64,000 bases of DNA, taken from assembly GCF_014647195.1 (NCBI RefSeq), contig NZ_BMOS01000011.1, forward strand, positions 2,858 to 66,857. The letters run 5' to 3'. Position 1 is the stretch's first letter, and each line of letters starts with the position of its first letter. Below, piece after piece: positions 1-64,000 of this stretch. This DNA comes from Oceanobacillus indicireducens. Lineage in GTDB: Bacteria > Bacillota > Bacilli > Bacillales > Amphibacillaceae. The position numbers were made by a program, and so were the translations under genes. Below the pieces are notes generated by a model. The model had not been told where the DNA came from and ran no database searches. It was given only the letters and a program-made list of their open reading frames with translations.

Positions 1-1283
1 AGTCCATGCTCAAATATAGAATCATAATCATAATAGAATTTCCACAATTCTTCTTCATTCACTTTTTTAAATTTTTCTCTAATATTTCCTGAACCAAAAT
101 AACTAGTATCAATATCAATAAATTCTTCATTTTTAAATTCCGACACTAGGGCGTTAATATACTTGAATGGAACGTGGCTTCCCTCAATTGAAGGTTTTTC
201 ATCAGCATAACGTCCGTAAATCAATTTGTATTGACCTATACCATAGTCTTGATATTCTCCCCATATATCATCGTGGTTCTGTTCCTCTAATAACAAGTAT
301 TTTGTCATCATATAATTTTCAATAATAGACCTCATAATTGTTCGACCAGATATGGTATATTCCAAATTATGATCCACTAATTCGATAAGCCTCTTATAAG
401 AATATGTGGCAATCCCCAGAAGAACGAGCATTCTATTATCTAGTGGCCTTGTTTCTGTAAGTACTTGAGTATAGTAATTCAAAATATTATACACATGTTG
501 TTTATATTTCTCTAAATCAATTGATTCATTTTCAGTAGGTTTAGTATCCACATAAAAGGCCTCACAATCTGTTAACAAACTTAACTTCTTCCAGAAATTC
601 TGAACAAATTCAATGTTTGTCGATTCCTCTGAACCAAATCCTGTACTTATTACCATTTCTGTTGACCGAATACTCGGTCTATATAACTGCATTTTAGGAT
701 CTTCATGTGAAGTGAAGGCATAACGAGACATCGCCTCAGTAAAAGTACTGTCACTTTGAACATAGAATTTACCTGACAAAATAAATTTGTACAAAATCAG
801 AAATCTTACATCAGTAGTAAGATTGCTATGTTGATCAGAAAGATCTTCAAGAATCTTATTTAGTATCTTAACGCGCTCTTGTATAGGGATATTATATCCC
901 TTGATAGCTCTTAAGAATTCATCCGACTGATTCGAAAAAACTACCGAGAGCGGTTTTAATGATTCTATAACCTGTAACTCTTCCAATAACTTAAAAAAGG
1001 CTTTTTGCTTCTCATCAGATATAGTGAAAATTAATGATATTTTAGGATGATCAATTTCTTTTTCTTCATCCAATTCATGAAGATAGTCCAAAATCCTAAG
1101 ACACTTTTCCATTTGAACTTTCCTATCTCCATTATTTACTATTAAGCCTAACCATATATACTCTGGCATCCGACCATAATACCATGATTCCTCCTTTAAT
1201 AAATCTTGAAAATGCTGATTGAATGGAGCAATTAATTTTCCCTTTTCGAATTTATGCTCCGATAATTTACTTCGTTCTATCAA
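1..1283 (-). CDS. DUF5677-like protein, 3' end outside window
   Basis: An open frame runs from a TTG at 1283, preceded by a strong GGGAGGAG ribosome site, to the window edge, giving about 427 visible codons without a stop. The N-terminus reads like DUF5677 proteins: a 'APFNQ' segment, then 'SWYYGRMPEYIWLGLI', then a helical repeat-like region. A conserved-looking 'RTIMRSIIENYMMTKYLL' helix lies near residue 330, where DUF5677 proteins carry an R..-E pattern. No signal peptide or membrane segment is visible. DUF5677 has no established biochemical role. The gene lies 63 bases downstream of the XRE-like gene on the same strand and may belong to the same accessory block. The family call is from recall of the pattern, not a search. 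Confidence 0.6.
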   Translation of the reverse strand, partial: MIERSKLSEHKFEKGKLIAPFNQHFQDLLKEESWYYGRMPEYIWLGLIVNNGDRKVQMEKCLRILDYLHELDEEKEIDHPKISLIFTISDEKQKAFFKLLEELQVIESLKPLSVVFSNQSDEFLRAIKGYNIPIQERVKILNKILEDLSDQHSNLTTDVRFLILYKFILSGKFYVQSDSTFTEAMSRYAFTSHEDPKMQLYRPSIRSTEMVISTGFGSEESTNIEFVQNFWKKLSLLTDCEAFYVDTKPTENESIDLEKYKQHVYNILNYYTQVLTETRPLDNRMLVLLGIATYSYKRLIELVDHNLEYTISGRTIMRSIIENYMMTKYLLLEEQNHDDIWGEYQDYGIGQYKLIYGRYADEKPSIEGSHVPFKYINALVSEFKNEEFIDIDTSYFGSGNIREKFKKVNEEELWKFYYDYDSIFEHG

Positions 1284-1346
1284 CCCTTTTCTCCTCCCAT
1301 TAATTCTTATTCTATAAATACATTGAAGTCCTTTTACCTTGCATGG

Positions 1347-1718
1347 TTAAATTACTTCGATATCCCAATCTTCGTCACTAAAACCAAGCTCATCTTGTTC
1401 TTTCTCCGTAAACAGCGATTCTTCATCATTTGTAAACATTCGCAAGTCTGCACCAACCTTAAGTGCGTCATATATTCCTTGTTCACTTGCCTCAACAACA
1501 ATAGCATCGGTCTTTGCCTCTTTAAATGTTTTCCCCACTTTTCTCAGCAGATTCTCCGTTTCAACTAAGTTCAGCTTCATTGACAATGCAATACTAAATA
1601 TTATATATGCTGGCACCTTTCTTGAACCATTAATATATCTACTAAGGGCAGATTCCTTGATTAAGCTCCGTATTTTAAAGTAGTGTGTTATATCTTTTTC
1701 AAACTTCAATTTACTCAA
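1347..1718 (-). CDS. XRE-like helix-turn-helix protein, probably 5'-interrupted
   Basis: This 123-residue frame begins at a TTG with no convincing ribosome site. Residues 20-50 ('IKESALSRYINGSRKVPAY') look like the helix-turn-helix of an XRE/Cro-type DNA-binding protein; the C-terminal third is acidic. The reading frame is also open upstream: an ATG at 1781, six bases after the stop of the preceding small ORF, starts MRFEEAIK and then meets an in-frame TGA at 1757-1755. Twelve further codons join it to the TTG. A TGG-to-TGA change at codon 9 is the simplest reading, so the intact ancestor was probably 144 residues. If translated from the TTG it is still a plausible regulator or antitoxin-like protein. 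Its position after the defence operon suggests a regulatory partner, but nothing here proves that. Confidence 0.5.
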   Translation of the reverse strand: MSKLKFEKDITHYFKIRSLIKESALSRYINGSRKVPAYIIFSIALSMKLNLVETENLLRKVGKTFKEAKTDAIVVEASEQGIYDALKVGADLRMFTNDEESLFTEKEQDELGFSDEDWDIEVI

Positions 1719-1786
1719 ATAATGCCGAAAGCCTTCAACTTGATCATTGGTTTGTCATTTAATGGCCTCTTCAAATCTCATAAAAC

Positions 1787-1945
1787 TCACTCTTGAAAAT
1801 GTATGGCCAAACCCTGAATGTACATCCATTTCTGATTCAGTATTCCTTTTATATTCTGCACGATTTTTTCTACTTTTCTGCTAAATTCACCATTTTCAAA
1901 GATGGATTTGGCATTTAAGAGAATCTTTTTCAATTCCTTATTCAT
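1787..1945 (-). CDS. Small hypothetical protein, 52 aa
   Basis: An ATG at 1945 follows a GGGGGA ribosome site at a spacing of about six bases and opens a 52-codon frame beginning MNKELKKILLNAKSIFENG and ending AIHFQE. It is lysine-rich, probably helical, and has no membrane segment. Its stop lies six bases before the ATG at 1781 that heads the interrupted XRE-like gene, an arrangement typical of translational coupling. I do not recognise a family. The good ribosome site and the tight coupling are the reasons for calling it a gene. Confidence 0.5.
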   Translation of the reverse strand: MNKELKKILLNAKSIFENGEFSRKVEKIVQNIKGILNQKWMYIQGLAIHFQE

Positions 1946-2091
1946 TGCTATTCCCCCAAGTATTCTTAGCTAAAAAGTATTGAAAACCACATTAAAGAAT
2001 ATCTACTGAATAGAACACATTTATAGTTTCTCACCAAGTAGGTTGCACGTTGAACCATCTTTTTTTAGATTGAATAAACTATTAATTTATT

Positions 2092-4791
2092 CTACCATCC
2101 CTGCTCAAAGTATTTCCTCATTTCTTTCTGATTAAGTACTTCAGTGCAACTTTCCCAATCAACTTTCCCCACTGAGCTATTATATCTATTTTCAAAAGGG
2201 TGTTTTTCTGGAACTTCATTAATCCGCTGTTTTGCCTTTTCAATATCGTTTAATGCAATATCCACCCACACATCTTCTAGGACATCTGGAAGTTGTCCAA
2301 ACACTCCATGGATGTTTTTAAACCGTTCAGATAGCAGACTGTGTACTCTATCTTCAACTGAATCTTTATATCTAAGATTATAAATGTGAACAACATCATT
2401 TACTTGTCCAATACGTTGAATACGCCCTTTTCTTTGTTCTAATCTTGTTGGATTCCAAGGCAAGTCAAGATTTATTAAGGAACCTAACGTCTGTAGATTA
2501 AGACCTTCACTCGCTGAGTCAGTACCAATTAATAGTCTTAATTTACGTTGCTTTACTAATAATTTTATTTCCTCTTTTTCCTTTTTAGTAAAACTACCGT
2601 CTAAAAATACTCCTGATTTTTCTCCTCCTGCGTATAAACCAACGCTTTCACCTGGGAATGTTTCCGATAGCTTTTGAGCAACCCATTTAGCTGTATCAAA
2701 GTATTGAGAGAATATGATACATCCCTTTTCGAGCCATTTCCAATCAGTTAAAATTTCTACTACCTTTTCAAACTTCGGATCAGAGTTTTCATTAGTTTCT
2801 AAAGCCTTTACATACTTTACAAGCAGTTCTTCTTCATCAAAAGTGAGGTTTTTAATACCTTCTTCTATATATTGGCCATCCTCTTCTTCAGCCCAATCCG
2901 AATAAGATGTATTCCATTCATTAAGCATCTTTCTTCCTGTACTTAAACCCGCTACAACGGAGCTACCTATTCTCTTCAACAGTAGAGTTTTAAGAAAACC
3001 GCTACTTTTGCTTCTCTTCCCTAATAAATCACAAAATTCTTCTGCGAAATTATAAGCCTGTTTTAGATAGCCTTTTAGCGGAAGAGAATCATCATCAGAT
3101 TCACCATGTAATTCCACTTCGATTTTCTGCAAATAAGGCTCGCCAGTTTCAGGGTTAATTTTGTTTTCTAAGTAGCTTCTCTCTCTTCTGACTACATGCC
3201 GAATATATGGATTAAATTTCTGGTAGAAGTCCTTGTCTAAAATATTTCCTATTCTTTTCTGATCTGGTTTTGAAAGGTCAAGTAAATTAGTATTTATAAC
3301 AAATTGATCCTCTTTTAGTCCAAGTCTTCTCCTAATCATTCCAAAATTCATTTCATCTTCATGGGATGGTGGAAAAGGATTGCGTATCCACTCCCAATTT
3401 TCAGGATTGAAGAATTCCATCTTTTCTTCACCCATTATCAGCTTTAAACTTCTTGGAATTTGCTCTCTTTTACGCCACAACGAATATTTATTTCCAAGAA
3501 CACTATCATTTTTTTGGCTTAAAATGTTCATTAAATCCCATAATTCGATTGGATAAAGCTGAATAGGTGTTGCAGTTGCTAGTAACATGCTTTTTGTACG
3601 CTTTGAGAGACTTAATAAAAAGTCGTAAAGATTATTCGGTTCAGGACTTTGATTTTCTTTCTTTTCACCTAAGTTTTTTCTTCTTGCTCTATGAGCTTCA
3701 TCAACAATTACGCACTCGTATTCTTTAGATAGCAACTCTTCGATTATAGGAGATTTAGAAACAATAAGTCCCTGCGATATTATACCAATCTTCCTTGGAC
3801 ACTTCTTGATATCCTCTATTCCTCTATTCGGATAACTAAAGCCATTTTCATCTATCCACTCTTTTCCATCCCATACAGCGGAAGGTATGTTAAGTAATGT
3901 ATTTAATTCATCTTGCCACTGCCATAAAAGTGCCTTAGGAACAATTACTAAAACTGGTTTTTCACCGTACAAAGCCATAAGCTGTGCTGACATCGCAAGT
4001 TGAATAGTTTTACCAAGTCCAACTTGATCAGCAAGAATATATCTTGCTCCATAACTTCGTTGGTGATCCCTAAAAGCTAAATTTACAAAATACTTTTGAT
4101 GCTCCCATAATCCAAATTCTCCTCTGATTACTGGAGATTCTACTGTGGTTGATGCAGGATCAGGGTTTTCTTTCCATTTTTCTACTGTATCTATTACTTT
4201 GCGTTCTGAAATCCTTTTAATGTCCTCAACAATCACTTCTGGTAAAGGAACTGCTGTTTCATCATTCCAAAGTGCATCAAATTCTTCTTGTACCCATTCT
4301 ACTGCATCTTTAGAGTCATCTTCCCAAATTAATTCGTAGTTAAGCTTCCAACCATTATAAGTTTCGTTTGCACTCCCTAAAAAGGTCGTTTGGCTCCCGT
4401 TTTCCAGTGTAATAATACCTGCTTTACCATGAATTAGACCAAACTTTTCATCTGGTACAACCCGTACTTCAAGTTTTCTACAAGAGAGTAATTCATATAG
4501 TTTTCTAAATCTCCTGGATGAATCAGGTAACTCTTCAGGCTTAAAATCAAACCATTCTTTTTTTATTGATGAGTGAGCAAGCCTGGCAGTTTCAACATCC
4601 TTTATGTCAAGGCTAGAATTACATATGACTCTTACTTTTCCCTCTATTTGTTCAATAGCCTCGCCCGCAACTTCTAAAATGGAGGAACTGAAGTATCCTG
4701 CAATTCTATCGTATCTTTTAGCATTCTTTAGTTTATTGTTCAAAAGAGAGGCATTTACAGCCTCTCTCCTTGTTGAATACCTTCGTATCAT
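2092..4791 (-). CDS. PLD-domain SNF2-type helicase (predicted anti-phage)
   Basis: The 899-residue protein fuses a phospholipase D-like nuclease domain to a superfamily 2 helicase. Residues 1-180 carry a PLD half-site: HGK at about 121-123 followed by GSANE at about 139-143. The helicase part shows Walker A DQVGLGKT at about 255-262, DEAH at about 364-367, the motif III sequence LLATATP near 405, and a C-terminal helicase domain with 'GTDSASEGLNLQ' and 'RKGRIQRIGQ', which is SNF2/RapA-like. Such proteins translocate on double-stranded DNA using ATP; a single PLD motif would need dimerisation to cut. It starts 18 bases after the methylase gene, so it is the next cistron of the defence operon. 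The likely role is recognising or cutting unmodified invading DNA (inference from context). No disruption is visible. Confidence 0.85.
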   Translation of the reverse strand: MIRRYSTRREAVNASLLNNKLKNAKRYDRIAGYFSSSILEVAGEAIEQIEGKVRVICNSSLDIKDVETARLAHSSIKKEWFDFKPEELPDSSRRFRKLYELLSCRKLEVRVVPDEKFGLIHGKAGIITLENGSQTTFLGSANETYNGWKLNYELIWEDDSKDAVEWVQEEFDALWNDETAVPLPEVIVEDIKRISERKVIDTVEKWKENPDPASTTVESPVIRGEFGLWEHQKYFVNLAFRDHQRSYGARYILADQVGLGKTIQLAMSAQLMALYGEKPVLVIVPKALLWQWQDELNTLLNIPSAVWDGKEWIDENGFSYPNRGIEDIKKCPRKIGIISQGLIVSKSPIIEELLSKEYECVIVDEAHRARRKNLGEKKENQSPEPNNLYDFLLSLSKRTKSMLLATATPIQLYPIELWDLMNILSQKNDSVLGNKYSLWRKREQIPRSLKLIMGEEKMEFFNPENWEWIRNPFPPSHEDEMNFGMIRRRLGLKEDQFVINTNLLDLSKPDQKRIGNILDKDFYQKFNPYIRHVVRRERSYLENKINPETGEPYLQKIEVELHGESDDDSLPLKGYLKQAYNFAEEFCDLLGKRSKSSGFLKTLLLKRIGSSVVAGLSTGRKMLNEWNTSYSDWAEEEDGQYIEEGIKNLTFDEEELLVKYVKALETNENSDPKFEKVVEILTDWKWLEKGCIIFSQYFDTAKWVAQKLSETFPGESVGLYAGGEKSGVFLDGSFTKKEKEEIKLLVKQRKLRLLIGTDSASEGLNLQTLGSLINLDLPWNPTRLEQRKGRIQRIGQVNDVVHIYNLRYKDSVEDRVHSLLSERFKNIHGVFGQLPDVLEDVWVDIALNDIEKAKQRINEVPEKHPFENRYNSSVGKVDWESCTEVLNQKEMRKYFEQGW

Positions 4792-4809
4792 TTATTTTCC
4801 GCACCTACC

Positions 4810-7752
4810 TTAAATACCATCATTTCTCACTGCCCCTTGTAATAATCGTGCGTAGTATGCGTCATTCTGCCAATGCTTCATGTGTGAAATATTTTCAAAC
4901 CTGGAAATAAACCCGAGAATTTCCATTATCGCAGAACGTTTATCCCAATACTCATTATCCTGATCATATTTTGCTTTCAAATAATTAATACCTTCTACTG
5001 TCGATTCTGCTTGAACACATTGATATAATGAAACTAAAACATGTCTCATTAAAGAACTTCCAAACACATCATTATCAACGCCTCTTGTTCGGTATTCTGT
5101 AGCAGTTTTCAGTCTAACTGAATTTGCCTTGAAGTTTTCAAACATATCTTTGTAATCCTTTACTCCAAAACCTCTTGCAAGCTCCTGGTAAGCACTCACT
5201 TGATATATATTACCCATTTCTAATTCAAGTCCTCGAATGAAGAAACGTTCTTCTGGAAGTAAATCCCTCCATACAAGACTATCCACTCCCTCTGGGATCA
5301 GATAATCATAGGCGATTTTAACTGCCTTATTAATTAAAGCTTCAATGGGATTTTCTTCATCAGAGTTCCTTGACTTGGATAATTCATATTGTACGTCAAT
5401 ACCTTCAATATCTTTATATGCTGTCAGGACCTTTAATGATGAAGCGTAAGCAGCTAATAAATAATCTGCATCTGTAAAGTTTGGATCTTCCTTATCATCA
5501 AGGTTTCTCATACTATCAATTTGAAATTGAACTTCTTTCTTTATCTTTCTATAAAGTTCATCCTGGAAAGCAATATCCTCAGAAGTTTGCTTTTTAAGAA
5601 TTAACAATACTGTCCCTTTTACATAATTCCCTCCATCTTTTAATCCTCCTGATTCTGTTTCAGTGGCAATGTTCCATGCAGATACTACTCTTAAACCTGA
5701 TGACCATAAGATCATCGCTAATTCAGCCCAAACTTTTGTATCTTGATGTGTAAACATGACAACTTGTGTACCATTGTCAGGCATTTTTTTAGAAAGGTTC
5801 TTGTATATATATATCATACTTTTATTAAATGATTCTCCAGTTCCTTTTACAGCCAAAACCCTTTTAGAATCTGAATACCATTCTGGAAAAATGTTTCTTA
5901 TCATGTTTTTATCCCATGCTAAAAATAGCTCTGCTAATTCATGATAATGAACGGCATCCGCATATGGGGGATCAGTAATCCAAATATCACTTTCATATTC
6001 TACTTCGCTAGCATTAAGGGGTTTTATTATGGATTTTGAATTTATAGGATAACTATTAATGTTAAAAAACCAAATTGACTTGTAAAGTGTTAATCCTCTA
6101 CATCCATAGTTAAACAACGTATTAAATGATTGATTATAAAATATATCTTTAACCGAAGGGCTTTTTCCTTTGTCCCATCTTGATAGTTTAGAGTTCCAAT
6201 TAGCACATTTATTTATTCCTAGTAATGCAATAACTTTTTCCTTTCGATTCTCAGCAAATCTATCTGCAACTTCAAATAATAAGCCAGTTAGTAATAATTG
6301 CCTTGGATTGTACAAATTACTCCAATTAGTCCAACCCTTTTCATAAGTTAATTGATTGGTATTCCATCCTTTCTCTATTAAAGAATTAGGAAGATAACCT
6401 TTTTCCCTCCACTGGTTGAACCTTTCCCTTAGCAAAGCTTCAACTTTATGCTCATTTTCAATATCTTTTTCGTTTGGCTCTACAAAATGCCTTATTATTT
6501 TTTCGTTACCATTTGAATCGGTTATTACTTCCTCATATCTGATACAATAGAGCCTTTCTGTAAAAATATCAGTATCCTGATTCTTAAAATCAGTATTGTC
6601 CCATTTTCTTAATTCATTTGGTGTATTATACCTGTAATCTCTTAAAATCCCATCATCTTTATCTTTCCTTATACTTGGAATTGGAGTAGAGTTCATGCAA
6701 TTCGGGCACTTCAACGAGTAATCATTAATAGTTACATTTTTTTCAGCTTGTTTTAACTCCTCGTTGGACACATTCTCTATAATTTTAATTTTATAATTCT
6801 TATTAATTGAGTCCTTTTCTAATCTTGCAATAGTATTGGTTGGTCCCCTTCCAATAATTAGTGTAGGAAGTAACGGTATTTTATACCTACACTCAGGGCA
6901 AGTTGTCTCATTACAATATAGATATGCATTACCTCTCCAACCCTGTTCGTTCTCTTCTATACCCCAAGATAAAATAATATTGTTTGTTTCCTCATAAACT
7001 TTATGTTGAAATTCTTGTAATTTAGCAATTTCCTCATGATTCGCACCAGCAATATTTAATGAGGCCCAAGTTAACAAAGAAGCCACTGGATTCAAGTCAG
7101 ATGCATAAATATCAGCACCCATTCGACCTGCTTCAAAGGGTATGCTTCCACCACCAGCGAAGCAGTCGCCAATTCTTGGTACATGACCATATCTTTTTTC
7201 ACCAAGTTGTCTTGTAAGTTCTTGAAGATTCGAAGCTGTTGTTTCTAAATGGTCATTGATTTCTTGCCATGCACTTTCTGGTAAATTTTTTATGTGTTCT
7301 GGTCTGTCACTGTATTTAAGCTTATCATCATAAGATAATCTATTGAAAACTAATTGTTGCAAATGATCCTTTTCTGTCTTCTTTATCTCTTTTCTGTAAG
7401 TTGGCTTATCTACAGTAGAGTTCGTTGAAAAATACTTTTCCTTTTCATTATTAGTTAGCAGTTGAAACACTTGCTTTGTAGGTATATTCTTTGACTTTCT
7501 CATTAATAATCCTTCATTATCCATTGTTAGTAATTTCAAGAATATATCCCTATCCTTATTTGGATTTTCGGAAATTGGGAGTAACAATCCTAGTATGGTA
7601 GCTCTAACAAGAATAAGAGGCTTTCGACCCCACCACTTTCCAAGTCCTGTTAAAGTTTGTCCTTGAACTGCCTTTCTTTCTTTATAACTTTCCTTCGATA
7701 CCTTAGATACAGGAAATTGTGTTTCTATAAATGACTTACTATAATCCAACAA
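4810..7752 (-). CDS. DUF1156-containing DNA methylase (predicted anti-phage)
   Basis: A 980-residue putative adenine- or cytosine-N4-specific DNA methyltransferase. The N-terminal 60 residues ('GLGKWWGRKPLILVRA') are the DUF1156 signature. An AdoMet-binding motif I, 'DCFAGGGSIPFEA', lies near residues 197-208 with 'SDLNPVAS' following. The catalytic DPPY lies far downstream near 595, as usual in this family. Between them are paired CxxC motifs (CPEC near 285, CPNC near 350) that look like zinc ribbons. The gene is 13 bases after the DUF3780 gene and 18 bases before the helicase gene. In this kind of cassette the methylase is thought to mark host DNA so that the helicase/nuclease spares it; that role is inferred. 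All catalytic motifs are intact. Confidence 0.88.
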   Translation of the reverse strand: MLDYSKSFIETQFPVSKVSKESYKERKAVQGQTLTGLGKWWGRKPLILVRATILGLLLPISENPNKDRDIFLKLLTMDNEGLLMRKSKNIPTKQVFQLLTNNEKEKYFSTNSTVDKPTYRKEIKKTEKDHLQQLVFNRLSYDDKLKYSDRPEHIKNLPESAWQEINDHLETTASNLQELTRQLGEKRYGHVPRIGDCFAGGGSIPFEAGRMGADIYASDLNPVASLLTWASLNIAGANHEEIAKLQEFQHKVYEETNNIILSWGIEENEQGWRGNAYLYCNETTCPECRYKIPLLPTLIIGRGPTNTIARLEKDSINKNYKIKIIENVSNEELKQAEKNVTINDYSLKCPNCMNSTPIPSIRKDKDDGILRDYRYNTPNELRKWDNTDFKNQDTDIFTERLYCIRYEEVITDSNGNEKIIRHFVEPNEKDIENEHKVEALLRERFNQWREKGYLPNSLIEKGWNTNQLTYEKGWTNWSNLYNPRQLLLTGLLFEVADRFAENRKEKVIALLGINKCANWNSKLSRWDKGKSPSVKDIFYNQSFNTLFNYGCRGLTLYKSIWFFNINSYPINSKSIIKPLNASEVEYESDIWITDPPYADAVHYHELAELFLAWDKNMIRNIFPEWYSDSKRVLAVKGTGESFNKSMIYIYKNLSKKMPDNGTQVVMFTHQDTKVWAELAMILWSSGLRVVSAWNIATETESGGLKDGGNYVKGTVLLILKKQTSEDIAFQDELYRKIKKEVQFQIDSMRNLDDKEDPNFTDADYLLAAYASSLKVLTAYKDIEGIDVQYELSKSRNSDEENPIEALINKAVKIAYDYLIPEGVDSLVWRDLLPEERFFIRGLELEMGNIYQVSAYQELARGFGVKDYKDMFENFKANSVRLKTATEYRTRGVDNDVFGSSLMRHVLVSLYQCVQAESTVEGINYLKAKYDQDNEYWDKRSAIMEILGFISRFENISHMKHWQNDAYYARLLQGAVRNDGI

Positions 7753-7765
7753 AGGATTTCTCCCC

Positions 7766-8326
7766 CTATTTTACATTTTTATAAAACATCTCAAACATAT
7801 TTACCTGACTTTTATCTTCATCATCAATTGGGTTTTCTGTTAAAGCAAATCTAATCGCCTTCCTCCAACCTCTTTTATCATCAGCATGACCTGTAATTGC
7901 ATTTGCCATAGTAAAGAGCCACCATCGCTCTTCTCTACTTAATCCTGACCAATTTTTTATTGCAGTAGATATTAGTTGGGGATCAGAGTCCTCAATTGCC
8001 CACATTAACAAAACCATTTCTTTACCTAATAACCTCTCAATTGGAACATGACCAATTTTAAACCTTCCTACTGTAACATCATTCTCTTTCAACCTGTTAT
8101 TAAAAGAGGTTGTTAAAAAATCTTTTATTGAATTCCATTTATGTCGGTCCAATGTTACTCTCAGGTTGTCTTCAACAATCCCTGTTTCTTGATTTTCAGA
8201 TTCATCCCAATCAAATCGTTCATAAACCGCAACATCCTCATTGGGGCTTCTAGGCGTTACAAGTAAAAAATGATGTTTAGATTCTTGAGGTAAATAGCCA
8301 AAACCTAACGCCCTTTTTTTCGTCAT
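7766..8326 (-). CDS. DUF3780 protein (predicted anti-phage accessory)
   Basis: The 186-residue protein has the DUF3780 core between residues 95 and 165: 'LLGKEMVLLMWAIED', then 'NWSGLSREERWWLFTMANA', then 'GWRKAIRFALTENP'. There is no signal peptide or membrane segment. DUF3780 has no known enzymatic activity; the family is found almost only beside DUF499 ATPases and DUF1156 methylases, which is exactly the arrangement here (12 bases after the DUF499 gene, 13 before the methylase). It may be an adaptor between ATPase and methylase, but that is only inference from the strict co-occurrence. Confidence 0.85.
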   Translation of the reverse strand: MTKKRALGFGYLPQESKHHFLLVTPRSPNEDVAVYERFDWDESENQETGIVEDNLRVTLDRHKWNSIKDFLTTSFNNRLKENDVTVGRFKIGHVPIERLLGKEMVLLMWAIEDSDPQLISTAIKNWSGLSREERWWLFTMANAITGHADDKRGWRKAIRFALTENPIDDEDKSQVNMFEMFYKNVK

Positions 8327-8338
8327 TAAACTGCCTCC

Positions 8339-11300
8339 TTATTGGCTTATACTATTTCTGTATGACTCCAAACTGCCTTTGTTTTCAGCAACCCAATCCT
8401 CAAAATTTTGACCTCTCTCAAAGATACACTTTTCTATATCCATAGAAACTTCAACGTTTTTATCAGTAAAGAATACATTTCTCAATTCATCTAATTGCTT
8501 CACAAATGAATTAGTTTCATGGAGAGCATAATTATCAAATGAAAGTTCTAACCAACTTTGTTGCATTGAATCCGTCTTCTCAAATACTTGCAAACTAACT
8601 CCTGACACTTTTGCCCTATGTTTGTTTAGTAGCTCCAACTGTTTATATACCTCGGCTGTTGTTGATGCGTTTAAAGTCTTATTTAATGTTAGTTGTTTTT
8701 CTTTATCGATTTCAATTTTTGTCTCTGTTATTGGAATTGAGAGTGGTTCCGAAAATATACCTAAATCTTCGTGTACTGCTATTGCTTGTAAAAACTTTGT
8801 CCCTTTTGGCACTTCAATAACGTCATTGTATACTCCACCGCTATTCTTCGGGTTTGAACCATCAGTAGTATATTTAATGGTTACTTTAGGTGAGGATGCT
8901 TTTAGCTCAATGTAATTACTCCCATTTTTATCAAATGTGTCGTATTGTAATTGAACATTATTTTTCCAATGTGTTATCGCTCCTGTAGCATGTTTCCCTG
9001 ACGAATCAACACATAAAAATGTTAATGCCAATTCTGTAGTCTTAAATGCGTTAAAATCCTTCACCTCTAATGAACCTGGGGTTGCATCACCATTTATTTC
9101 ATAATAAACTTTATCCCCATTTTGCTTAGTGATTTTTAATGTTACTTCTCCAGTGTCTTCATCCCTGTCTATTTCACGCACATTTACTGATGTCTCAGGT
9201 GCAGGAGGCTCTTTATCGAGATAGCCACCCTCTTCAATCCAAATTCCTTTTTTCAAACATTCATTTTTTAGATCTTCCAATGCTTGTGGATGGTGCCATG
9301 ACCAAGATGTTGTGGTTGCTGCACGTTCTTTTAAATCTATCCATCTCATTTGCCGAGAAGTAAATATACGTGCTTCAAATTTCCTTCTAAATGTTTCACT
9401 TGAAGTATCCTTATCAAATTTCATTACCTCGATAAGCACGTTTCGTATTTGTTCTTCAGCATCAAAGTTATTGTTCTTAAATTCCATTTTGAAATCATTA
9501 GATTCAAAACCATCCTCTGTTGGATAGTAAAGAGTAATGAATGTTTCTCTTGATGTTTGTAATAGATTCAGTCCAACTTTATGTAAAATAAACTGTGCTT
9601 GTTGGTATTGTGCATCACTCTCTGGAATTTTGTCTTCATTTTCCATTCTATTTATTATAGATTGAATTGCTTTTAACTGTTTTGAAACTTCTAATAAATT
9701 TTCCATTGAATTCCTTTGGCCAGTTAAAAACATGACCCTGTTTTTATATTTAACATTGTCATAAAACTCGGTTAAATCTTTTTGCAATCCAACTCCGTTT
9801 GGGTTAGGTTCAAACAAAATTAATGTAATTTTATCTTGTTTAATTTCAATTTCGTCAATAGCAGGAAAGACTTCTACTTCCTGATAACAATCTTTTAGTT
9901 TAGGTACAAACTTCTCTCCTAACACTTTTTTGATCTCTTGCTTTGCAATTTCGTCTGAATATGTGTCAACTAAGGAAAGTAGTTCAGCATTTACGTTTTT
10001 TACATCTTTAAAAAATAAACGATTATCTCGATCGGTATATAAGTACCATGCTTTCACCTTAAACTGTTCTAAAGCACCTTTAATATCAGTAATGTTTCTT
10101 CCTGGTTTAGCCATTACCCCGACTGCTTCTTGTAGTGATAAGCCGACTATTGCACCAGTAACATCACCTAATGAAGAAACTAAAAGTAATTTACTTAAGT
10201 CTTGCATATCCTGACTACCTGTTACTGAATCAATCTCCTCAGCCGCCGCCTTGCCCTGTTGGGCTATATCATGGGAAATCGCATTTGATAACCTTGGTTT
10301 AATACTCCTAACCATTGAAAACATTTCTGAATTATTTAAGTCCATATCAAACGCATTCAGTAAGTAATTGGATTTTGCCTTTGGATTATCACCCTTATAT
10401 AAATTTTTAACCATGATTCTCGTAAGTCTAATGAATCCTCTAGTTTGTTGAAATCCAGGATTTTCCCTAAACCTAGCAAATAAATCCTTTAAAGAAGGGT
10501 GGAATGGGTAAGCATCCATAATTCCTGTATAGAGCTGGTCAGGTGACTGATTTGTATAGTTCATTTGTTTGGCTTCTTTGACTGCTTCTTTATATCCCAT
10601 TGCGATTTCATGCTTTTCTTCTTCCGTTGCAGTTGTTTCAAACAATCGTTTCCTTAGAATATGGTACAAATCATCGGAGGTAGTTCCAACAGGCTCAATG
10701 TTGATGGAACTGCGACCAATTTCATTTTCCAATTCTTTAAAGGACTTTTGTATTAGTGCCGAACCTGTTTCATACGTTGCTTGGAGATCGGAGACTACCA
10801 AACAAACATTTGATAATTCTGCTTTTCCAAGAGCATTAAAGAGATTTGATAATGCATTAGTTGTAATATCCGCAAGAGTTCCTGTTCCAGACGGTATTGC
10901 CCTTACATATTGCAAATAAGTCGGTAATTCATCAAGTAAAATCAAAGTGGGTTGATCTTTTAGCAAGTTTATCCATGCTGATTGCCCAGGAGCCTTTAAT
11001 GGTGCATAATAATCCTTAAATAACTCTTCTTTTCCCAGTTGTCTCGCTATCTCTCCCCAAATACCATATGGAATATCACTTTCACGTCCTGTATAAGAAA
11101 CCACTCTTATTTCCTGTTCAAAACTAAATGAATCACCTAAGATCTCATTTCTCAGAGAAGGGTTTTTTGCCAATAGGCCAAGAGCAACCAAATTATGCGT
11201 CTTACCGCCACCCATTGCTTGTGTTAACTTAATAAGACCACTTTGTGACTTTCCCTCAAATCTTTTAAATGCAGTTTCAAATAAGTACTGCATGCCATCT

Positions 11301-11437
11301 GTTATGTATGTTTCTTTAAAGAATTCCTCCGCATCTATTGAATTATCAATTAAGTTTGCTAAATCCAATGTGTCATCTCTATTTGTTTCCTCAAATACAC
11401 TTTCTCTCGGTTTACATGCTTCAAAAAGACTTTTCAT
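8339..11437 (-). CDS. DUF499 AAA-type ATPase (predicted anti-phage)
   Basis: The 1032-residue protein carries a P-loop 'QAMGGGKTHNL' near residue 75 and a Walker B-like 'LILLDELPTYL' near 165, the DUF499 pattern. A middle region of about 500 residues is helical and charged. Near residues 850-905 lies a compact beta segment ('YTTDGSNPK', then 'VPKGT', then 'AIAVHEDLG') resembling the chitobiase/beta-hexosaminidase C-terminal-like Ig fold often used as a binding module. It is the large ATPase of the operon, after the 79-residue first gene and 12 bases before the DUF3780 gene. By analogy with other ATPase-containing defence systems it may remodel or sense DNA; the sequence does not show which. 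The ribosome site AGGAGG precedes the ATG. Confidence 0.87.
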   Translation of the reverse strand: MKSLFEACKPRESVFEETNRDDTLDLANLIDNSIDAEEFFKETYITDGMQYLFETAFKRFEGKSQSGLIKLTQAMGGGKTHNLVALGLLAKNPSLRNEILGDSFSFEQEIRVVSYTGRESDIPYGIWGEIARQLGKEELFKDYYAPLKAPGQSAWINLLKDQPTLILLDELPTYLQYVRAIPSGTGTLADITTNALSNLFNALGKAELSNVCLVVSDLQATYETGSALIQKSFKELENEIGRSSINIEPVGTTSDDLYHILRKRLFETTATEEEKHEIAMGYKEAVKEAKQMNYTNQSPDQLYTGIMDAYPFHPSLKDLFARFRENPGFQQTRGFIRLTRIMVKNLYKGDNPKAKSNYLLNAFDMDLNNSEMFSMVRSIKPRLSNAISHDIAQQGKAAAEEIDSVTGSQDMQDLSKLLLVSSLGDVTGAIVGLSLQEAVGVMAKPGRNITDIKGALEQFKVKAWYLYTDRDNRLFFKDVKNVNAELLSLVDTYSDEIAKQEIKKVLGEKFVPKLKDCYQEVEVFPAIDEIEIKQDKITLILFEPNPNGVGLQKDLTEFYDNVKYKNRVMFLTGQRNSMENLLEVSKQLKAIQSIINRMENEDKIPESDAQYQQAQFILHKVGLNLLQTSRETFITLYYPTEDGFESNDFKMEFKNNNFDAEEQIRNVLIEVMKFDKDTSSETFRRKFEARIFTSRQMRWIDLKERAATTTSWSWHHPQALEDLKNECLKKGIWIEEGGYLDKEPPAPETSVNVREIDRDEDTGEVTLKITKQNGDKVYYEINGDATPGSLEVKDFNAFKTTELALTFLCVDSSGKHATGAITHWKNNVQLQYDTFDKNGSNYIELKASSPKVTIKYTTDGSNPKNSGGVYNDVIEVPKGTKFLQAIAVHEDLGIFSEPLSIPITETKIEIDKEKQLTLNKTLNASTTAEVYKQLELLNKHRAKVSGVSLQVFEKTDSMQQSWLELSFDNYALHETNSFVKQLDELRNVFFTDKNVEVSMDIEKCIFERGQNFEDWVAENKGSLESYRNSISQ

Positions 11438-11477
11438 AATTTGCCTCCTATTTGATAGTTATCAACGCAAAAAGTAA

Positions 11478-11717
11478 TCAATAATCAATATTCAATATCC
11501 TTCTTACTATTTCCAGTCTTCTTTTACCACATTGCTGTTGAATAATTGTTGTAAACCTATCCCCTTTTACAAACTTATTTGGGTTGTTTTCATGTAACGC
11601 TTTAATGTATTCAATCATTTGTTGTTCAGAAATTTCATCATTCCAATGACTATCGACTATTTGATTTACCGCAGAAGCTAAGTGTCTTTGCGTTCTATAA
11701 AACAACTTTACTTCCAA
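11478..11717 (-). CDS. TIGR04540-like small protein, first gene of defence operon
   Basis: A 79-residue basic protein starting at a TTG behind AAAGGGGGG. The sequence 'LFYRTQRHLASAVNQIVD' and the C-terminal 'IIQQQCGKRRLEIVRRIL' match what I recall of the TIGR04540 family, small cytosolic proteins of Bacilli and Clostridia without known function. It sits 40 bases before the DUF499 gene on the same strand and is therefore the probable first cistron. A role as operon regulator or as a DNA-binding subunit is possible from size, charge and position, but not shown. Confidence 0.65.
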   Translation of the reverse strand: MEVKLFYRTQRHLASAVNQIVDSHWNDEISEQQMIEYIKALHENNPNKFVKGDRFTTIIQQQCGKRRLEIVRRILNIDY

Positions 11718-11744
11718 AGATTTGCCCCCCTTTACAGACTATGC

Positions 11745-11811
11745 TTTTACTCTACTTTTATTTTACTCTTACTCACCGTAAATAACAATCGTAATTAGCT
11801 TTATTGTCCAA
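11745..11811 (-). promoter_or_regulatory. Candidate promoter and direct repeats before defence operon
   Basis: Reading the minus strand, TTGGAC (11811-11806) and TGTTAT (11787-11782) are separated by 18 bases and could be a weak sigma-A promoter. Downstream, AGAGTAAAA occurs twice (11769-11761 and 11753-11745) exactly 16 bases apart, between the putative -10 and the first gene. The repeats could be an operator. This is pattern reading only. Confidence 0.3.
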
Positions 11812-11817
11812 TAAAAA

Positions 11818-11856
11818 AGGCTACCGATAACCTTTGAGTCTTAGTACAGTAGCCTT
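11818..11856 (-). terminator. Intrinsic terminator of the broken regulator gene
   Basis: The stem AAAGGCTAC/GTAGCCTTT with a loop of about 20 bases is followed on the minus strand by a T-run. It lies immediately after the stop of the frameshifted regulator and before the defence operon promoter. Confidence 0.55.
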
Positions 11857-12133
11857 TAATATGTTCTATTACTTAGCGTTTTTCCCTTTTTTGCAATATT
11901 CCCTAAATAAATATTAATACCCTCTGTTGACCACATTGCCAGTAACATCCTTAGCCTTGTATCCATTTCAGAAACCTCCGATATTTTTCTATTCGAAAAA
12001 TGTAAGAAGGTGAGTATCCGACTATATCAGACATGTCTTGTAATGTAAGGTTGTTCTGCAATCGATATTCATGTAACAGACCTCCAAAGCCTTATTGATT
12101 CTTTTCATTCTTTTCTCCTCAATCATATTTCAT
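11856..12133 (-). pseudogene. Frameshifted XRE-type regulator remnant
   Basis: Three consecutive reading frames of the minus strand give parts of one protein. The first part is 'MIEEKRMKRINKALE' from 12126. After a shift comes 'LLHEYRLQNNLTLQDMSD' continuing 'IVGYSPSYIFRIEKYRR', a clear XRE helix-turn-helix. After a second shift comes 'VSEMDTRLRMLLAMWSTEGI' to the stop at 11856. A ribosome site (GGAGGAG) is preserved upstream. Joined, it would be about 90 residues. Two frameshifts make it non-functional. It may be an old regulator of the neighbouring island or unrelated debris. Confidence 0.55.
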
Positions 12134-12308
12134 TCTCCTCCTATTAATAGTCACTGACAATTTGCCAGTACCTTGTTTTTATGAACCTCTTATTATAAGC
12201 ACCTATGTTACCCCCTATAACTATAAATTGAAAAACAGTTATATTTCTTGTCTAGGAATCTACTATATAGAAATATTGAAAAAGACATACAAAAGTAAAG
12301 GAGTGATA

Positions 12309-12398
12309 GTGTTGAAAGAAGGAGAATTCATGATTTTATCAATGAAAGAGAAACTAAAAACTGTTAACAAAATGCTGGAGAAGGAGGACTTACTTTAA
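12309..12398 (+). pseudogene. Possible IS21-type transposase (IstA) N-terminal relic
   Basis: A 29-codon frame starts GTG-TTG behind AAAGGAG and reads MLKEGEFMILSMKEK followed by LKTVNKMLEKEDLL. The first half resembles the start of IS21-family IstA proteins and the second half resembles the 'RKTVxKxLxxED' stretch that in IstA lies about 20 residues further on, so an internal deletion is plausible. No terminal repeats or istB are visible. It could instead be a short unrelated ORF. Confidence 0.35.
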
Positions 12399-12432
12399 TC
12401 TTAAAGGGTTTATATTTTAAACCAAATCTTAC

Positions 12433-12912
12433 CTATTTATGATAAGGTTCCCCCCTAACAATCCTAAACCCCCGATACACCTGCTCCAACAAAACCAACC
12501 GCATCAACTGATGAGGAAACGTCAGCTTCGAAAAGGACAGCGCAAAATCACTCCGCTTTCGTACTTCATCACTAATCCCAAGCGACCCACCAATCACAAA
12601 AGCAATCTTACTCTTACCATACGTCGCAAGCTCATCCATTTTCGCGGCAAGACCTTCCGATGTCAGCATCTTTCCTTCAATCTCAAGCGTGATGACATAC
12701 GTATCAGGTTTAATAGCGCCAAGGATTCGTTCGCCTTCCTTACGTTTCACCATGTCCATCTCCGCTTCACTCATCGTTTCCGGTGCTTTCTCATCAGCCA
12801 ATTCGACAATGGAAACGTCGGCATAGCTCGATAGGCGCTTCAGATATTCCTGAGTGCCTTGCTTGAGGTATTTTTCCTTTAATTTACCGACAGAAATGAT
12901 TGTTATTTTCAT
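12433..12912 (-). CDS. rlmH: 23S rRNA (pseudouridine1915-N3)-methyltransferase RlmH
   Basis: The 159-residue protein matches RlmH over its full length: N-terminal [19 protein letters not shown], the AdoMet-binding knot region '[14 protein letters not shown]', and the C-terminal '[18 protein letters not shown]' and 'RGEPYHK'. It is a SPOUT-class enzyme, normally a homodimer, that methylates pseudouridine 1915 in helix 69 of 23S rRNA on assembled ribosomes. In B. subtilis the gene is yydA, next to htrA; here several genes are inserted between them. The accessory block begins directly past its 3' end. Confidence 0.97.
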
Positions 12913-12927
12913 CTTCGTTCTTCCTCT

Positions 12928-13440
12928 CTATTTCCACGCGTAGTCGCTCTTATTATCTATCATATCCTGTTTCAGCCAAGATAGTAACGCATCCGTTTCA
13001 TCACGTTTAAAGGTAGGGTACGCAGCCGCTTCCTCTAAAGTAAAAGGAGACACAACTGCTTTTATATTCTTCACTCTATCAAGAAGTAACTGATCCCTTT
13101 TCCGAGACAAAAGCACAAGCTTAGGAAGTGACTGATCTTTAAATCCTTCCACGACAAGTACATCTATTTTCATAAAGCAATAGAAATCAATCATCTGCTC
13201 CAGCGATAAATCAGGAGCTGAAAATTGAAAAACTCCTTCTCCTTCGACTCCTGCGATAGCCGCTCCGGCCCTGCGATGTTTTTCACTATCGGTATTACTA
13301 AATCCAAGGGGGATGCCACCATGTCCATGATGCTTAAGGGAACCCACTTTTAGGCCTGTTTCTGTGAACGTTTCAATTATTTTGGTCGAAAGGGTTGTTT
13401 TACCGCTATTTTTGTATCCGGTAATTTGGATGATTTTCAT
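12928..13440 (-). CDS. mobB: Molybdopterin-guanine dinucleotide biosynthesis protein MobB
   Basis: A 170-residue P-loop GTP-binding protein. The Walker A 'GYKNSGKTTLSTKI' lies at residues 8-21, 'SLKHHGHGG' follows near 34, and 'VLVVEGFKDQSLPKLVLL' lies near 114-131; all are typical of MobB. It assists MobA in attaching GMP to molybdopterin. No other molybdenum-cofactor genes are near, so it is isolated from its pathway here. It is 15 bases upstream of rlmH and probably cotranscribed with it. Confidence 0.93.
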   Translation of the reverse strand: MKIIQITGYKNSGKTTLSTKIIETFTETGLKVGSLKHHGHGGIPLGFSNTDSEKHRRAGAAIAGVEGEGVFQFSAPDLSLEQMIDFYCFMKIDVLVVEGFKDQSLPKLVLLSRKRDQLLLDRVKNIKAVVSPFTLEEAAAYPTFKRDETDALLSWLKQDMIDNKSDYAWK

Positions 13441-13561
13441 ACTGTTTTCCCTCCTGATTCCCGCTGTAGAGCTATTTTCCCTTTATTTAAAGAAGTATTT
13501 TGTTTACTTTTATTAAAAACGGTTAATATACATAATATCACTTTAAAGGAGTGATGCGTTT

Positions 13562-13726
13562 ATCACGGACCTGAAAGATAGATTGGTGGTCCAGATTGAG
13601 AATAAGCGATTGAAAATGTACGAGGCCTATACGAATGATGCCACTTATGAAAAACTAATAAATATATCACAGGAACTTGACCAATTGCTTAATCAATTAG
13701 CGACACTCAATCAAAAGAGAAAATAA
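13562..13726 (+). CDS. Spo0E-like aspartyl-phosphate phosphatase
   Basis: The frame encodes a peptide of about 54 residues with 'LKDRLVVQIENKRLKMYEAY' and 'ISQELDQLLNQ'. The SQELD core is the signature of Spo0E-type phosphatases, which dephosphorylate Spo0A~P and delay sporulation. No ATG, GTG or TTG lies at a proper distance from the strong AAGGAGTGAT ribosome site. The first codon at correct spacing is ATC at 13562; CTG at 13571 and an internal TTG are other options. A canonical hairpin terminator follows 65 bases downstream, supporting a real transcript. It is divergent from mobB. Confidence 0.7.
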   Translation: MTDLKDRLVVQIENKRLKMYEAYTNDATYEKLINISQELDQLLNQLATLNQKRK

Positions 13727-13790
13727 GAAAAATAACTTCGTTGTAGGAATCATGTAACAGACTTGAGAATCGACCTACATAGAAACTGAA

Positions 13791-13826
13791 AACCGAACAA
13801 ACATCTTGATTTGTTCGGTTTTTTCC
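13791..13826 (+). terminator. Terminator after Spo0E-like gene
   Basis: AACCGAACAAA and TTTGTTCGGTT form an 11-bp stem with an 8-base loop, ending in a run of T. Confidence 0.85.
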
Positions 13827-13881
13827 TACCTATTTTTCAATCCCATTTGACACATTTGGAAAATTGACAGGTATTTTATTA

Positions 13882-15105
13882 CTATTTTACAATCTGCACT
13901 TTCCGAATGGTACGATCTTCTACGTTGAGAATTTTAAAGGTAAGATTATCGCGTTCGAGTGTATCGCCGGCCTTTGGAAAGTCTTTGAACTCACTTAGTA
14001 AGTAGGCGGCAAGGACATCTTCTTCCTCTGGGATTTCAGTCTGGAATATCGTATTTAAGCGGTGTAACGTGACTTTCCCGTCACAGATTACTTTCGTCGG
14101 TGTGAGCTTTTCAATCAATGCTTCACTTTCCTCATCCATCTCATCATGAATCTCAAGTCCAATCATTCCCTCAATAATATCCTCGTGGGTAATGATGCCC
14201 TCTGTTCCGCCATATTCGTCCAGTACGATGGCTAAATGTCTGCGCTCTTTTGTCATCATTCGGAAAATCTCCTCAATCGGCTGAAATTCATAGACGATTA
14301 GTGGGTCAGAATCAATAAATTCCTCCAATTTTCGGCTCGGGTTCACGGACCAAGAGAGTAAGTATTTCGTATGCATGATTCCGACAATATTATCGATATC
14401 TTCTTCATATACGGGAAAACGGGTAAACCGGTTATCAATTGCAAAATCGCGCACTTCTTCATAGGTGGATGAGATCGGCAAGGCGACAATATCCACACGG
14501 GGGGTTTTCATAACGTCACGGACATTTAAATTGTAAAAGTCAAGTACACCTTTAATCCGGTATGATTCATCCGCTCGGAATGTCCCTTCCAGTCCAGCGA
14601 GATCCACTAGTGTCCGGAGCTCATCTTTTGACATAGAGACTTCCTCTTCTCCCTCTTTATGAAAACGGTTTGCGATAAGTTGCGAAATTTTCTCAAGTAA
14701 CCAGATGATTGGTTTTAGTATTTTAATAATGCCTTGAATAATTGGGGATACTGCAGATGAAATTTCTTGCGGGATCGCTCGTGCTATTGTTTTTGGAATG
14801 ATTTCAGCAAAAATAATAATCGCCAAAATAACAAGCGTTACAGCAAGAATGGTGTTCATGTTCGTATCCAGTGTCCAGTAAACAACAAGGGCAATGATGG
14901 AAAGATCGACAATATTATTGCCGATCACGTTCACGATATACAGTTCACCAGGATTTTCAATAATTCGCAGGAGCTTCTGTGCTTTTCGGTCCTCATTTTT
15001 TGCCTGGGTCTGTAATTTTACCTGATTTAACGAGGCAAGCGCTGTCTCACTCACAGAGAAGAAAATTGACAGAACGAATAGTAGAACGATGATCGCAATG
15101 ATCAC
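13882..15105 (-). CDS. CNNM/CorC-type transporter-associated protein (hemolysin family)
   Basis: The 407-residue protein has a DUF21 (CNNM) membrane domain in the first 160 residues with about four transmembrane segments and the motif 'FSVSETALASLN'. A CBS-domain pair (about 200-320, with 'VLDEYGGTEGIITHEDI') and a C-terminal CorC_HlyC domain follow. The family is linked to magnesium or other divalent-cation efflux in bacteria; 'hemolysin' is a historical name. CBS domains commonly bind ATP-Mg or AMP. It lies 85 bases downstream of the TraB gene in the same direction. The exact transported ion cannot be told. Confidence 0.9.
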   Translation of the reverse strand: MIIAIIVLLFVLSIFFSVSETALASLNQVKLQTQAKNEDRKAQKLLRIIENPGELYIVNVIGNNIVDLSIIALVVYWTLDTNMNTILAVTLVILAIIIFAEIIPKTIARAIPQEISSAVSPIIQGIIKILKPIIWLLEKISQLIANRFHKEGEEEVSMSKDELRTLVDLAGLEGTFRADESYRIKGVLDFYNLNVRDVMKTPRVDIVALPISSTYEEVRDFAIDNRFTRFPVYEEDIDNIVGIMHTKYLLSWSVNPSRKLEEFIDSDPLIVYEFQPIEEIFRMMTKERRHLAIVLDEYGGTEGIITHEDIIEGMIGLEIHDEMDEESEALIEKLTPTKVICDGKVTLHRLNTIFQTEIPEEEDVLAAYLLSEFKDFPKAGDTLERDNLTFKILNVEDRTIRKVQIVK

Positions 15106-15190
15106 TTATTTTTCCTCCTTCAAGATACTTAAATCACGTCTAGGTAAAGAAAAGAAAACACGGTCCCGAAGGAATGTGCTTTCTTTTCGA

Positions 15191-16354
15191 TTAAAATAAA
15201 TTTTGAATGAATAGGCGAATGACATCCGCTCCGGCAACAAATGTACCTAAGGCACTGCCAAGGTTCGCTAATACGATGACGAGCAGGACGCGGGTTACTT
15301 TATTATCCCAAAATCCTTTAACACTAGTCACGTCATCCGCTAACGTTTCAAAATCACGGACGATCGGCTTTTTCATCCATGCTTGGACTAATCCGGCAAA
15401 CCAACCAGCCGCAAGAAGCGGATTTAATGATGTAAATGGTGCTGCAACAATGGCTGTGAGTACGGCAAGTGGATGTCCAAGCGCAATGATCGTCCCAATA
15501 CCTGCAAGCGACCCATTCCAGAGCAGCCAGCTCCAGACTTGCTGCATACCGGCATCTGGGTTTTGGAAAAAGGTCAACACGACGAGGGCGACAATGACAA
15601 TTGGGATAGTCCAGCCGATGATTTTTGGAGCCTTTGATTTCGGCGGCCGCTTCGTCAACGCCTTCAGATCTTGATCTTTATGTATTTCTTTTGTAATTCC
15701 AGGGACATGTGCCGCTCCTAGCACAGCAACGACCTTGTCACCTGGTGCTTCTTTAATCTTCTGTGCCAAGTATTGGTCGCGTTCATCGATCAATGGTTTT
15801 TTAAGTTTCGGGAAGCTCTCGGTAATCTCTTGGAGCATCGCATTGATCGTATCCTGCTGCTTCATCTTCTCCAGTTCTTCTTCGGTAATTGTTTCATTAC
15901 TGAAGATGCTAAAAATGATTTGGCTAAGCAGAGTTGCTTTTCCTTTGAAGCCGATATTTCCCCAGATTCGTGAAAAGGTGACTTGAATATTTCGATCGGC
16001 GAGGACCAATTCCGCTCCGACATCTTTAGCTGATTCAATTCCTTGAATCATTTCCTGACCTGCATTGATGCCAAACTGTTTTGCCATCCGTTTTTGGAAA
16101 GAGGAAATGGCTAGGTTCATAAGCAGTAGGGATGCCTTCTTTTGCTTAATGACTTTAAAAATATCCGTTTCCTGCCATTTGTTCCCATCGGATATCGATT
16201 GATAGCGCTGTTCGTCCAGTTCAATACAGACGGCGTCGGGTTTTTCTTGTTCAATAACATCTTTTACCTGTTCGGCACTCTGTTTGGAAACATGGGCCGT
16301 TCCGATTAGGATGATTTCTTTTCCGTTTATTTCTAATCGCGTTATATTATCCAC
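15191..16354 (-). CDS. TraB/PrgY family membrane protein
   Basis: The 387-residue protein starts MDNITRLEINGKEIILIGTAH; 'GTAHVSKQS' and 'AVCIELDEQRY' are the TraB/PrgY signature, and 'AVLGAAHVPGI' near 215 repeats the HxxG pattern. The N-terminal half is a soluble TIKI/TraB-like domain. The C-terminal 150 residues contain about four membrane segments. PrgY of Enterococcus plasmids reduces secreted pheromone activity, and TIKI proteins are metalloproteases, so a peptidase acting at the membrane is conceivable. No pheromone system is visible nearby. Start GTG at 16354 has a GGAAGGAA ribosome site. A hairpin repeat lies in its 5' region. Confidence 0.9.
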   Translation of the reverse strand: MDNITRLEINGKEIILIGTAHVSKQSAEQVKDVIEQEKPDAVCIELDEQRYQSISDGNKWQETDIFKVIKQKKASLLLMNLAISSFQKRMAKQFGINAGQEMIQGIESAKDVGAELVLADRNIQVTFSRIWGNIGFKGKATLLSQIIFSIFSNETITEEELEKMKQQDTINAMLQEITESFPKLKKPLIDERDQYLAQKIKEAPGDKVVAVLGAAHVPGITKEIHKDQDLKALTKRPPKSKAPKIIGWTIPIVIVALVVLTFFQNPDAGMQQVWSWLLWNGSLAGIGTIIALGHPLAVLTAIVAAPFTSLNPLLAAGWFAGLVQAWMKKPIVRDFETLADDVTSVKGFWDNKVTRVLLVIVLANLGSALGTFVAGADVIRLFIQNLF

Positions 16355-16394
16355 AAGTATAGATTCCTTCCTTTAATTAATCCTGGGCATGATT

Positions 16395-16499
16395 ATAAAA
16401 CGAAACTCATTCAGTGGAATTCATTGCTTTTTCCCCTGAATGTTAATGGAGTGAATCAGGGTGTTAGTGGCCGTTTCTTTCGCTAAAATAGATTTGATT
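16395..16499 (-). repeat. CATTCAG two-hairpin repeat, copy in 5' region of traB-like gene
   Basis: On the minus strand the segment runs AATCAAATCTA, then TAACACCCTGATT, then CTCCATTAACATTCAGG, then CACTGAATGAGTTTCG. The same blocks occur in the same order at 32.1 kb on the plus strand, and the second half again at 32.4 kb. The CATTCAG/CTGAATG ends pair. The remaining sequence between 16355 and 16720 is AT-rich and shows nothing else I can name. Confidence 0.6.
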
Positions 16500-16720
16500 T
16501 CTTTCCCTATATCATAACGAAAGATTTTTCGGACAATGGCACCGTGAAAAAATGTTTATTACTTCTATAATAAACTAGCGTTGCTTGAAATTGAAATAAA
16601 ATGTGCTTTTTTAGACGGTTCTTTTTTAAATTAGGTCTTTCTTTTTAAGAAGGAAATTTGTATGATTGAAATTAAACAGATAGCTTGGTAAAGGGTATCG
16701 GTATAAAGAGGGGGAGTAAG

Positions 16721-17260
16721 ATGCTTGAATTAGCGTTGGATGAAGAAATTACATTAAGACATATTCAGGAATCAGATGCGGCTGAGTTGTTTAATCTGAC
16801 GGAGAAATCACGTACGGAGCTCCGGGAGTGGTTACCATGGGTCGACGGGACACAGACAAGGCGAGATAGTTTAAAATTTATTCAGCATACGCTTGACGCA
16901 TACAATGCAAAACGGGCATTGAACTGTGGAATTATTTATAAGGGAAAGCTTTGCGGGATGATCGGATTTAATTTGGTTGACTGGTCAAACCGGGTCGGTC
17001 ATATTGGCTACTGGCTCGCTACAGATATGGTAGGGCGTGGAATTATGAGCCGGGCGGTGAGCGGGTTGATGCACTACGGTTTTTATGAGCTTGATTTGAA
17101 TCGGATGGAGATTCGTGCAGCTGTCGAGAATCGGAGGAGCCGGGCGATTCCGGAACGGCTCGGGTTTAGGGAAGAAGGAACAATTCGTGAGGCTGAGTGG
17201 CTATATGATCATTTTGTCCACCATGTTGTCTACGGCATGCTACGATCGGAATGGGAATAA
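16721..17260 (+). CDS. RimJ/RimL-type GNAT N-acetyltransferase
   Basis: The 179-residue protein from ATG 16721 (behind GAGGGGGAG) follows the RimL/YdaF pattern: 'LRHIQESDAAELFNL' at the N-terminus, 'GYWLATDMVGRGIMSRAV' for the acetyl-CoA-binding motif A region, and 'NRRSRAIPERLGFREEGTIR' near the C-terminus. Such enzymes acetylate the N-terminus of ribosomal proteins or small-molecule amines; the substrate cannot be deduced. An upstream TTG at 16685 would extend it by 12 residues but lacks a ribosome site. It is the only plus-strand gene in its neighbourhood, convergent with the DUF3889 gene. Confidence 0.9.
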   Translation: MLELALDEEITLRHIQESDAAELFNLTEKSRTELREWLPWVDGTQTRRDSLKFIQHTLDAYNAKRALNCGIIYKGKLCGMIGFNLVDWSNRVGHIGYWLATDMVGRGIMSRAVSGLMHYGFYELDLNRMEIRAAVENRRSRAIPERLGFREEGTIREAEWLYDHFVHHVVYGMLRSEWE

Positions 17261-17306
17261 GGAGGTCTAACCCGTCCCAGAGTTTTGTCGATTGTTGTCG
17301 AACAGG

Positions 17307-17645
17307 TTACCGGTCTGTTTCTTGAAATTTGATGTCGATGACTTCCTCTGTTTTTTTCGTATAGCGGATGTCGATATAGACACCGAATTCCCGATCTTTC
17401 CCGCGGAGCCAAAGTTTAAATTTCTCCGTTGTCTCGCCATTTCTTGTAATCGCGCCGATATGCAAGTAATCGATGATTTTAGCATCCGGATATTTTTCCT
17501 TCGTTTTCTTCATGGCAACTTGGCCCCATTTGGCATAAGAAGGGGCTGGGGCTTCTTCTGCCGTAATAGGTTCGCTTGGCGCTGGATTTGTCACGATACC
17601 AATTGAGAAAAGCATGAGGGGAATGGTGAGTAGTAATTTCCACAT
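17307..17645 (-). CDS. DUF3889 secreted protein
   Basis: The 112-residue protein has an N-terminal signal peptide (MWKLLLTIPLMLFSIGIVTN) and then 'PSYAKWGQVAMKKTKEKYPD', 'IIDYLHIG' and 'KFKLWLRGKDREFGVYIDI', the DUF3889 pattern. Proteins of this family are small, exported and restricted to Bacillaceae; their role is unknown. The start ATG has a GGAGCTG ribosome site. It stands alone between the convergent acetyltransferase gene and the ABC exporter terminator. Confidence 0.85.
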   Translation of the reverse strand: MWKLLLTIPLMLFSIGIVTNPAPSEPITAEEAPAPSYAKWGQVAMKKTKEKYPDAKIIDYLHIGAITRNGETTEKFKLWLRGKDREFGVYIDIRYTKKTEEVIDIKFQETDR

Positions 17646-17704
17646 ATCATCAGCTCCTTTTTATATAGGTTGTGTTTTTTAGAGGCAATTTATGAGGAAA
17701 AAAT

Positions 17705-17752
17705 AGAAAAAGCATATCCATCTCTATTTAAAGAGGGTGGATATGCTTTTTC
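17705..17752 (-). terminator. Terminator of ABC exporter gene
   Basis: AAAAAGCATATCCA and TGGATATGCTTTTT form a 14-bp stem immediately after the stop codon at 17753, with A/T runs on both flanks, so it may act in both directions. Confidence 0.85.
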
Positions 17753-19468
17753 TTAATTCATTTGGACGTTATGGAGCCTTGCAAAAATACCATTTTGTGC
17801 AATTAATTCGTCATGGGTTCCTTGTTCTTCAATTCCATTTTTCGTAACAACCATGATACGGTCTGCATTTTTAATCGTTGCAAGACGGTGGGCGATAACA
17901 AGTGTTGTCCGATTTTCCGCTAACTCATTCAGAGATTCTTGAATAATCCGCTCGGTCTCTGTGTCGAGCGCAGATGTCGCTTCATCGAGAATAAGGATAG
18001 GCGGATTTTTGAGGAACATACGAGCAATCGCAATCCGCTGCTTCTGTCCACCAGAAAGCTTGAGTCCACGCTCACCGATTTGTGTTTCATAACCGTTTGG
18101 AAGTTCTGCAATGAATTCTTCCATATGAGCACGGCGGGCTGCTTCATAAATTTCCTCATCGCTCGCATCAAGATTACCATAAGCGATATTTTCCTTCAGT
18201 GTCCCTGTAAATAGGAAAACATCTTGCTGAACGACACCGATATTCTTACGGAGAGACTCTTTCGTCATATCGCGAATATCAATACCATCTATAAAAATAC
18301 TGCCGTCATCCACATCGTAGAAACGCGGAATCAAGGAAGATATCGTCGTTTTTCCGGCACCGGACGGACCTACGAAAGCCACAGTTTCTCCTGCGTGTAC
18401 GTTTAAATTTAAATTATCGAGTACAGCTGGCTTATTTTCCTCATAACCAAATGTCACATTTTTAAATTCAATGTTACCTTGAAGTTTATCGACTTCTACT
18501 GCGTCTGGTCTGTTCTTCACATCCGGGTCCACATCAAGCATTTCAGTGAATCGTTTAAAACCAGCCATGCCTTTCGGATACAGCTCAAGAAGGGCAGTTA
18601 TTTTATTGATCGGGGTCGTGAGTACGTTCGTTAAAAGAATAAAACTGACTAGTTCCCCGTACGTTAAGAGGTTATTGAAAGTGAGCCAAGCGCCAAATAC
18701 AAGCACAAGCAGCGTCATGAGCCGCATGAGCAGATAGATGTTCGAGTGAACCGTCGCCATCACGCGGTACGCTCCAAGTTTAGCACGGCGGAATTTTTTA
18801 TTATTTTCATTGAACCGGTTCATTTCAAACTGTTCATTCGTGAACGCTTGAACGACACGCACACCGGAAACAGCATCTTCCACACGTGCATTCACATCCG
18901 CAATATCCTCATACATCTTTTTCCACGAACGATTCATGCGAATATTCCCGTATGAAATGAGGAATATGAGGATTGGAATGGTAATTAACACAATAAGTGC
19001 GAGCATTGGATTAATCGTGAACATAATAAAGAATGCACCGAGAAATGTCATGATTGAAATGAAAAAGTCCTCTGGTCCATGGTGGGCGAGTTCTCCGAGA
19101 TCAAAGAGATCTGTCGTAATCCGGCTAATCATATGGCCGGTCTTCGTATTATCGAAAAAGCGGAAAGACTGCTTCTGTACATGATGGAATAATTCATTCC
19201 GCATATCCGTTTCGATATTTACTCCTAGCTTATGGCCGAAGTAAGTTACAACATATTGAAGCAGGGTGCTGATGATGTACACAACCAAAAGCAACGCACC
19301 AACTGTTAGTATGATATTCCAGTCGTCACCCATCAAGAGGTCATCGATAAACCACTGGACGGCGAGTGGAAAAGCAAGCTCGAGAATAGCCACGATCATC
19401 GCTGCCGAGAAGTCGACAATAAATAGCCGTTTATGTGGCTTATAATAAGAGAAAAAACGTCGTATCAA
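17753..19468 (-). CDS. ABC exporter, fused permease and ATPase
   Basis: The 571-residue half-transporter has six predicted membrane segments in the first 300 residues (type I exporter fold) and a C-terminal nucleotide-binding domain. The latter shows Walker A 'GPSGAGKTTISSLI' near 368, Q-loop 'VVQQDVFLF', signature 'LSGGQKQRIAIARMF' near 475, Walker B 'ILILDEATSALD' near 495 and the switch histidine in 'VIAHRLAT'. It resembles YknU/YfiB/MsbA-type lipid or multidrug exporters and should work as a dimer. Substrate unknown. The start is a TTG behind GGAAGTG. No partner half-transporter is adjacent, so a homodimer is likely. Confidence 0.92.
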   Translation of the reverse strand: MIRRFFSYYKPHKRLFIVDFSAAMIVAILELAFPLAVQWFIDDLLMGDDWNIILTVGALLLVVYIISTLLQYVVTYFGHKLGVNIETDMRNELFHHVQKQSFRFFDNTKTGHMISRITTDLFDLGELAHHGPEDFFISIMTFLGAFFIMFTINPMLALIVLITIPILIFLISYGNIRMNRSWKKMYEDIADVNARVEDAVSGVRVVQAFTNEQFEMNRFNENNKKFRRAKLGAYRVMATVHSNIYLLMRLMTLLVLVFGAWLTFNNLLTYGELVSFILLTNVLTTPINKITALLELYPKGMAGFKRFTEMLDVDPDVKNRPDAVEVDKLQGNIEFKNVTFGYEENKPAVLDNLNLNVHAGETVAFVGPSGAGKTTISSLIPRFYDVDDGSIFIDGIDIRDMTKESLRKNIGVVQQDVFLFTGTLKENIAYGNLDASDEEIYEAARRAHMEEFIAELPNGYETQIGERGLKLSGGQKQRIAIARMFLKNPPILILDEATSALDTETERIIQESLNELAENRTTLVIAHRLATIKNADRIMVVTKNGIEEQGTHDELIAQNGIFARLHNVQMN

Positions 19469-19491
19469 CGTGATGCACTTCCTTATCCTTT

Positions 19492-19578
19492 TTTATTGTA
19501 TAAGAAACTATAAAGTAAAAATGCTGTGATAACTTTTGTATCGCGGGCTAGCCACGTCCGGCGCAAGCGCCTTTGTTA
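19492..19578 (+). repeat. Origin-type intergenic repeat, internally deleted copy
   Basis: Only the two ends of the large repeat remain. The outer end has GTATAAGAAACTATAAA, a shortened TGTGATAACT and GCTAGCCACGTCC; it is joined directly to the inner end GGCGCAAGCGCCTTTGTT. The same ends lie about 300 bases apart at 57.5 kb in the same orientation. This copy defines the element boundaries. Confidence 0.65.
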
Positions 19579-19639
19579 AAAAGTCTACTTGAAATTATAT
19601 GCTTTGTTAGGGGGAGATTCAAGAAAGAAGATTATTGGT

Positions 19640-19907
19640 TGTGAATAAGTGAAAAGTTGTTGCGTGTTATTCACGTTGGGGAAAGTTTTCCCGTGGATAA
19701 ATCGTGGATAAGCAGTTTTTCTTGTTGAAACTATGTGATTATCCCCAAAGTTATCCACATATGCACAAGTGTTCCTACTTATTTTGTTACGCAGCAAGTT
19801 TTCACTACTATATATAGATTCCGTGTGGAATTTTATCCACGGAATGTTAATAAGTTCGCTTTTTCTGTGGATAATGGGGTGTGTTTGACAGAAAGTTCAG
19901 TGGATAA
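19640..19907. promoter_or_regulatory. DnaA-box cluster between ABC exporter and htrA
   Basis: Within 268 bases I count nine DnaA boxes with at most one mismatch to TTATCCACA, plus the TTATTCACG at 19667, which has two. Exact copies are at 19751-19759 and, inverted, at 19866-19874. One-mismatch copies are at 19640, 19692, 19703, 19739, 19833 and 19899. B. subtilis has DnaA-box clusters outside oriC, one of them by yydA/htrA as I recall; this intergenic region is in the equivalent place. Likely jobs are titrating DnaA or relaying its activity. Nothing else is visible between 19580 and 19930. Confidence 0.8.
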
Positions 19908-19942
19908 GGTGCAGTAATTTGGATTACTGCACCTCTTTTTTC

Positions 19943-19971
19943 TGGGACAAATGCTCTGACCCCATGTCCCA
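19943..19971. repeat. GGGACA palindromic repeat at htrA stop
   Basis: TGGGACA and TGTCCCA bracket the core TGCTCTGACCCC. The repeat starts at the base after the htrA TAG stop. The same core recurs at 21.2 (twice), 27.0 (twice), 28.6, 36.5 and 47.4 kb, always in intergenic DNA. Confidence 0.8.
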
Positions 19972-21162
19972 CTACTGAGCGGTGAGGGTTGCTTCGGTTT
20001 CGTGTAGCTGGCCGCCGCGGTAATAGGTGATGGTTAGGGTGTCGCCGATTTCTTTTTCTTGGAAGAGGATTTTTCTTAGATCAATGACATTCGTAATTGG
20101 TTCGCCGTTTAGTTCAACGATAACATCGAGCCGCTCGAGTCCGCTTTGATCGGCAGGGGACAGTGGCTGGACACTCCAAATATATACACCCCCGGTTACA
20201 TCACTTGGCAATGATAATGTATTTTCCCATTCTTGATGGGGGATTTCATCTAACGAATAAACTTCAACTCCAAGGAAGGGGCGCTCGACTACTCCCGTTG
20301 TTTCAAGCTCTTGCATGATTGGCAAGGCATGGTCAATCGGAATTGCAAATCCAAGTCCTTCTACAGCTGCTTCATTTATCTTCATCGAATTAATGCCAAT
20401 GAGCTGGCCGTAAATGTTGATAAGTGCGCCTCCACTATTTCCCGGGTTAATCGCGGCATCTGTTTGGATAACCTCTGCTTGCCAGTCAGGGCGCCCGTCC
20501 ATGTCAAAGTCTTGGGGGATTGTTCGCTCTGTACCGCTAATTACACCTTGCGTAACCGTGCTGGAAAACATAAGCCCAAGAGGGTTGCCAATGGCGATTG
20601 CCGGCTCACCAACCTTTACATTGCCGGATACGCCAATTTCAATTGCCTCCTGAACGTTATCACTTGGCATCCGAATTACTGCTAGATCACTGAATAAATC
20701 ACTGCCAACGACTTCCGCATCGAGATGGGTATCATCATAGAGGACGATCTCAATCTGATCGGCTCCTTCCACGACATGGTGATTCGTTACAATATACGCA
20801 TTTCCATCTTCTATTTTATAAATAACTCCTGAACCAGTTCCAGCTTCAACGGAACCTTCCTCCAGCCAATAATGATTCTCCTTTTGAATATTTGTTACAC
20901 CGACAACGGCCGGGGTAACCCGATCCACGACCTCCGTTATTTGGGTGGAGACGTCGACGCTTACAGATGTATTTTGCGGCTGTCCATCTAGCCCGTCATG
21001 AATTGTTTCTGTCATTCGGTCTGTTGTTGTTTGGGGAATCAGATTTGCTTTCATTAGTTCGGGAAGCGCGACTGAGACAATTAAAATACCGATAATGACA
21101 CCTAAAAGCAGGGGAGTGAGCCAGTATAATTTCCTGCGCTCCCTCGATTTATAATAACCCAT
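19972..21162 (-). CDS. htrA: Membrane-anchored HtrA-type serine protease
   Basis: The 396-residue S1C protease has one N-terminal membrane anchor (about residues 13-35), a trypsin-like domain and a C-terminal PDZ domain (about 290-390). The catalytic triad is visible: His about 129 in 'VTNHHVVEGA', Asp about 159 in 'LFSDLAVIRM', Ser about 243 in 'NPGNSGGALIN'. It degrades or refolds misfolded exported proteins outside the membrane. In B. subtilis this locus (yyxA/htrC) follows walJ, as here. A doubled palindromic repeat and the walJ terminator separate it from walJ, so it probably has its own promoter. Confidence 0.94.
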   Translation of the reverse strand: MGYYKSRERRKLYWLTPLLLGVIIGILIVSVALPELMKANLIPQTTTDRMTETIHDGLDGQPQNTSVSVDVSTQITEVVDRVTPAVVGVTNIQKENHYWLEEGSVEAGTGSGVIYKIEDGNAYIVTNHHVVEGADQIEIVLYDDTHLDAEVVGSDLFSDLAVIRMPSDNVQEAIEIGVSGNVKVGEPAIAIGNPLGLMFSSTVTQGVISGTERTIPQDFDMDGRPDWQAEVIQTDAAINPGNSGGALINIYGQLIGINSMKINEAAVEGLGFAIPIDHALPIMQELETTGVVERPFLGVEVYSLDEIPHQEWENTLSLPSDVTGGVYIWSVQPLSPADQSGLERLDVIVELNGEPITNVIDLRKILFQEKEIGDTLTITYYRGGQLHETEATLTAQ

Positions 21163-21240
21163 GCCCTAACCTCCTCTATATCTCTCTTTACTTACATGTA
21201 GTATTACCAAAAATCGCTTCTTCATAACGCCTTTTAGACT

Positions 21241-21300
21241 GGGACATTTGGGGTCAGAGCATTTGTCCCAGTGGGACAAGTGCTCTGACCCCAATGTCCC
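21241..21300. repeat. Head-to-head pair of GGGACA repeats
   Basis: Two copies, 21241-21270 and 21271-21300, abut in opposite orientation and can fold into a long hairpin. They lie between the walJ terminator and htrA. Confidence 0.8.
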
Positions 21301-21345
21301 TGCAAAAAAACAGGCCAAGCAGGGGATTCCTGCTTAGCCTGTTCA
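21301..21345 (-). terminator. Terminator of the wal operon
   Basis: On the minus strand, ACAGGCTAAGCAGG pairs with CCTGCTTGGCCTGT around an AATC loop and is followed by seven T residues, right after the walJ stop. Confidence 0.9.
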
Positions 21346-21347
21346 TA

Positions 21348-22133
21348 TTACACTACATCATATAATTGGGTTGGTTCTTTTGGATCGGTGTCACATAGTT
21401 CGATATGGATGCCACGTTCTTCCAATATACGGGAGACGGACATGCGGGCAAGGTCTTTCATATTATTGTCCAAGCTCAAGTGAGCAAGATAGATTCGCTT
21501 CGTATTATTGTTAATGACGTCAGCTAGAGCGAGCCCTGAATCTTCATTGGACACATGACCAGAATCGCCTAGGATGCGTTGTTTTACACTCCATGGATAT
21601 CTTCCCATCCGCAGCATGTCCACGTCATGATTCGCTTCAAAAATATAAGCATCTGCATCTTCCACTATTTTCTTAATCCGTTCCGACACATAACCTAAAT
21701 CCGTAACAAGCGCTACTTTTTTTCCGCCACTATGAAACGTGTAAAATTGTGGTTCCGCAGCGTCGTGGGAGACACCGAAAGATTCAATGTCCATATCACC
21801 AAAGGTTTGAACTTCTTCCCGGTTAAAAACAAACTTTTGGTCAACAGTAAGCTTTCCGATCGAATGCTCCATCGCCTTCCACGTCTTTTCATTTGCATAG
21901 ATCGGCAAATTATATTTCCGCGCAATTATCCCAAGCCCTTTTATATGATCACTATGTTCATGGGTTACTAAAATGCGGGAAAGCTCGCTCGGGTCAAGAT
22001 GAGCTTTTTCAAATAACAAATCAATCTGCTTCCCACTCAAACCCGCATCGACAAGGATTTTTTCCTTTTTCGATTCAATATAAAAAGCATTCCCTGTACT
22101 CCCTGATGCGAGTACACTAAAGCGTAAACTCAT
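21348..22133 (-). CDS. walJ: Metallo-beta-lactamase-fold hydrolase WalJ
   Basis: The 261-residue protein begins [20 protein letters not shown] and has the metal-binding motif '[11 protein letters not shown]' near residue 58 and 'YIFEANHD' further on, as in YycJ/WalJ. The family is a 5'-3' DNA exonuclease-type metallo-beta-lactamase linked to coordination of cell-wall growth with replication in pneumococcus (VicX). It overlaps walI by four bases and ends the wal operon. Confidence 0.95.
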
Positions 22134-23047
22134 TCTGTTTCACTCCGATTATCTAACTCTAATCTTTCTTCTAGAATAGGTAAGAAATTTTCCCTTAAAT
22201 CATTTTCCTCATCCAACATATTCACCCGCATCATATGTTCACCAATGACGTTCAGTAAAAATTCCGTCTGATTGCTTTCATAAATGAGGCCTTCTATCGC
22301 ATTGACAAAATGATCGCGCTCCTCATTCACTGACACTTTCCATGTCGGGGCAAATACTTGAATACCTTCTGCGGTAATCCGAGAATAATAGCCGATTTCT
22401 ATATCCGACACATTATCTCCACGATGTAAATAATTTGCTTTGAAAAGCTGACCGATTACCTGCGTCGGCTGGTTCAACTGCACTGGCTCACCTTGCACTT
22501 CTGCCTTTCCAAGAATCGTCTGGCTATAGTGGGTTACTTCATTATCATCGTTCAGAAAGACGAGTAGCAAGCCATTTTCATTATAGTAAATGGGCCGGTT
22601 TTCCTTCTCTTGGAAAAACATCAATATATTCAATTCCTCATTCCACTCGGCAAAAACATATTCGTCCCCGTAAAGCACGTGAGGGAGAACCGCCGCTTCC
22701 AGCGCATCTTTGGACTTATTCGGTGAAAGCTTAACCGGACTATCCAATTGACTTATAATTAAATTATTATTAAAAACTTCTATCGTCTGACCTTCTAATT
22801 CATCCAATTCCTCAAGATCCTTATCTGATAATTCCCGTTGGACGACCGATATATAGGCAAGTTCGGTTACATCAACCGCTTTTGAATCATCGGTTATTTG
22901 TTCTGAAGCGAGCTGGTCTTCAATCGGTAATTCCTGATTGTCGAGATATCCGACATCTTGCTGTCGGTCGATAAAGGCAAAGATCAAATATATATTGAGG
23001 ATGAGGAAGCTAAGGATGAATAATGTCTTAATATTTCCCCACTGCAT
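22130..23047 (-). CDS. walI: WalRK regulator WalI (YycI)
   Basis: A 305-residue protein with one N-terminal membrane helix (about residues 6-26, '[18 protein letters not shown]') and an extracellular domain. YycI proteins hold the kinase WalK in check together with YycH through membrane and extracellular contacts. It overlaps walJ by four bases and follows walH by two bases, so the cluster is one operon. Assignment rests on position plus the family pattern; sequence conservation of WalI is generally low. Confidence 0.92.
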
Positions 23048-23049
23048 CC

Positions 23050-24414
23050 TTAGTTCCCTCCCATTGGTTGCTTTTCTTCATCAAATATAATTTTTTGCCA
23101 TGAATTATTTTCCTTTTTGTACCAAGCTGGAACCATCTCAAAGTATTCACTATCCTGTTCATCCTGCTGATATTTCAGTTCATAGCCTATTTTAACATCT
23201 TCTATATTCTCCATCGTAACATCCACATCGGATTCTAAAAGGTCAATGATGTTTTCTCCCGATGGCAGTTCATTTTCTCGCAGTTTGAATTCACTATCGA
23301 ATAAATAAAGCGGCCGGTCATATTCAATCAGCTGCATACCATTTTGATAATTTCCCCATCTTTGCTGGATGGTGGCGAGCTTATGAATATTAAATACGGG
23401 ATAACTTTTATAATACATTTGGTATGTTACTTGATTGTTATTCAAATTAACATCATCCAAGCGATAATCTTGGTTCAAGCGAGATGCATACGTCCAACCG
23501 CTATGATTATTAATATTGTTGATACTGCGATCAAGCAAATCCAGTTCACTAATAACACGATCCGGTTCGTCAGTTGACGGTGAAATATGACTAATATATT
23601 CCATCCGTTTGCCATTCTGATAGACACTCATCTGCCGGTTATCCGTAAAATAAGCTTCTCCAATCGTCTGTGAGTTGGTTTCCCGTACAACAGCAGGATT
23701 CGTGAATAGGATATTAACGAACAAAGCTGGTTGAATTTGAGTTGGTGTAATAGAATAGGAATCCATTTTTATCTTGCCGGCTGGAATATATACCGGGTTT
23801 GTCTGTTCATTTATAACAAGGTATTCCTGATATGTTTCTTTATCCAAGGTCTCCGTGTTGCGCCATAATTGATCATAGATCTCTGCATCATTAATCAAAG
23901 CGACGGCACGCTGGTCGGAAGTATCCGAACTAAACTCCAGCTGTAAGGACTTACTGTCATGAATAAAACTAATGTATATCCGCTTCATCGACCAATTCGG
24001 AAAAATAATATCATCTGACCCAAAATTAAACAGTGTGCCGAGCACTTTCATAGGAATTTCATCGGCAAATATGAGTTCTATTTTTTCCGGGGAGCGCTCA
24101 GTCGCTTCTTCACTATCAAGAACCTCATAATTGGAAATAACCCAATCTTGCATCTGATGAAACATTTGATCTTGGGATTTCGAATCTTGAAATCCAAAAT
24201 AACCTGCGTCAGTGTGGAAAATAATATCTACAGGTTTAATCAGACTCCGCTTCGTTTCGTCATTTGATCCCCCTGCATCAATCTCACTATTTACAAACTC
24301 ACTGCTAATCGTTTGGTTGGAGTTCGGTTGATAACTCCATAGCGTGTAAGATAAGAGAATACTGATTCCAATTAAGACAATGAGGATGAATGTTTTTACG
24401 GTTTCGAATTTCAT
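23050..24414 (-). CDS. walH: WalRK regulator WalH (YycH)
   Basis: The 454-residue protein has one N-terminal membrane helix ('TFILIVLIGISILLSYTLW') and a large extracellular region, as YycH does. It forms a membrane complex with WalI and WalK that lowers WalK activity. Its start overlaps the walK stop by four bases (ATGA), which supports translational coupling and confirms the start. No disruptions are visible. Confidence 0.93.
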   Translation of the reverse strand: MKFETVKTFILIVLIGISILLSYTLWSYQPNSNQTISSEFVNSEIDAGGSNDETKRSLIKPVDIIFHTDAGYFGFQDSKSQDQMFHQMQDWVISNYEVLDSEEATERSPEKIELIFADEIPMKVLGTLFNFGSDDIIFPNWSMKRIYISFIHDSKSLQLEFSSDTSDQRAVALINDAEIYDQLWRNTETLDKETYQEYLVINEQTNPVYIPAGKIKMDSYSITPTQIQPALFVNILFTNPAVVRETNSQTIGEAYFTDNRQMSVYQNGKRMEYISHISPSTDEPDRVISELDLLDRSINNINNHSGWTYASRLNQDYRLDDVNLNNNQVTYQMYYKSYPVFNIHKLATIQQRWGNYQNGMQLIEYDRPLYLFDSEFKLRENELPSGENIIDLLESDVDVTMENIEDVKIGYELKYQQDEQDSEYFEMVPAWYKKENNSWQKIIFDEEKQPMGGN

Positions 24415-26237
24415 CTGACGTCCCTCCGCTTCCTCTTAATGAGTGGGAGTGTAAAGTAAATCGTTGTCCCATGACCTTCTCTGCTTTTCGCCCATATTCG
24501 TCCATGGTGAGCTTCGACGAGTTCTTTTGTAATGGCAAGTCCAAGGCCTGTACCACCAAGCTTCCTCGTTCTCGCCCGGTCCGCCCGGTAAAAGCGGTCG
24601 AATATTTTTTCCAATCGGTCGTAAGGAATTCCCATCCCTTCGTCTTGCACCGAGATGAGCAAGTAATGGCGTTTATTTTCTACCCGGAGAACAATTTTGC
24701 CGCCTTCTGGAGAATACTTAATCGCATTTGAAATAATGTTATCAAGTACTTGAGTCATCTTATCTTTATCAATCCATACTTGATAATTCTTATTCGGCAA
24801 TTCCCGTTTGATTGTCGTCGTCTCCGGCAAATTCATTTCAAAACGGTCGATGATCTGGTGGAAGTAATCGATAAAATCTGTTTCTTCCTTGTGGAGCTGG
24901 TATTCCTCTGCATCCATTCTGGAAAGCTGGAGAAGATCATTCACCATCCGGATCATCCGGTCGGTTTCATTTTGGGTAACTTCAAGGAATTTCGGTGCGA
25001 TTTCCTTATCTTCCCAAGCTCCGTCCGCCAATGCTTCGAGATAACTTTTCATCGTCGTAAGCGGTGTCCGCAATTCATGAGAAACATTGGAAACAAAATC
25101 CCTGCGCTCTTGTTCAACCTTTTCATCTTCCGTTACATCATTCAACACAGTAATAAAACCATTTATTGCATCTTGGTCATCTTTTACTGTGGAAAAGTTA
25201 GTTCGGATGAGAAACGGCTGGTGATCATCGCTGAAATCAATAATCATCGAGCTATTCTCCCGGAGTTCAGATATATCGACAAGCTTTTCATCAAGCTGTA
25301 AAACATCAAGTAAATCATCACCAATCAAATCGTCCGGATTTTTCCCGAGGAGAATTCCCGCAGCTTCATTGATTAACGTGATTGATCCTTCTTGATCGGT
25401 TGCAATAACACCGTCTGACATATTGGATAGCACTGAACTGAGCTTAAAGCGTTCTTCTTCAATTGTTGCATAGGAATGTCTCAGTCGGCTGTTCAAGTCA
25501 TTGAATGCTTCTGAAAGCTGACCGATTTCGTCTTTTCCATATACATTTACTTTCTGGGTGAAGTCACCTTTCGCCATTGCTTGGGCTTGTCTGCGCATTT
25601 CCTTAATCGGCTTCGTGATCGAGCGGGCAACAAGCACCCCAATAATGGCAGAGATTGCAACCGCAAGTAATGCCCCTTGTAAAAAGATTTTATTAATTTC
25701 ATCCAGCTGCTTATAAACGCCCTCTAAGGACGATTCCAAGTAAATCGCACCGACTACGTTGTTCTCATTATCAAGAATCGGGTCGACGCGAACATAAACA
25801 TATTCTCCGTTTTCATTGATGAAATCATCTTCCTTTGTCATATCAAAGAAAAGCACCTGTTGGATGATATCTCTCGTAATCCGCTGATTGATTTCCACGA
25901 GATTATTGTTCGTACCGATGATTCTACTTTGGCTGTTTACGACAATTACGTTCGTAAGGTCATCGGTGCTGAGCTCATTAACAATATCTTGAACTTCTGC
26001 CTCCGGACTCATTCCCTCTTCCGTTTCCGTCTGTTCACGGTTGTAAACACGTTCGAGATTATAGCTAAGAAGTTCCATTCGGCTGGAGACATTGTCCTTA
26101 AAGCTTTCTTCCAGGTTTTTGGAAAGCTGCCCGGTAAAAAATGTTCCGATGAGCTGGACAGCAAGTATCAGCAAGAGAATATAAATAATAATGAATTTTA
26201 ATTGTATCGAACGAAAAAATCCGACTTTATGCATCAC
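24411..26237 (-). CDS. walK: Sensor histidine kinase WalK
   Basis: The 608-residue kinase has two membrane helices (about 14-34 and 185-205) around an extracellular PAS-like domain, then HAMP (about 205-255), a cytoplasmic PAS (about 262-370), HisKA with the phospho-acceptor His387 in 'NVSHELRTP', and a HATPase_c domain with 'DNIISNAIKY' and 'GTGLGLAI'. It phosphorylates WalR and controls cell-wall hydrolase genes. It is preceded by walR by two bases. All catalytic motifs are intact. Confidence 0.96.
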   Translation of the reverse strand: MMHKVGFFRSIQLKFIIIYILLLILAVQLIGTFFTGQLSKNLEESFKDNVSSRMELLSYNLERVYNREQTETEEGMSPEAEVQDIVNELSTDDLTNVIVVNSQSRIIGTNNNLVEINQRITRDIIQQVLFFDMTKEDDFINENGEYVYVRVDPILDNENNVVGAIYLESSLEGVYKQLDEINKIFLQGALLAVAISAIIGVLVARSITKPIKEMRRQAQAMAKGDFTQKVNVYGKDEIGQLSEAFNDLNSRLRHSYATIEEERFKLSSVLSNMSDGVIATDQEGSITLINEAAGILLGKNPDDLIGDDLLDVLQLDEKLVDISELRENSSMIIDFSDDHQPFLIRTNFSTVKDDQDAINGFITVLNDVTEDEKVEQERRDFVSNVSHELRTPLTTMKSYLEALADGAWEDKEIAPKFLEVTQNETDRMIRMVNDLLQLSRMDAEEYQLHKEETDFIDYFHQIIDRFEMNLPETTTIKRELPNKNYQVWIDKDKMTQVLDNIISNAIKYSPEGGKIVLRVENKRHYLLISVQDEGMGIPYDRLEKIFDRFYRADRARTRKLGGTGLGLAITKELVEAHHGRIWAKSREGHGTTIYFTLPLIKRKRRDVR

Positions 26238-26239
26238 AA

Positions 26240-26941
26240 CTACTCCTGATCAGGATTACGTAAATAATAACCAACTCCGCGCCGTGTCACAATCCAGGCC
26301 GGGTTACTTGGGTTCTCCTCAATTTTCTCACGCAGTCTTCTCACCGTAACGTCAACCGTACGCACATCTCCGAAATAGTCATAACCCCATACGGTTTCAA
26401 GTAAATGTTCTCGGGTCATAACTTGTCCAATGTGACGTGCAAGGTAGTGTAATAATTCGAACTCCCGGTGGGTCAGTTCGATTTGTTCTCCATCACGGGA
26501 AACAACGTAAGCATCCGGGTAAACGGTAAGACTTCCGATAACGATGTTTTTCGTCGGTTTCTCGGTTTCTTCCGGTAACTGCTGTCTACGCAAGTTCGCC
26601 TTCACCCGGGCAATGAGCTCGCGGTTACTGAATGGTTTCGTCACATAGTCATCCGCACCAAGTTCCAGGCCGAGTACTTTATCGATTTCCGAGTCCTTTG
26701 CGGTCAGCATGATAATCGGCATACTCTTTGTTTTCCTTACTTCACGCAGTACTTCATTTCCATCTTTATTTGGCAGCATAATATCGAGGAGGATGAGTTC
26801 GGGGTCTTCCTCTTCCGCCATACGTATTGCCTCGTCACCGTCATTGGCGACAATCACTTGGTAGCCTTCCTTTTCTAAATTAAACTTTAATATATCTGCA
26901 ATTGGTTGTTCATCATCTACAACTAATATTTTTTGATTCAT
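26240..26941 (-). CDS. walR: Response regulator WalR
   Basis: An OmpR-type regulator of 233 residues from ATG 26941 ('[18 protein letters not shown]'), with phospho-acceptor Asp near 53 in 'LILLDIMLP', Lys in 'TKPFSNREL', and a winged-helix C-terminus '[15 protein letters not shown]'. A GTG nine bases upstream (26950) is possible, but the AAAAGGAT ribosome site fits the ATG better. WalR is usually essential and controls autolysin genes. In B. subtilis purA and tRNA genes lie between dnaB and walR; here only repeats and a terminator do. Confidence 0.96.
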
Positions 26942-27026
26942 TTTTGCCACATCCTTTTCATGTAACGCTTTCCTCTATTTTAACGTACTTTTGCCAATCT
27001 GTCTGTACCTATTTGGTCGGAGAGCG

Positions 27027-27090
27027 GGGCCAGTGGGGTCAGAGCATTTGTCCCAGTCAAATGGGACAAATGCTCTGACCCCACTGGCCC
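27027..27090. repeat. Perfect 29-bp inverted repeat of the GGGACA family
   Basis: The arms 27027-27055 and 27062-27090 are exact reverse complements and contain the AGAGCATTTGTCCCA core; the loop is six bases. It lies between dnaB and walR, upstream of walR. Confidence 0.85.
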
Positions 27091-27099
27091 ACTCCAAGT

Positions 27100-27128
27100 C
27101 AAAAAAGCACGAGGCTTGTGCTCGTGCT
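27100..27128 (-). terminator. Terminator of dnaB
   Basis: AAGCACGAG pairs with CTCGTGCTT and is followed by a T-run on the minus strand, directly after the dnaB stop codon. Confidence 0.85.
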
Positions 27129-28502
27129 TTATGCTTGGACGGGTGCTTGGGGAATGTCTTGTTTACTGTAGCGATATTCCAAGTCAACGAATTTGTTGTA
27201 TTCTTTTACAAAGGCAAGTTCAACGGTACCGGTTGGACCGTTACGTTGCTTGGAAATGATGATTTCGATGATGTTTTGCTTTTCCGATTCCGAGTCATAG
27301 TAGTCGTCACGATATAGGAAACCAACAATATCGGCATCTTGCTCAATACTTCCAGATTCCCGGAGGTCGGACATCATCGGGCGTTTATCCTGACGGGATT
27401 CGACACCACGGGAAAGCTGCGATAGTGCGATTAAAGGCACTTCCAACTCTCTTGCCAGTCCTTTTAGAGAACGAGATATTTCGGAAACTTCCTGCTGTCT
27501 GTTCTCCTGGGAGCCGCTGCTTCCTTGGATAAGCTGTAAATAGTCAATCATAATCATTCCAAGACCATGTTCTTGTTTTAACCGGCGACATTTCGAACGG
27601 ATTTCACTGACACGAACACCCGGTGTATCATCAATAAAAATCCCGGCATTTGATAGAGAACCCATCGCCATTGTCAGCTTGCCCCAGTCGTCTGCTTGGA
27701 GCTGGCCGCTCCTAAGTCGTTGGGAATCAATATTTCCCTCAGCACAGAGCATCCGCTGTACGAGCTGGTCCGCTCCCATCTCAAGACTGAAGATCGCGAC
27801 ATTATTTGCTGTTTTTACCGCAACGTTCTGCGCGACGTTCAGAGCAAAAGCTGTCTTACCAACAGAAGGGCGGGCGGCAATAATAATCAAGTCGTTGCGC
27901 TGGAAGCCACTCGTAATTCGGTCCAGTTCCTGATAACCAGTTGGAACACCGGTTATGTCTCCCTGATTTTCATGGAGCTGCTCAATTTTATCGTAAACGT
28001 CGATGAGGACGTCTTTAATATTTTTAAAGCCTTCACTGTTTTTTCTTCCGGAAACTTCGAGGATGGTCTTCTCCGCTTCATTTAGAACGTCATCGACCTC
28101 GTCCTCCCGCTCGAATCCTGAAGTTACGATATCTGTCGCGGCACGAATGAGTCGGCGCAGCAATGCCTTCTCTTCTACAATACGGCTATAATACTCAATA
28201 TTCGCAGCGGTCGGTACACTTTCAGCTACTTGGGTGAGATACGTAACTCCACCTGCTTCTTCCAGCTGCTTCCGGTCATTTAAATAAGTGGTAACGGTAA
28301 TAACGTCTATTGGCTCACCGCGGTCTGCCAGTTGCAACATCGCAGCGAAGATCCGTTGATGGCTTGCCCGGTAAAAGTCTTCCGGCATCAAGATTTCCGA
28401 GGCACTGGAGAAGCTTTCAGGCTGCAGAAAAATTGCTCCGATAACCGACTGTTCCGCTTCAATATTATGCGGCGGTGTACGGTCGATTGGTCCTTGATCC
28501 AT
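27129..28502 (-). CDS. dnaB: Replicative DNA helicase DnaB (DnaC in B. subtilis)
   Basis: From ATG 28502, behind GAGGAGG, a 457-residue hexameric helicase. The N-terminal DnaB domain ('PPHNIEAEQSVIGAIFLQPE') is followed by a RecA-like core with Walker A 'ARPSVGKTAFALN' near 215, Walker B 'MIMIDYLQLI' near 315 and 'LSQLSRGVESR' near 380. It unwinds DNA at the fork. An upstream in-frame start at 28619 would add 39 residues that lack family similarity and overlap a repeat, so I reject it. It follows rplI and has its own terminator. Confidence 0.96.
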   Translation of the reverse strand: MDQGPIDRTPPHNIEAEQSVIGAIFLQPESFSSASEILMPEDFYRASHQRIFAAMLQLADRGEPIDVITVTTYLNDRKQLEEAGGVTYLTQVAESVPTAANIEYYSRIVEEKALLRRLIRAATDIVTSGFEREDEVDDVLNEAEKTILEVSGRKNSEGFKNIKDVLIDVYDKIEQLHENQGDITGVPTGYQELDRITSGFQRNDLIIIAARPSVGKTAFALNVAQNVAVKTANNVAIFSLEMGADQLVQRMLCAEGNIDSQRLRSGQLQADDWGKLTMAMGSLSNAGIFIDDTPGVRVSEIRSKCRRLKQEHGLGMIMIDYLQLIQGSSGSQENRQQEVSEISRSLKGLARELEVPLIALSQLSRGVESRQDKRPMMSDLRESGSIEQDADIVGFLYRDDYYDSESEKQNIIEIIISKQRNGPTGTVELAFVKEYNKFVDLEYRYSKQDIPQAPVQA

Positions 28503-28590
28503 GGTAGTTCCTCCTCTCTTTGTTGATTCATGAAGTAAAAAGGACTCACGTGAGATTCGTGAGTCGCAGGGCCGACTGATCAGAGTTTTC

Positions 28591-28618
28591 TGGGACAGTA
28601 GCTCTGACCCTAGTCCCA
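28591..28618. repeat. GGGACA palindromic repeat at rplI stop
   Basis: TGGGACAGTAGCTCTGACCC with closing TAGTCCCA. It begins at the base after the rplI TAG stop, the same junction as at htrA. Confidence 0.75.
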
Positions 28619-29068
28619 CTATTTTTGTTCGGTGACGTGGACTTTGATTGAACCGGATACTTCTGGGTGGAGCTTGATTGGTACGGTTGTGTAGCCCAGA
28701 GCTCGGATTGGTTCGTCTAGTTCAATTTTTCGTCTGTCGATTTTATGTCCATAGTCTTTTGCTAACTTTTCTGCGATTTGTTTGTTTGTAATTGATCCGA
28801 ATAGGCGTCCGCCTTCACCAGATTTTGCTTGCAATTCCACTGTTAAATCAGCAAGTTTATCTTTTAATTGAATCGCTTCTTCTTTTTCTTTCTGTTCTTG
28901 CTGGGCGTTCTTACGTTTCTTCGCATCAAGCGCCTTTAAATTTCCTGGTGTTGCTTCAATCGCCAATTTATTTTTTAAGAGATAGTTTATTGCATAGCCT
29001 TCCGCTACGTCTTTTACTTCCCCTTGCTTTCCTTTACCTTTTACATCTTTTACAAAAATCACTTTCAT
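28619..29068 (-). CDS. rplI: 50S ribosomal protein L9
   Basis: The 149-residue protein starts [20 protein letters not shown], the L9 N-terminal domain that binds 23S rRNA, followed by the long helix rich in K/E/Q (about 45-75) and the C-terminal domain with '[16 protein letters not shown]'. Its ATG overlaps the gdpP stop by four bases, the conserved gdpP-rplI arrangement of Bacilli. The full length agrees with the family. Confidence 0.98.
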
Positions 29069-31041
29069 TTCGTTTCTCTCCCTTCGAAATATTCATCAAT
29101 GATATCTTTTAACAATAATTCAACGTCTTCAACGCTTGTATCTTCTATTTGGGTTGCGGCATTCGTTAAATGTCCACCGCCATTCATTCGTTCCATAATG
29201 ATCTGGACATTGATTTGTCCTAGCGAACGGGCGCTAACACCAACCCGGCCGTCCTCCCGCTCGGAAATAACGAAGGAGGCTGTCACCCCTGTCATTGTCA
29301 AGAGCGTATCGGCAGCTTGTGCAATCAGTACAGGGCCGTACGTTTCTCCAGGCTCTGCAGCAACAATTGCAATTTTGTCTCGGTAGATTTCGGTCCGTTC
29401 GATTAACTTGCTCCGCTGTAAATAAACACGGAGATCTTCTTTAAGTAATTGTTGGACGAGTACCGTATCTGCCCCCTTTGCTCGTAAGTAAGAGGCTGCA
29501 TCAAACGTACGAGAACCTGTCCTTAACGTAAAGCTTTTCGTATCTACTATAATACCAGATAACAAGGCGGTTGCTTCAAGCATTTTTAATTTAATTGTTT
29601 TGGGCTGATATTCCAATAACTCCGTCACAAGCTCGGCGGTAGAAGATGCATATGGTTCCATATAAACAAGTGTCGGATTATCAATAAACTCTTCTCCGCG
29701 GCGATGGTGGTCAATAACCACTTTATATTCCGTCTTAGCGAGTAAAGCTGGCTCGGCGACCATAGACGGCTTATGCGTATCGACAATTACAATTAGACTC
29801 TGACTTGTAATGATATCTTCCGCTTTATCGGGGTCAATGAATCGTTCCCACAGTTCTTCATCTGCCTGGATCGCTTCGACTAACCGTTGTACACCTGTAT
29901 CCACATCATCCGGATCAAAGACAATATAACCTTCGACACCATTTGCTTTTGCGATATTTAAAATCCCGATCGCTGCACCGACAGAGTCCATATCCGGTGA
30001 TTTATGCCCCATAATAATGACTTTGTCGCTCACCTTCACAAGATCTGTCATTGCGTGGGAAATAACTCGCGCGCGGACACGGGTCCGCTTTTCCATTGGA
30101 TTCGTCTTACCACCATAGAAACGAACCTTACCTGCTTCATCCCGAATTGCTACTTGATCCCCACCTCGGCCGAGTGCTAAGTCAAGACTAGATTGGGCAA
30201 GTTCACCAAGCTGTGGCAATGGAACGTCTCCTTGACCGACCCCGATACTTAGCGTGACATTCGTACTCTGTTCCCCGGTAATCTCCCGGATTTCATCCAG
30301 AATATCGAATTTCACTTCTTCTATCTGTCTTAAAATCTCTCTCGTTCCAATTGCGAGGAAACGTTCCTGGGAAGTGCGCTTCATATAAAGGCCATTCCGC
30401 TTCGCCCAATCATTAATGAGAGAGGTGACTTCTGAATTCAACAGACTTTTTGCCGTGTCATCCATCGGCAAGGTAATATCTTCATAATTATCGAGAAAAA
30501 TGATAAACAAGACAGTCTTATCATTTTCATAAACGGTACGCAGTTGCTCCCGCTCCGTTTCATCAATGAAATAAACTAAGCGCTCATTTTTATTAATCTT
30601 TGTATGAAAATAGTATTCATCTAACTGAACAATCGTATCTTTTCTGTCTTCTTTAATGTCGGTAACTAATTCCTCGGACAAGAAATTAAGTGAAGAACCG
30701 ATTACTTCGGCTTCATCCGTATTAAATTGTCGCATATAAGGATTCGCCCATTCGATTTTATAGTTCTCATCGTAAAGCACAATCCCAAAAGGAAGCTCAC
30801 TTAAAGCCTCTTTGCCTACCATTTTTACGCGTGTTGAAATTAGCTTAATTTCATCTTGCAGCTCTTCCATTCGCTTATTTTCTCTTTGTATACTATAAGC
30901 TAATGAAGCGAGCAGCAGAACAGCCCCTACTATTCCAATTATCCACTCGTAATAAAAAAGGACGGCAAGCAAAATGGCGGATAGGATATAGATAATCCAT
31001 ATATGATTGTCTAATAATCGCTTCCTTTTCAACTCCGGCAT
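29065..31041 (-). CDS. gdpP: Cyclic-di-AMP phosphodiesterase GdpP
   Basis: The 658-residue protein has two N-terminal membrane helices (about 12-50), a PAS domain (about 80-150), a degenerate GGDEF domain (about 170-300) and a DHH/DHHA1 domain (about 335-655). The latter shows '[16 protein letters not shown]', '[10 protein letters not shown]' and '[12 protein letters not shown]', the metal-binding residues. It hydrolyses c-di-AMP to pApA and so affects potassium balance, cell-wall stress and osmotic response. It overlaps rplI by four bases and follows yybS by 33 bases; the three genes probably form an operon. Confidence 0.97.
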
Positions 31042-31074
31042 AACTGTTCACTCCAATTTTGCTTCCATTAAAGG

Positions 31075-32016
31075 TTATTTATTTTTTTGAAGACGAGCCC
31101 TCAAATTTAACCCTATATCAATTATACCTAAGATTCTAACGAAATAAAGGAGAAATAATGGAAACAGGATGGTCAGCACAATACTTAAGATAGGAATTAC
31201 CTTCGACCACTTCTTATAATGCGTAAAGAAGAAGATGAAAGAAAATCCTTGGATTACAAGCAGCATTTCTAAAATAATCAGTGCATTTTGTACACCGACA
31301 TACATAATACTGTTCGGATCGGAACTGATCAAGGATGCGATAATGACGATTAAATAGAGCCAAATAATCGACGTCGGCAATTTTAAACTTCTAAATGGTG
31401 GAAAGTATAATTTTTTATTGTACATTCGGTTCAACAATTTATAACTAATCCACTGTGTTAGAAACGCTAAGAACACCGCGCTGATTGCAATGAAGGCTGG
31501 CATGAGCTTAATAAAGTACTGAATCTGCTCGATAAATAATGCCTCCATATCCACGGCTTCCCCTGATTCAAGACCTACCCCTTCCATAAGGGAAATATAC
31601 CAATCCACTTGATCTGTTGCAATCGTTTCGATTTCCTGGACGAAATTCACACCCAGTAGAACTTGCGTGAAAGCAAGCGTAAATAACAGGCCCCCGATAA
31701 ATCCTAACGTCCCGTAAGCCCATGTTTCATAAGCAGTCCGCTCTTTATTTATTGCATGTCCTATTAATAAACCTGCCGCTCCCATCATCAGTGTGAGCGG
31801 TAAGTAGATTACCGTCAGAATCATACTAATAAGAGAAGCGAAGACAACTACAAGCATTCCAGGCTTCACTCCATGTTTGGACGTATAGATGACAAAGGGA
31901 ATTGGGAGTAGCACCATCATAAAGGTTGATAGAAAAGGTACTAAGGTACCGAACAGGAGAATAAGATATATTCCTGCTAGGAGTGCTCCTTCTGTCAGTT
32001 TTTTTGTATTGTTCAT
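31075..32016 (-). CDS. yybS: YybS family DUF2232 membrane protein
   Basis: A roughly 313-residue membrane protein with about eight hydrophobic segments, starting MNNTKKLTEGALLAGIYLIL as YybS proteins do. The family resembles the S-component fold of ECF transporters, but no substrate is known. I chose ATG 32016 because GAGGTG lies ten bases upstream; ATG 32025 is too close to it, and the TTG at 32034 overlaps it. It is upstream of gdpP and rplI, the B. subtilis order. Confidence 0.92.
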   Translation of the reverse strand: MNNTKKLTEGALLAGIYLILLFGTLVPFLSTFMMVLLPIPFVIYTSKHGVKPGMLVVVFASLISMILTVIYLPLTLMMGAAGLLIGHAINKERTAYETWAYGTLGFIGGLLFTLAFTQVLLGVNFVQEIETIATDQVDWYISLMEGVGLESGEAVDMEALFIEQIQYFIKLMPAFIAISAVFLAFLTQWISYKLLNRMYNKKLYFPPFRSLKLPTSIIWLYLIVIIASLISSDPNSIMYVGVQNALIILEMLLVIQGFSFIFFFTHYKKWSKVIPILSIVLTILFPLFLLYFVRILGIIDIGLNLRARLQKNK

Positions 32017-32093
32017 TTCTGGCATACACCTCAATTTTATATCTAATTATCACGGTACAACTATTCTTTAACTGCCCGCATCCAAGTAAGTGG

Positions 32094-32198
32094 AATCAAA
32101 TCTACTCAGGCAGTAGAACACGGATAGTAACACCCTGATTAACTCCATTAGCATTCAGCTGGGCAATAAAACGCTCGCTGAATGAAGTTTTATTTTAT
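32094..32198 (+). repeat. CATTCAG two-hairpin repeat, first of a tandem pair
   Basis: The blocks AATCAAATCTA, TAACACCCTGATT, CTCCATTAGCATTCAG and CTGAATGAAGTTTTATTTT follow in the same order as in the 16.4-kb copy. A preceding ACTGCC/GGCAGT stem at 32071-32115 may be part of it. Confidence 0.6.
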
Positions 32199-32307
32199 GC
32201 TGTCCTCTTATCATAACATGAAAGCTATTTTTCTTTCGTGGTTAACGGTCGGAAATCTCAAACACGAACGAACAGATTTTTATTATTTTTATTGGGAAAT
32301 CATTTTG

Positions 32308-32456
32308 TCACGTATTAACGGTCTGTAATACCCCCCACTTCTAAACATGAGAATAGCCTACATGTGAAGGTGGGGGAGGTACAGTCCGTAAATACCTGAT
32401 TCGGTTCAACTAACATTCAGTGGGGGGAAGGAACCCCACTGAATGAAGTTTCACTT
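32308..32456 (+). repeat. CATTCAG two-hairpin repeat, second copy
   Basis: Hairpin 1: ACGGTCTGTA, CCCCCCACTTC and their partners GAAGGTGGGGG, TACAGTCCGT enclose ACATG/CATGT. Hairpin 2: CATTCAGTGGGG and CCCCACTGAATG form a perfect 12-bp stem. The unit CCTGATT to GAATGAAGTTT aligns with the copies at 32.1 and 16.4 kb. Together with the first copy it fills most of the 600-base gap before 32646. Confidence 0.65.
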
Positions 32457-32501
32457 TATCCAAATGCCTCTATTTATTTCTTGTCGAAATTTCCCGAAAT
32501 T

Positions 32502-32515
32502 ATTTCCCGGGTAAT
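32502..32515. promoter_or_regulatory. Candidate Noc-binding site
   Basis: ATTTCCCGGGTAAT differs by one base from the palindromic Noc consensus ATTTCCCGGGAAAT known from B. subtilis. A half-site, AATTTCCCGAAATT, lies just before it at 32487-32500. The noc gene is 10 kb away. Confidence 0.55.
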
Positions 32516-32645
32516 AATTTACCGCATGATTTAACAGAACATTCATTCTAGTTGGATAGGTTTCCTTGGAAATAATTAATCACAATCAGAGCATTTCCTG
32601 CTGATTTCATCTATAATTAAGATGTATAAGTATGTTTAAATAAGG

Positions 32646-33152
32646 ATGGAGCCAATGATTCTCATAGATGCATTTATTAATAGTTTAAAATTACCTAATA
32701 AAAATGCGATGTTCAAATTAAATCGAGTCGGAATGGATATCGTCGTATTCTACTTATTTATTTTGATTCTTATCGTCTCAATCCCACATCTTGTTCTGCA
32801 ACTGCAAATGACAGATGGGCTTGCAGGTGGATTGCCAGTTATATTAAAATTAATCTATTTCTTTATGTTCTATTATTTACCACTGACAATCGCCGTATTC
32901 CTATTTATTTCCATCATGGCATATGTTGGGGTTGCAATTGCCAAACTGATGAAAAGGAAATTAAGGTATCAGATTATTTGGAAGCTGCTCGCTTTCACAA
33001 CAACGATTCCTTTCTTTGCATATATGTTACTTGCATCACTTTTTCCAATCCGTGACAAGTACCTGCTACTAGCAATTGTTTATTCTTTCATTATGCTCAT
33101 CTTCATGATCCTGAAATATCCAAAACGAAGAATAAGGAAGAAAGCTAAATAG
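32646..33152 (+). CDS. Small membrane protein, DUF1189-like N-terminus
   Basis: The 168-residue protein has four or five hydrophobic segments and a lysine/arginine-rich tail (KYPKRRIRKKAK). The beginning ('FINSLKLPNKNAMFKLNRVG', then 'IVVFYLFILILI') resembles the start of DUF1189 proteins, but the protein is shorter than that family. The function is unknown. It is divergent from yybS, and tandem CATTCAG repeats lie in its 5' region. ATG 32646 has a poor ribosome site; ATG 32655 is an alternative. Confidence 0.6.
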   Translation: MEPMILIDAFINSLKLPNKNAMFKLNRVGMDIVVFYLFILILIVSIPHLVLQLQMTDGLAGGLPVILKLIYFFMFYYLPLTIAVFLFISIMAYVGVAIAKLMKRKLRYQIIWKLLAFTTTIPFFAYMLLASLFPIRDKYLLLAIVYSFIMLIFMILKYPKRRIRKKAK

Positions 33153-33178
33153 AAATTTCTAGTTGGGGGTGTCCGTAA

Positions 33179-33814
33179 ATTCAACCAAGGCAATTATTTA
33201 TCTATATTATTTCAGTCTCACTTAATGCGTTAGGAAATAGTTTCATGATTGTAGCAAACTTTGGAAGTGCTCCCTGGACTTCCGCCGGAGAAAACTTAGC
33301 ATATATCTTACCATTTTCCGTTGGGGTCTGTGTCATTATATTACATATGTTTTCCTTCCTGCTTAGTTACTTGATGAAAGTTAGACTCAGTTTGAAAATG
33401 ATTGCTCAAAGTCTCATCCTCGCTTTTATATTTGGAGGCTTTATTGATTTATTCTTATACCTTCATCAGTTGGTCTACATTCCGGGTGATATGTTCATGC
33501 GTGGTTTGTACTTGTTTGTCGGCCTTAACTTCATTGCAATCGGAGTTAGTATTTATTTTCAAGCTGGATCTATTTACTTACCGACGGATTATTTATTGAA
33601 AGCATTCGGCAAGTTAATGAAAAATTATACAGTAGGAAATATCTTTTTTACAGCCGTACCGTTAGTAATTAGTATCGTCATTATTTTATATCGTTCAGAA
33701 ATGACTGGGATCGGTATTGGTACTTTATTCTTCATGTTTGGGCTCGGATTTTTAATGGATATGTATAACCGGCTAATCCGTATCCGGAACATGGAAGTAA
33801 GAAGTAGTGATTAA
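33179..33814 (+). CDS. YczE/YyaS/YitT-like membrane protein
   Basis: A membrane protein of 189 residues from ATG 33245, or 211 from ATT 33179. About five hydrophobic segments and 'MIVANFGSAPWTSAGENLA' fit the YczE/YyaS group, where this stretch follows the first helix. The first helix ('FIYIISVSLNALGNSF') is encoded upstream of the ATG, so the ATG start looks truncated. GGGGGTG lies seven bases before an ATT at 33179. A GTG at 33170 in another frame reads MSVNSTKAIIY and could join after a one-base shift. So this is a gene with either a non-standard start or a frameshift. Function unknown. Confidence 0.65.
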   Translation: MQPRQLFIYIISVSLNALGNSFMIVANFGSAPWTSAGENLAYILPFSVGVCVIILHMFSFLLSYLMKVRLSLKMIAQSLILAFIFGGFIDLFLYLHQLVYIPGDMFMRGLYLFVGLNFIAIGVSIYFQAGSIYLPTDYLLKAFGKLMKNYTVGNIFFTAVPLVISIVIILYRSEMTGIGIGTLFFMFGLGFLMDMYNRLIRIRNMEVRSSD

Positions 33815-33822
33815 GAAAGATA

Positions 33823-33868
33823 AAAACACCTCAAAACGAAGCGAAATCGTTTTGAGGTGTTTATTTTT
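33823..33868. terminator. Bidirectional terminator between YczE-like gene and rpsR
   Basis: AAACACCTCAAAACGA pairs with TCGTTTTGAGGTGTTT around a seven-base loop, with T-rich flanks on both strands; the genes on both sides converge. Confidence 0.9.
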
Positions 33869-33871
33869 ATC

Positions 33872-34105
33872 TTACTCCGCAACAAACGGCAGAAGTGCCA
33901 TTTGGCGAGCACGTTTGATAGCTACTGTTAGTTTACGCTGATATTTTGCAGAAGTTCCAGTTACACGACGAGGAAGAATTTTTCCACGTTCGGAAATGAA
34001 ACGTCTTAATAAATCAACATCTTTATAGTCGATATGGGTAATACCGTTAGCTGTGAAATAACAAACTTTACGACGTCTACCACCACGTCCACGACGAGCT
34101 GCCAT
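33872..34105 (-). CDS. rpsR: 30S ribosomal protein S18
   Basis: The 77-residue basic protein has the S18 core '[20 protein letters not shown]' and '[20 protein letters not shown]'. The N-terminus is an arginine/glycine-rich stretch. S18 binds S6 in the platform of the small subunit. Last gene of the rpsF-ssb-rpsR operon. Confidence 0.98.
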
Positions 34106-34196
34106 GAGCGATTACCTCCTTTGCTTTATTGTTTATTGTATTATTGATGTTCATCACGAACAGTTAAGTTAATTTTACAAGTGATTCTAATTACTA

Positions 34197-34733
34197 TTAA
34201 AATGGCAAGTCATCATCCGAAATGTCAATTGGTTCTCCATTATTGCGGAATGGATCTTCCGTTGCTTGACCTTGACTCGGACCCTGGCCTTGATTTTGGT
34301 TCGGGCTTGGTTGGAACTGGCCTTGTCCACCAAACTGACTTTGATTTTGATTTTGAAATTGGTTCTGGTTCGGCTGGTATCCTGGTGCACCACCGCCTCT
34401 ATCTTGAGAAGCATTTTTTGACTCCAGGAATTGAATGCTGTCTGCAACAACTTCAGTTACATAAACGGTTTTACCATCCTGACCTTCATACGTACGTGAT
34501 TGCAAACGGCCATCAACACCGATCAAACTGCCTTTTCTCATAAAGTTTGCAAGGTTTTCCGCTTGGCGGCGCCACACGACACCATTAATAAAATCTGCCT
34601 CACGTTCTCCCTGCTGATTAGAAAAAGGACGGTTCACTGCGATATTGAAGTTAGCCACTGCTATTCCGTTTGGTGTATAACGTAAATCAGGATCCCTTGT
34701 TAACCTGCCTACTAATACGACACGATTTAACAT
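34197..34733 (-). CDS. ssb: Single-stranded DNA-binding protein
   Basis: A 178-residue protein from ATG 34733 (AAGGAG nine bases upstream) with an OB-fold ('[20 protein letters not shown]' to about residue 108), a Q/N/G-rich linker (about 115-165) and the acidic C-terminal tip 'DISDDDLPF' used to recruit repair and replication proteins. It coats single-stranded DNA as a tetramer. It lies between rpsF and rpsR, the standard Bacillus arrangement. Confidence 0.97.
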
Positions 34734-34748
34734 CAGAACCACTCCTTA

Positions 34749-35036
34749 TTATTGTTCATCTCGAATTGTCATATGACGGACAATATCATCAGAGAACTTA
34801 GCTAGACGGTCGAATTCGTTAACTGCTTCTTCACCGCCAGTGAAGTTAATGACAACATAATATCCATCGCGGTACTCATTGATTTCATAAGCAAGACGAC
34901 GCTTGCCCATCTCATCAACTTTTGTGATCTCCGCGCCATTATCTGTAAGAATTTTGTTGAAACGCTCAATTAAGTTTGTTTGCGCCTCTTCTTCAATGTC
35001 TGGGCGGATGATATACATGGTTTCATATTTGTTCAT
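34749..35036 (-). CDS. rpsF: 30S ribosomal protein S6
   Basis: The 95-residue protein begins [17 protein letters not shown] and contains '[20 protein letters not shown]', the S6 core. It pairs with S18 on the 30S platform. First gene of the rpsF-ssb-rpsR operon, with a candidate autoregulatory leader upstream. Confidence 0.98.
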
Positions 35037-35112
35037 CCGTTACACCTCCTTTTGGTCTTAGCGGCTTCCAGAATAACTCTGGGAGCAAGGAGCAATTTAT
35101 AAAATATAATTA
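35037..35112 (-). promoter_or_regulatory. Candidate S6:S18-binding leader of rpsF
   Basis: The minus-strand leader contains CCAGA-GTTAT-TCTGG, a five-bp hairpin, followed by AAGCCGCTAAGACC and the AAAGGAGGTG ribosome site. Many bacterial rpsF leaders carry an RNA hairpin that binds S6:S18 and lowers translation; the position and CCG content fit, but the structure has not been compared with the published consensus. Confidence 0.4.
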
Positions 35113-35191
35113 CTCACAATAAGATATTATACCAAACTATTTTTCATTAAACAAGGTTTCGAGATCCTTTTTTTACGTTTATCCTAGAGCA

Positions 35192-36292
35192 TTACACATT
35201 AAAGCGGAAATGGATCACATCGCCGTCCTGAACAATATAATCTTTTCCTTCTAAACGGATTCTCCCGTTTTCTCTTGCAATTGCCATTGAACCTGCTTCT
35301 AACAAATCATCATAAGATACCGTCTCAGCACGGATAAATCCTCTCTCAAAGTCTGTATGGATAATTCCTGCTGCTTGCGGTGCTTTAATTCCTTTTCTAA
35401 ACGTCCAAGCGCGCACTTCCTGCTCACCTGCAGTAAAGTATGTGCCGAAGCCTAATAAATTGTAGGAGGCTTTGATAAGCTTATCAAGGCCTGACTCTGC
35501 AATGCCCAGTTCTTCTAGGAACATGTCCTTTTCGTCAGGATCCAGTTCAGCAATCTCTTCTTCAATTTTTGCACAAACGACTATGACTTCTGCATTTTCT
35601 TGCGCGGCATATTCTTTCACCTTTTGCACATTTTCATTCGCATCAGGGTCAGCAACTTCATCTTCTTTCACATTTGCAACATATAAGATTGGTTTGTTTG
35701 TAAGGAGATGCAGTCCTTTTACAATTTTATCCTGATCTTCATTGAATTCAACTGTACGTGCTGGCTGGTCATTTTCGAGTGCTTCTTTTAGCTTGGACAA
35801 TACTTCGAATTCCTGTAATGAATCTTTATCCTTCTGTCTAGCTAGCTTTTCCACCCGCTGATAACGTTTCTCTACGGTTTCCAAGTCTGCTAAGATTAAC
35901 TCTAGGTTAATGATCTCGATATCATCAATCGGATCGATTTTTCCAGATACGTGGGTAATATTCTCATCTTCAAAACAACGGACGACCTGACAAATGGCAT
36001 CCACTTGACGAATATGGGATAGGAATTGGTTACCAAGTCCCTCTCCCTTACTTGCCCCTTTTACAATTCCAGCGATATCCGTAAATTCAAATGCGGTCGG
36101 TACCGTTTTCTTCGGTTTTACAAGTTCAGTTAATTTATCTAGACGCTCATCAGGTACTTCGACTACACCGACGTTTGGATCGATTGTTGCGAACGGATAG
36201 TTTGCTGCTTCAACCCCTGCCTGTGTAATAGCGTTGAATAATGTAGATTTTCCAACGTTCGGAAGCCCGACGATTCCTGCTGTAAGGCTCAT
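35192..36292 (-). CDS. ychF: Redox-regulated ATPase YchF (Obg-like)
   Basis: The 366-residue protein starts MSLTAGIVGLPNVGKSTLFN with G1 'GLPNVGKST' and G3 'DIAGIVKGASKGEGLG'. The specificity loop reads 'NVKEDE' in place of NKxD, which explains the ATP preference of the family. A coiled insertion follows and the C-terminal TGS domain ('TFRKGIKAPQAAGIIHTDFERGFIRAE') ends with 'YIVQDGDVIHFRFNV'. YchF binds ribosomes and affects stress responses. Single gene with its own spacing. Confidence 0.97.
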   Translation of the reverse strand: MSLTAGIVGLPNVGKSTLFNAITQAGVEAANYPFATIDPNVGVVEVPDERLDKLTELVKPKKTVPTAFEFTDIAGIVKGASKGEGLGNQFLSHIRQVDAICQVVRCFEDENITHVSGKIDPIDDIEIINLELILADLETVEKRYQRVEKLARQKDKDSLQEFEVLSKLKEALENDQPARTVEFNEDQDKIVKGLHLLTNKPILYVANVKEDEVADPDANENVQKVKEYAAQENAEVIVVCAKIEEEIAELDPDEKDMFLEELGIAESGLDKLIKASYNLLGFGTYFTAGEQEVRAWTFRKGIKAPQAAGIIHTDFERGFIRAETVSYDDLLEAGSMAIARENGRIRLEGKDYIVQDGDVIHFRFNV

Positions 36293-36520
36293 TAAAATTC
36301 CACTCCTTAAGGATTTCTTTCGTGACGAACGCGTTCGTTACTCTAAGTATAGTATAAGTAATAGGAAAAGGAAAAAACTAAAAAAAGAAAAATAGGTAAC
36401 AAATCGTACCTACTTTTATCATTTGCGTGCAATATTTACGTTTTCCTAGACTACTCTTCTATTATCATACTATCTAATTCAGATATTTATCAAATTTAAT
36501 TCTTTTTCGGAAAAGTTAGA

Positions 36521-36547
36521 GGGACAAATGCTCCAATCCGCTGTCCG
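36521..36547. repeat. Degenerate GGGACA repeat after yyzM
   Basis: GGGACAAATGCTCC followed by CTGTCCG; the core is diverged but the family is recognisable. It lies a few bases beyond the yyzM stop. Confidence 0.55.
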
Positions 36548-36552
36548 TGAAT

Positions 36553-36747
36553 TTATTCAGCTTTCTCGAGGACTTTTTTCAGTTTTTTGGTAAATTCCCG
36601 GCGGGGGATCATGACGCTGTGATCGCAACCTTGGCATTTGATTCGGATATCCATACCCATACGGATGATCTTCCAGCGGTTTTCTCCACAAGGATGCGGT
36701 TTTTTCATTTCGACAATATCATTTAATGCAAACTCTTTATCCGCCAA
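36553..36747 (-). CDS. yyzM: DUF951 protein YyzM
   Basis: A 64-residue protein with 'NDIVEMKKPHPCGENRWKI', 'CQGCDHSVMIPRREF' and two cysteine pairs (C..C and CxGC), the DUF951 pattern. It may bind zinc; function unknown. Located between ychF and a permease as in other Bacilli. Confidence 0.93.
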   Translation of the reverse strand: MADKEFALNDIVEMKKPHPCGENRWKIIRMGMDIRIKCQGCDHSVMIPRREFTKKLKKVLEKAE

Positions 36748-36831
36748 TCTGATGCCTCCTTTTTCATTCGTACAACGTGAAATAGTCTATCTCTATTATA
36801 CCTATGTTTTAGTGTTTGTTACAATTAATAT

Positions 36832-37845
36832 TCACCTATTATTCTTCCCTATTGGATAAAGGAGTAATTTTACTAATATATATAAATTCAATATTCCGTA
36901 TAGTGGGTAAATAAAAGCAACAAGTTGGGTAAAGCTGATGAGACTGAATGGGAGCATAATCACTAACATAATCGTAGCCATTTTTAATAAAGAAAAACCG
37001 TATTTTTTATTTACTCTAGTAATCATTCCGAGTAAGGTCGCTGCAGCCGTTGTGTATATTGCAAGCCAAAGCATGAGCATCATCACGACGATTACAACTT
37101 GTCCATAATTATTAATGATTAAATAAAGCGGGATAGCAGGTAATTCCACTTGTTTGGCAAGCTCCGTTAAGCTTGTATTATAAATAAACGTGATAAACCC
37201 AAGAATGAGACCACTTGAAATCGAAGCAATATATATTTCCCCTTTGGATTTAATTCGATTGCCGATTGCCCCCAGAACGGCAATTAACGGTAAAATATTT
37301 AATGCAGTAAATGGAAAAGCGGCCGTCCAGTTATCCTGACTATCCCAATTACTTTGAAATGATATCTCTTCTCCTTTTATGAAAACAAGTAAAATAACAA
37401 AAAGCGCAATTATCAATAATGGCATTAATAATTGATTAATATTTAATAATTCACCAATTCCTTTACTAAAAATAATCATAAGACCTGCAAAAATAAAGAC
37501 AGTTCCCCACCAGAACGGGATTCCAAATGACTCAAACGTCGCCCCACTCCCAGCAATCATCACGACAGTTACACAAAAAAGATAAATGAAAATTAAATAA
37601 TCATAAACAACTGCCAACTTCTTTCCTGTTAATTGATGAAGAACTGGCACATAATTCGTACTCTGTAATTTATAACTGATATTTAAAATCGTTATCGTAC
37701 ATAATATAAAGAAACCCGTGAACAAAAGAATAGCAAGTCCACTTCCCGCACCAAAAAATTGCCAGATTTCCCTCCCAGACGCATAACCAGCCCCCATTAC
37801 TGCACCTGTTATTAGAAACATATTTTTCATCCCTGCACGAACCAT
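36832..37845 (-). CDS. YkvI-like membrane transporter
   Basis: A protein of about 337 residues with ten hydrophobic segments. The start 'KNMFLITGAVMGAGYASGREIWQFF' resembles YkvI-type proteins and has the unwound-helix glycine pattern of APC-superfamily amino-acid permeases. ATG 37845 follows a GGAGGA ribosome site; an upstream GTG overlaps that site. It is probably a sodium- or proton-coupled amino-acid transporter; substrate unknown. Divergent from yyaC. Confidence 0.8.
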   Translation of the reverse strand: MVRAGMKNMFLITGAVMGAGYASGREIWQFFGAGSGLAILLFTGFFILCTITILNISYKLQSTNYVPVLHQLTGKKLAVVYDYLIFIYLFCVTVVMIAGSGATFESFGIPFWWGTVFIFAGLMIIFSKGIGELLNINQLLMPLLIIALFVILLVFIKGEEISFQSNWDSQDNWTAAFPFTALNILPLIAVLGAIGNRIKSKGEIYIASISSGLILGFITFIYNTSLTELAKQVELPAIPLYLIINNYGQVVIVVMMLMLWLAIYTTAAATLLGMITRVNKKYGFSLLKMATIMLVIMLPFSLISFTQLVAFIYPLYGILNLYILVKLLLYPIGKNNR

Positions 37846-37923
37846 CCTTATTCCTCCGCTCACGATGTATAGTTTTCAGAAAAATGCCATATACTATACC
37901 AATATGTTTTTGGAGGATAAGCT

Positions 37924-38541
37924 ATGAATCAGAAACCGTCCGAGCAAAAGAATTTCAACTATCGAATTCACTATAATGAAGAACAAGTTATCGATAAAGT
38001 TAGCGAAAAGATTATTTCCTGGTTCCCTAGATTACCGCGCGAATACATTGTCGTCTGTATTGGAACCGACCGTTCGACTGGGGATGCGCTTGGACCTTTA
38101 ACCGGCACATTACTGACCGCAAAAAAACCACAACACTTTAATATTTATGGCACCCTCCATCAACCGGTTCATGCGACAAATTTAATGGAATATATCGCTG
38201 AAATTAAGAATAAGCATCGACATCCATTCATTATTGCAGTCGATGCCTGTTTAGGGAGAAATACGTCGATTGGGCATTTAATAACAGGTATTGGACCTTT
38301 AAAGCCTGGTGCAGCTTTAAAGAAAGCACTACCGGAGATTGGGGATATTCATCTTATAGGGGTTGTGAACTCTGGTGGTTTTATGGATCACGCAGTTTTA
38401 CAAAGCACAAGATTATCGATGGTGATGGACATGGCGGAAACGATCGCTGAATTACTTAATATCATCGATCAACAACTAAGTCCTAGTTTTATCCGCCCTG
38501 CTGTACTACGCAATCATCCGGAAAGAAATCAAATGATTTAA
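37924..38541 (+). CDS. yyaC: Sporulation-associated YyaC, putative protease
   Basis: The 205-residue protein has 'IVVCIGTDRSTGDALGPLTG' near residue 42 and 'FIIAVDACLGR' near 100. These are the motifs shared with germination protease/hydrogenase-maturation-like peptidases (DUF1256). It is found only in spore formers. The conserved Asp residues are present. It sits next to the parS/spo0J region as in B. subtilis, and ATG 37924 follows GGAGGATAAGCT. Sporulation-specific expression is expected, though no sigma-dependent promoter is clear. Confidence 0.93.
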   Translation: MNQKPSEQKNFNYRIHYNEEQVIDKVSEKIISWFPRLPREYIVVCIGTDRSTGDALGPLTGTLLTAKKPQHFNIYGTLHQPVHATNLMEYIAEIKNKHRHPFIIAVDACLGRNTSIGHLITGIGPLKPGAALKKALPEIGDIHLIGVVNSGGFMDHAVLQSTRLSMVMDMAETIAELLNIIDQQLSPSFIRPAVLRNHPERNQMI

Positions 38542-38656
38542 TATCATTTACCCTACTCTTCCTTGATTTCAACTTTATTTATTTGTATTCTCTTGTTAGA
38601 GTCATAGATAATAGTACACTTTATTATCTAAAAAAACTCTGACTGGAGGTTTTATC

Positions 38657-38917
38657 ATCAATATAGAATGGGTAGTTATCGTTTCATTAATCATGAACGG
38701 TGTTCTTCTTCTGCTTATTTATGGACAAAGTAAACAAATAAATCGATTGGAGGAGCAGAACAAACAATCGCTTCACATAGAGAATGATGAGGAATTCATT
38801 CAATCGGTAAAAGAAAAGATTGCCACGGTTGGCGATGTGAAAACTGTAAAGTATGTACGTGAGGAAAAAGGTCTCTCGTTAATTGATGCTAAAAAATTCG
38901 TAGATCAGTTAAAATAG
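38657..38917 (+). CDS. Membrane-anchored L7/L12 C-terminal-like small protein
   Basis: The 3' half ('IATVGDVKTVKYVREEKGLS', then 'LIDAKKFVDQL') resembles the C-terminal domain of ribosomal protein L7/L12. The N-terminus is one hydrophobic helix ('VVIVSLIMNGVLLLLIYG'). The ATG at 38693 cuts this helix in half. The strong GGAGG site at 38645-38649 is seven bases before an ATC at 38657, and no ATG, GTG or TTG occurs there. The full product would be 86 residues. Such proteins are widespread in Bacilli without known function. A bidirectional terminator follows. Confidence 0.65.
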   Translation: MNIEWVVIVSLIMNGVLLLLIYGQSKQINRLEEQNKQSLHIENDEEFIQSVKEKIATVGDVKTVKYVREEKGLSLIDAKKFVDQLK

Positions 38918-38958
38918 ACAAAAAATAGAGCCACATTGTATAGTGACTCTATTTTTGT
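38918..38958. terminator. Bidirectional terminator
   Basis: AAAAATAGAGCCAC pairs with GTGACTCTATTTTT between converging genes. Confidence 0.85.
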
Positions 38959-38972
38959 CTATCTTATGTAAT

Positions 38973-39680
38973 CTAAAACAATTGAAAAGCATAATAAATC
39001 AGTACAACAAGTAATAGTGCAGGCATTAAGTTGGCAACTCGGATTTCTTTGATTTTCAATAAATTTAAACCGATTGCAACAATCAGCAAACCCCCGACCG
39101 ATGTTATTTCAAGTATTAATCCTTCCAGCATAGCTTCTGGCACCCACTTTTCAATCTGGGTAGCAAATAAAGTAATCGCACCTTGGTATAGTATAAGCGG
39201 GATAACGGAAAAGAGAACGCCAAATCCTAATGTCGTCGTTAAAACGAGTGCTGTAAAACCATCAATAATACCTTTTGTAATAAGAACTTCATGGTCTCCC
39301 CTTATTCCACTATCAAGTGCTCCAATTATCGCCATCGCACCGATACAGAAAATCATCGTTCCTGTAATAAATCCTTGAGAAACACTGATTGTATCATTTT
39401 TTGTCGTGAATTTACTTCCTAACCACATACCCAATCTGTTTAAAGCATCCTCTATCCGAAAGAACTCCCCTATTATTGCACCAAACAATAAAGAAATGAG
39501 GACAATTACAATATTCTCAGTGGAAAAGGCCATTTGTAAACCAATCAAGATAACAGCAAGCCCAATCCCGTGCATAACCGTTTCTTTATATTTCTCTGGA
39601 ATGCGAGTAAAAAACATCCCAAAAATACTTCCGATTACAATTAATAATCCATTCACAATTGTTCCAAACAGTACCATCAT
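38973..39680 (-). CDS. DUF554 family membrane protein
   Basis: A 235-residue protein with about six membrane helices: 'LFGTIVNGLLIVIGSIFGM' at the start, 'GFITGTMIFCIGAMAIIGAL' near 107 and 'KGIIDGFTALVLTTTLG' near 135 are DUF554 (YdfK-like) motifs. The family is conserved in Firmicutes and resembles small transporters; no substrate is established. Two parS-like sites lie between it and spo0J. Confidence 0.92.
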   Translation of the reverse strand: MMVLFGTIVNGLLIVIGSIFGMFFTRIPEKYKETVMHGIGLAVILIGLQMAFSTENIVIVLISLLFGAIIGEFFRIEDALNRLGMWLGSKFTTKNDTISVSQGFITGTMIFCIGAMAIIGALDSGIRGDHEVLITKGIIDGFTALVLTTTLGFGVLFSVIPLILYQGAITLFATQIEKWVPEAMLEGLILEITSVGGLLIVAIGLNLLKIKEIRVANLMPALLLVVLIYYAFQLF

Positions 39681-39702
39681 TTACACCTTCATGTTATTTA
39701 CT

Positions 39703-39718
39703 TGTTCCACGTGGAACA
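39703..39718. promoter_or_regulatory. parS-like site
   Basis: TGTTCCACGTGGAACA, a perfect palindrome, differs by one base from the B. subtilis form TGTTCCACGTGAAACA. Confidence 0.8.
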
Positions 39719-39746
39719 TAAAAAGAAATGCTTACACCTATCCGAA

Positions 39747-39762
39747 TGTTTCACGTGGAACA
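39747..39762. promoter_or_regulatory. parS-like site
   Basis: TGTTTCACGTGGAACA is the reverse complement of the consensus TGTTCCACGTGAAACA and is therefore a perfect parS in inverted orientation. It is 28 bases from the preceding site. Confidence 0.85.
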
Positions 39763-39846
39763 TCTTTAATGATCAGTTCACTTTTAAAGATTGCCTTTGG
39801 GCTGACCGCCTTTGATCCTTACGTGATTTTCATTTAAATGGATAAA

Positions 39847-39875
39847 GAAGGACCAACAATGGAGTCGTTGGTCCT
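39847..39875 (-). terminator. Terminator of soj-spo0J
   Basis: AAGGACCAAC pairs with GTTGGTCCTT after the spo0J stop, followed by CTTTAT on the minus strand. Confidence 0.8.
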
Positions 39876-39880
39876 TCCTC

Positions 39881-40717
39881 TTATTTTTCAAGAAATTCGA
39901 TGATGCGTTGCAAATCATCATCATTGTAAAATTCAATTTCAATTTTACCTTTTTTCTTTCCTTGTTTTATCGTGACAGATGTTCCTAACCGATCACGCAG
40001 AATTGCTTCTCGTTCTTGAATAAATACGTTTTTCTTCGGTTTTTCCTTGCGCACCTGCTTCTTCTCATTTAATTCTATGACAAGTTTTTCCACTTGCCTT
40101 ACATTCAGCTTCTCTTTACGGATTTTATCAACAAGCTGCATTAATTTACCTTTATCTTTTAAACCAATTAATGCTTTGCCATGGCCCATGGACAACTCAC
40201 CATTATTAATATAAGCAACAACTTGTTCCGGCAAAGATAATAATCGAACAGTATTAGCAATGTGGGACCTGCTCTTCCCAAGACGTTTTGACAATTCTTC
40301 TTGAGTGATTTTGAGCTCATCCATTAGATTGCGATAAGCATGGGCTTCTTCTATCGGAGTCAAATCTTCCCGCTGCAAGTTCTCTAGCAAAGCAAGTTCC
40401 ATCATTCGCTCATCGGAAAGTTCTTTTACGACGACTGGAATAGTTTCCATGCCAGCTTCTTTCGCTGCACGAAATCGTCTCTCCCCTACTACGATTTCAT
40501 AACCTTTGATGCTTTTTCGTACAATTAAAGGCTGGATAATTCCGTATTCTAAAATACTTGTCTTTAACTCTTCAATCGCATCCGCATGAAATGTTTTCCT
40601 TGGTTGATACGGATTTGGGCGACATTCACTGATTGCTATTTCTTCGACCCTATGTTCTTCTTGCTCACCCATATCGGGAAAGTACACTTCTAGACCTCTA
40701 CCCAACCCTTTCGCCAC
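39881..40717 (-). CDS. spo0J: Chromosome-partitioning protein Spo0J (ParB)
   Basis: The 278-residue protein has the ParB N-terminal CTPase domain ('NPYQPRKTF', then 'GYEIVVGERRFRAAKEAGM' and 'ENLQREDLTPIEEA'). A helix-turn-helix follows ('TQEELSKRLGKSRSHIANTV'), and then a C-terminal dimerisation domain. It loads on parS, slides as a CTP-dependent clamp, and recruits condensin; it also governs Soj. Its start overlaps soj by 20 bases. Three parS sites flank the region. Confidence 0.96.
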   Translation of the reverse strand: MAKGLGRGLEVYFPDMGEQEEHRVEEIAISECRPNPYQPRKTFHADAIEELKTSILEYGIIQPLIVRKSIKGYEIVVGERRFRAAKEAGMETIPVVVKELSDERMMELALLENLQREDLTPIEEAHAYRNLMDELKITQEELSKRLGKSRSHIANTVRLLSLPEQVVAYINNGELSMGHGKALIGLKDKGKLMQLVDKIRKEKLNVRQVEKLVIELNEKKQVRKEKPKKNVFIQEREAILRDRLGTSVTIKQGKKKGKIEIEFYNDDDLQRIIEFLEK

Positions 40718-41471
40718 TCTGCATCACTTCCTTTGCTAATTCAAGATACACTTCTGCTCCCTTTGACTTCGGATCATAGTTTATAATTGGCTGGCCGTGA
40801 CTCGGTGCTTCACTCAATCTTATATTTCGTGGAATGATAGATTTATACACCTTTTCCTGGAAATATTTTTTCACTTCGGCTACGACTTCAATTCCAAGGT
40901 TTGTTCGTGCATCAAGCATTGTTAGTAAAACACCTTCAATCATCAAATGCTTGTTTAAATGCTTCTGTACAAGTCTAATGGTGTTTAAGAGCTGACTTAA
41001 CCCTTCTAAAGCGTAATACTCACATTGTACTGGAATGATGACGGAGTTGGAGGCGGTTAATGCGTTAAGCGTAAGAAGACCTAATGATGGTGGACAATCG
41101 ATAATGATATAATCATATTCATCTTGAAGTTGTTCTAATGCTTTACTCAACCGCATTTCTCTCGACATAATCTGTACTAACTCTATTTCTGCTCCAGCAA
41201 GTTGAATCGTTGCAGGTATTATATCTAAGTTGACCATATCAGTGGAAACAATTACATCTTCTGCAGGAACTTCTTCAACAAGTACGTTATAAATACAGTG
41301 CGACACATCGGCTTTATTAACCCCTACCCCACTTGTTGCATTACCTTGTGGGTCTGTATCGATCAGAAGAACTTTATTTCCTAAAGAAGCCAGTCCCGCG
41401 CTCAAGTTGACTGAAGATGTAGTTTTTCCGACGCCACCTTTTTGATTTGCGATGGACATTATTTTTCCCAT
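40698..41471 (-). CDS. soj: Chromosome-partitioning ATPase Soj (ParA)
   Basis: The 257-residue ParA ATPase has the deviant Walker A 'KGGVGKTTSSVNLSAGLA' at residues 11-28 and 'YIIIDCPPSLGLLTLNAL' near 115. It dimerises on DNA with ATP and, depending on its state, inhibits or activates DnaA; Spo0J stimulates its ATPase. It forms an operon with spo0J, and the gene order noc-soj-spo0J agrees with Bacillus. Confidence 0.97.
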   Translation of the reverse strand: MGKIMSIANQKGGVGKTTSSVNLSAGLASLGNKVLLIDTDPQGNATSGVGVNKADVSHCIYNVLVEEVPAEDVIVSTDMVNLDIIPATIQLAGAEIELVQIMSREMRLSKALEQLQDEYDYIIIDCPPSLGLLTLNALTASNSVIIPVQCEYYALEGLSQLLNTIRLVQKHLNKHLMIEGVLLTMLDARTNLGIEVVAEVKKYFQEKVYKSIIPRNIRLSEAPSHGQPIINYDPKSKGAEVYLELAKEVMQSGERVG

Positions 41472-41612
41472 GTTGACACCTACCTAAAAAATATACTATT
41501 TATTTTATCATTAAATACTAGAGTTAGACTATTAATTTATTAATCTTATAGAAATTGATTCGAACTTACTAGTGAATAATCGAGTGGATTAAGCTGCTTA
41601 AATTCTTGCAGA

Positions 41613-41643
41613 AATACCCATCTCAAGCGAAAAGATGGGTATT
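41613..41643 (-). terminator. Probable terminator of noc
   Basis: AATACCCATCT pairs with AGATGGGTATT between noc and soj; the T-run is short, so it may be weak. Confidence 0.6.
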
Positions 41644-41674
41644 CTAAATGGATACAAGCAATTTACAAGTATCA

Positions 41675-42535
41675 TTACTGATTATTTTTCGGAATTTTAA
41701 TCGTAATTTGATAGTAGTCATCCATCTCCTGCTCATTCGATTCGACTTTGACTCCGGTATCGGAAACCATCGAGAGGGATTGACGGATCGTGTTCATTGC
41801 AATGCGGATATCTTTATTAATTCCTTTTAATTGGGCCCGTTTCCGTTTCGGGGCTTCATTTTTCTCATTCAATGCAGCTATTCTTTCTTCCGTCTGTTTC
41901 ACATTCAGGTCTTGTTCGATAATCAACTGCAGAATTTCCAATTGCTTTGTTTCGTCTTTCACTTTAATAAGCGCCCGTGCATGTCTTTCAGTTATCACTT
42001 TTTGTAAAAGCGCTTTTTGAACAGGTTCAGGTAACTTTAACAATCTTAATTTATTTGCGATCGTTGATTGATTTTTACCTAAACGTTGTGCAAGTGCTTC
42101 TTGTGTCAAGGAATGAAGCTCCAATAATTGGGCATATGCCCTTGCCTCCTCAATAACTGTAAGCTCCTCCCGCTGAAGGTTCTCAATTAAAGCTACAGAA
42201 GCCGTTTCCGTATCGGACATTTCACGAATGATTGCTGGTATTTGCTCCCATTCCAGGAAAGTTACCGCTCGCCATCTACGCTCACCAGCAATGAGTTCGT
42301 ATCGTTCCCCATCCAGCTTTCTTACAACAATTGGCTGAATCATTCCATGCGTGTGAATGGTTTGCGCTAATTCTTGTATCTTTTCATCATCGAAAATCGT
42401 TCTTGGTTGAAATCGGTTTGGTTCAATTTTTTCAACTTCTAATTCGATGACTTCATTAGGGTGGAATTCTGTTTCTTCAGCCTTCGAATTCGATTTATCC
42501 CCTATTCCAAAAAACCGATTAAAAGGACTCACCAC
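41675..42535 (-). CDS. noc: Nucleoid occlusion protein Noc
   Basis: A 286-residue ParB-like protein. It starts '[16 protein letters not shown]', the amphipathic N-terminal helix that binds the membrane in Noc. The ParB domain ('[20 protein letters not shown]', 'GERRWRA', '[14 protein letters not shown]') and a helix-turn-helix ('[20 protein letters not shown]') follow. Noc prevents septum formation over the chromosome. It is distinguished from Spo0J by the N-terminus and position next to rsmG. Start GTG 42535 follows AGGTGGTG. Confidence 0.95.
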
Positions 42536-42588
42536 TAGTTGACACCACCTTACATACTTTTACGCTAAATTAGTGCATGATGTTAAAA

Positions 42589-42604
42589 TGTTCCACGTGA
42601 AACA
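42589..42604. promoter_or_regulatory. parS site upstream of noc
   Basis: TGTTCCACGTGAAACA matches the B. subtilis parS consensus exactly and lies between rsmG and noc. Confidence 0.92.
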
Positions 42605-42738
42605 TTTTATCTTACTCTATGAGTCTCTGATCTCTCTATCTTCTAATATTCTACCATAATTACGTAATAAAAGGACCTATTTCGTAATATTTATACGTGT
42701 TCCATTAATAAAGTACAATCTAACCGTATCCCTATCTG

Positions 42739-42779
42739 GAAAAAAAGAATTGCCCACTAATGTTCATCAGCGGGCAAAA
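42739..42779 (-). terminator. Terminator of rsmG
   Basis: TTGCCCGCT pairs with AGTGGGCAA and is followed by TTCTTTTTTT on the minus strand. Confidence 0.85.
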
Positions 42780-42782
42780 GTT

Positions 42783-43499
42783 TTATTCGATTGGATTTTT
42801 ATTCGGTGTGCCAGGTTTGCGTGGATATTTCTTCGGTGTTTTTCTACGTTTTTCAATCCAATAGATTGTTCTTTCGCTATCTTCTTGTGGCAATGTGAAC
42901 GTTTTTTGATCAATTGTTTTGCCACCGAATAATTCAATTGCATTTTTTGCAATTTCGAGTTCCTCTTCAGCCTGAGCTCCTTTTAAAGCAACGAATATAC
43001 CGTTTTTCTTCACTAGTGGTAAGCAAAGTTCACTTAATACGGACATTCTTGCAACAGCGCGGGCCGTTACAATATCATAATTCTCCCGGAACTTTGCATT
43101 CTTCCCGAAACTCTCTGCGCGATCATGGTAAAAAGATACGCCTTCAAGATCTAGCGCAGTAGCAAGATGATTCAGGAAGACAATTCGTTTTTGTAAGGAA
43201 TCCACGATTGTTACTTTCAATTGCGGGAAGCAAATTTTTAATGGAATGCTGGGAAATCCCGCTCCAGCACCTATATCGCAAATTGTTTGTTCACCGGAAA
43301 AATCTTGATAGAATGCAGGAGTAATTGAATCATAAAAATGCTTCAAATAAACCTCCTCTTCAGCGGTAATTGCTGTAAGGTTCACTTTTTCATTCCATTC
43401 CACCAAGGTTTCGTAATAAATAGCGAATTGATTCATCTGTTCAGCGGTTAATTCAATCCCCTGCTCCGAGAGTGCTTGTCGAAACTGTTCTGGATTCAT
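42783..43499 (-). CDS. rsmG: 16S rRNA (guanine527-N7)-methyltransferase RsmG
   Basis: The 238-residue protein has the AdoMet motif '[17 protein letters not shown]' near residue 72 and '[20 protein letters not shown]' near 150. It methylates G527 of 16S rRNA; loss gives low-level streptomycin resistance in other bacteria. The C-terminus is basic ('[19 protein letters not shown]'), usual for Bacilli. It follows mnmG by 41 bases. Confidence 0.97.
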
Positions 43500-43540
43500 C
43501 TAAAGATTACGCTCCTTTACACTCGTGTTAACGTGCTTGT

Positions 43541-45424
43541 TTAGTTAGCAACTCTTGCTATATTCCCTTGTTCAATATAAACAAGCAAAATTGAAATGTC
43601 GGCTGGGTTTACGCCGGATATCCGGGATGCTTGCCCAACTGATAATGGCCGAATTCTCTTCAGCTTCTCTTTCGCTTCTGAAGCAAGGCCATTGATTTCG
43701 TCATAATCGATATCCTCAGGGATTTTCTTATCTTCCATCTTCATCATTCGCTCGACTTGTTCGTTCGACTTTTTAATATATCCTTCATATTTGATCCGAA
43801 TATAGACCTGTTCACGTGCTTCTTCATCTAATGCCTCGTTCGATTCAATTATTTGATCGATAAAGTTATAGTTTACTTCCGGACGTTTCAACAAGTCATA
43901 TGCATTTGTTGCATCTTTTAATGGTGTTGAATGGATTGTCTCAAGTAGATGATTCGCTTGTTCTGGTTTAATAATAATTTTTTTCAATCGTTTCAGCTCT
44001 TCTTTTACGAGTCGTTTCTTTTCCATTAATTTGTTATAGCGTTCTTCAGAGATCAAGCCGATTTCATAACCGATTTCTGTTAATCTCATATCCGCATTGT
44101 CATGACGGAGAAGCAAGCGATATTCGGCACGGGATGTTAATAAACGGTATGGTTCATTCGTCCCTTTTGTTACGAGGTCGTCAATAAGTACACCGATATA
44201 GCCCTGCGAACGGTCAAGAATAACGGGTTCTTTTCCAAGGACCTTTGAAGCAGCGTTAATTCCTGCCATTATTCCTTGACCAGCCGCCTCTTCATATCCG
44301 GATGTACCGTTAATTTGCCCAGCGGTAAAGAGACCTGGGATGCTCTTCGTTTCAAGTGTCGGCCATAATTGTGTTGGTGTGACGACATCATACTCAATTG
44401 CATAGCCTGGACGCATAATTTCTGCTTTCTCCAGTCCTGGGATTGTTTTAATCATTTCATACTGAATGTTTTCCGGTAGAGAAGTCGATAACCCTTGAAC
44501 ATAAACTTCTTCCGTATCTCTTCCTTCAGGTTCAAGGAAAATTTGATGACGGGGTTTATCGTCAAAACGGACAATTTTATCCTCGATCGATGGACAATAA
44601 CGTGCACCTGTCCCTCGCTTCACACCAGAATACATGGAGGAAAGTCCTAAATTATTGTTAATGATTCCATGTGTGTTTTCATTCGTGTGTGTTAACCAGC
44701 ATGGTAGCTGGTCGATAATTTTCGTCGTTGTTTCATAAGAGAAATTACGCGGATTCTCATCTCCTGGTTGAATTTCCGTTTTCGAGTAATCAATCGTATG
44801 ACTATTTACCCGTGGAGGGGTACCTGTTTTGAATCGCTTCAGTTTAAAACCAAGTTCCTCCAGATTTTCGGAAAGATTCACGGAAACACGCTGATTATTT
44901 GGACCACTTTCATATTCCAAATGACCCATTAATACTTTTCCGCGCATAAAAGTTCCTGTTGTAATGATAACTGCTTCAGCACGGTATTCCGCTTCCGTTT
45001 CCGTCACAACACCTTTACAAATACCGTCCTCAATGATTAGTGAATCAACCATTCCTTGACGAAGGGTTAAGTTTTCCTGATTCTCTACCAGTTTTCTCAT
45101 TTCCTTCATGTAGACGGTTTTGTCAGCTTGTGCCCGTAAAGCTTGTACAGCAGGTCCTTTTCTTGTATTTAACATTCGCATTTGAATGGATGCTTTATCA
45201 ATTACCTTCCCCATGACACCACCGAGGGCATCTATTTCGCGAACAACAATCCCTTTTGCCGGTCCGCCGATGGAAGGATTACATGGCATAAATGCAAGCA
45301 TATCAATATTAAGAGTTAGCATCAGCGTTTTTGCGCCTCTTTTTGCTGCAGCAACTGCCGCTTCAACCCCGGCATGGCCTGCCCCAACAACGATTATATC
45401 GTAATTTCCTGCGTTAAAACTCAT
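43541..45424 (-). CDS. mnmG: tRNA uridine-5-carboxymethylaminomethyl modification enzyme MnmG
   Basis: From ATG 45424 (AAAGGGTGA upstream), 627 residues: FAD-binding '[20 protein letters not shown]' at the start, '[10 protein letters not shown]' near 45, '[14 protein letters not shown]' near 270, '[17 protein letters not shown]' near 365, and the C-terminal helical domain that binds MnmE. With MnmE it modifies the wobble uridine of several tRNAs. A TTG at 45448 would add eight residues. A large intergenic repeat separates it from mnmE. Confidence 0.97.
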
Positions 45425-45446
45425 TTCATTCACCCTTTCTATGCTC

Positions 45447-45790
45447 AAAAGTGGAAGCGCCCTTGCAGGCTAAAAACGCGATTCGTTTCGCAACGCCTGG
45501 GACTGCGATTACTCGTCCCACCGAAGAGCGTTTGCACTAGCACATCCTGTGCGTCGTAGCGACGTACGGACTTCCTATTTTACCCGTACGAGATAAAGGA
45601 AACATGCCCCTTTAGGGGTCTGTTGAGCTTTAGCCCGTAATTAAGCGGCCTTCCTTTAGTTTCGAGCTGATGTTGAATTATCGCGTCATGAGGTGAAGGA
45701 AGTCTCGCTAGTCGCTGGGCGCTGGAACTGGACGTGGCCTAAAATATTTTCATCCACAATTGAACATTTATATGATTTTTATACTATCCT
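45447..45790 (-). repeat. Origin-type intergenic repeat between mnmE and mnmG
   Basis: Same family as the 50.0-kb copy and in the same direction: GCGCCCTTGCAG, AAAAACGCGA, CACTAGCACATCCTGTGCGT, then GAGATAAAGGAAACATGCCC, then GCTGGGCGCTGGAACTGGAC. TCATCCACA (45750-45758) is at the place where the other copies carry a DnaA-box-like sequence. It fills nearly all of the mnmE-mnmG gap, whose usual length in this family is short. Confidence 0.75.
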
Positions 45791-45802
45791 CTAAACAAGG
45801 TT

Positions 45803-47179
45803 TTATTTTCCTAAACAGAATTGAGAAAACAACTGGTCGATGAGACTGTCGCTTGCTGTATCTCCAACAATTTCACCTAAAATCTCCCACGTTCTCGTTA
45901 CATCAATCTGAACAATATCAAGTGGCATTCCTAGTTCAATTCCTTCCATGGCATCCTCAAGCGCCTGCTTTGCTTGCTTAAGGAGCTGGATATGGCGAAT
46001 ATTGGAGACATAAGTCATATCGCCTGTATCGATTTCACCTTCGAAAAAGGTTGACGCAATTGCTTTTTCTAACTTATCTACTCCTTCTTCCACTACTAAA
46101 GAAGTCGTAATTACTGGACGGTCTCCTGCTAATTCCTTCACCTTTTCGAGGTCAACTTTTTGTTCCAAATCGGTCTTATTGACGATTACAATATAATCAA
46201 GTCCTTGTACCGTTTCGAATAATTTCATATCCTCTTCTGTTAACTCTTCATTGAAGTTTAATACGAAAAGGATTAAATCCGATTCTTGCAATACTTGACG
46301 GGAACGCTCGACACCGATTTTTTCAACAATATCTTCTGTCTCTCTAATACCTGCAGTATCAACGAGACGAAGCGGTACACCGCGGACATTCACATATTCT
46401 TCAATTATATCACGAGTTGTTCCTGGAACATCGGTGACAATTGCTTTATTTTCCTGAACGAGGGTATTCATCAAAGAGGATTTTCCAACGTTTGGACGGC
46501 CTATGATCGCAGTAGCAATCCCTTCACGGAGTATTTTCCCTTGATTGGCCACTTCAAGCAGCTCATTGATCCGCTTGTGGACTTCTCTTGAATTCGTCCG
46601 CATCATTTCATGACTCATCTCTTCAACATCATCATATTCCGGATAATCGATATTTACTTCCACATGAGCAACGGTTTCGAGAAGTTCCTGACGTAATTCA
46701 GTAATCAGTTTCGATAATCTCCCGTCCATTTGCTTCACTGCAACAGACATTGCTTTATCTGTTTTCGCGCGGATCAAGTCCATGACAGCTTCCGCTTGCG
46801 ATAAATCTATTCTTCCATTAAGAAAAGCACGTTTTGTAAATTCCCCAGGCTCTGCCAGACGTGCTCCTTTTGACAATATAATATCTAATACTTTATTAAC
46901 TGCTACCATTCCACCATGGCAATTGATTTCTACTATATCTTCACGCGTAAAAGTTTTCGGTGCCCGCATAACAGAAACCATTACTTCATCTACAATGTCG
47001 CGCGTGTCAGGGTCGACAATTCTCCCATAATTAATTGTATGGGTTGCTATCTCACGAAGATCCTTACCTGTAAAAAGTTCATTTGTGATGGTGATTGCTT
47101 CCGGCCCGCTCAAACGCACGATCGCAATTGCACCTTCTCCAATTGGTGTTGAAATCGCAGTAATTGTATCTGTCGTCAT
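45803..47179 (-). CDS. mnmE: tRNA modification GTPase MnmE
   Basis: From ATG 47179 behind TTGGAGGTG, 458 residues: an N-terminal tetrahydrofolate-binding domain ('[20 protein letters not shown]'), a helical domain, the inserted G domain with G1 '[12 protein letters not shown]', '[10 protein letters not shown]' and 'DTAGIRET', and the C-terminal 'FSQFCLGK' whose cysteine is catalytic. It works with MnmG. A DnaA-box group lies upstream, as I recall for thdF in B. subtilis. Confidence 0.97.
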
Positions 47180-47275
47180 TGCTACACCTCCAACTAGTTT
47201 TATCATTAAATTAGTGCACTATCTAGTAAACGTCACTAACAAAAAAGAATAACACAAATCACCAAGAAAATAAAG

Positions 47276-47343
47276 TTATCCACATCAACTTTTCTTGGAT
47301 GATAACGCTTTGAAGTTATTGCATACTATCCACATGTGGATAA
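47276..47343. promoter_or_regulatory. DnaA boxes upstream of mnmE
   Basis: TTATCCACA (47276-47284), CTATCCACA (47326-47334) and TGTGGATAA (47335-47343). The last two form the palindrome TATCCACATGTGGATA, which also occurs after dnaN. The equivalent B. subtilis region is a DnaA-binding site outside oriC, as I recall. Confidence 0.75.
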
Positions 47344-47350
47344 TCAAATT

Positions 47351-47377
47351 GGGACAAATGCTCTGACCCCATGTCCC
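47351..47377. repeat. GGGACA palindromic repeat
   Basis: GGGACAAATGCTCTGACCCC with closing ATGTCCC, between the jag terminator and the DnaA boxes. Confidence 0.8.
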
Positions 47378-47393
47378 AATTTTTAAGGCATAA

Positions 47394-47421
47394 AAAAATC
47401 ACCCTGTTTTCAAGGGTGATT
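47394..47421 (-). terminator. Terminator of rnpA-yidC-jag
   Basis: AATCACCCT pairs with AGGGTGATT followed by a run of T on the minus strand, just after the jag stop. Confidence 0.88.
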
Positions 47422-47435
47422 GCAGGTTTATTTAT

Positions 47436-48050
47436 TTATGGTTTGATCACAATATGCCGGTGTGGTTCCTGTCCATCGGAATAGGTTGTGATGCCATCTG
47501 ATTCTTGGAGTGCGCTATGAATGATTTTTCTTTCAAAAGCTGGCATCGGTTCGAGTGCGACTTTTTTATTTAAGCGTTTCGCTTTATCCGCCATTTTATG
47601 GGCGAGCGATTCAAGCGTTTCGCGTCTGCGCTCTCGGTACCCTTCCGCATCCAAGGTTACGGTATAATATGTTTCTTTCTGTTTATTGATTGCAAGATGA
47701 GCTAAATACTGTAAGGCATTGAGTGTTTGTCCGCGTTTCCCAATGAGAATTGCGATATTTTCGCCATCCATTTGGAAAGTTACATGATTCTCTTCTACCG
47801 TTGATGTAATTTCAACGTTAACATTCATATTTCTTGTAACTTCTTTCAAGAAATTCTCCGTTTCCTTAATTGGATCTAGTTTTACCTTAACTTTAACGAT
47901 TGCCGGCTTTGCTCCAATTAAACCAAGAATTCCTTTTCTACCTTCATCGATAATCTCAATTTCAACACGGTCCTCAGTCGTGTCTAACTGCTGTAGAGCT
48001 GATTGTACAGCTTCTTCAACTGTTGAACCGCTAGCAGTTATTTCTCTCAC
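47436..48050 (-). CDS. jag: RNA-binding protein Jag (KhpB/SpoIIIJ-associated)
   Basis: The 204-residue protein has the Jag-N domain ('REITASGSTVEEAVQSALQQ' to 'KGILGLIGAKPAIVKVKVK'), a KH domain ('GENIAILIGKRGQTLNALQY' near 95-115) and an R3H domain ('MADKAKRLNKKVALEPMPAF', then 'ERKIIHSALQE'). It is a small RNA-binding protein that pairs with KhpA in many Firmicutes. It overlaps yidC by four bases. Confidence 0.96.
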   Translation of the reverse strand: MREITASGSTVEEAVQSALQQLDTTEDRVEIEIIDEGRKGILGLIGAKPAIVKVKVKLDPIKETENFLKEVTRNMNVNVEITSTVEENHVTFQMDGENIAILIGKRGQTLNALQYLAHLAINKQKETYYTVTLDAEGYRERRRETLESLAHKMADKAKRLNKKVALEPMPAFERKIIHSALQESDGITTYSDGQEPHRHIVIKP

Positions 48051-48829
48051 TTTTTGTCTCCTCCAGTATCGGTATTCGTCATCATTGGTTTATTGATTAG
48101 TAATGTTTGTAAAACCATAAAGATATTACCTGTTACCCAGTATAGCGCAAGTGCTGCTGGGAAGAAGAACGACATAACACCAATCATGATTGGCATCATA
48201 TAAAGCATTAAATTCATTTGCATCGCCATTTGTGGATTCTGCGATGCTGCTGTATTTGTTGACATCATTATCTTTTGCTGGAGGAATGTGAATCCAGCAA
48301 CGAGAAATGGTAAAACATAGTCTGGTGAACCGAGTTCGAACCATAAGAAATTGTACTGACTGATTTCTGTTGTCCGTCTGATTGCATGGAACATCGCAAT
48401 TAAGACTGGCATTTGAACAAAAATTGGTAAACACCCTGCCAGCGGATTCACACCATTTCGCTGGAACAGCTCCATCGTTTCCTGCTGTAATTTTTGTTGG
48501 GTGTTAGCATCTTTTGAACTGTATTTTTTCTGCAGCTCTTGCAATTTCGGTTGAATTTCCTGCATTGCTTTTGAACTTTTTATTTGTTTTATACTTAATG
48601 GTAAAATTAATAGACGAATTAATATAGTAACGATAATAATTGAAAGACCATAACTATTATTGAAGATTTCAGCTAATTTTATGATGACCCATGAAAGCGG
48701 ATATACAAAAATCGTGTTCCAAATTCCTTCACTTTCTGCAGTGATTGGTTGATCGATTTCATTACAGCCTGCAAGCATCAACGCAAGTCCAATCATGGCA
48801 AATAGCAGTATATATTTTTTGCGCAACAT
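48047..48829 (-). CDS. yidC: Membrane protein insertase YidC (SpoIIIJ type)
   Basis: The 260-residue protein has a lipoprotein signal with lipobox LAGC near residue 22, then the YidC core with about five membrane segments. 'PLSIKQIKSSKAMQEIQPKL' contains the conserved positive groove region and 'GCLPIFVQMPVLIAMFHAI' the next helix. It inserts membrane proteins and, in spore formers, the SpoIIIJ paralog is needed for forespore development. Operon rpmH-rnpA-yidC-jag as in B. subtilis. Confidence 0.96.
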   Translation of the reverse strand: MLRKKYILLFAMIGLALMLAGCNEIDQPITAESEGIWNTIFVYPLSWVIIKLAEIFNNSYGLSIIIVTILIRLLILPLSIKQIKSSKAMQEIQPKLQELQKKYSSKDANTQQKLQQETMELFQRNGVNPLAGCLPIFVQMPVLIAMFHAIRRTTEISQYNFLWFELGSPDYVLPFLVAGFTFLQQKIMMSTNTAASQNPQMAMQMNLMLYMMPIMIGVMSFFFPAALALYWVTGNIFMVLQTLLINKPMMTNTDTGGDKK

Positions 48830-48910
48830 TTTTCCTCCTTAGCATGTACGTGAAACTCTATTTGCTATTTTATCCTAATTGCGAATAAGATTCTATGTTT
48901 AACTTGTTTT

Positions 48911-49255
48911 TTATTTATTTTTCAAAAGTCGCTGCTTATATAATAAATGGCTTAAACTTTTCTTCATTTCATAGAAGCCCATATTTTTCGTAGGTTGCCT
49001 CGCAATAATGACCATATCTACTGTCGGTTTAATGTCTGCTTCCAGTTCATGGAAGGCTTGGCGCAAATAGCGTTTAATCTGATTTCTTTTCACGGCATTA
49101 CCGATTTTTTTCCCGACAGATAGGCCAATCCGAAAGTGTTCTTGTCCCGGTTTTTCGGCATAATAAATGACAAGCTGACGGTTTGCGAATGATTTTCCGT
49201 GCTTGAATATGTATTGAAATTCGTTATTTTTTTTAATCCGATATGCTTTTTTCAT
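48911..49255 (-). CDS. rnpA: Ribonuclease P protein component
   Basis: The 114-residue basic protein has the RNR motif region '[20 protein letters not shown]' and begins '[20 protein letters not shown]'. It assists the P RNA in processing tRNA 5' ends. Located between rpmH and yidC as always in Bacilli. Confidence 0.98.
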
Positions 49256-49343
49256 TACACTTCACCTTTATTGCTCTCTAGCTTGTCTTATATTTATGAA
49301 GCACTCTTTTAAGGAAGTCCTTAAACGAGCGCTTCCACTTTTC

Positions 49344-49371
49344 TAATAAAAAAACCACTGATTTGTCAGTG
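49344..49371 (-). terminator. Hairpin between rpmH and rnpA
   Basis: CCACTGA pairs with TCAGTGG followed by seven T residues, directly after the rpmH stop; it probably reduces transcription into rnpA. Confidence 0.85.
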
Positions 49372-49373
49372 GC

Positions 49374-49508
49374 TTATGCGGATAATACTTTTCTTCCTTT
49401 GCGACGGCGACGTGCTAAAACTTTACGTCCATTTTTTGTAGCCATACGTGCACGGAAGCCATGTACTTTTTTACGCTTACGGTTACTTGGTTGGTATGTT
49501 CTTTTCAT
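49374..49508 (-). CDS. rpmH: 50S ribosomal protein L34
   Basis: The 44-residue protein reads [18 protein letters not shown], then '[20 protein letters not shown]' and ends LSA, the full L34 sequence. The ATG at 49508 follows AGGGAGGTG. Upstream of it lies the oriC DnaA-box region, the standard rpmH-dnaA order. Confidence 0.98.
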
Positions 49509-49691
49509 TTACTGCACCTCCCTAGGGATTCTAATATCTAAAGTTTAATTTTTAACTAATCCAGTAGACGGTCTTACTAATTATACGTAATACATATACC
49601 TCATGTCAACATTAAATTTTTCACGCTCTTCCTCACTTCATTTCCACTTGTTATATAACACAAAAAACCGCATTTATAACCTACCAACAAC

Positions 49692-50020
49692 TTATACACA
49701 CCCTTGATTTTCAACCAACCAGATTATTCGACGACTATCGACAATTTACTCACATGATAAACGCATGTTGATACTTTTTTATAAACATGCAGGGAGTTAT
49801 GTGGATAACTATCGAAAACCCATTGCACCATTAGTTTTTATTTGGTATTATTATTATGTTTTCTTCTGTGGAAAACTAATTACACTTATTTTTTATTCAC
49901 AGGCTGTGGATATCTTTGTGGATAGTCATTCACAGCTTCTTTATTATTTTTTCCACAGAATTGTGGATATAGTTTATAAATCATGCTAAACTTTAAGGAC
50001 TACATATTCATTCATCCACA
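49692..50020. other. oriC: oriC, DnaA-box cluster upstream of dnaA
   Basis: The region has DnaA boxes in both orientations: exact TGTGGATAA at 49800-49808; one-mismatch copies at 49692 (TTATACACA), 49867, 49893, 49905, 49917, 49949, 49962 and 50012; and weaker ones such as 49926. Flanks are strongly AT-rich. This equals the incA/incB part of the bipartite Bacillus origin. The space from 49509 to 49690 is AT-rich with no gene. A repeat element follows at 50031. Confidence 0.88.
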
Positions 50021-50030
50021 GGCTTTTTTA

Positions 50031-50470
50031 GAACAAAGGCGCAAGCGCCCTTGCAGGTTAAAAACGCGACGTCCTGTCGCAACACCTGCACTAGCACATC
50101 CTGTGCGTCGTAGCAACGTACAAACTGTGCCTCCTAGGATAGGAGGTAGTTCGATGTTGCCCCAGGACGGGGCGAATTTAATCGGACTTCCCCTTTACCG
50201 GAATGAGATAAAGGAAACATGCCCCTTTAGGGGTATGCCGATGTTGGGACTTGGCCCGTTCTTAGTCGGCCTTCCTTTTCTCTCTGAGTGGACGTTGAAC
50301 TTCACCACAAGGGTATAACGGCGACTAACCCTCACAAAGACCACTCGGCAAGTCTTCTTTATCGATTGGAGGAGTGTGAAGTTTGATAGTTGCTGGGCGC
50401 AGAGCGGACGTGGCTAGCTCTGGATATCTAAGTTACCCACAGCCATTATATCTTTTAGTTTCCTATGTAT
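50031..50470 (-). repeat. Origin-type intergenic repeat between oriC boxes and dnaA
   Basis: The longest copy, about 440 bases: GAACAAAGGCGCAAGCGCCC at one end; internal small hairpins such as CTCCTAGGATAGGAG and GCCCCTTTAGGGG; then GAGTGTGAAGTTTGATAG, GGACGTGGCTAGC, a TTACCCACA (50433-50441) and AGTTTCCTAT at the other end. It matches the 57.5-kb copy in inverted orientation. It carries a 111-codon open frame that I take as chance. It separates the upstream oriC boxes from dnaA. Confidence 0.8.
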
Positions 50471-50595
50471 CTAAAAAGATTGGCATTCACCTCCTTTTTT
50501 TACTGCCAGTTTGGCAATTAAGGGAGGCTATTTTAACCTGTCTACAAAATCTACTACTATATAACCTATCAACTCAGAAAGGAGTGAATTCCCAA

Positions 50596-51942
50596 TTGGA
50601 AAATATTGAAGAGCTGTGGCAAGCTGCGTTAGAAAAAATTGAAGAAAAGGTCAGTAAGCCAAGTTTTGATACATGGTTGAAAAATACAGAAGCCGTAGAG
50701 CTAAACCAGACAACTTTGATTGTATCTGCACCGAATGAATTTGCGAGAGATTGGCTAGAAAACCAATATACGAATGTCATTAATGAAGTGTTGGAAGAAG
50801 TAACTGGATCAAGACTTGAAACAAAGTTCATTATTCCTGATCCTTCACCACCTGCAGAAGAAGCTAAACAAACAAGACAAGAATCAACTTCACCTTCGAA
50901 CCACAATGACTTTCCTAACTCCATGCTGAATGAAAAGTATACATTTGATACATTTGTAATTGGAGCTGGGAACCGGTTCGCGCATGCTGCTTCCCTAGCT
51001 GTAGCTGAAGCTCCTGCGAAAGCTTATAACCCGCTGTTTATATACGGTGGAGTTGGGCTTGGGAAAACCCATTTAATGCATGCAATTGGCCACTATGTAA
51101 GAGAGCATAATCCTGATGCGAAGGTTGCCTATGTCACTTCTGAGAAATTCACGAACGAATTCATCAATGCAATCATGGATAATAAATCGAATGCCTTCCG
51201 CAATAAATATCGAAATATTGATGTCCTATTAATAGATGATATTCAATTTATTGCTGGAAAAGAATCAACTCAAGAAGAATTTTTCCATACGTTTAATGCA
51301 TTACATGAAGAAAGTAAGCAAATTATCATCTCTAGTGACCGTCCACCGAAAGAAATTCCGACATTGGAAGACAGGTTGCGTTCCCGCTTTGAATGGGGCC
51401 TCATAACAGATATAACCCCACCGGATCTCGAGACGAGAATCGCAATTCTAAATAAAAAGGCAAAAGCAGAAGGGCTTGAAATACCGAACGAAGTCATGCT
51501 TTATATTGCAAATCAAATCAATACGAACATCCGTGAATTAGAAGGTGCATTGATACGTGTCGTTGCCTATTCTTCTCTTGTCAATCAAGATATTGATGCA
51601 GCCCTTGCCGCAGAAGCATTGAAAGATATTATTCCTAGCAATAAGCCAAAAGAAATTACCGTAGAAGGAATTCAAGAAATCGTTTCAAGGAAATATAACA
51701 TTCGTATGGAAGACTTTGCTGCGAAGAAACGGACAAAATCAATCGCTTTTCCAAGGCAAATTGCCATGTATCTCTCAAGAGAAATGACTGATCTTTCTTT
51801 ACCGAAAATTGGAGACGAGTTTGGGGGGCGTGATCATACAACTGTTATACATGCCCATGAAAAGATTTCAAAAATGATTGCAGATGATACTTCTTTCAGT
51901 CAAGAAATCGATGAAATAATAGAAACGATCAAATCAATTTAA
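50596..51942 (+). CDS. dnaA: Chromosomal replication initiator DnaA
   Basis: From TTG 50596 (AAAGGAG 11 bases upstream) 448 residues. Domain I starts '[19 protein letters not shown]'; linker II is about residues 85-110. The AAA+ domain III has Walker A '[15 protein letters not shown]' near 150, Walker B '[10 protein letters not shown]' near 215 and an arginine finger region '[12 protein letters not shown]'. Domain IV ends with '[16 protein letters not shown]', the box-binding motif. The frame is open further upstream into the repeat, but only the TTG gives the family N-terminus and a ribosome site. Confidence 0.98.
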
Positions 51943-52034
51943 CGGGATACCTGTGTATACTGTTTATAAGCTTTCACAATTATAAACAGATTGTCAACAT
52001 GTGCAAAACTATACGAAACAAGATATCAAGATAC

Positions 52035-52105
52035 TTATCCACATATCAACAGGCCTTATTACTATTATTACTGTTTTTTATAATAAATAATATATATAGA
52101 GAGAA
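52035..52105. other. oriC: oriC unwinding region between dnaA and dnaN
   Basis: An exact TTATCCACA at 52035-52043 is followed by a short GC patch (AGGCC), then TTATTACTATTATTACTG, which on the other strand reads as TAG/TAA triplets, like DnaA-trios. TTTTTTATAATAAATAATA then gives an easily melted tract. This is the arrangement of the Bacillus incC/DUE region. The rest of 51943-52127 is AT-rich, with degenerate boxes only. Confidence 0.85.
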
Positions 52106-52127
52106 CTTCCGCTAGGAGGATAAATTC

Positions 52128-53264
52128 ATGAAATTTACAATCAAACGAGATTTATTAATAACTGCTGTTCAAGATGTAATGAAAGCAATCTCTGCACGAC
52201 CTGTCATTCCAATTCTTTCTGGAATGAAAATTGAAGCAAGCATTCACGGTATTACATTAACAGGAAGTGATTCCGATATTTCGATCGAATCTTTTATTCC
52301 TAGTGAAGAAAATGGAAATGTAAATGTTGAAAACATTGAACCTGGAATAATTGTGCTTCAAGCGAGATATTTCCCTGATATTGTAAGGAAATTACCACAA
52401 GATACAGTAGACTTCATTGTAGAAGAAAACTATCAAGTAAAAATCAGTTCAGGTAAATCAGAATTTACGCTTGTTGGTCAAAATGCAGAAGAATATCCGC
52501 ATCTTCCAAGACTTGAAGCAGAGACAAGTTTTGAAATGCCGATTCCTTTATTTAAAAATATGATCAAACAGACTGTATTTGCTGTATCAACGATGGAAAC
52601 ACGTCCAATATTAACTGGTGTAAATATTAAATTAGAGAATAATGAACTTACTTTCACGGCAACAGACAGTCACCGCTTAGCAATGCGAAAAACAGCTATT
52701 GAAGCGGCTGAAGTTGAGTTTCATAATGTGGTTGTACCTGGAAAAAGTTTAAATGAATTAAATAAAATCTTGGATGATACCGAAGAGACCGTTGAAATCA
52801 ATGTAACGAATAACCAAATTCTTTTCAGGACGAAGCATTTAAGTTTCCTCTCTCGTTTGCTTGATGGAAATTATCCGGAAACTTCCCGACTTATCCCAGA
52901 AGAAAGAAAAACAAGAATCGCCGTGAATACAAAAGAATTATTAAATACAATCGATAGAGCTTCTCTACTTGCAAGAGAAGAAAGAAATAATGTCGTTAAA
53001 CTTACAACACAAGGAAGTTCCATTGTAGAAATTACAAGTAACTCACCGGAAGTAGGAAATGTTCATGAGGAAATTGTTGTAGAAACGATTGAAGGAGAAG
53101 AATTGAAGATCTCTTTCAGCTCGAAATATATGATGGACGCACTAAAATCAATGGAATATGATGAAGTGATTATCGACTTTACTGGAGCTATGCGCCCATT
53201 TGTAATCATTCCAAAAGAAGATGACTCGATTTTACAATTAATTTTACCAGTCCGGACCTATTAA
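52128..53264 (+). CDS. dnaN: DNA polymerase III beta clamp
   Basis: The 378-residue protein starts MKFTIKRDLLITAVQDVMKA and has the three repeated clamp domains ('PVIPILSGMKIEA', 'FTATDSHRLAMRKT' near 180, 'RPFVIIPKEDDSILQLILPV' at the end). It is the sliding clamp for replication and repair, as a dimer. ATG 52128 follows GGAGGATAAATTC. A palindromic hairpin containing two DnaA boxes ends the gene. Confidence 0.98.
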   Translation: MKFTIKRDLLITAVQDVMKAISARPVIPILSGMKIEASIHGITLTGSDSDISIESFIPSEENGNVNVENIEPGIIVLQARYFPDIVRKLPQDTVDFIVEENYQVKISSGKSEFTLVGQNAEEYPHLPRLEAETSFEMPIPLFKNMIKQTVFAVSTMETRPILTGVNIKLENNELTFTATDSHRLAMRKTAIEAAEVEFHNVVVPGKSLNELNKILDDTEETVEINVTNNQILFRTKHLSFLSRLLDGNYPETSRLIPEERKTRIAVNTKELLNTIDRASLLAREERNNVVKLTTQGSSIVEITSNSPEVGNVHEEIVVETIEGEELKISFSSKYMMDALKSMEYDEVIIDFTGAMRPFVIIPKEDDSILQLILPVRTY

Positions 53265-53282
53265 TTTCATAAAGACTAAGTG

Positions 53283-53318
53283 AAAAAACTCTTATCCACA
53301 TGTGGATAAGAGTTTTTT
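53283..53318. terminator. Perfect palindromic terminator containing two DnaA boxes
   Basis: Positions 53283-53300 and 53301-53318 are exact reverse complements. The centre is TTATCCACATGTGGATAA, two exact DnaA boxes head to head; the outer part is A6/T6, which makes a rho-independent terminator in either direction. It lies 19 bases after the dnaN stop. Confidence 0.8.
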
Positions 53319-53323
53319 CTAAC

Positions 53324-53506
53324 TTGAACAAAAGCGCAAGTGATGATACAAGCTTTGCGCAGTACCGAACTTTATAATCCTTCAATGGAAAATTTGCCGA
53401 ACGTCTATGTAAAGCTTAGTGATATTTATAATCTTCGTGAAGAAAGTCAACATCAGCTGAAGAAAAATAAGTTTGTACCTGGATAGACACCCGCACCTTT
53501 GTTCAA
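53324..53506 (+). repeat. Decayed origin-type intergenic repeat
   Basis: TTGCCGA, GCTTAGT, TTCGTGAAGAAAGTCAACAT, GTTTGTAC and CACCTTTGTTC align in order with the 57.5-kb copy (same orientation), with many changes. The outer ends TTGAACAAA and TTTGTTCAA are inverted. With the terminator it occupies most of the 420-base gap between dnaN and yaaA; 53507-53685 shows no other gene. Confidence 0.55.
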
Positions 53507-53685
53507 TTTAAAACAAAAAATAAGCCATTTTGAGAAGTTTTTGCCCCTCCCCAGTGGATTACCTTTCAAAATGGTGAAAACTTTAGTAAAATAGGTTTAT
53601 AGAGTTTTTAACGGTAAATACTAAAACTAACAAGTCTTTTACAGGAAATACTATTCCATTTTTTCCCATAAGACGAAAAGAAAAC

Positions 53686-53919
53686 ATGGTGATGAATGAT
53701 ATGCAGGAAAAAGTAAACATAACAACGGAATATATAACGCTTGGTCAGTTGATTAAAGTTCTTAATATCCTTGAATCCGGCGGGATGGTCAAAGCTTATC
53801 TAAAAGATGTCGGGGCTAATGTAAACGGAGAATTGGAACATCGCCGCGGCCGGAAACTGTATCCAGGTGACACGGTCGAAATCGAAGGAAATGCTTATAT
53901 CGTAAGTGCCGAGGACTAG
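53686..53919 (+). CDS. yaaA: S4-domain RNA-binding protein YaaA
   Basis: The 77-residue protein has an S4-like RNA-binding fold ('[20 protein letters not shown]', '[20 protein letters not shown]'). In B. subtilis it is linked to late 50S assembly or translation. The ATG chosen at 53686 lacks a good ribosome site; ATGs at 53692 and 53701 are possible. It ends six bases before recF. Confidence 0.9.
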
Positions 53920-53924
53920 ATTGC

Positions 53925-55046
53925 ATGCATATCGAACAGCTAGTCCTTAAAAACTTTAGAAATTATGATGAGCTCACCCTTACATTTGATGATAAGGTCA
54001 ATGTCATTATCGGGGAGAATGCCCAAGGCAAGACAAATCTCATGGAAGCAATCTATTGTCTAGCCTTTACAAAGTCTCACCGGACAACGAAGGAAAAAGA
54101 ACTTATTCAATGGGACAAAGAATATGCTAAAATAGAAGGTAGAGTAAAAAAGAAAAGTCAGGTCCTTCCCCTTGAGATGATTATCTCGACGAAGGGAAAG
54201 AAAGCAAAACTAAATCATCTGGAGCAACGCAGATTAAGTGATTTCATTGGTGCACTCAATGTCGTCATGTTTGCCCCCGAGGATCTGACGCTTGTAAAAG
54301 GTCCTCCCCAAGCCCGCAGACGGTTTATTGATATGGAGCTCGGGCAAATCCAGGCGACATATATTTATCATTTAGCACAGTATCAAAAAATTTTAAAACA
54401 GCGCAATTCTCTTCTGAAACAATTACAGCGCCAGGCTAGTACTCAAGTTACCATGCTTGAGATCCTTACCGACCAGTTGATCCAGCATGCTGCGATCATT
54501 TTAGCGAAACGGTTCAGCTTTTTAAAACTGTTAAGAAAATGGGCAGCACCGCTTCATCATCAAATCAGTCAAGAACTTGAAGAGCTGGAAATTAAATACG
54601 ATGCAAGTGTCGATGTATCTGAGCAGGATAGCGAAGAAGAAATCGAAACGGCTTTTCAGAATAAATTCGAAGAGATACAAGAAAAGGAAATCGAACGTGG
54701 AACAAGTCTGATTGGTCCCCACCGCGATGATTTAATCTTTTACGTGAATGGGATGGATGTTCAGACTTATGGCTCCCAAGGGCAACAACGTACAACCGCC
54801 CTTTCTTTAAAACTCGCAGAAATCGAATTGATTCACCATGAAGTCGGCGAATATCCGATTTTACTGTTAGATGATGTATTAAGTGAGCTGGATGACTTTA
54901 GACAATCCCATTTATTAAATACCATTCAAGGAAAAGTACAGACCTTTGTTTCGACAACAAGCGTTGATGGTATTCATCATGAAACATTGAAAGAAGCAGA
55001 ATTGTTCCGAGTAACAAATGGAACTGTAACTGTAGAAAAGCACTAA
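53925..55046 (+). CDS. recF: DNA replication and repair protein RecF
   Basis: The 373-residue SMC-like ATPase has Walker A '[14 protein letters not shown]' at residues 30-43, signature '[20 protein letters not shown]' near 290, and Walker B '[14 protein letters not shown]' near 318. It helps load RecA at gaps. The order dnaN-yaaA-recF is standard. Confidence 0.98.
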
Positions 55047-55066
55047 AGGAGGTCCTAACTTACCTT

Positions 55067-55333
55067 ATGTTTATTGATATAGGAAATGGGAATGTCATAC
55101 AATCCTCAACAATTATTGCAATAATTGATTACGAGCTCATCTCCTCATCTGTGCTCTTACAAGAAATGATAGACAATGCCAATCAGGAAAAAACACTAAA
55201 GGGACCTACTAACCATGCGAAATCAATGATGGTCACAACAGAAGGAACCTACGTCAGCACCCTATCGGTAGCAACCCTAAAAAAACGCACAAGCATCATA
55301 GCAACCATCAAACACATGGAAGACTATTACTAG
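55067..55333 (+). CDS. remB: Extracellular matrix regulator RemB (YaaB)
   Basis: An 88-residue DUF370-type protein: 'MFIDIGNGNVIQSSTIIAI', 'MIDNANQEKTLKGPTNHAKS' and 'TLKKRTSIIA'. RemA/RemB proteins activate biofilm matrix genes in B. subtilis; RemB is the paralog between recF and gyrB. ATG 55067 is 20 bases after recF with an AAAGGAGG site further upstream. Confidence 0.92.
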   Translation: MFIDIGNGNVIQSSTIIAIIDYELISSSVLLQEMIDNANQEKTLKGPTNHAKSMMVTTEGTYVSTLSVATLKKRTSIIATIKHMEDYY

Positions 55334-55487
55334 CATCTTGCTATTTTTATCACGTATTAACGGTATAATTTCTCTTTAAACTGATGTAGTATATAAGCGT
55401 TTTTCTGGGAGCATTTCCGATGCCTTGAGAAACCCCAATGGGGACCCTAGAAAGAAAGTCACCATACAGCAAAATAAATTTAAGTAA

Positions 55488-57437
<1,950 letters not shown>

Positions 57438-57489
57438 AATTTGGAAATGAAGAGGACTGGGGCAATTTGCTCCCCTCTTTCGTTTCTTC

Positions 57490-57816
57490 TGTAGATAGAA
57501 AACTATAAGAACAAAGTGCTGTGGATAACTATGAACACTGGCATTACCCACGTCCGCTCTGCGCCCACCAACTAGCAAACTTCACACTCCTCCAATCGAT
57601 AAAGAAGACTTGCCGAGTGGTCTTTGTGAGGCTTAGTCGCCCTTATACCCTTGTGGTGAAAGTCAACATCAACTCACTATCGTCGCCTGAGTTTCCTTTA
57701 TCTCATTCCGGAGTGCTCCAGTTTGTACGTTGCTACGACGCACAGGATGTGCTAGTGCAGGTGTTGCGACAGGACGTCGCGTTTTTAACCTGCAAGGGCG
57801 CTTGCGCCTTTGTTCT
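57490..57816 (+). repeat. Origin-type intergenic repeat between gyrB and gyrA
   Basis: Ends: AGAAAACTATAAGAACAAAG with an exact DnaA box TGTGGATAA (57520-57528), and GGGCGCTTGCGCCTTTGTTC. Shared blocks with the 50.0-kb copy, inverted: ATCGATAAAGAAGACTTGCC, GAGTGGTCTTTGTGAG, TTTATCTCATTCCGG, TTGCTACGACGCACAGGATG. It fills the gyrB-gyrA gap of about 420 bases. Confidence 0.8.
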
Positions 57817-57855
57817 ACGGGGAAAATGAGTTTTCCCGACTAGGAGGTAACAGAA

Positions 57856-60411
57856 ATGGCTGAAGAACACAGGAATGTACAGGAAATAAATATTAGTCAG
57901 GAAATGCGGACATCTTTCCTTGATTATTCAATGAGTGTTATTGTATCGAGGGCTTTACCCGATGTACGCGACGGCATGAAGCCGGTTCACCGCAGGATCA
58001 TCTATGCGATGAATGATTTAGGCATGACCCCGGATAAAGCATATAAAAAATCCGCCCGTATCGTCGGTGAAGTAATCGGTAAGTATCACCCGCATGGTGA
58101 CTCTGCCGTTTATGACACGATGGTGCGGATGGCACAGGATTTCAGCTATCGTCATATGCTTGTCGATGGTCATGGGAACTTTGGTTCGGTTGATGGTGAC
58201 CAAGCTGCGGCAATGCGTTATACTGAGGCAAGACTATCAAAAATATCAATGGAATTAGTCCGTGATTTGAATAAAGATACGGTTGATTTCAGAGATAACT
58301 ATGATGGTTCAGAGCGGGAACCAGCTGTTTTCCCTGCCCGTTTTCCTAACTTGCTAGTGAATGGAACGTCAGGGATTGCGGTCGGAATGGCAACGAATAT
58401 CCCGCCTCATAACTTAGGTGAGACAATTGACGCAGTCCTCGCTTTATCGAAGGATGAAGAGATTACAATCGAGGAATTGATGGAATATCTACCGGGACCA
58501 GACTTCCCGACAGCGGGAATCATCATTGGCAGAAGCGGTATTCGTAAAGCCTATGAAACAGGCAGAGGCTCGATTACAATGCGAGCAAAAGTTGATATTG
58601 AAGAGCATGCGAATGGCAAGTCAACAATCATCGTGACCGAATTGCCATATCAAGTGAATAAAGCGAGACTCGTAGAAAAGATTGCCGAGCTTGTCCGTGA
58701 TAAACGAATTGACGGCATTACCGATTTACGTGACGAATCAAGCCGTGAAGGTATGCGTATTGTCATGGAAATCCGCCGGGATGCCAATGCGAATGTTATT
58801 TTAAACAATTTATATAAATTTACCGCCTTGCAAACGACATTTGGTGTGAACACATTAGCACTTGTCGACGGGCAGCCGCGAATATTAAATATTAAACAGT
58901 GTCTCGAGCATTATCTCACCCACCAGGTTGAGGTCATTGAAAGGCGTACTGCTTTTGAATTGAAGAAAGCAGAAGCCCGTGCTCATATTTTAGAAGGGTT
59001 GCGGATTGCGCTTGATAATCTTGATGCTGTCATTAACTTGATTCGTAATTCGAAAACAACTGAAATTGCCCGTGAAGGGTTAATGACACAATTCAATTTA
59101 TCAGAGAAACAGGCCCAGGCCATTCTTGATATGCGACTCCAGCGCTTAACTGGCTTGGAGAGGGAAAAAATTGAAAATGAATATAATGAATTGCTCGCAC
59201 TGATTGCTGAGTTGAAAGCAATCCTTGCTGATGAAGAGAAAGTACTTGAAATCATCCGTGAAGAATTAACGGAAATTAAAGAGCGTTACAGTAATGAACG
59301 TCGTACAGAAATTGTTGCTGGCGGGATTGGCTTTTTCGAGGATGAGGACTTAATTCCGGAAGAAAATATCGTCATCACCCTCACCCATCACGGCTACATT
59401 AAACGCTTGCCAGCTTCGACGTATCGTACACAACGCCGGGGCGGCCGAGGTATTCAAGGAATGGGAACGAATGAAGACGACTTTGTTGAACAACTCGTCT
59501 CTTGTTCGACCCACGATACGATTCTCTTTTTCACGAATCGTGGAAAGGTTTATCGCTTGAAAGGATATGAAATTCCTGAATTCAGTCGAACTGCAAAAGG
59601 AATTCCAATCATCAACTTACTGCAAGTGGAAAATGACGAATGGATCAATGCAGTCATTGCGGTGGAAGAGTATGATAAAGAAGCGTATCTTATTTTTACG
59701 ACGAAATATGGAATTGCAAAACGTACATCACTTTCCATGTTTGCGAACATCCGTCGTGGCGGTTTGATTGCTGTTCATCTACGTGATGAAGATGAACTGA
59801 TTTCCGTTCGTTTATCTAATGGGAAGAAAGATATTATGATTGCAACCAAAAATGGTTATCTGATCCGCTTTGAAGAAGAGCAGATTCGCCCGATGGGAAG
59901 AACAGCAGCCGGAGTGAAAGGTATTTCCTTACGGGATGATGATGAAGTCGTCTCGATGGAAATCATTGAGCCTGGTGCAAACATTCTTCATGTGACGGAG
60001 AATGGTTACGGTAAACAGACGCCTGAAGAAGAGTACCGTAGAATTAATCGTGGCGGTAAAGGTGTCCTGACATGCAGAATTACGGATAAAACTGGTAAAG
60101 TCGTGAAGGTGAAAACAGTGACAGGTGAAGAAGACCTGATGCTCATAACGATTGCTGGTGTCTTAATCCGGATCCCAGTTGAAGAGATTTCCGAAACGGG
60201 AAGAAATGCAATGGGAGTTCGTCTCATTCGCTTGCAAGATAAGGAGCAGGTTGCGACCGTTGCTAAGATTGATGATGAAGAGGATTTGGAAATTGAAGAA
60301 GATGACTCCTCGTCAGAAGGTGAAACGGAGACGGTAATCGACCATGACAGCGACAACGCGGAAACATCAGCAATAGATGAAGATCTAAATGATGAAGATA
60401 TAGAAGAATAA
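57856..60411 (+). CDS. gyrA: DNA gyrase subunit A
   Basis: The 851-residue protein has the winged-helix active site with '[20 protein letters not shown]' (catalytic Tyr near 123) and the quinolone region '[19 protein letters not shown]' near 79-97 in its sensitive-looking form (Ser at the usual position). The GyrA-box is '[11 protein letters not shown]' near 525, followed by a six-bladed C-terminal domain. The tail after about 810 is very acidic. ATG follows AGGAGGTAACAGAA. Confidence 0.98.
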
Positions 60412-60417
60412 CGGTGT

Positions 60418-60475
60418 TGAAAGTGACTCGGGATAAACGGATACAACTATACGTTTTAGGCGAGTCACTTTTCCC
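60418..60475 (+). terminator. Terminator after gyrA
   Basis: GAAAGTGACTCG pairs with CGAGTCACTTTTC around a loop of about 30 bases; a T-rich tail follows. Confidence 0.65.
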
Positions 60476-60497
60476 ATTTTAAATTGGAGGCAGGAGT

Positions 60498-61607
60498 ATG
60501 CGTGTACATCCAACCCAATTAGTTGCAGGTAACGTGCTTTTACGGGATGTGAAGGGTAAATCTGGTCACCCGATTATGAAAGAGGGTACGATTTTAACGA
60601 ATGAACATATCACCGTCTTACATAAATTTCTAATTGAATCCGTAGAAGTCTCGAACAGGTTAGAAAACGGTGAAGCATTTATCGCGAAAGAACATGTAAA
60701 GTCTAAGGAACAGCCAAAACCCGTGGAAAGGAATATTTACCTTGAAGCAGAAGAGTCTCGCTCCTTCCCTGCCCATTACTTGGAGGTAGTGCGGGATTAT
60801 AAACAATTCTTCGCAGATTGGAATAACGGTGTTCCCATCGATATGGTAAAGGTAAGACAATCTATTCTGCCGCTGCTTGAACGAATTGGGGAATTAGACA
60901 TGGAAATATTCACCCTGCATCAATATGGGGCAGCGGAAGATTATATTTATCACCATAGTGTTGCTGTCAGTCTTCTCGCCGCATTTTTAGGAAAAGAGTT
61001 AGGCTATCGTAAAGGAGAATGGATTCAGCTTGGAGTTGCCGGCTATCTTGCGGATGCTGGAATGACCCGAATTGATTCTGATATCCTGACAAAAGGTGGA
61101 CCACTGACCGAGCAGCAAGTACAAGATATGAGAAATCACTCGACGTACTCTTACCGGATGGTGGAAAATTTGACTGGCTTATCGAAAACAGGGAAAATCG
61201 CTATTCTTCAACACCATGAACGGATGGACGGGAGCGGTTATCCACTAGGGATACGCAATGAACAGATCAATACCTTTGCCCGGATACTAGCTGTTTGTGA
61301 TACATATCATGCAATGACAAGTGATCGCATGTTTAAAGCGAAACAATCCATTTTTAAAGCACTGGATGAGCTATTTCAGGAGCGTTATACAAAGTTAGAT
61401 CTGGAGATTGTCCACTCTTTTATTGAAAGTTTGGCGAAGCGGGCCGTCGGAAAAACCGTCCACCTGACGAATCATAAGACAGGGGAAATTGTGTACTTTG
61501 ATGACGATCACCCTGCATCTCCTTTAGTGAAATTACATGAAACCGGTGAAATCATTAGCTTACAGATGAATCCTGAATTACAAATTGAGGAGATTATTTT
61601 AGATTAG
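60498..61607 (+). CDS. HD-GYP-like protein with a degenerate HD motif
   Basis: The 369-residue protein has an N-terminal regulatory segment (about 1-110) and an HD-GYP-type domain (about 140-330). The GYP part is present in 'LQHHERMDGSGYPLGIRNEQ', and the first His is in 'YIYHHSVAVSLL'. The position of the metal-binding 'HD' reads 'GYLADAGMTRI', so the His is Ala. Active HD-GYP enzymes hydrolyse c-di-GMP; the change suggests weak or no activity, perhaps a binding role. It follows gyrA with its own AATTGGAGG site. Confidence 0.85.
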   Translation: MRVHPTQLVAGNVLLRDVKGKSGHPIMKEGTILTNEHITVLHKFLIESVEVSNRLENGEAFIAKEHVKSKEQPKPVERNIYLEAEESRSFPAHYLEVVRDYKQFFADWNNGVPIDMVKVRQSILPLLERIGELDMEIFTLHQYGAAEDYIYHHSVAVSLLAAFLGKELGYRKGEWIQLGVAGYLADAGMTRIDSDILTKGGPLTEQQVQDMRNHSTYSYRMVENLTGLSKTGKIAILQHHERMDGSGYPLGIRNEQINTFARILAVCDTYHAMTSDRMFKAKQSIFKALDELFQERYTKLDLEIVHSFIESLAKRAVGKTVHLTNHKTGEIVYFDDDHPASPLVKLHETGEIISLQMNPELQIEEIILD

Positions 61608-61791
61608 GTGGGTTTGGCGGGGATTAATCCCCGGAGGTAGTATTGTATCTTTGTGGAGCAGCTTGGTGGTAATGGAGAAGGTTTAATCACCTGAAAATCG
61701 TAGCATCCAGCCAGCATTCCCGGTAGATAACAGAGTCCCTAATCCTCTAAAAACACTGATTTATAATCATTTCGGTAGGTTAGAGCCCTTA

Positions 61792-61814
61792 TTTATTGTA
61801 TAAGAAACTATAAA
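61792..61814 (+). repeat. Solitary end of the origin-type repeat
   Basis: TTTATTGTATAAGAAACTAT and the following bases match the outer end of the 19.5-kb copy exactly over 23 bases, but no other part of the element is seen nearby. The rest of 61608-61863 shows no gene. Confidence 0.5.
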
Positions 61815-61863
61815 ATACTAATATCCAATACAGATAATCTTTACGAATGAAACAGGAGGCACT

Positions 61864-63078
61864 ATGAATAATCAATCTTTTACTCCAGTCATCATTGGAA
61901 CGGATATTAACGCCTATAATATGGCGATATCCTTCCATGAAGCCTATGATATTCATCCCATTCTTGTTGGCAAACAGGAAATGGGATTTACAAGCTTTAG
62001 TACAATCCCAGAGCGGATTGACATACACCCCGATATAACGGATAAAGGGAGATTCGTCCCGATTCTAAAAGAACTCGCGGAAAACTTACAAAATCGCAAT
62101 CATCCGTTAGTGCTCGTTGGTACGAATGATGCGTACGTCCGCTTGATTATTGAAAATGAAGAAGAACTGAAGAAATATTATCGTTTCAACTATATATCCG
62201 AAGACCTGATGAATCGGCTGCAGAAGAAAGCAAACTTCTATAAACTTTGCGAGGAGTATGGAATTGATACACCGACGACATACTTCTATGACTGTAAAGA
62301 CGATAGCCCGTTCACAGAAGAAATGACATACCCTGTCATTATTAAACCGAGTAATGGAATTGAATATTATAAACATCCGTTCACAGGTCAAGAGAAGGTC
62401 TATCGGGTAAATACGCCAGAAGAAACTGATAAGGTCATCCAAATGATTAAGAATAGCGGTTACCGGGATGAACTGATTATTCAGGATTATATTCCGGGAG
62501 ACGATACGTACATGTGGGATTCAGTTCTTTATTTAAACTCGAAAAGTAAGACTGAACTTGTTACATTTGGACAAGTTGTTTTGCAAGAGCATACGGCAAC
62601 AGCAATCGGTAATTACACGTCTGTTCTTACCCGTTACAACGAGGAAATGATGAAGAAATTACAGCAATTTCTAGAGACGGTTGGCTATGTCGGTTTTGCC
62701 AATTTCGATATAAAGTATGATGAGCGCGACGGGAAATTTAAAATCTTTGAAGTCAATATCCGTCAAGGTCGATCCAGTTATTATGTAACAGCACTCGGAC
62801 ATAATATGGCAACATATATTGTCGATGATGTTCTTCATGATAAGGAAAAACCGACGACTTATTTAAATGAGGAATATCTATTTTCCGTTGTACCACGGAT
62901 TGTGCTAAATAACTTTGTCGAAAATGAAGCAGTGAAGCAAGATGTTAAGCGGCTTGTTAAGGAGAAAAAATGGGGTAACCCCCTCTTTTACAAAAAGGAT
63001 AAGAGCTTCAAGCGTAAATTCTATATGCTGCTCAGACAAATTAACTATTACCGGAAATATAAAAATAATAAATGGTAA
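61864..63078 (+). CDS. ATP-grasp carboxylate-amine ligase
   Basis: The 404-residue protein has an N-terminal Rossmann-like part ('FTPVIIGTDINAYNMAISFH') and an ATP-grasp fold ('YPVIIKPSNGIEYYKHPFTG' near 160, 'ELIIQDYIPGDDTYMWDSVL' near 208, and 'FKIFEVNIRQGRSSYYVTAL' near 300 with the metal-binding Glu/Asn). It resembles the D-aspartate ligase-like group that acts on peptidoglycan precursors; the substrate here is not determined. ATG follows AACAGGAGGCACT. A terminator follows. Confidence 0.85.
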   Translation: MNNQSFTPVIIGTDINAYNMAISFHEAYDIHPILVGKQEMGFTSFSTIPERIDIHPDITDKGRFVPILKELAENLQNRNHPLVLVGTNDAYVRLIIENEEELKKYYRFNYISEDLMNRLQKKANFYKLCEEYGIDTPTTYFYDCKDDSPFTEEMTYPVIIKPSNGIEYYKHPFTGQEKVYRVNTPEETDKVIQMIKNSGYRDELIIQDYIPGDDTYMWDSVLYLNSKSKTELVTFGQVVLQEHTATAIGNYTSVLTRYNEEMMKKLQQFLETVGYVGFANFDIKYDERDGKFKIFEVNIRQGRSSYYVTALGHNMATYIVDDVLHDKEKPTTYLNEEYLFSVVPRIVLNNFVENEAVKQDVKRLVKEKKWGNPLFYKKDKSFKRKFYMLLRQINYYRKYKNNKW

Positions 63079-63109
63079 AATCCCCAGAATACCCTGGGGA
63101 TTTTTTCTA
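63079..63109 (+). terminator. Terminator of ATP-grasp gene
   Basis: AAAATCCCCAG pairs with CCTGGGGATTTT and is followed by further T residues. Confidence 0.9.
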
Positions 63110-63253
63110 GCGATAGTACTAAATTCCAGCTGGGAGAATTTCGAATCTACTTACTATTCCTATTAAATTCGAACTGGTTGAAAAACGTCAAGAATTGGCG
63201 TAAAGTAAATAAAAATAGCTAAGCTAAACGAGAAAGATTGAAGAATATATTAG

Positions 63254-64000
<747 letters not shown>

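Follow-up and report, generated by a model that had tools for sequence, protein, structure and literature searches.

What kind of defense system is encoded by the five-gene operon described here, and what is the small gene at its head doing there? The window, that is, the whole 64,000-nucleotide stretch of Oceanobacillus indicireducens DNA that we analyzed, carries the following open reading frames (ORFs) between positions 2092 and 11717, in operon order.

11478..11717 (read 11717-11478), minus strand: TIGR04540 small protein, putative autorepressor or control gene; 79 aa, TTG start; TIGR04540.1, E 1.1e-29
8339..11437 (11437-8339), minus strand: DUF499 AAA+ ATPase; 1032 aa; PADLOC PDLC02192, E 2.5e-194; Pfam PF04465
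7766..8326 (8326-7766), minus strand: DUF3780 protein; 186 aa; PF12635, E 2e-49
4810..7752 (7752-4810), minus strand: DUF1156 DNA adenine methylase; 980 aa, TTG start; NF042963, E = 0
2092..4791 (4791-2092), minus strand: PLD-nuclease/SNF2 helicase; 899 aa; NF042964 over its full length, E = 0

We consider it likely that the answer has two layers, namely a modification-based defense operon of the Type-2 BR (BREX-related) kind and an autorepressor module made up of the TIGR04540 gene and its promoter. The four-gene operon is of a known kind, and the new part is the control module.

Reading of the ORFs bore out the single minus-strand operon proposed in the first-pass annotation, including its gaps of 12 to 40 bases (40, 12, 13, and 18 in operon order). 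A G-rich Shine-Dalgarno-like stretch precedes each of the five genes. In a consensus scan for terminator-like sites, the sole hit on the minus strand lay within the methylase gene, and none lay between genes. The catalytic motifs that had been called intact were indeed found: Walker A (GGGKT) and Walker B (LLDE) in the ATPase, DPPY at residue 594 and an F-A-G-G-G loop in the methylase, and GLGKT, DEAH, and QRKGRIQR in the helicase, for which Pfam gives PLDc_2 at residues 19 to 175, SNF2 from residue 231, and Helicase_C. The PLD site has the form HGK...GSAN...NYE, without the Asp of the classic HxKx4D; since the variant HGK...GSxNE...NYE is present in both homologues examined (L046 and L005), we take it as a feature of the family and not as a lesion. 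Thus, of the earlier description as a "live single operon," the anatomy stands, a single anti-phage-type operon with intact genes, and its activity is a prediction.

The four large proteins matched dedicated models of a known anti-phage set in PADLOC, Pfam, and NCBIfam searches, as the families first assigned to them had implied. The methylase and the helicase score above the NCBIfam cutoffs (1334.7 bits against 1000 for NF042963 and 1337.3 against 1100 for NF042964), whereas the DUF3780 protein and the ATPase score below theirs (157.7 against 200 for NF042961 and 771.8 against 1200 for NF042962). With two of the four scores under curated cutoffs, we regard the set as a member that has diverged somewhat. 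Among the copies found, that of Bacillus sp. ISL-55 (L046) is closest, its four large proteins being 68 to 87% identical to those of the window.

According to the available part of their description (PMC12839542), Type-2 BR systems, reported in 2026 from 1120 taxa, contain DUF3780 in 98% of cases, a stand-alone DUF3780 being the mark of the set, and FnIII-like domains precede the C-terminal RRM of DUF499 in 53% of members. The window operon resembles them in that a DUF499 ATPase, a DUF1156 N6-methylase, and an SNF2 helicase are encoded together with a stand-alone DUF3780 gene in one operon, and that an N-terminal HKD (PLD) nuclease replaces Tudor in the helicase (Tudor absence meaning no Pfam match). 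One Fn3-like stretch (residues 840 to 891; PF13290/PF13287) lies within the window's DUF499 and may correspond to the FnIII-like domains. It differs in its TIGR04540 first gene and promoter repeats, neither of which is mentioned for Type-2 BR in that part of the paper. Judged by sequence, the four large genes are of this published and already known kind. The "helicase-methylase-ATPase system" (Hma) suggested at first pass is close, with a related ATPase, methylase, and helicase, but all three Hma models in PADLOC are far outscored here (HmaC 1.3e-46 versus DUF499 2.5e-194; HmaB 4e-26 versus DUF1156_MTase 7e-264; HmaA 3.4e-38 versus PLD_Helicase 3e-251), and DUF3780, which marks Type-2 BR, is absent from the Hma description as far as it is available; Hma was rejected as the best family. 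We also take the four-gene set to be the "Gao_RL" restriction-like system. Gao_RL appears as an SNF2-helicase system in the accessible part of its listing.

The TIGR04540 protein and its promoter repeats

TIGR04540.1 is an NCBIfam family without assigned function. The window copy scores 102.3 bits, above the cutoff of 50, and found no match in Pfam and PADLOC searches. The family was over the cutoff in 14 of 147 relatives and in 10 of 398 genomes of the class (some genomes are shared between the two sets), and it occurs at 92 places in the species collection. The best 80 of these 92 places were kept, which together with the window make 81 loci; three matches below the cutoff (L026, L027, and L144) stand outside the motif counts. 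At E values up to 1e-5, the family was found in 2 of 72,556 plasmid records and in none of 50,697 phages. One plasmid copy belongs to an annotated BREX I of Mesobacillus foraminis, and the other, from Enterococcus hirae, is followed by genes for a helicase, DUF4391, a methylase, and a helicase.

AlphaFold2, run with the 81 sequences, predicted helices at residues 10 to 25, 31 to 44, and 57 to 75, a short one at 46 to 49, and a small hairpin (mean pLDDT, 94.6). Thirteen residues are invariant across the 81 sequences, six of which (T56, Q61, G64, K65, R67, and L68) fall within the last helix or at its beginning. None of the solved structures stood out in structure alignment; the list did not contain the entry of the E. 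coli repressor RptR (9R2Z) and so is uninformative on RptR. Among PDB sequences the best relative was a pyocin immunity protein (4qko, E 0.2), which is not meaningful, and the idea that TIGR04540 is a shortened BrxA was rejected (hhalign, 0.2%).

Side-by-side reading of the DNA upstream of the TIGR04540 start codon, which in the window lies at 11717, revealed a stretch common to TIGR04540 loci, with the following elements.

11783..11788, minus strand: -35 element TTGTTA, 17 bp from the -10 element, also found in the consensus scan
11760..11765, minus strand: -10 element TAAAAT (TAAAAT or TAGAAT in 69 of 80 loci)
11745..11774, minus strand: operator-like direct repeats GTAA (11772), ATAA (11761), and GTAA (11750), with a period of 11 bp and straddling the -10 element

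In leave-one-out scoring with a 30-bp weight matrix, the window's motif reached 30.3 bits, 77 of the 81 loci exceeded the 99.9% shuffle score, and 65 scored higher than any of 1620 shuffles. Elsewhere in the 80 scan loci (2.99 million positions), nothing scored above 14 bits. The motif was also present in 8 of 10 held-out loci, the two others having divergent TIGR04540 proteins 40% identical to that of the window. In the promoter alignment (80 loci, one of the 81 being left out), the -35 bases are T in 85%, T in 95%, and G in 84%, 17 bases before the -10 element, and the best -35 hexamer at a spacer of 16 to 18 starts with TTG in 63 of 80 loci. The commonest spacings between RTAA cores are 11 (106 cases) and 22 bases (75 cases).

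The motif and the gene are linked. In the 3.87-Mb genome of the strain itself, the 26-base consensus with up to three mismatches has one match, at this locus and without mismatch, and the reversed control gave two chance matches. Among the BREX I operons of relatives, all six with TIGR04540 carry the motif (five of them belong to the loci on which the matrix was trained), and none of the five without TIGR04540 does. A looser pattern with up to three mismatches matched in 81 of the 147 relatives, about as often as its reversed control, and is not specific; among the matches listed, those with zero or one mismatch (G000, G091, G126, and G132) were all at TIGR04540 genes, and those with two mismatches were not.

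Cargo behind the module

The 81 loci were collected by the TIGR04540 protein alone, so that their downstream content was not chosen. In 80 of them, the next gene of at least 100 aa lies on the same strand, at a median gap of 16 bp, and a DNA methylase was recognized among the next eight genes of at least 100 aa in 75; under a stricter rule (same strand, gaps of at most 400 bp) the figure is 74, L061 being missed by ORF picking. The cargo, 52 loci of BREX I, 24 of other named types, and 5 unassigned, was typed by gene clusters, by Pfam searches with representative genes, and against annotated BREX genes, as follows.

52 loci: BREX I
5 loci: BREX with a DUF6079 ATPase (PglZ in one representative, SNF2 helicase in the other)
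4 loci: SNF2 helicase, DUF4391, and Mod
3 loci: DISARM-like, with the zinc-binding and helicase parts of MrfA, and in two of them Mod farther downstream
2 loci: the present kind (DUF499/DUF3780/DUF1156/PLD-SNF2)
2 loci: Eco57I-type methylase-helicase fusion
2 loci: UvrD-PD(D/E)XK and Mod
1 locus: HsdMSR
1 locus: Mod-Res
4 loci: other methylase operons

The BREX I label denotes clusters that match, at 26 to 97% identity, the BREX genes annotated on the Mesobacillus plasmid; each methylase cluster takes its name from one or two representatives. Every member of the methylase clusters has the motif [DNSTC]PP[YFWHI] except that of L100, an MmeI-like methylase split over two reading frames, the second of which was not counted as a member. 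Of the six loci failing the methylase count, L074 and L104 are cut short by a contig end, L104 having a piece of PglX, and L063 by the end of its stretch; in L058, L062, and L102, no methylase was recognized within 10 kb (Pfam was applied to part of the L058 and L062 genes and to none of L102), and L102 has inverted brxA- and brxB-like pieces. Upstream of TIGR04540, certain carrier genes recur, a RadC-like family (c7) in 15 and another family (c8) in 11 of the 81 loci.

Conversely, neither the present system nor BREX requires the small gene. DUF3780 was found in 3 of the 147 relatives: the strain's own genome, G066, in which the four large genes are all present but both TIGR04540 and the repeats are missing, and G065, which has a lone DUF3780. 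Besides, 5 of the 11 BREX operons of relatives lack TIGR04540. As far as gene content can tell, TIGR04540 is optional in the present system and a common first gene of many unrelated methylase-bearing defense operons. The suggestion of the first-pass annotation that it is an extra component of this system is thus not upheld. It has conserved promoter repeats of its own.

A broader form of that suggestion is that TIGR04540 is an accessory subunit of modification-based defense complexes (for example, DNA binding or methylase stimulating) and that the repeats merely make a strong promoter. Its preference for methylase-bearing operons would fit, as would the two divergent copies without the modeled motif. 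We nevertheless find it unlikely, because the downstream methylases are of unrelated types (PglX, DUF1156, Mod, HsdM, Eco57I-like, and MmeI-like), all of which one small subunit would have to fit, and because BREX operons and a complete DUF499 operon do without TIGR04540, the repeats being absent too from those five BREX operons.

The cargo has been exchanged behind the module in two cases. Between L109 (Jeotgalicoccus) and L119 (Vagococcus), 600 bp of upstream DNA are 93 to 95% identical and the gene is 90% identical, whereas the downstream similarity is at background; one has an SNF2/DUF4391/Mod operon, and the other has BREX I. Likewise, L116 is 91 to 95% identical to L096 and L106 upstream and 78 to 79% in the gene, with background similarity downstream. 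The break directly behind the gene means that in these cases promoter and TIGR04540 stay and the operon changes. Exchange was seen in 3 of 14 pairs tried, the other pairs having no near-identical upstream stretch. The TIGR04540 protein tree implies at least 17 cargo changes over 76 labeled rows (the five loci labeled "other" being excluded), but with good support for only 7 of its 78 inner branches, we make no claim as to how many exchanges took place.

Proposed control and its relation to known regulators

We propose the following scheme. From the protein families and the available part of PMC12839542, the DUF1156 methylase would mark self DNA, the DUF499 ATPase with DUF3780 would survey DNA, and the PLD-SNF2 helicase would move along and cut unmarked DNA. 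The TIGR04540 protein would bind the three direct repeats, whose 11-bp spacing lines them up along the same side of the double helix across the -10 element, and thereby repress its own transcript, that is, the whole operon. Such autorepression would hold the operon products at a low steady level, and entry into a new host, in which the repressor is still absent, or loss of the repressor in infection would let methylase and effector surge. In Bacillota, this module also stands at the head of BREX, DISARM-like, and restriction-modification operons (types I and III and, judging by Pfam content, others), where it may act likewise. We infer DNA binding, the sign of control, and the inducer, and with them that TIGR04540 is a new family of defense-operon regulator.

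The protein might instead act on the repeats to activate expression or to delay it, as C proteins do in type II restriction-modification systems; timing matters for methylase-bearing cargo on mobile elements. This seems to us improbable, since the repeats overlap the -10 element, where a bound protein is expected to block polymerase, and since a -35 and a -10 hexamer about 17 bp apart are already present in most loci. It is less probable still that TIGR04540 and its promoter are a hitchhiking carrier stretch that marks a recombination joint and has no control function: recurrent upstream carrier genes and cargo exchange directly behind the gene would agree with this, but the module is conserved in its protein and across carriers, plasmids, and sites, and an 11-bp periodicity is unexpected for a mere joint.

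The autorepressor reading has a close parallel. As described in the accessible part of PMC12255303, the 79-residue RptR of E. coli, encoded by the first ORF, has three direct repeats over the -10 element and was shown experimentally to repress about 10-fold; hsdM rises more than 15-fold within one hour of infection, the de-repression step of RptR being unknown. TIGR04540 is also a helical protein of 79 aa and the first gene of a methylase-bearing defense operon, and three direct repeats overlap the -10 element of its own promoter. Its repeats, however, are 11 bp apart with RTAA cores, whereas those of RptR are TAGCTA palindromes in 9-bp units; RptR occurs mainly in Gammaproteobacteria and with type I restriction-modification cargo, whereas TIGR04540 is found in Bacillota, mainly with BREX and many other types. 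Sequence homology was rejected (hhalign probability of 0.3% against eight RptR-like sequences, the row with stops, L186, being excluded). Pfam HTH_73, which an E. coli RptR homologue matches at 2.4e-29, did not match TIGR04540, and the 100 bases before the TIGR04540 start codon contain none of the sites TAGCTA, TAGATA, TATCTA, and TATATA, at least two of which would be expected in an RptR promoter. TIGR04540 resembles RptR in its size, its place, and the layout of its operator, though no relation in sequence was detected, and it may by analogy work like RptR; any kinship between the two would be a remote one, below the sequence level. BrxR and other WYL regulators are likewise repressors found with diverse defense systems but, in the part of PMC9122601 available, are WYL-domain proteins that bind inverted repeats, and the BrxR family is described as predominantly proteobacterial. 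In the literature searched, from which subscription papers were mostly excluded, TIGR04540 is named nowhere, and a search on the module found RptR and, among the papers listed, no title on a TIGR04540-promoter module.

We lean toward a wider reading, in which TIGR04540 and its 11-bp-repeat promoter serve Bacillota as a general plug-in socket for controlling methylation-dependent immunity, the module moving between mobile elements and whole BREX, restriction-modification, DISARM-like, and Type-2 BR operons being exchanged behind it. Much less is known about how defense operons are regulated, both ahead of infection and in its course, than about how they act (PMC12255303, available part). A small protein of unassigned function would here gain a testable role spanning BREX and several restriction-modification types in Gram-positive bacteria, and it could serve as a marker for finding methylation-dependent defense operons. 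A retained self-limiting promoter might be the reason why cargo can be swapped safely. If the socket exists, unrelated defense systems would share one expression logic and one point of phage attack, a single regulator through which phage or host could raise or lower many systems.

The rlmH island

The operon lies within an rlmH-inserted, SCC-like island, the edge of which has two features.

12433..12912, minus strand: rlmH, the chromosomal gene at the island edge; PF02590, E 6.6e-59
12433..12450 (15290-15307 of the window's contig, C11), minus strand: 3' end of rlmH, an SCC-type attachment-like site, with a second copy outside the window at C11 748-765

The two 18-base copies read GAACCGTACCATAAGTAG and GAACCTTATCATAAATAG, and a degenerate pattern of this end occurs three times in the 3.87-Mb genome and not at all in the reversed control. 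In addition to the operon, the 14.5-kb island bounded by the repeats contains three ORFs longer than 100 aa, one of them with DUF5677. As in SCC elements, the insertion point is the 3' end of rlmH, and that end is duplicated; no recombinase gene was recognized in the 14.5 kb, the contig ending 747 bases past the second end. Recombinase-domain (PF07508) genes of this genome are on contigs C34, C6, and C7 and none on C11, whose end is near. The serine recombinases of C34 were rejected as the island's ccr, as they form a resolvase-type row at a contig end and the stretch examined has no rlmH-end repeats.

All 28 genomes of the genus have rlmH, and the first ORFs downstream of it mostly differ among 29 readable loci, three pairs being alike; in L148, the locus with the most similar RlmH, a second rlmH end of its own lies 1.46 kb farther along. 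The literature searched yielded no paper treating rlmH and BREX together. Within the stretch covered upstream of TIGR04540, an RlmH at least 67% identical is encoded in 9 of the 81 loci and only a diverged copy (56 to 58%) in 2 more, so that rlmH islands are one home of the modules and not the sole one. At L094, a large serine recombinase gene (by Pfam) abuts rlmH and is followed by the TIGR04540 operon, and L116 has the same order, with the recombinase recognized by its N-terminal signature.

Carriers of TIGR04540-led operons

Genes of one cluster, c7 (RadC-like), were found in 15 of the 81 loci analyzed (80 TIGR04540 loci from the scan and the window), accompanied by genes of clusters c5 and c6, which match no known family; the upstream part of locus L057 is an example of this recurrent carrier. 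A large serine recombinase is also present on this carrier in several loci, and the TIGR04540-led operons that the carrier bears are of more than one kind.

In three loci (L073, L096, and L106), the upstream part encodes a diverged RlmH with 56 to 58% identity to that of the window, and the order is a recombinase-like gene, the diverged RlmH gene, and the TIGR04540 operon. In L073, a second RlmH copy, of 71% identity, accompanies the diverged one. It may be that the rlmH carried on the element replaces the rlmH at the insertion site. Besides, a third exact site resembling the rlmH end was located in the Oceanobacillus indicireducens genome, and inspection of the open reading frame list revealed nothing recognizable around it.

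G000:C20:39310-39327, third exact rlmH-end-like site, outside the window and away from rlmH

Variant and possibly decayed gene sets

Divergent TIGR04540 genes head another operon in loci L040 and L041, the second protein of which (93 amino acids) resembles, by eye, the first residues of the DUF499 protein of the window. Their promoters seem to contain TAAGAA-like repeats in a different form. The TIGR04540-led operon of L100 may be decayed, because its MmeI-like methylase is split.

L100, 10519-13280, MmeI-like methylase split over two reading frames, downstream of TIGR04540

A relative (genome G065) carries a lone DUF3780 gene, around which the other three large genes of the window operon were absent over the 19.9 kb covered.

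L006, 9388-9945, minus strand, DUF3780 gene, 35% identity to that of the window

The numerous small genes surrounding it may be phage or mobile-element genes, and this DUF3780 is possibly a decoy or counter-defense copy.

RptR-like genes on plasmids

Genes resembling that of RptR, the 79-amino-acid Escherichia coli repressor, adjoin a helicase gene and, on the opposite strand, a SacI-type endonuclease gene on plasmids of Shewanella baltica (L183) and Agrobacterium (L182). Thus, the role of RptR may likewise extend beyond type I systems.

RNA matches in the window

Three matches to the Bacillaceae-1 RNA (RF01690) were detected.

50051-50107, plus strand, Bacillaceae-1 RNA match
50131-50197, minus strand, Bacillaceae-1 RNA match
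57739-57795, minus strand, Bacillaceae-1 RNA match

The first two lie on opposite strands with 23 bases between them.
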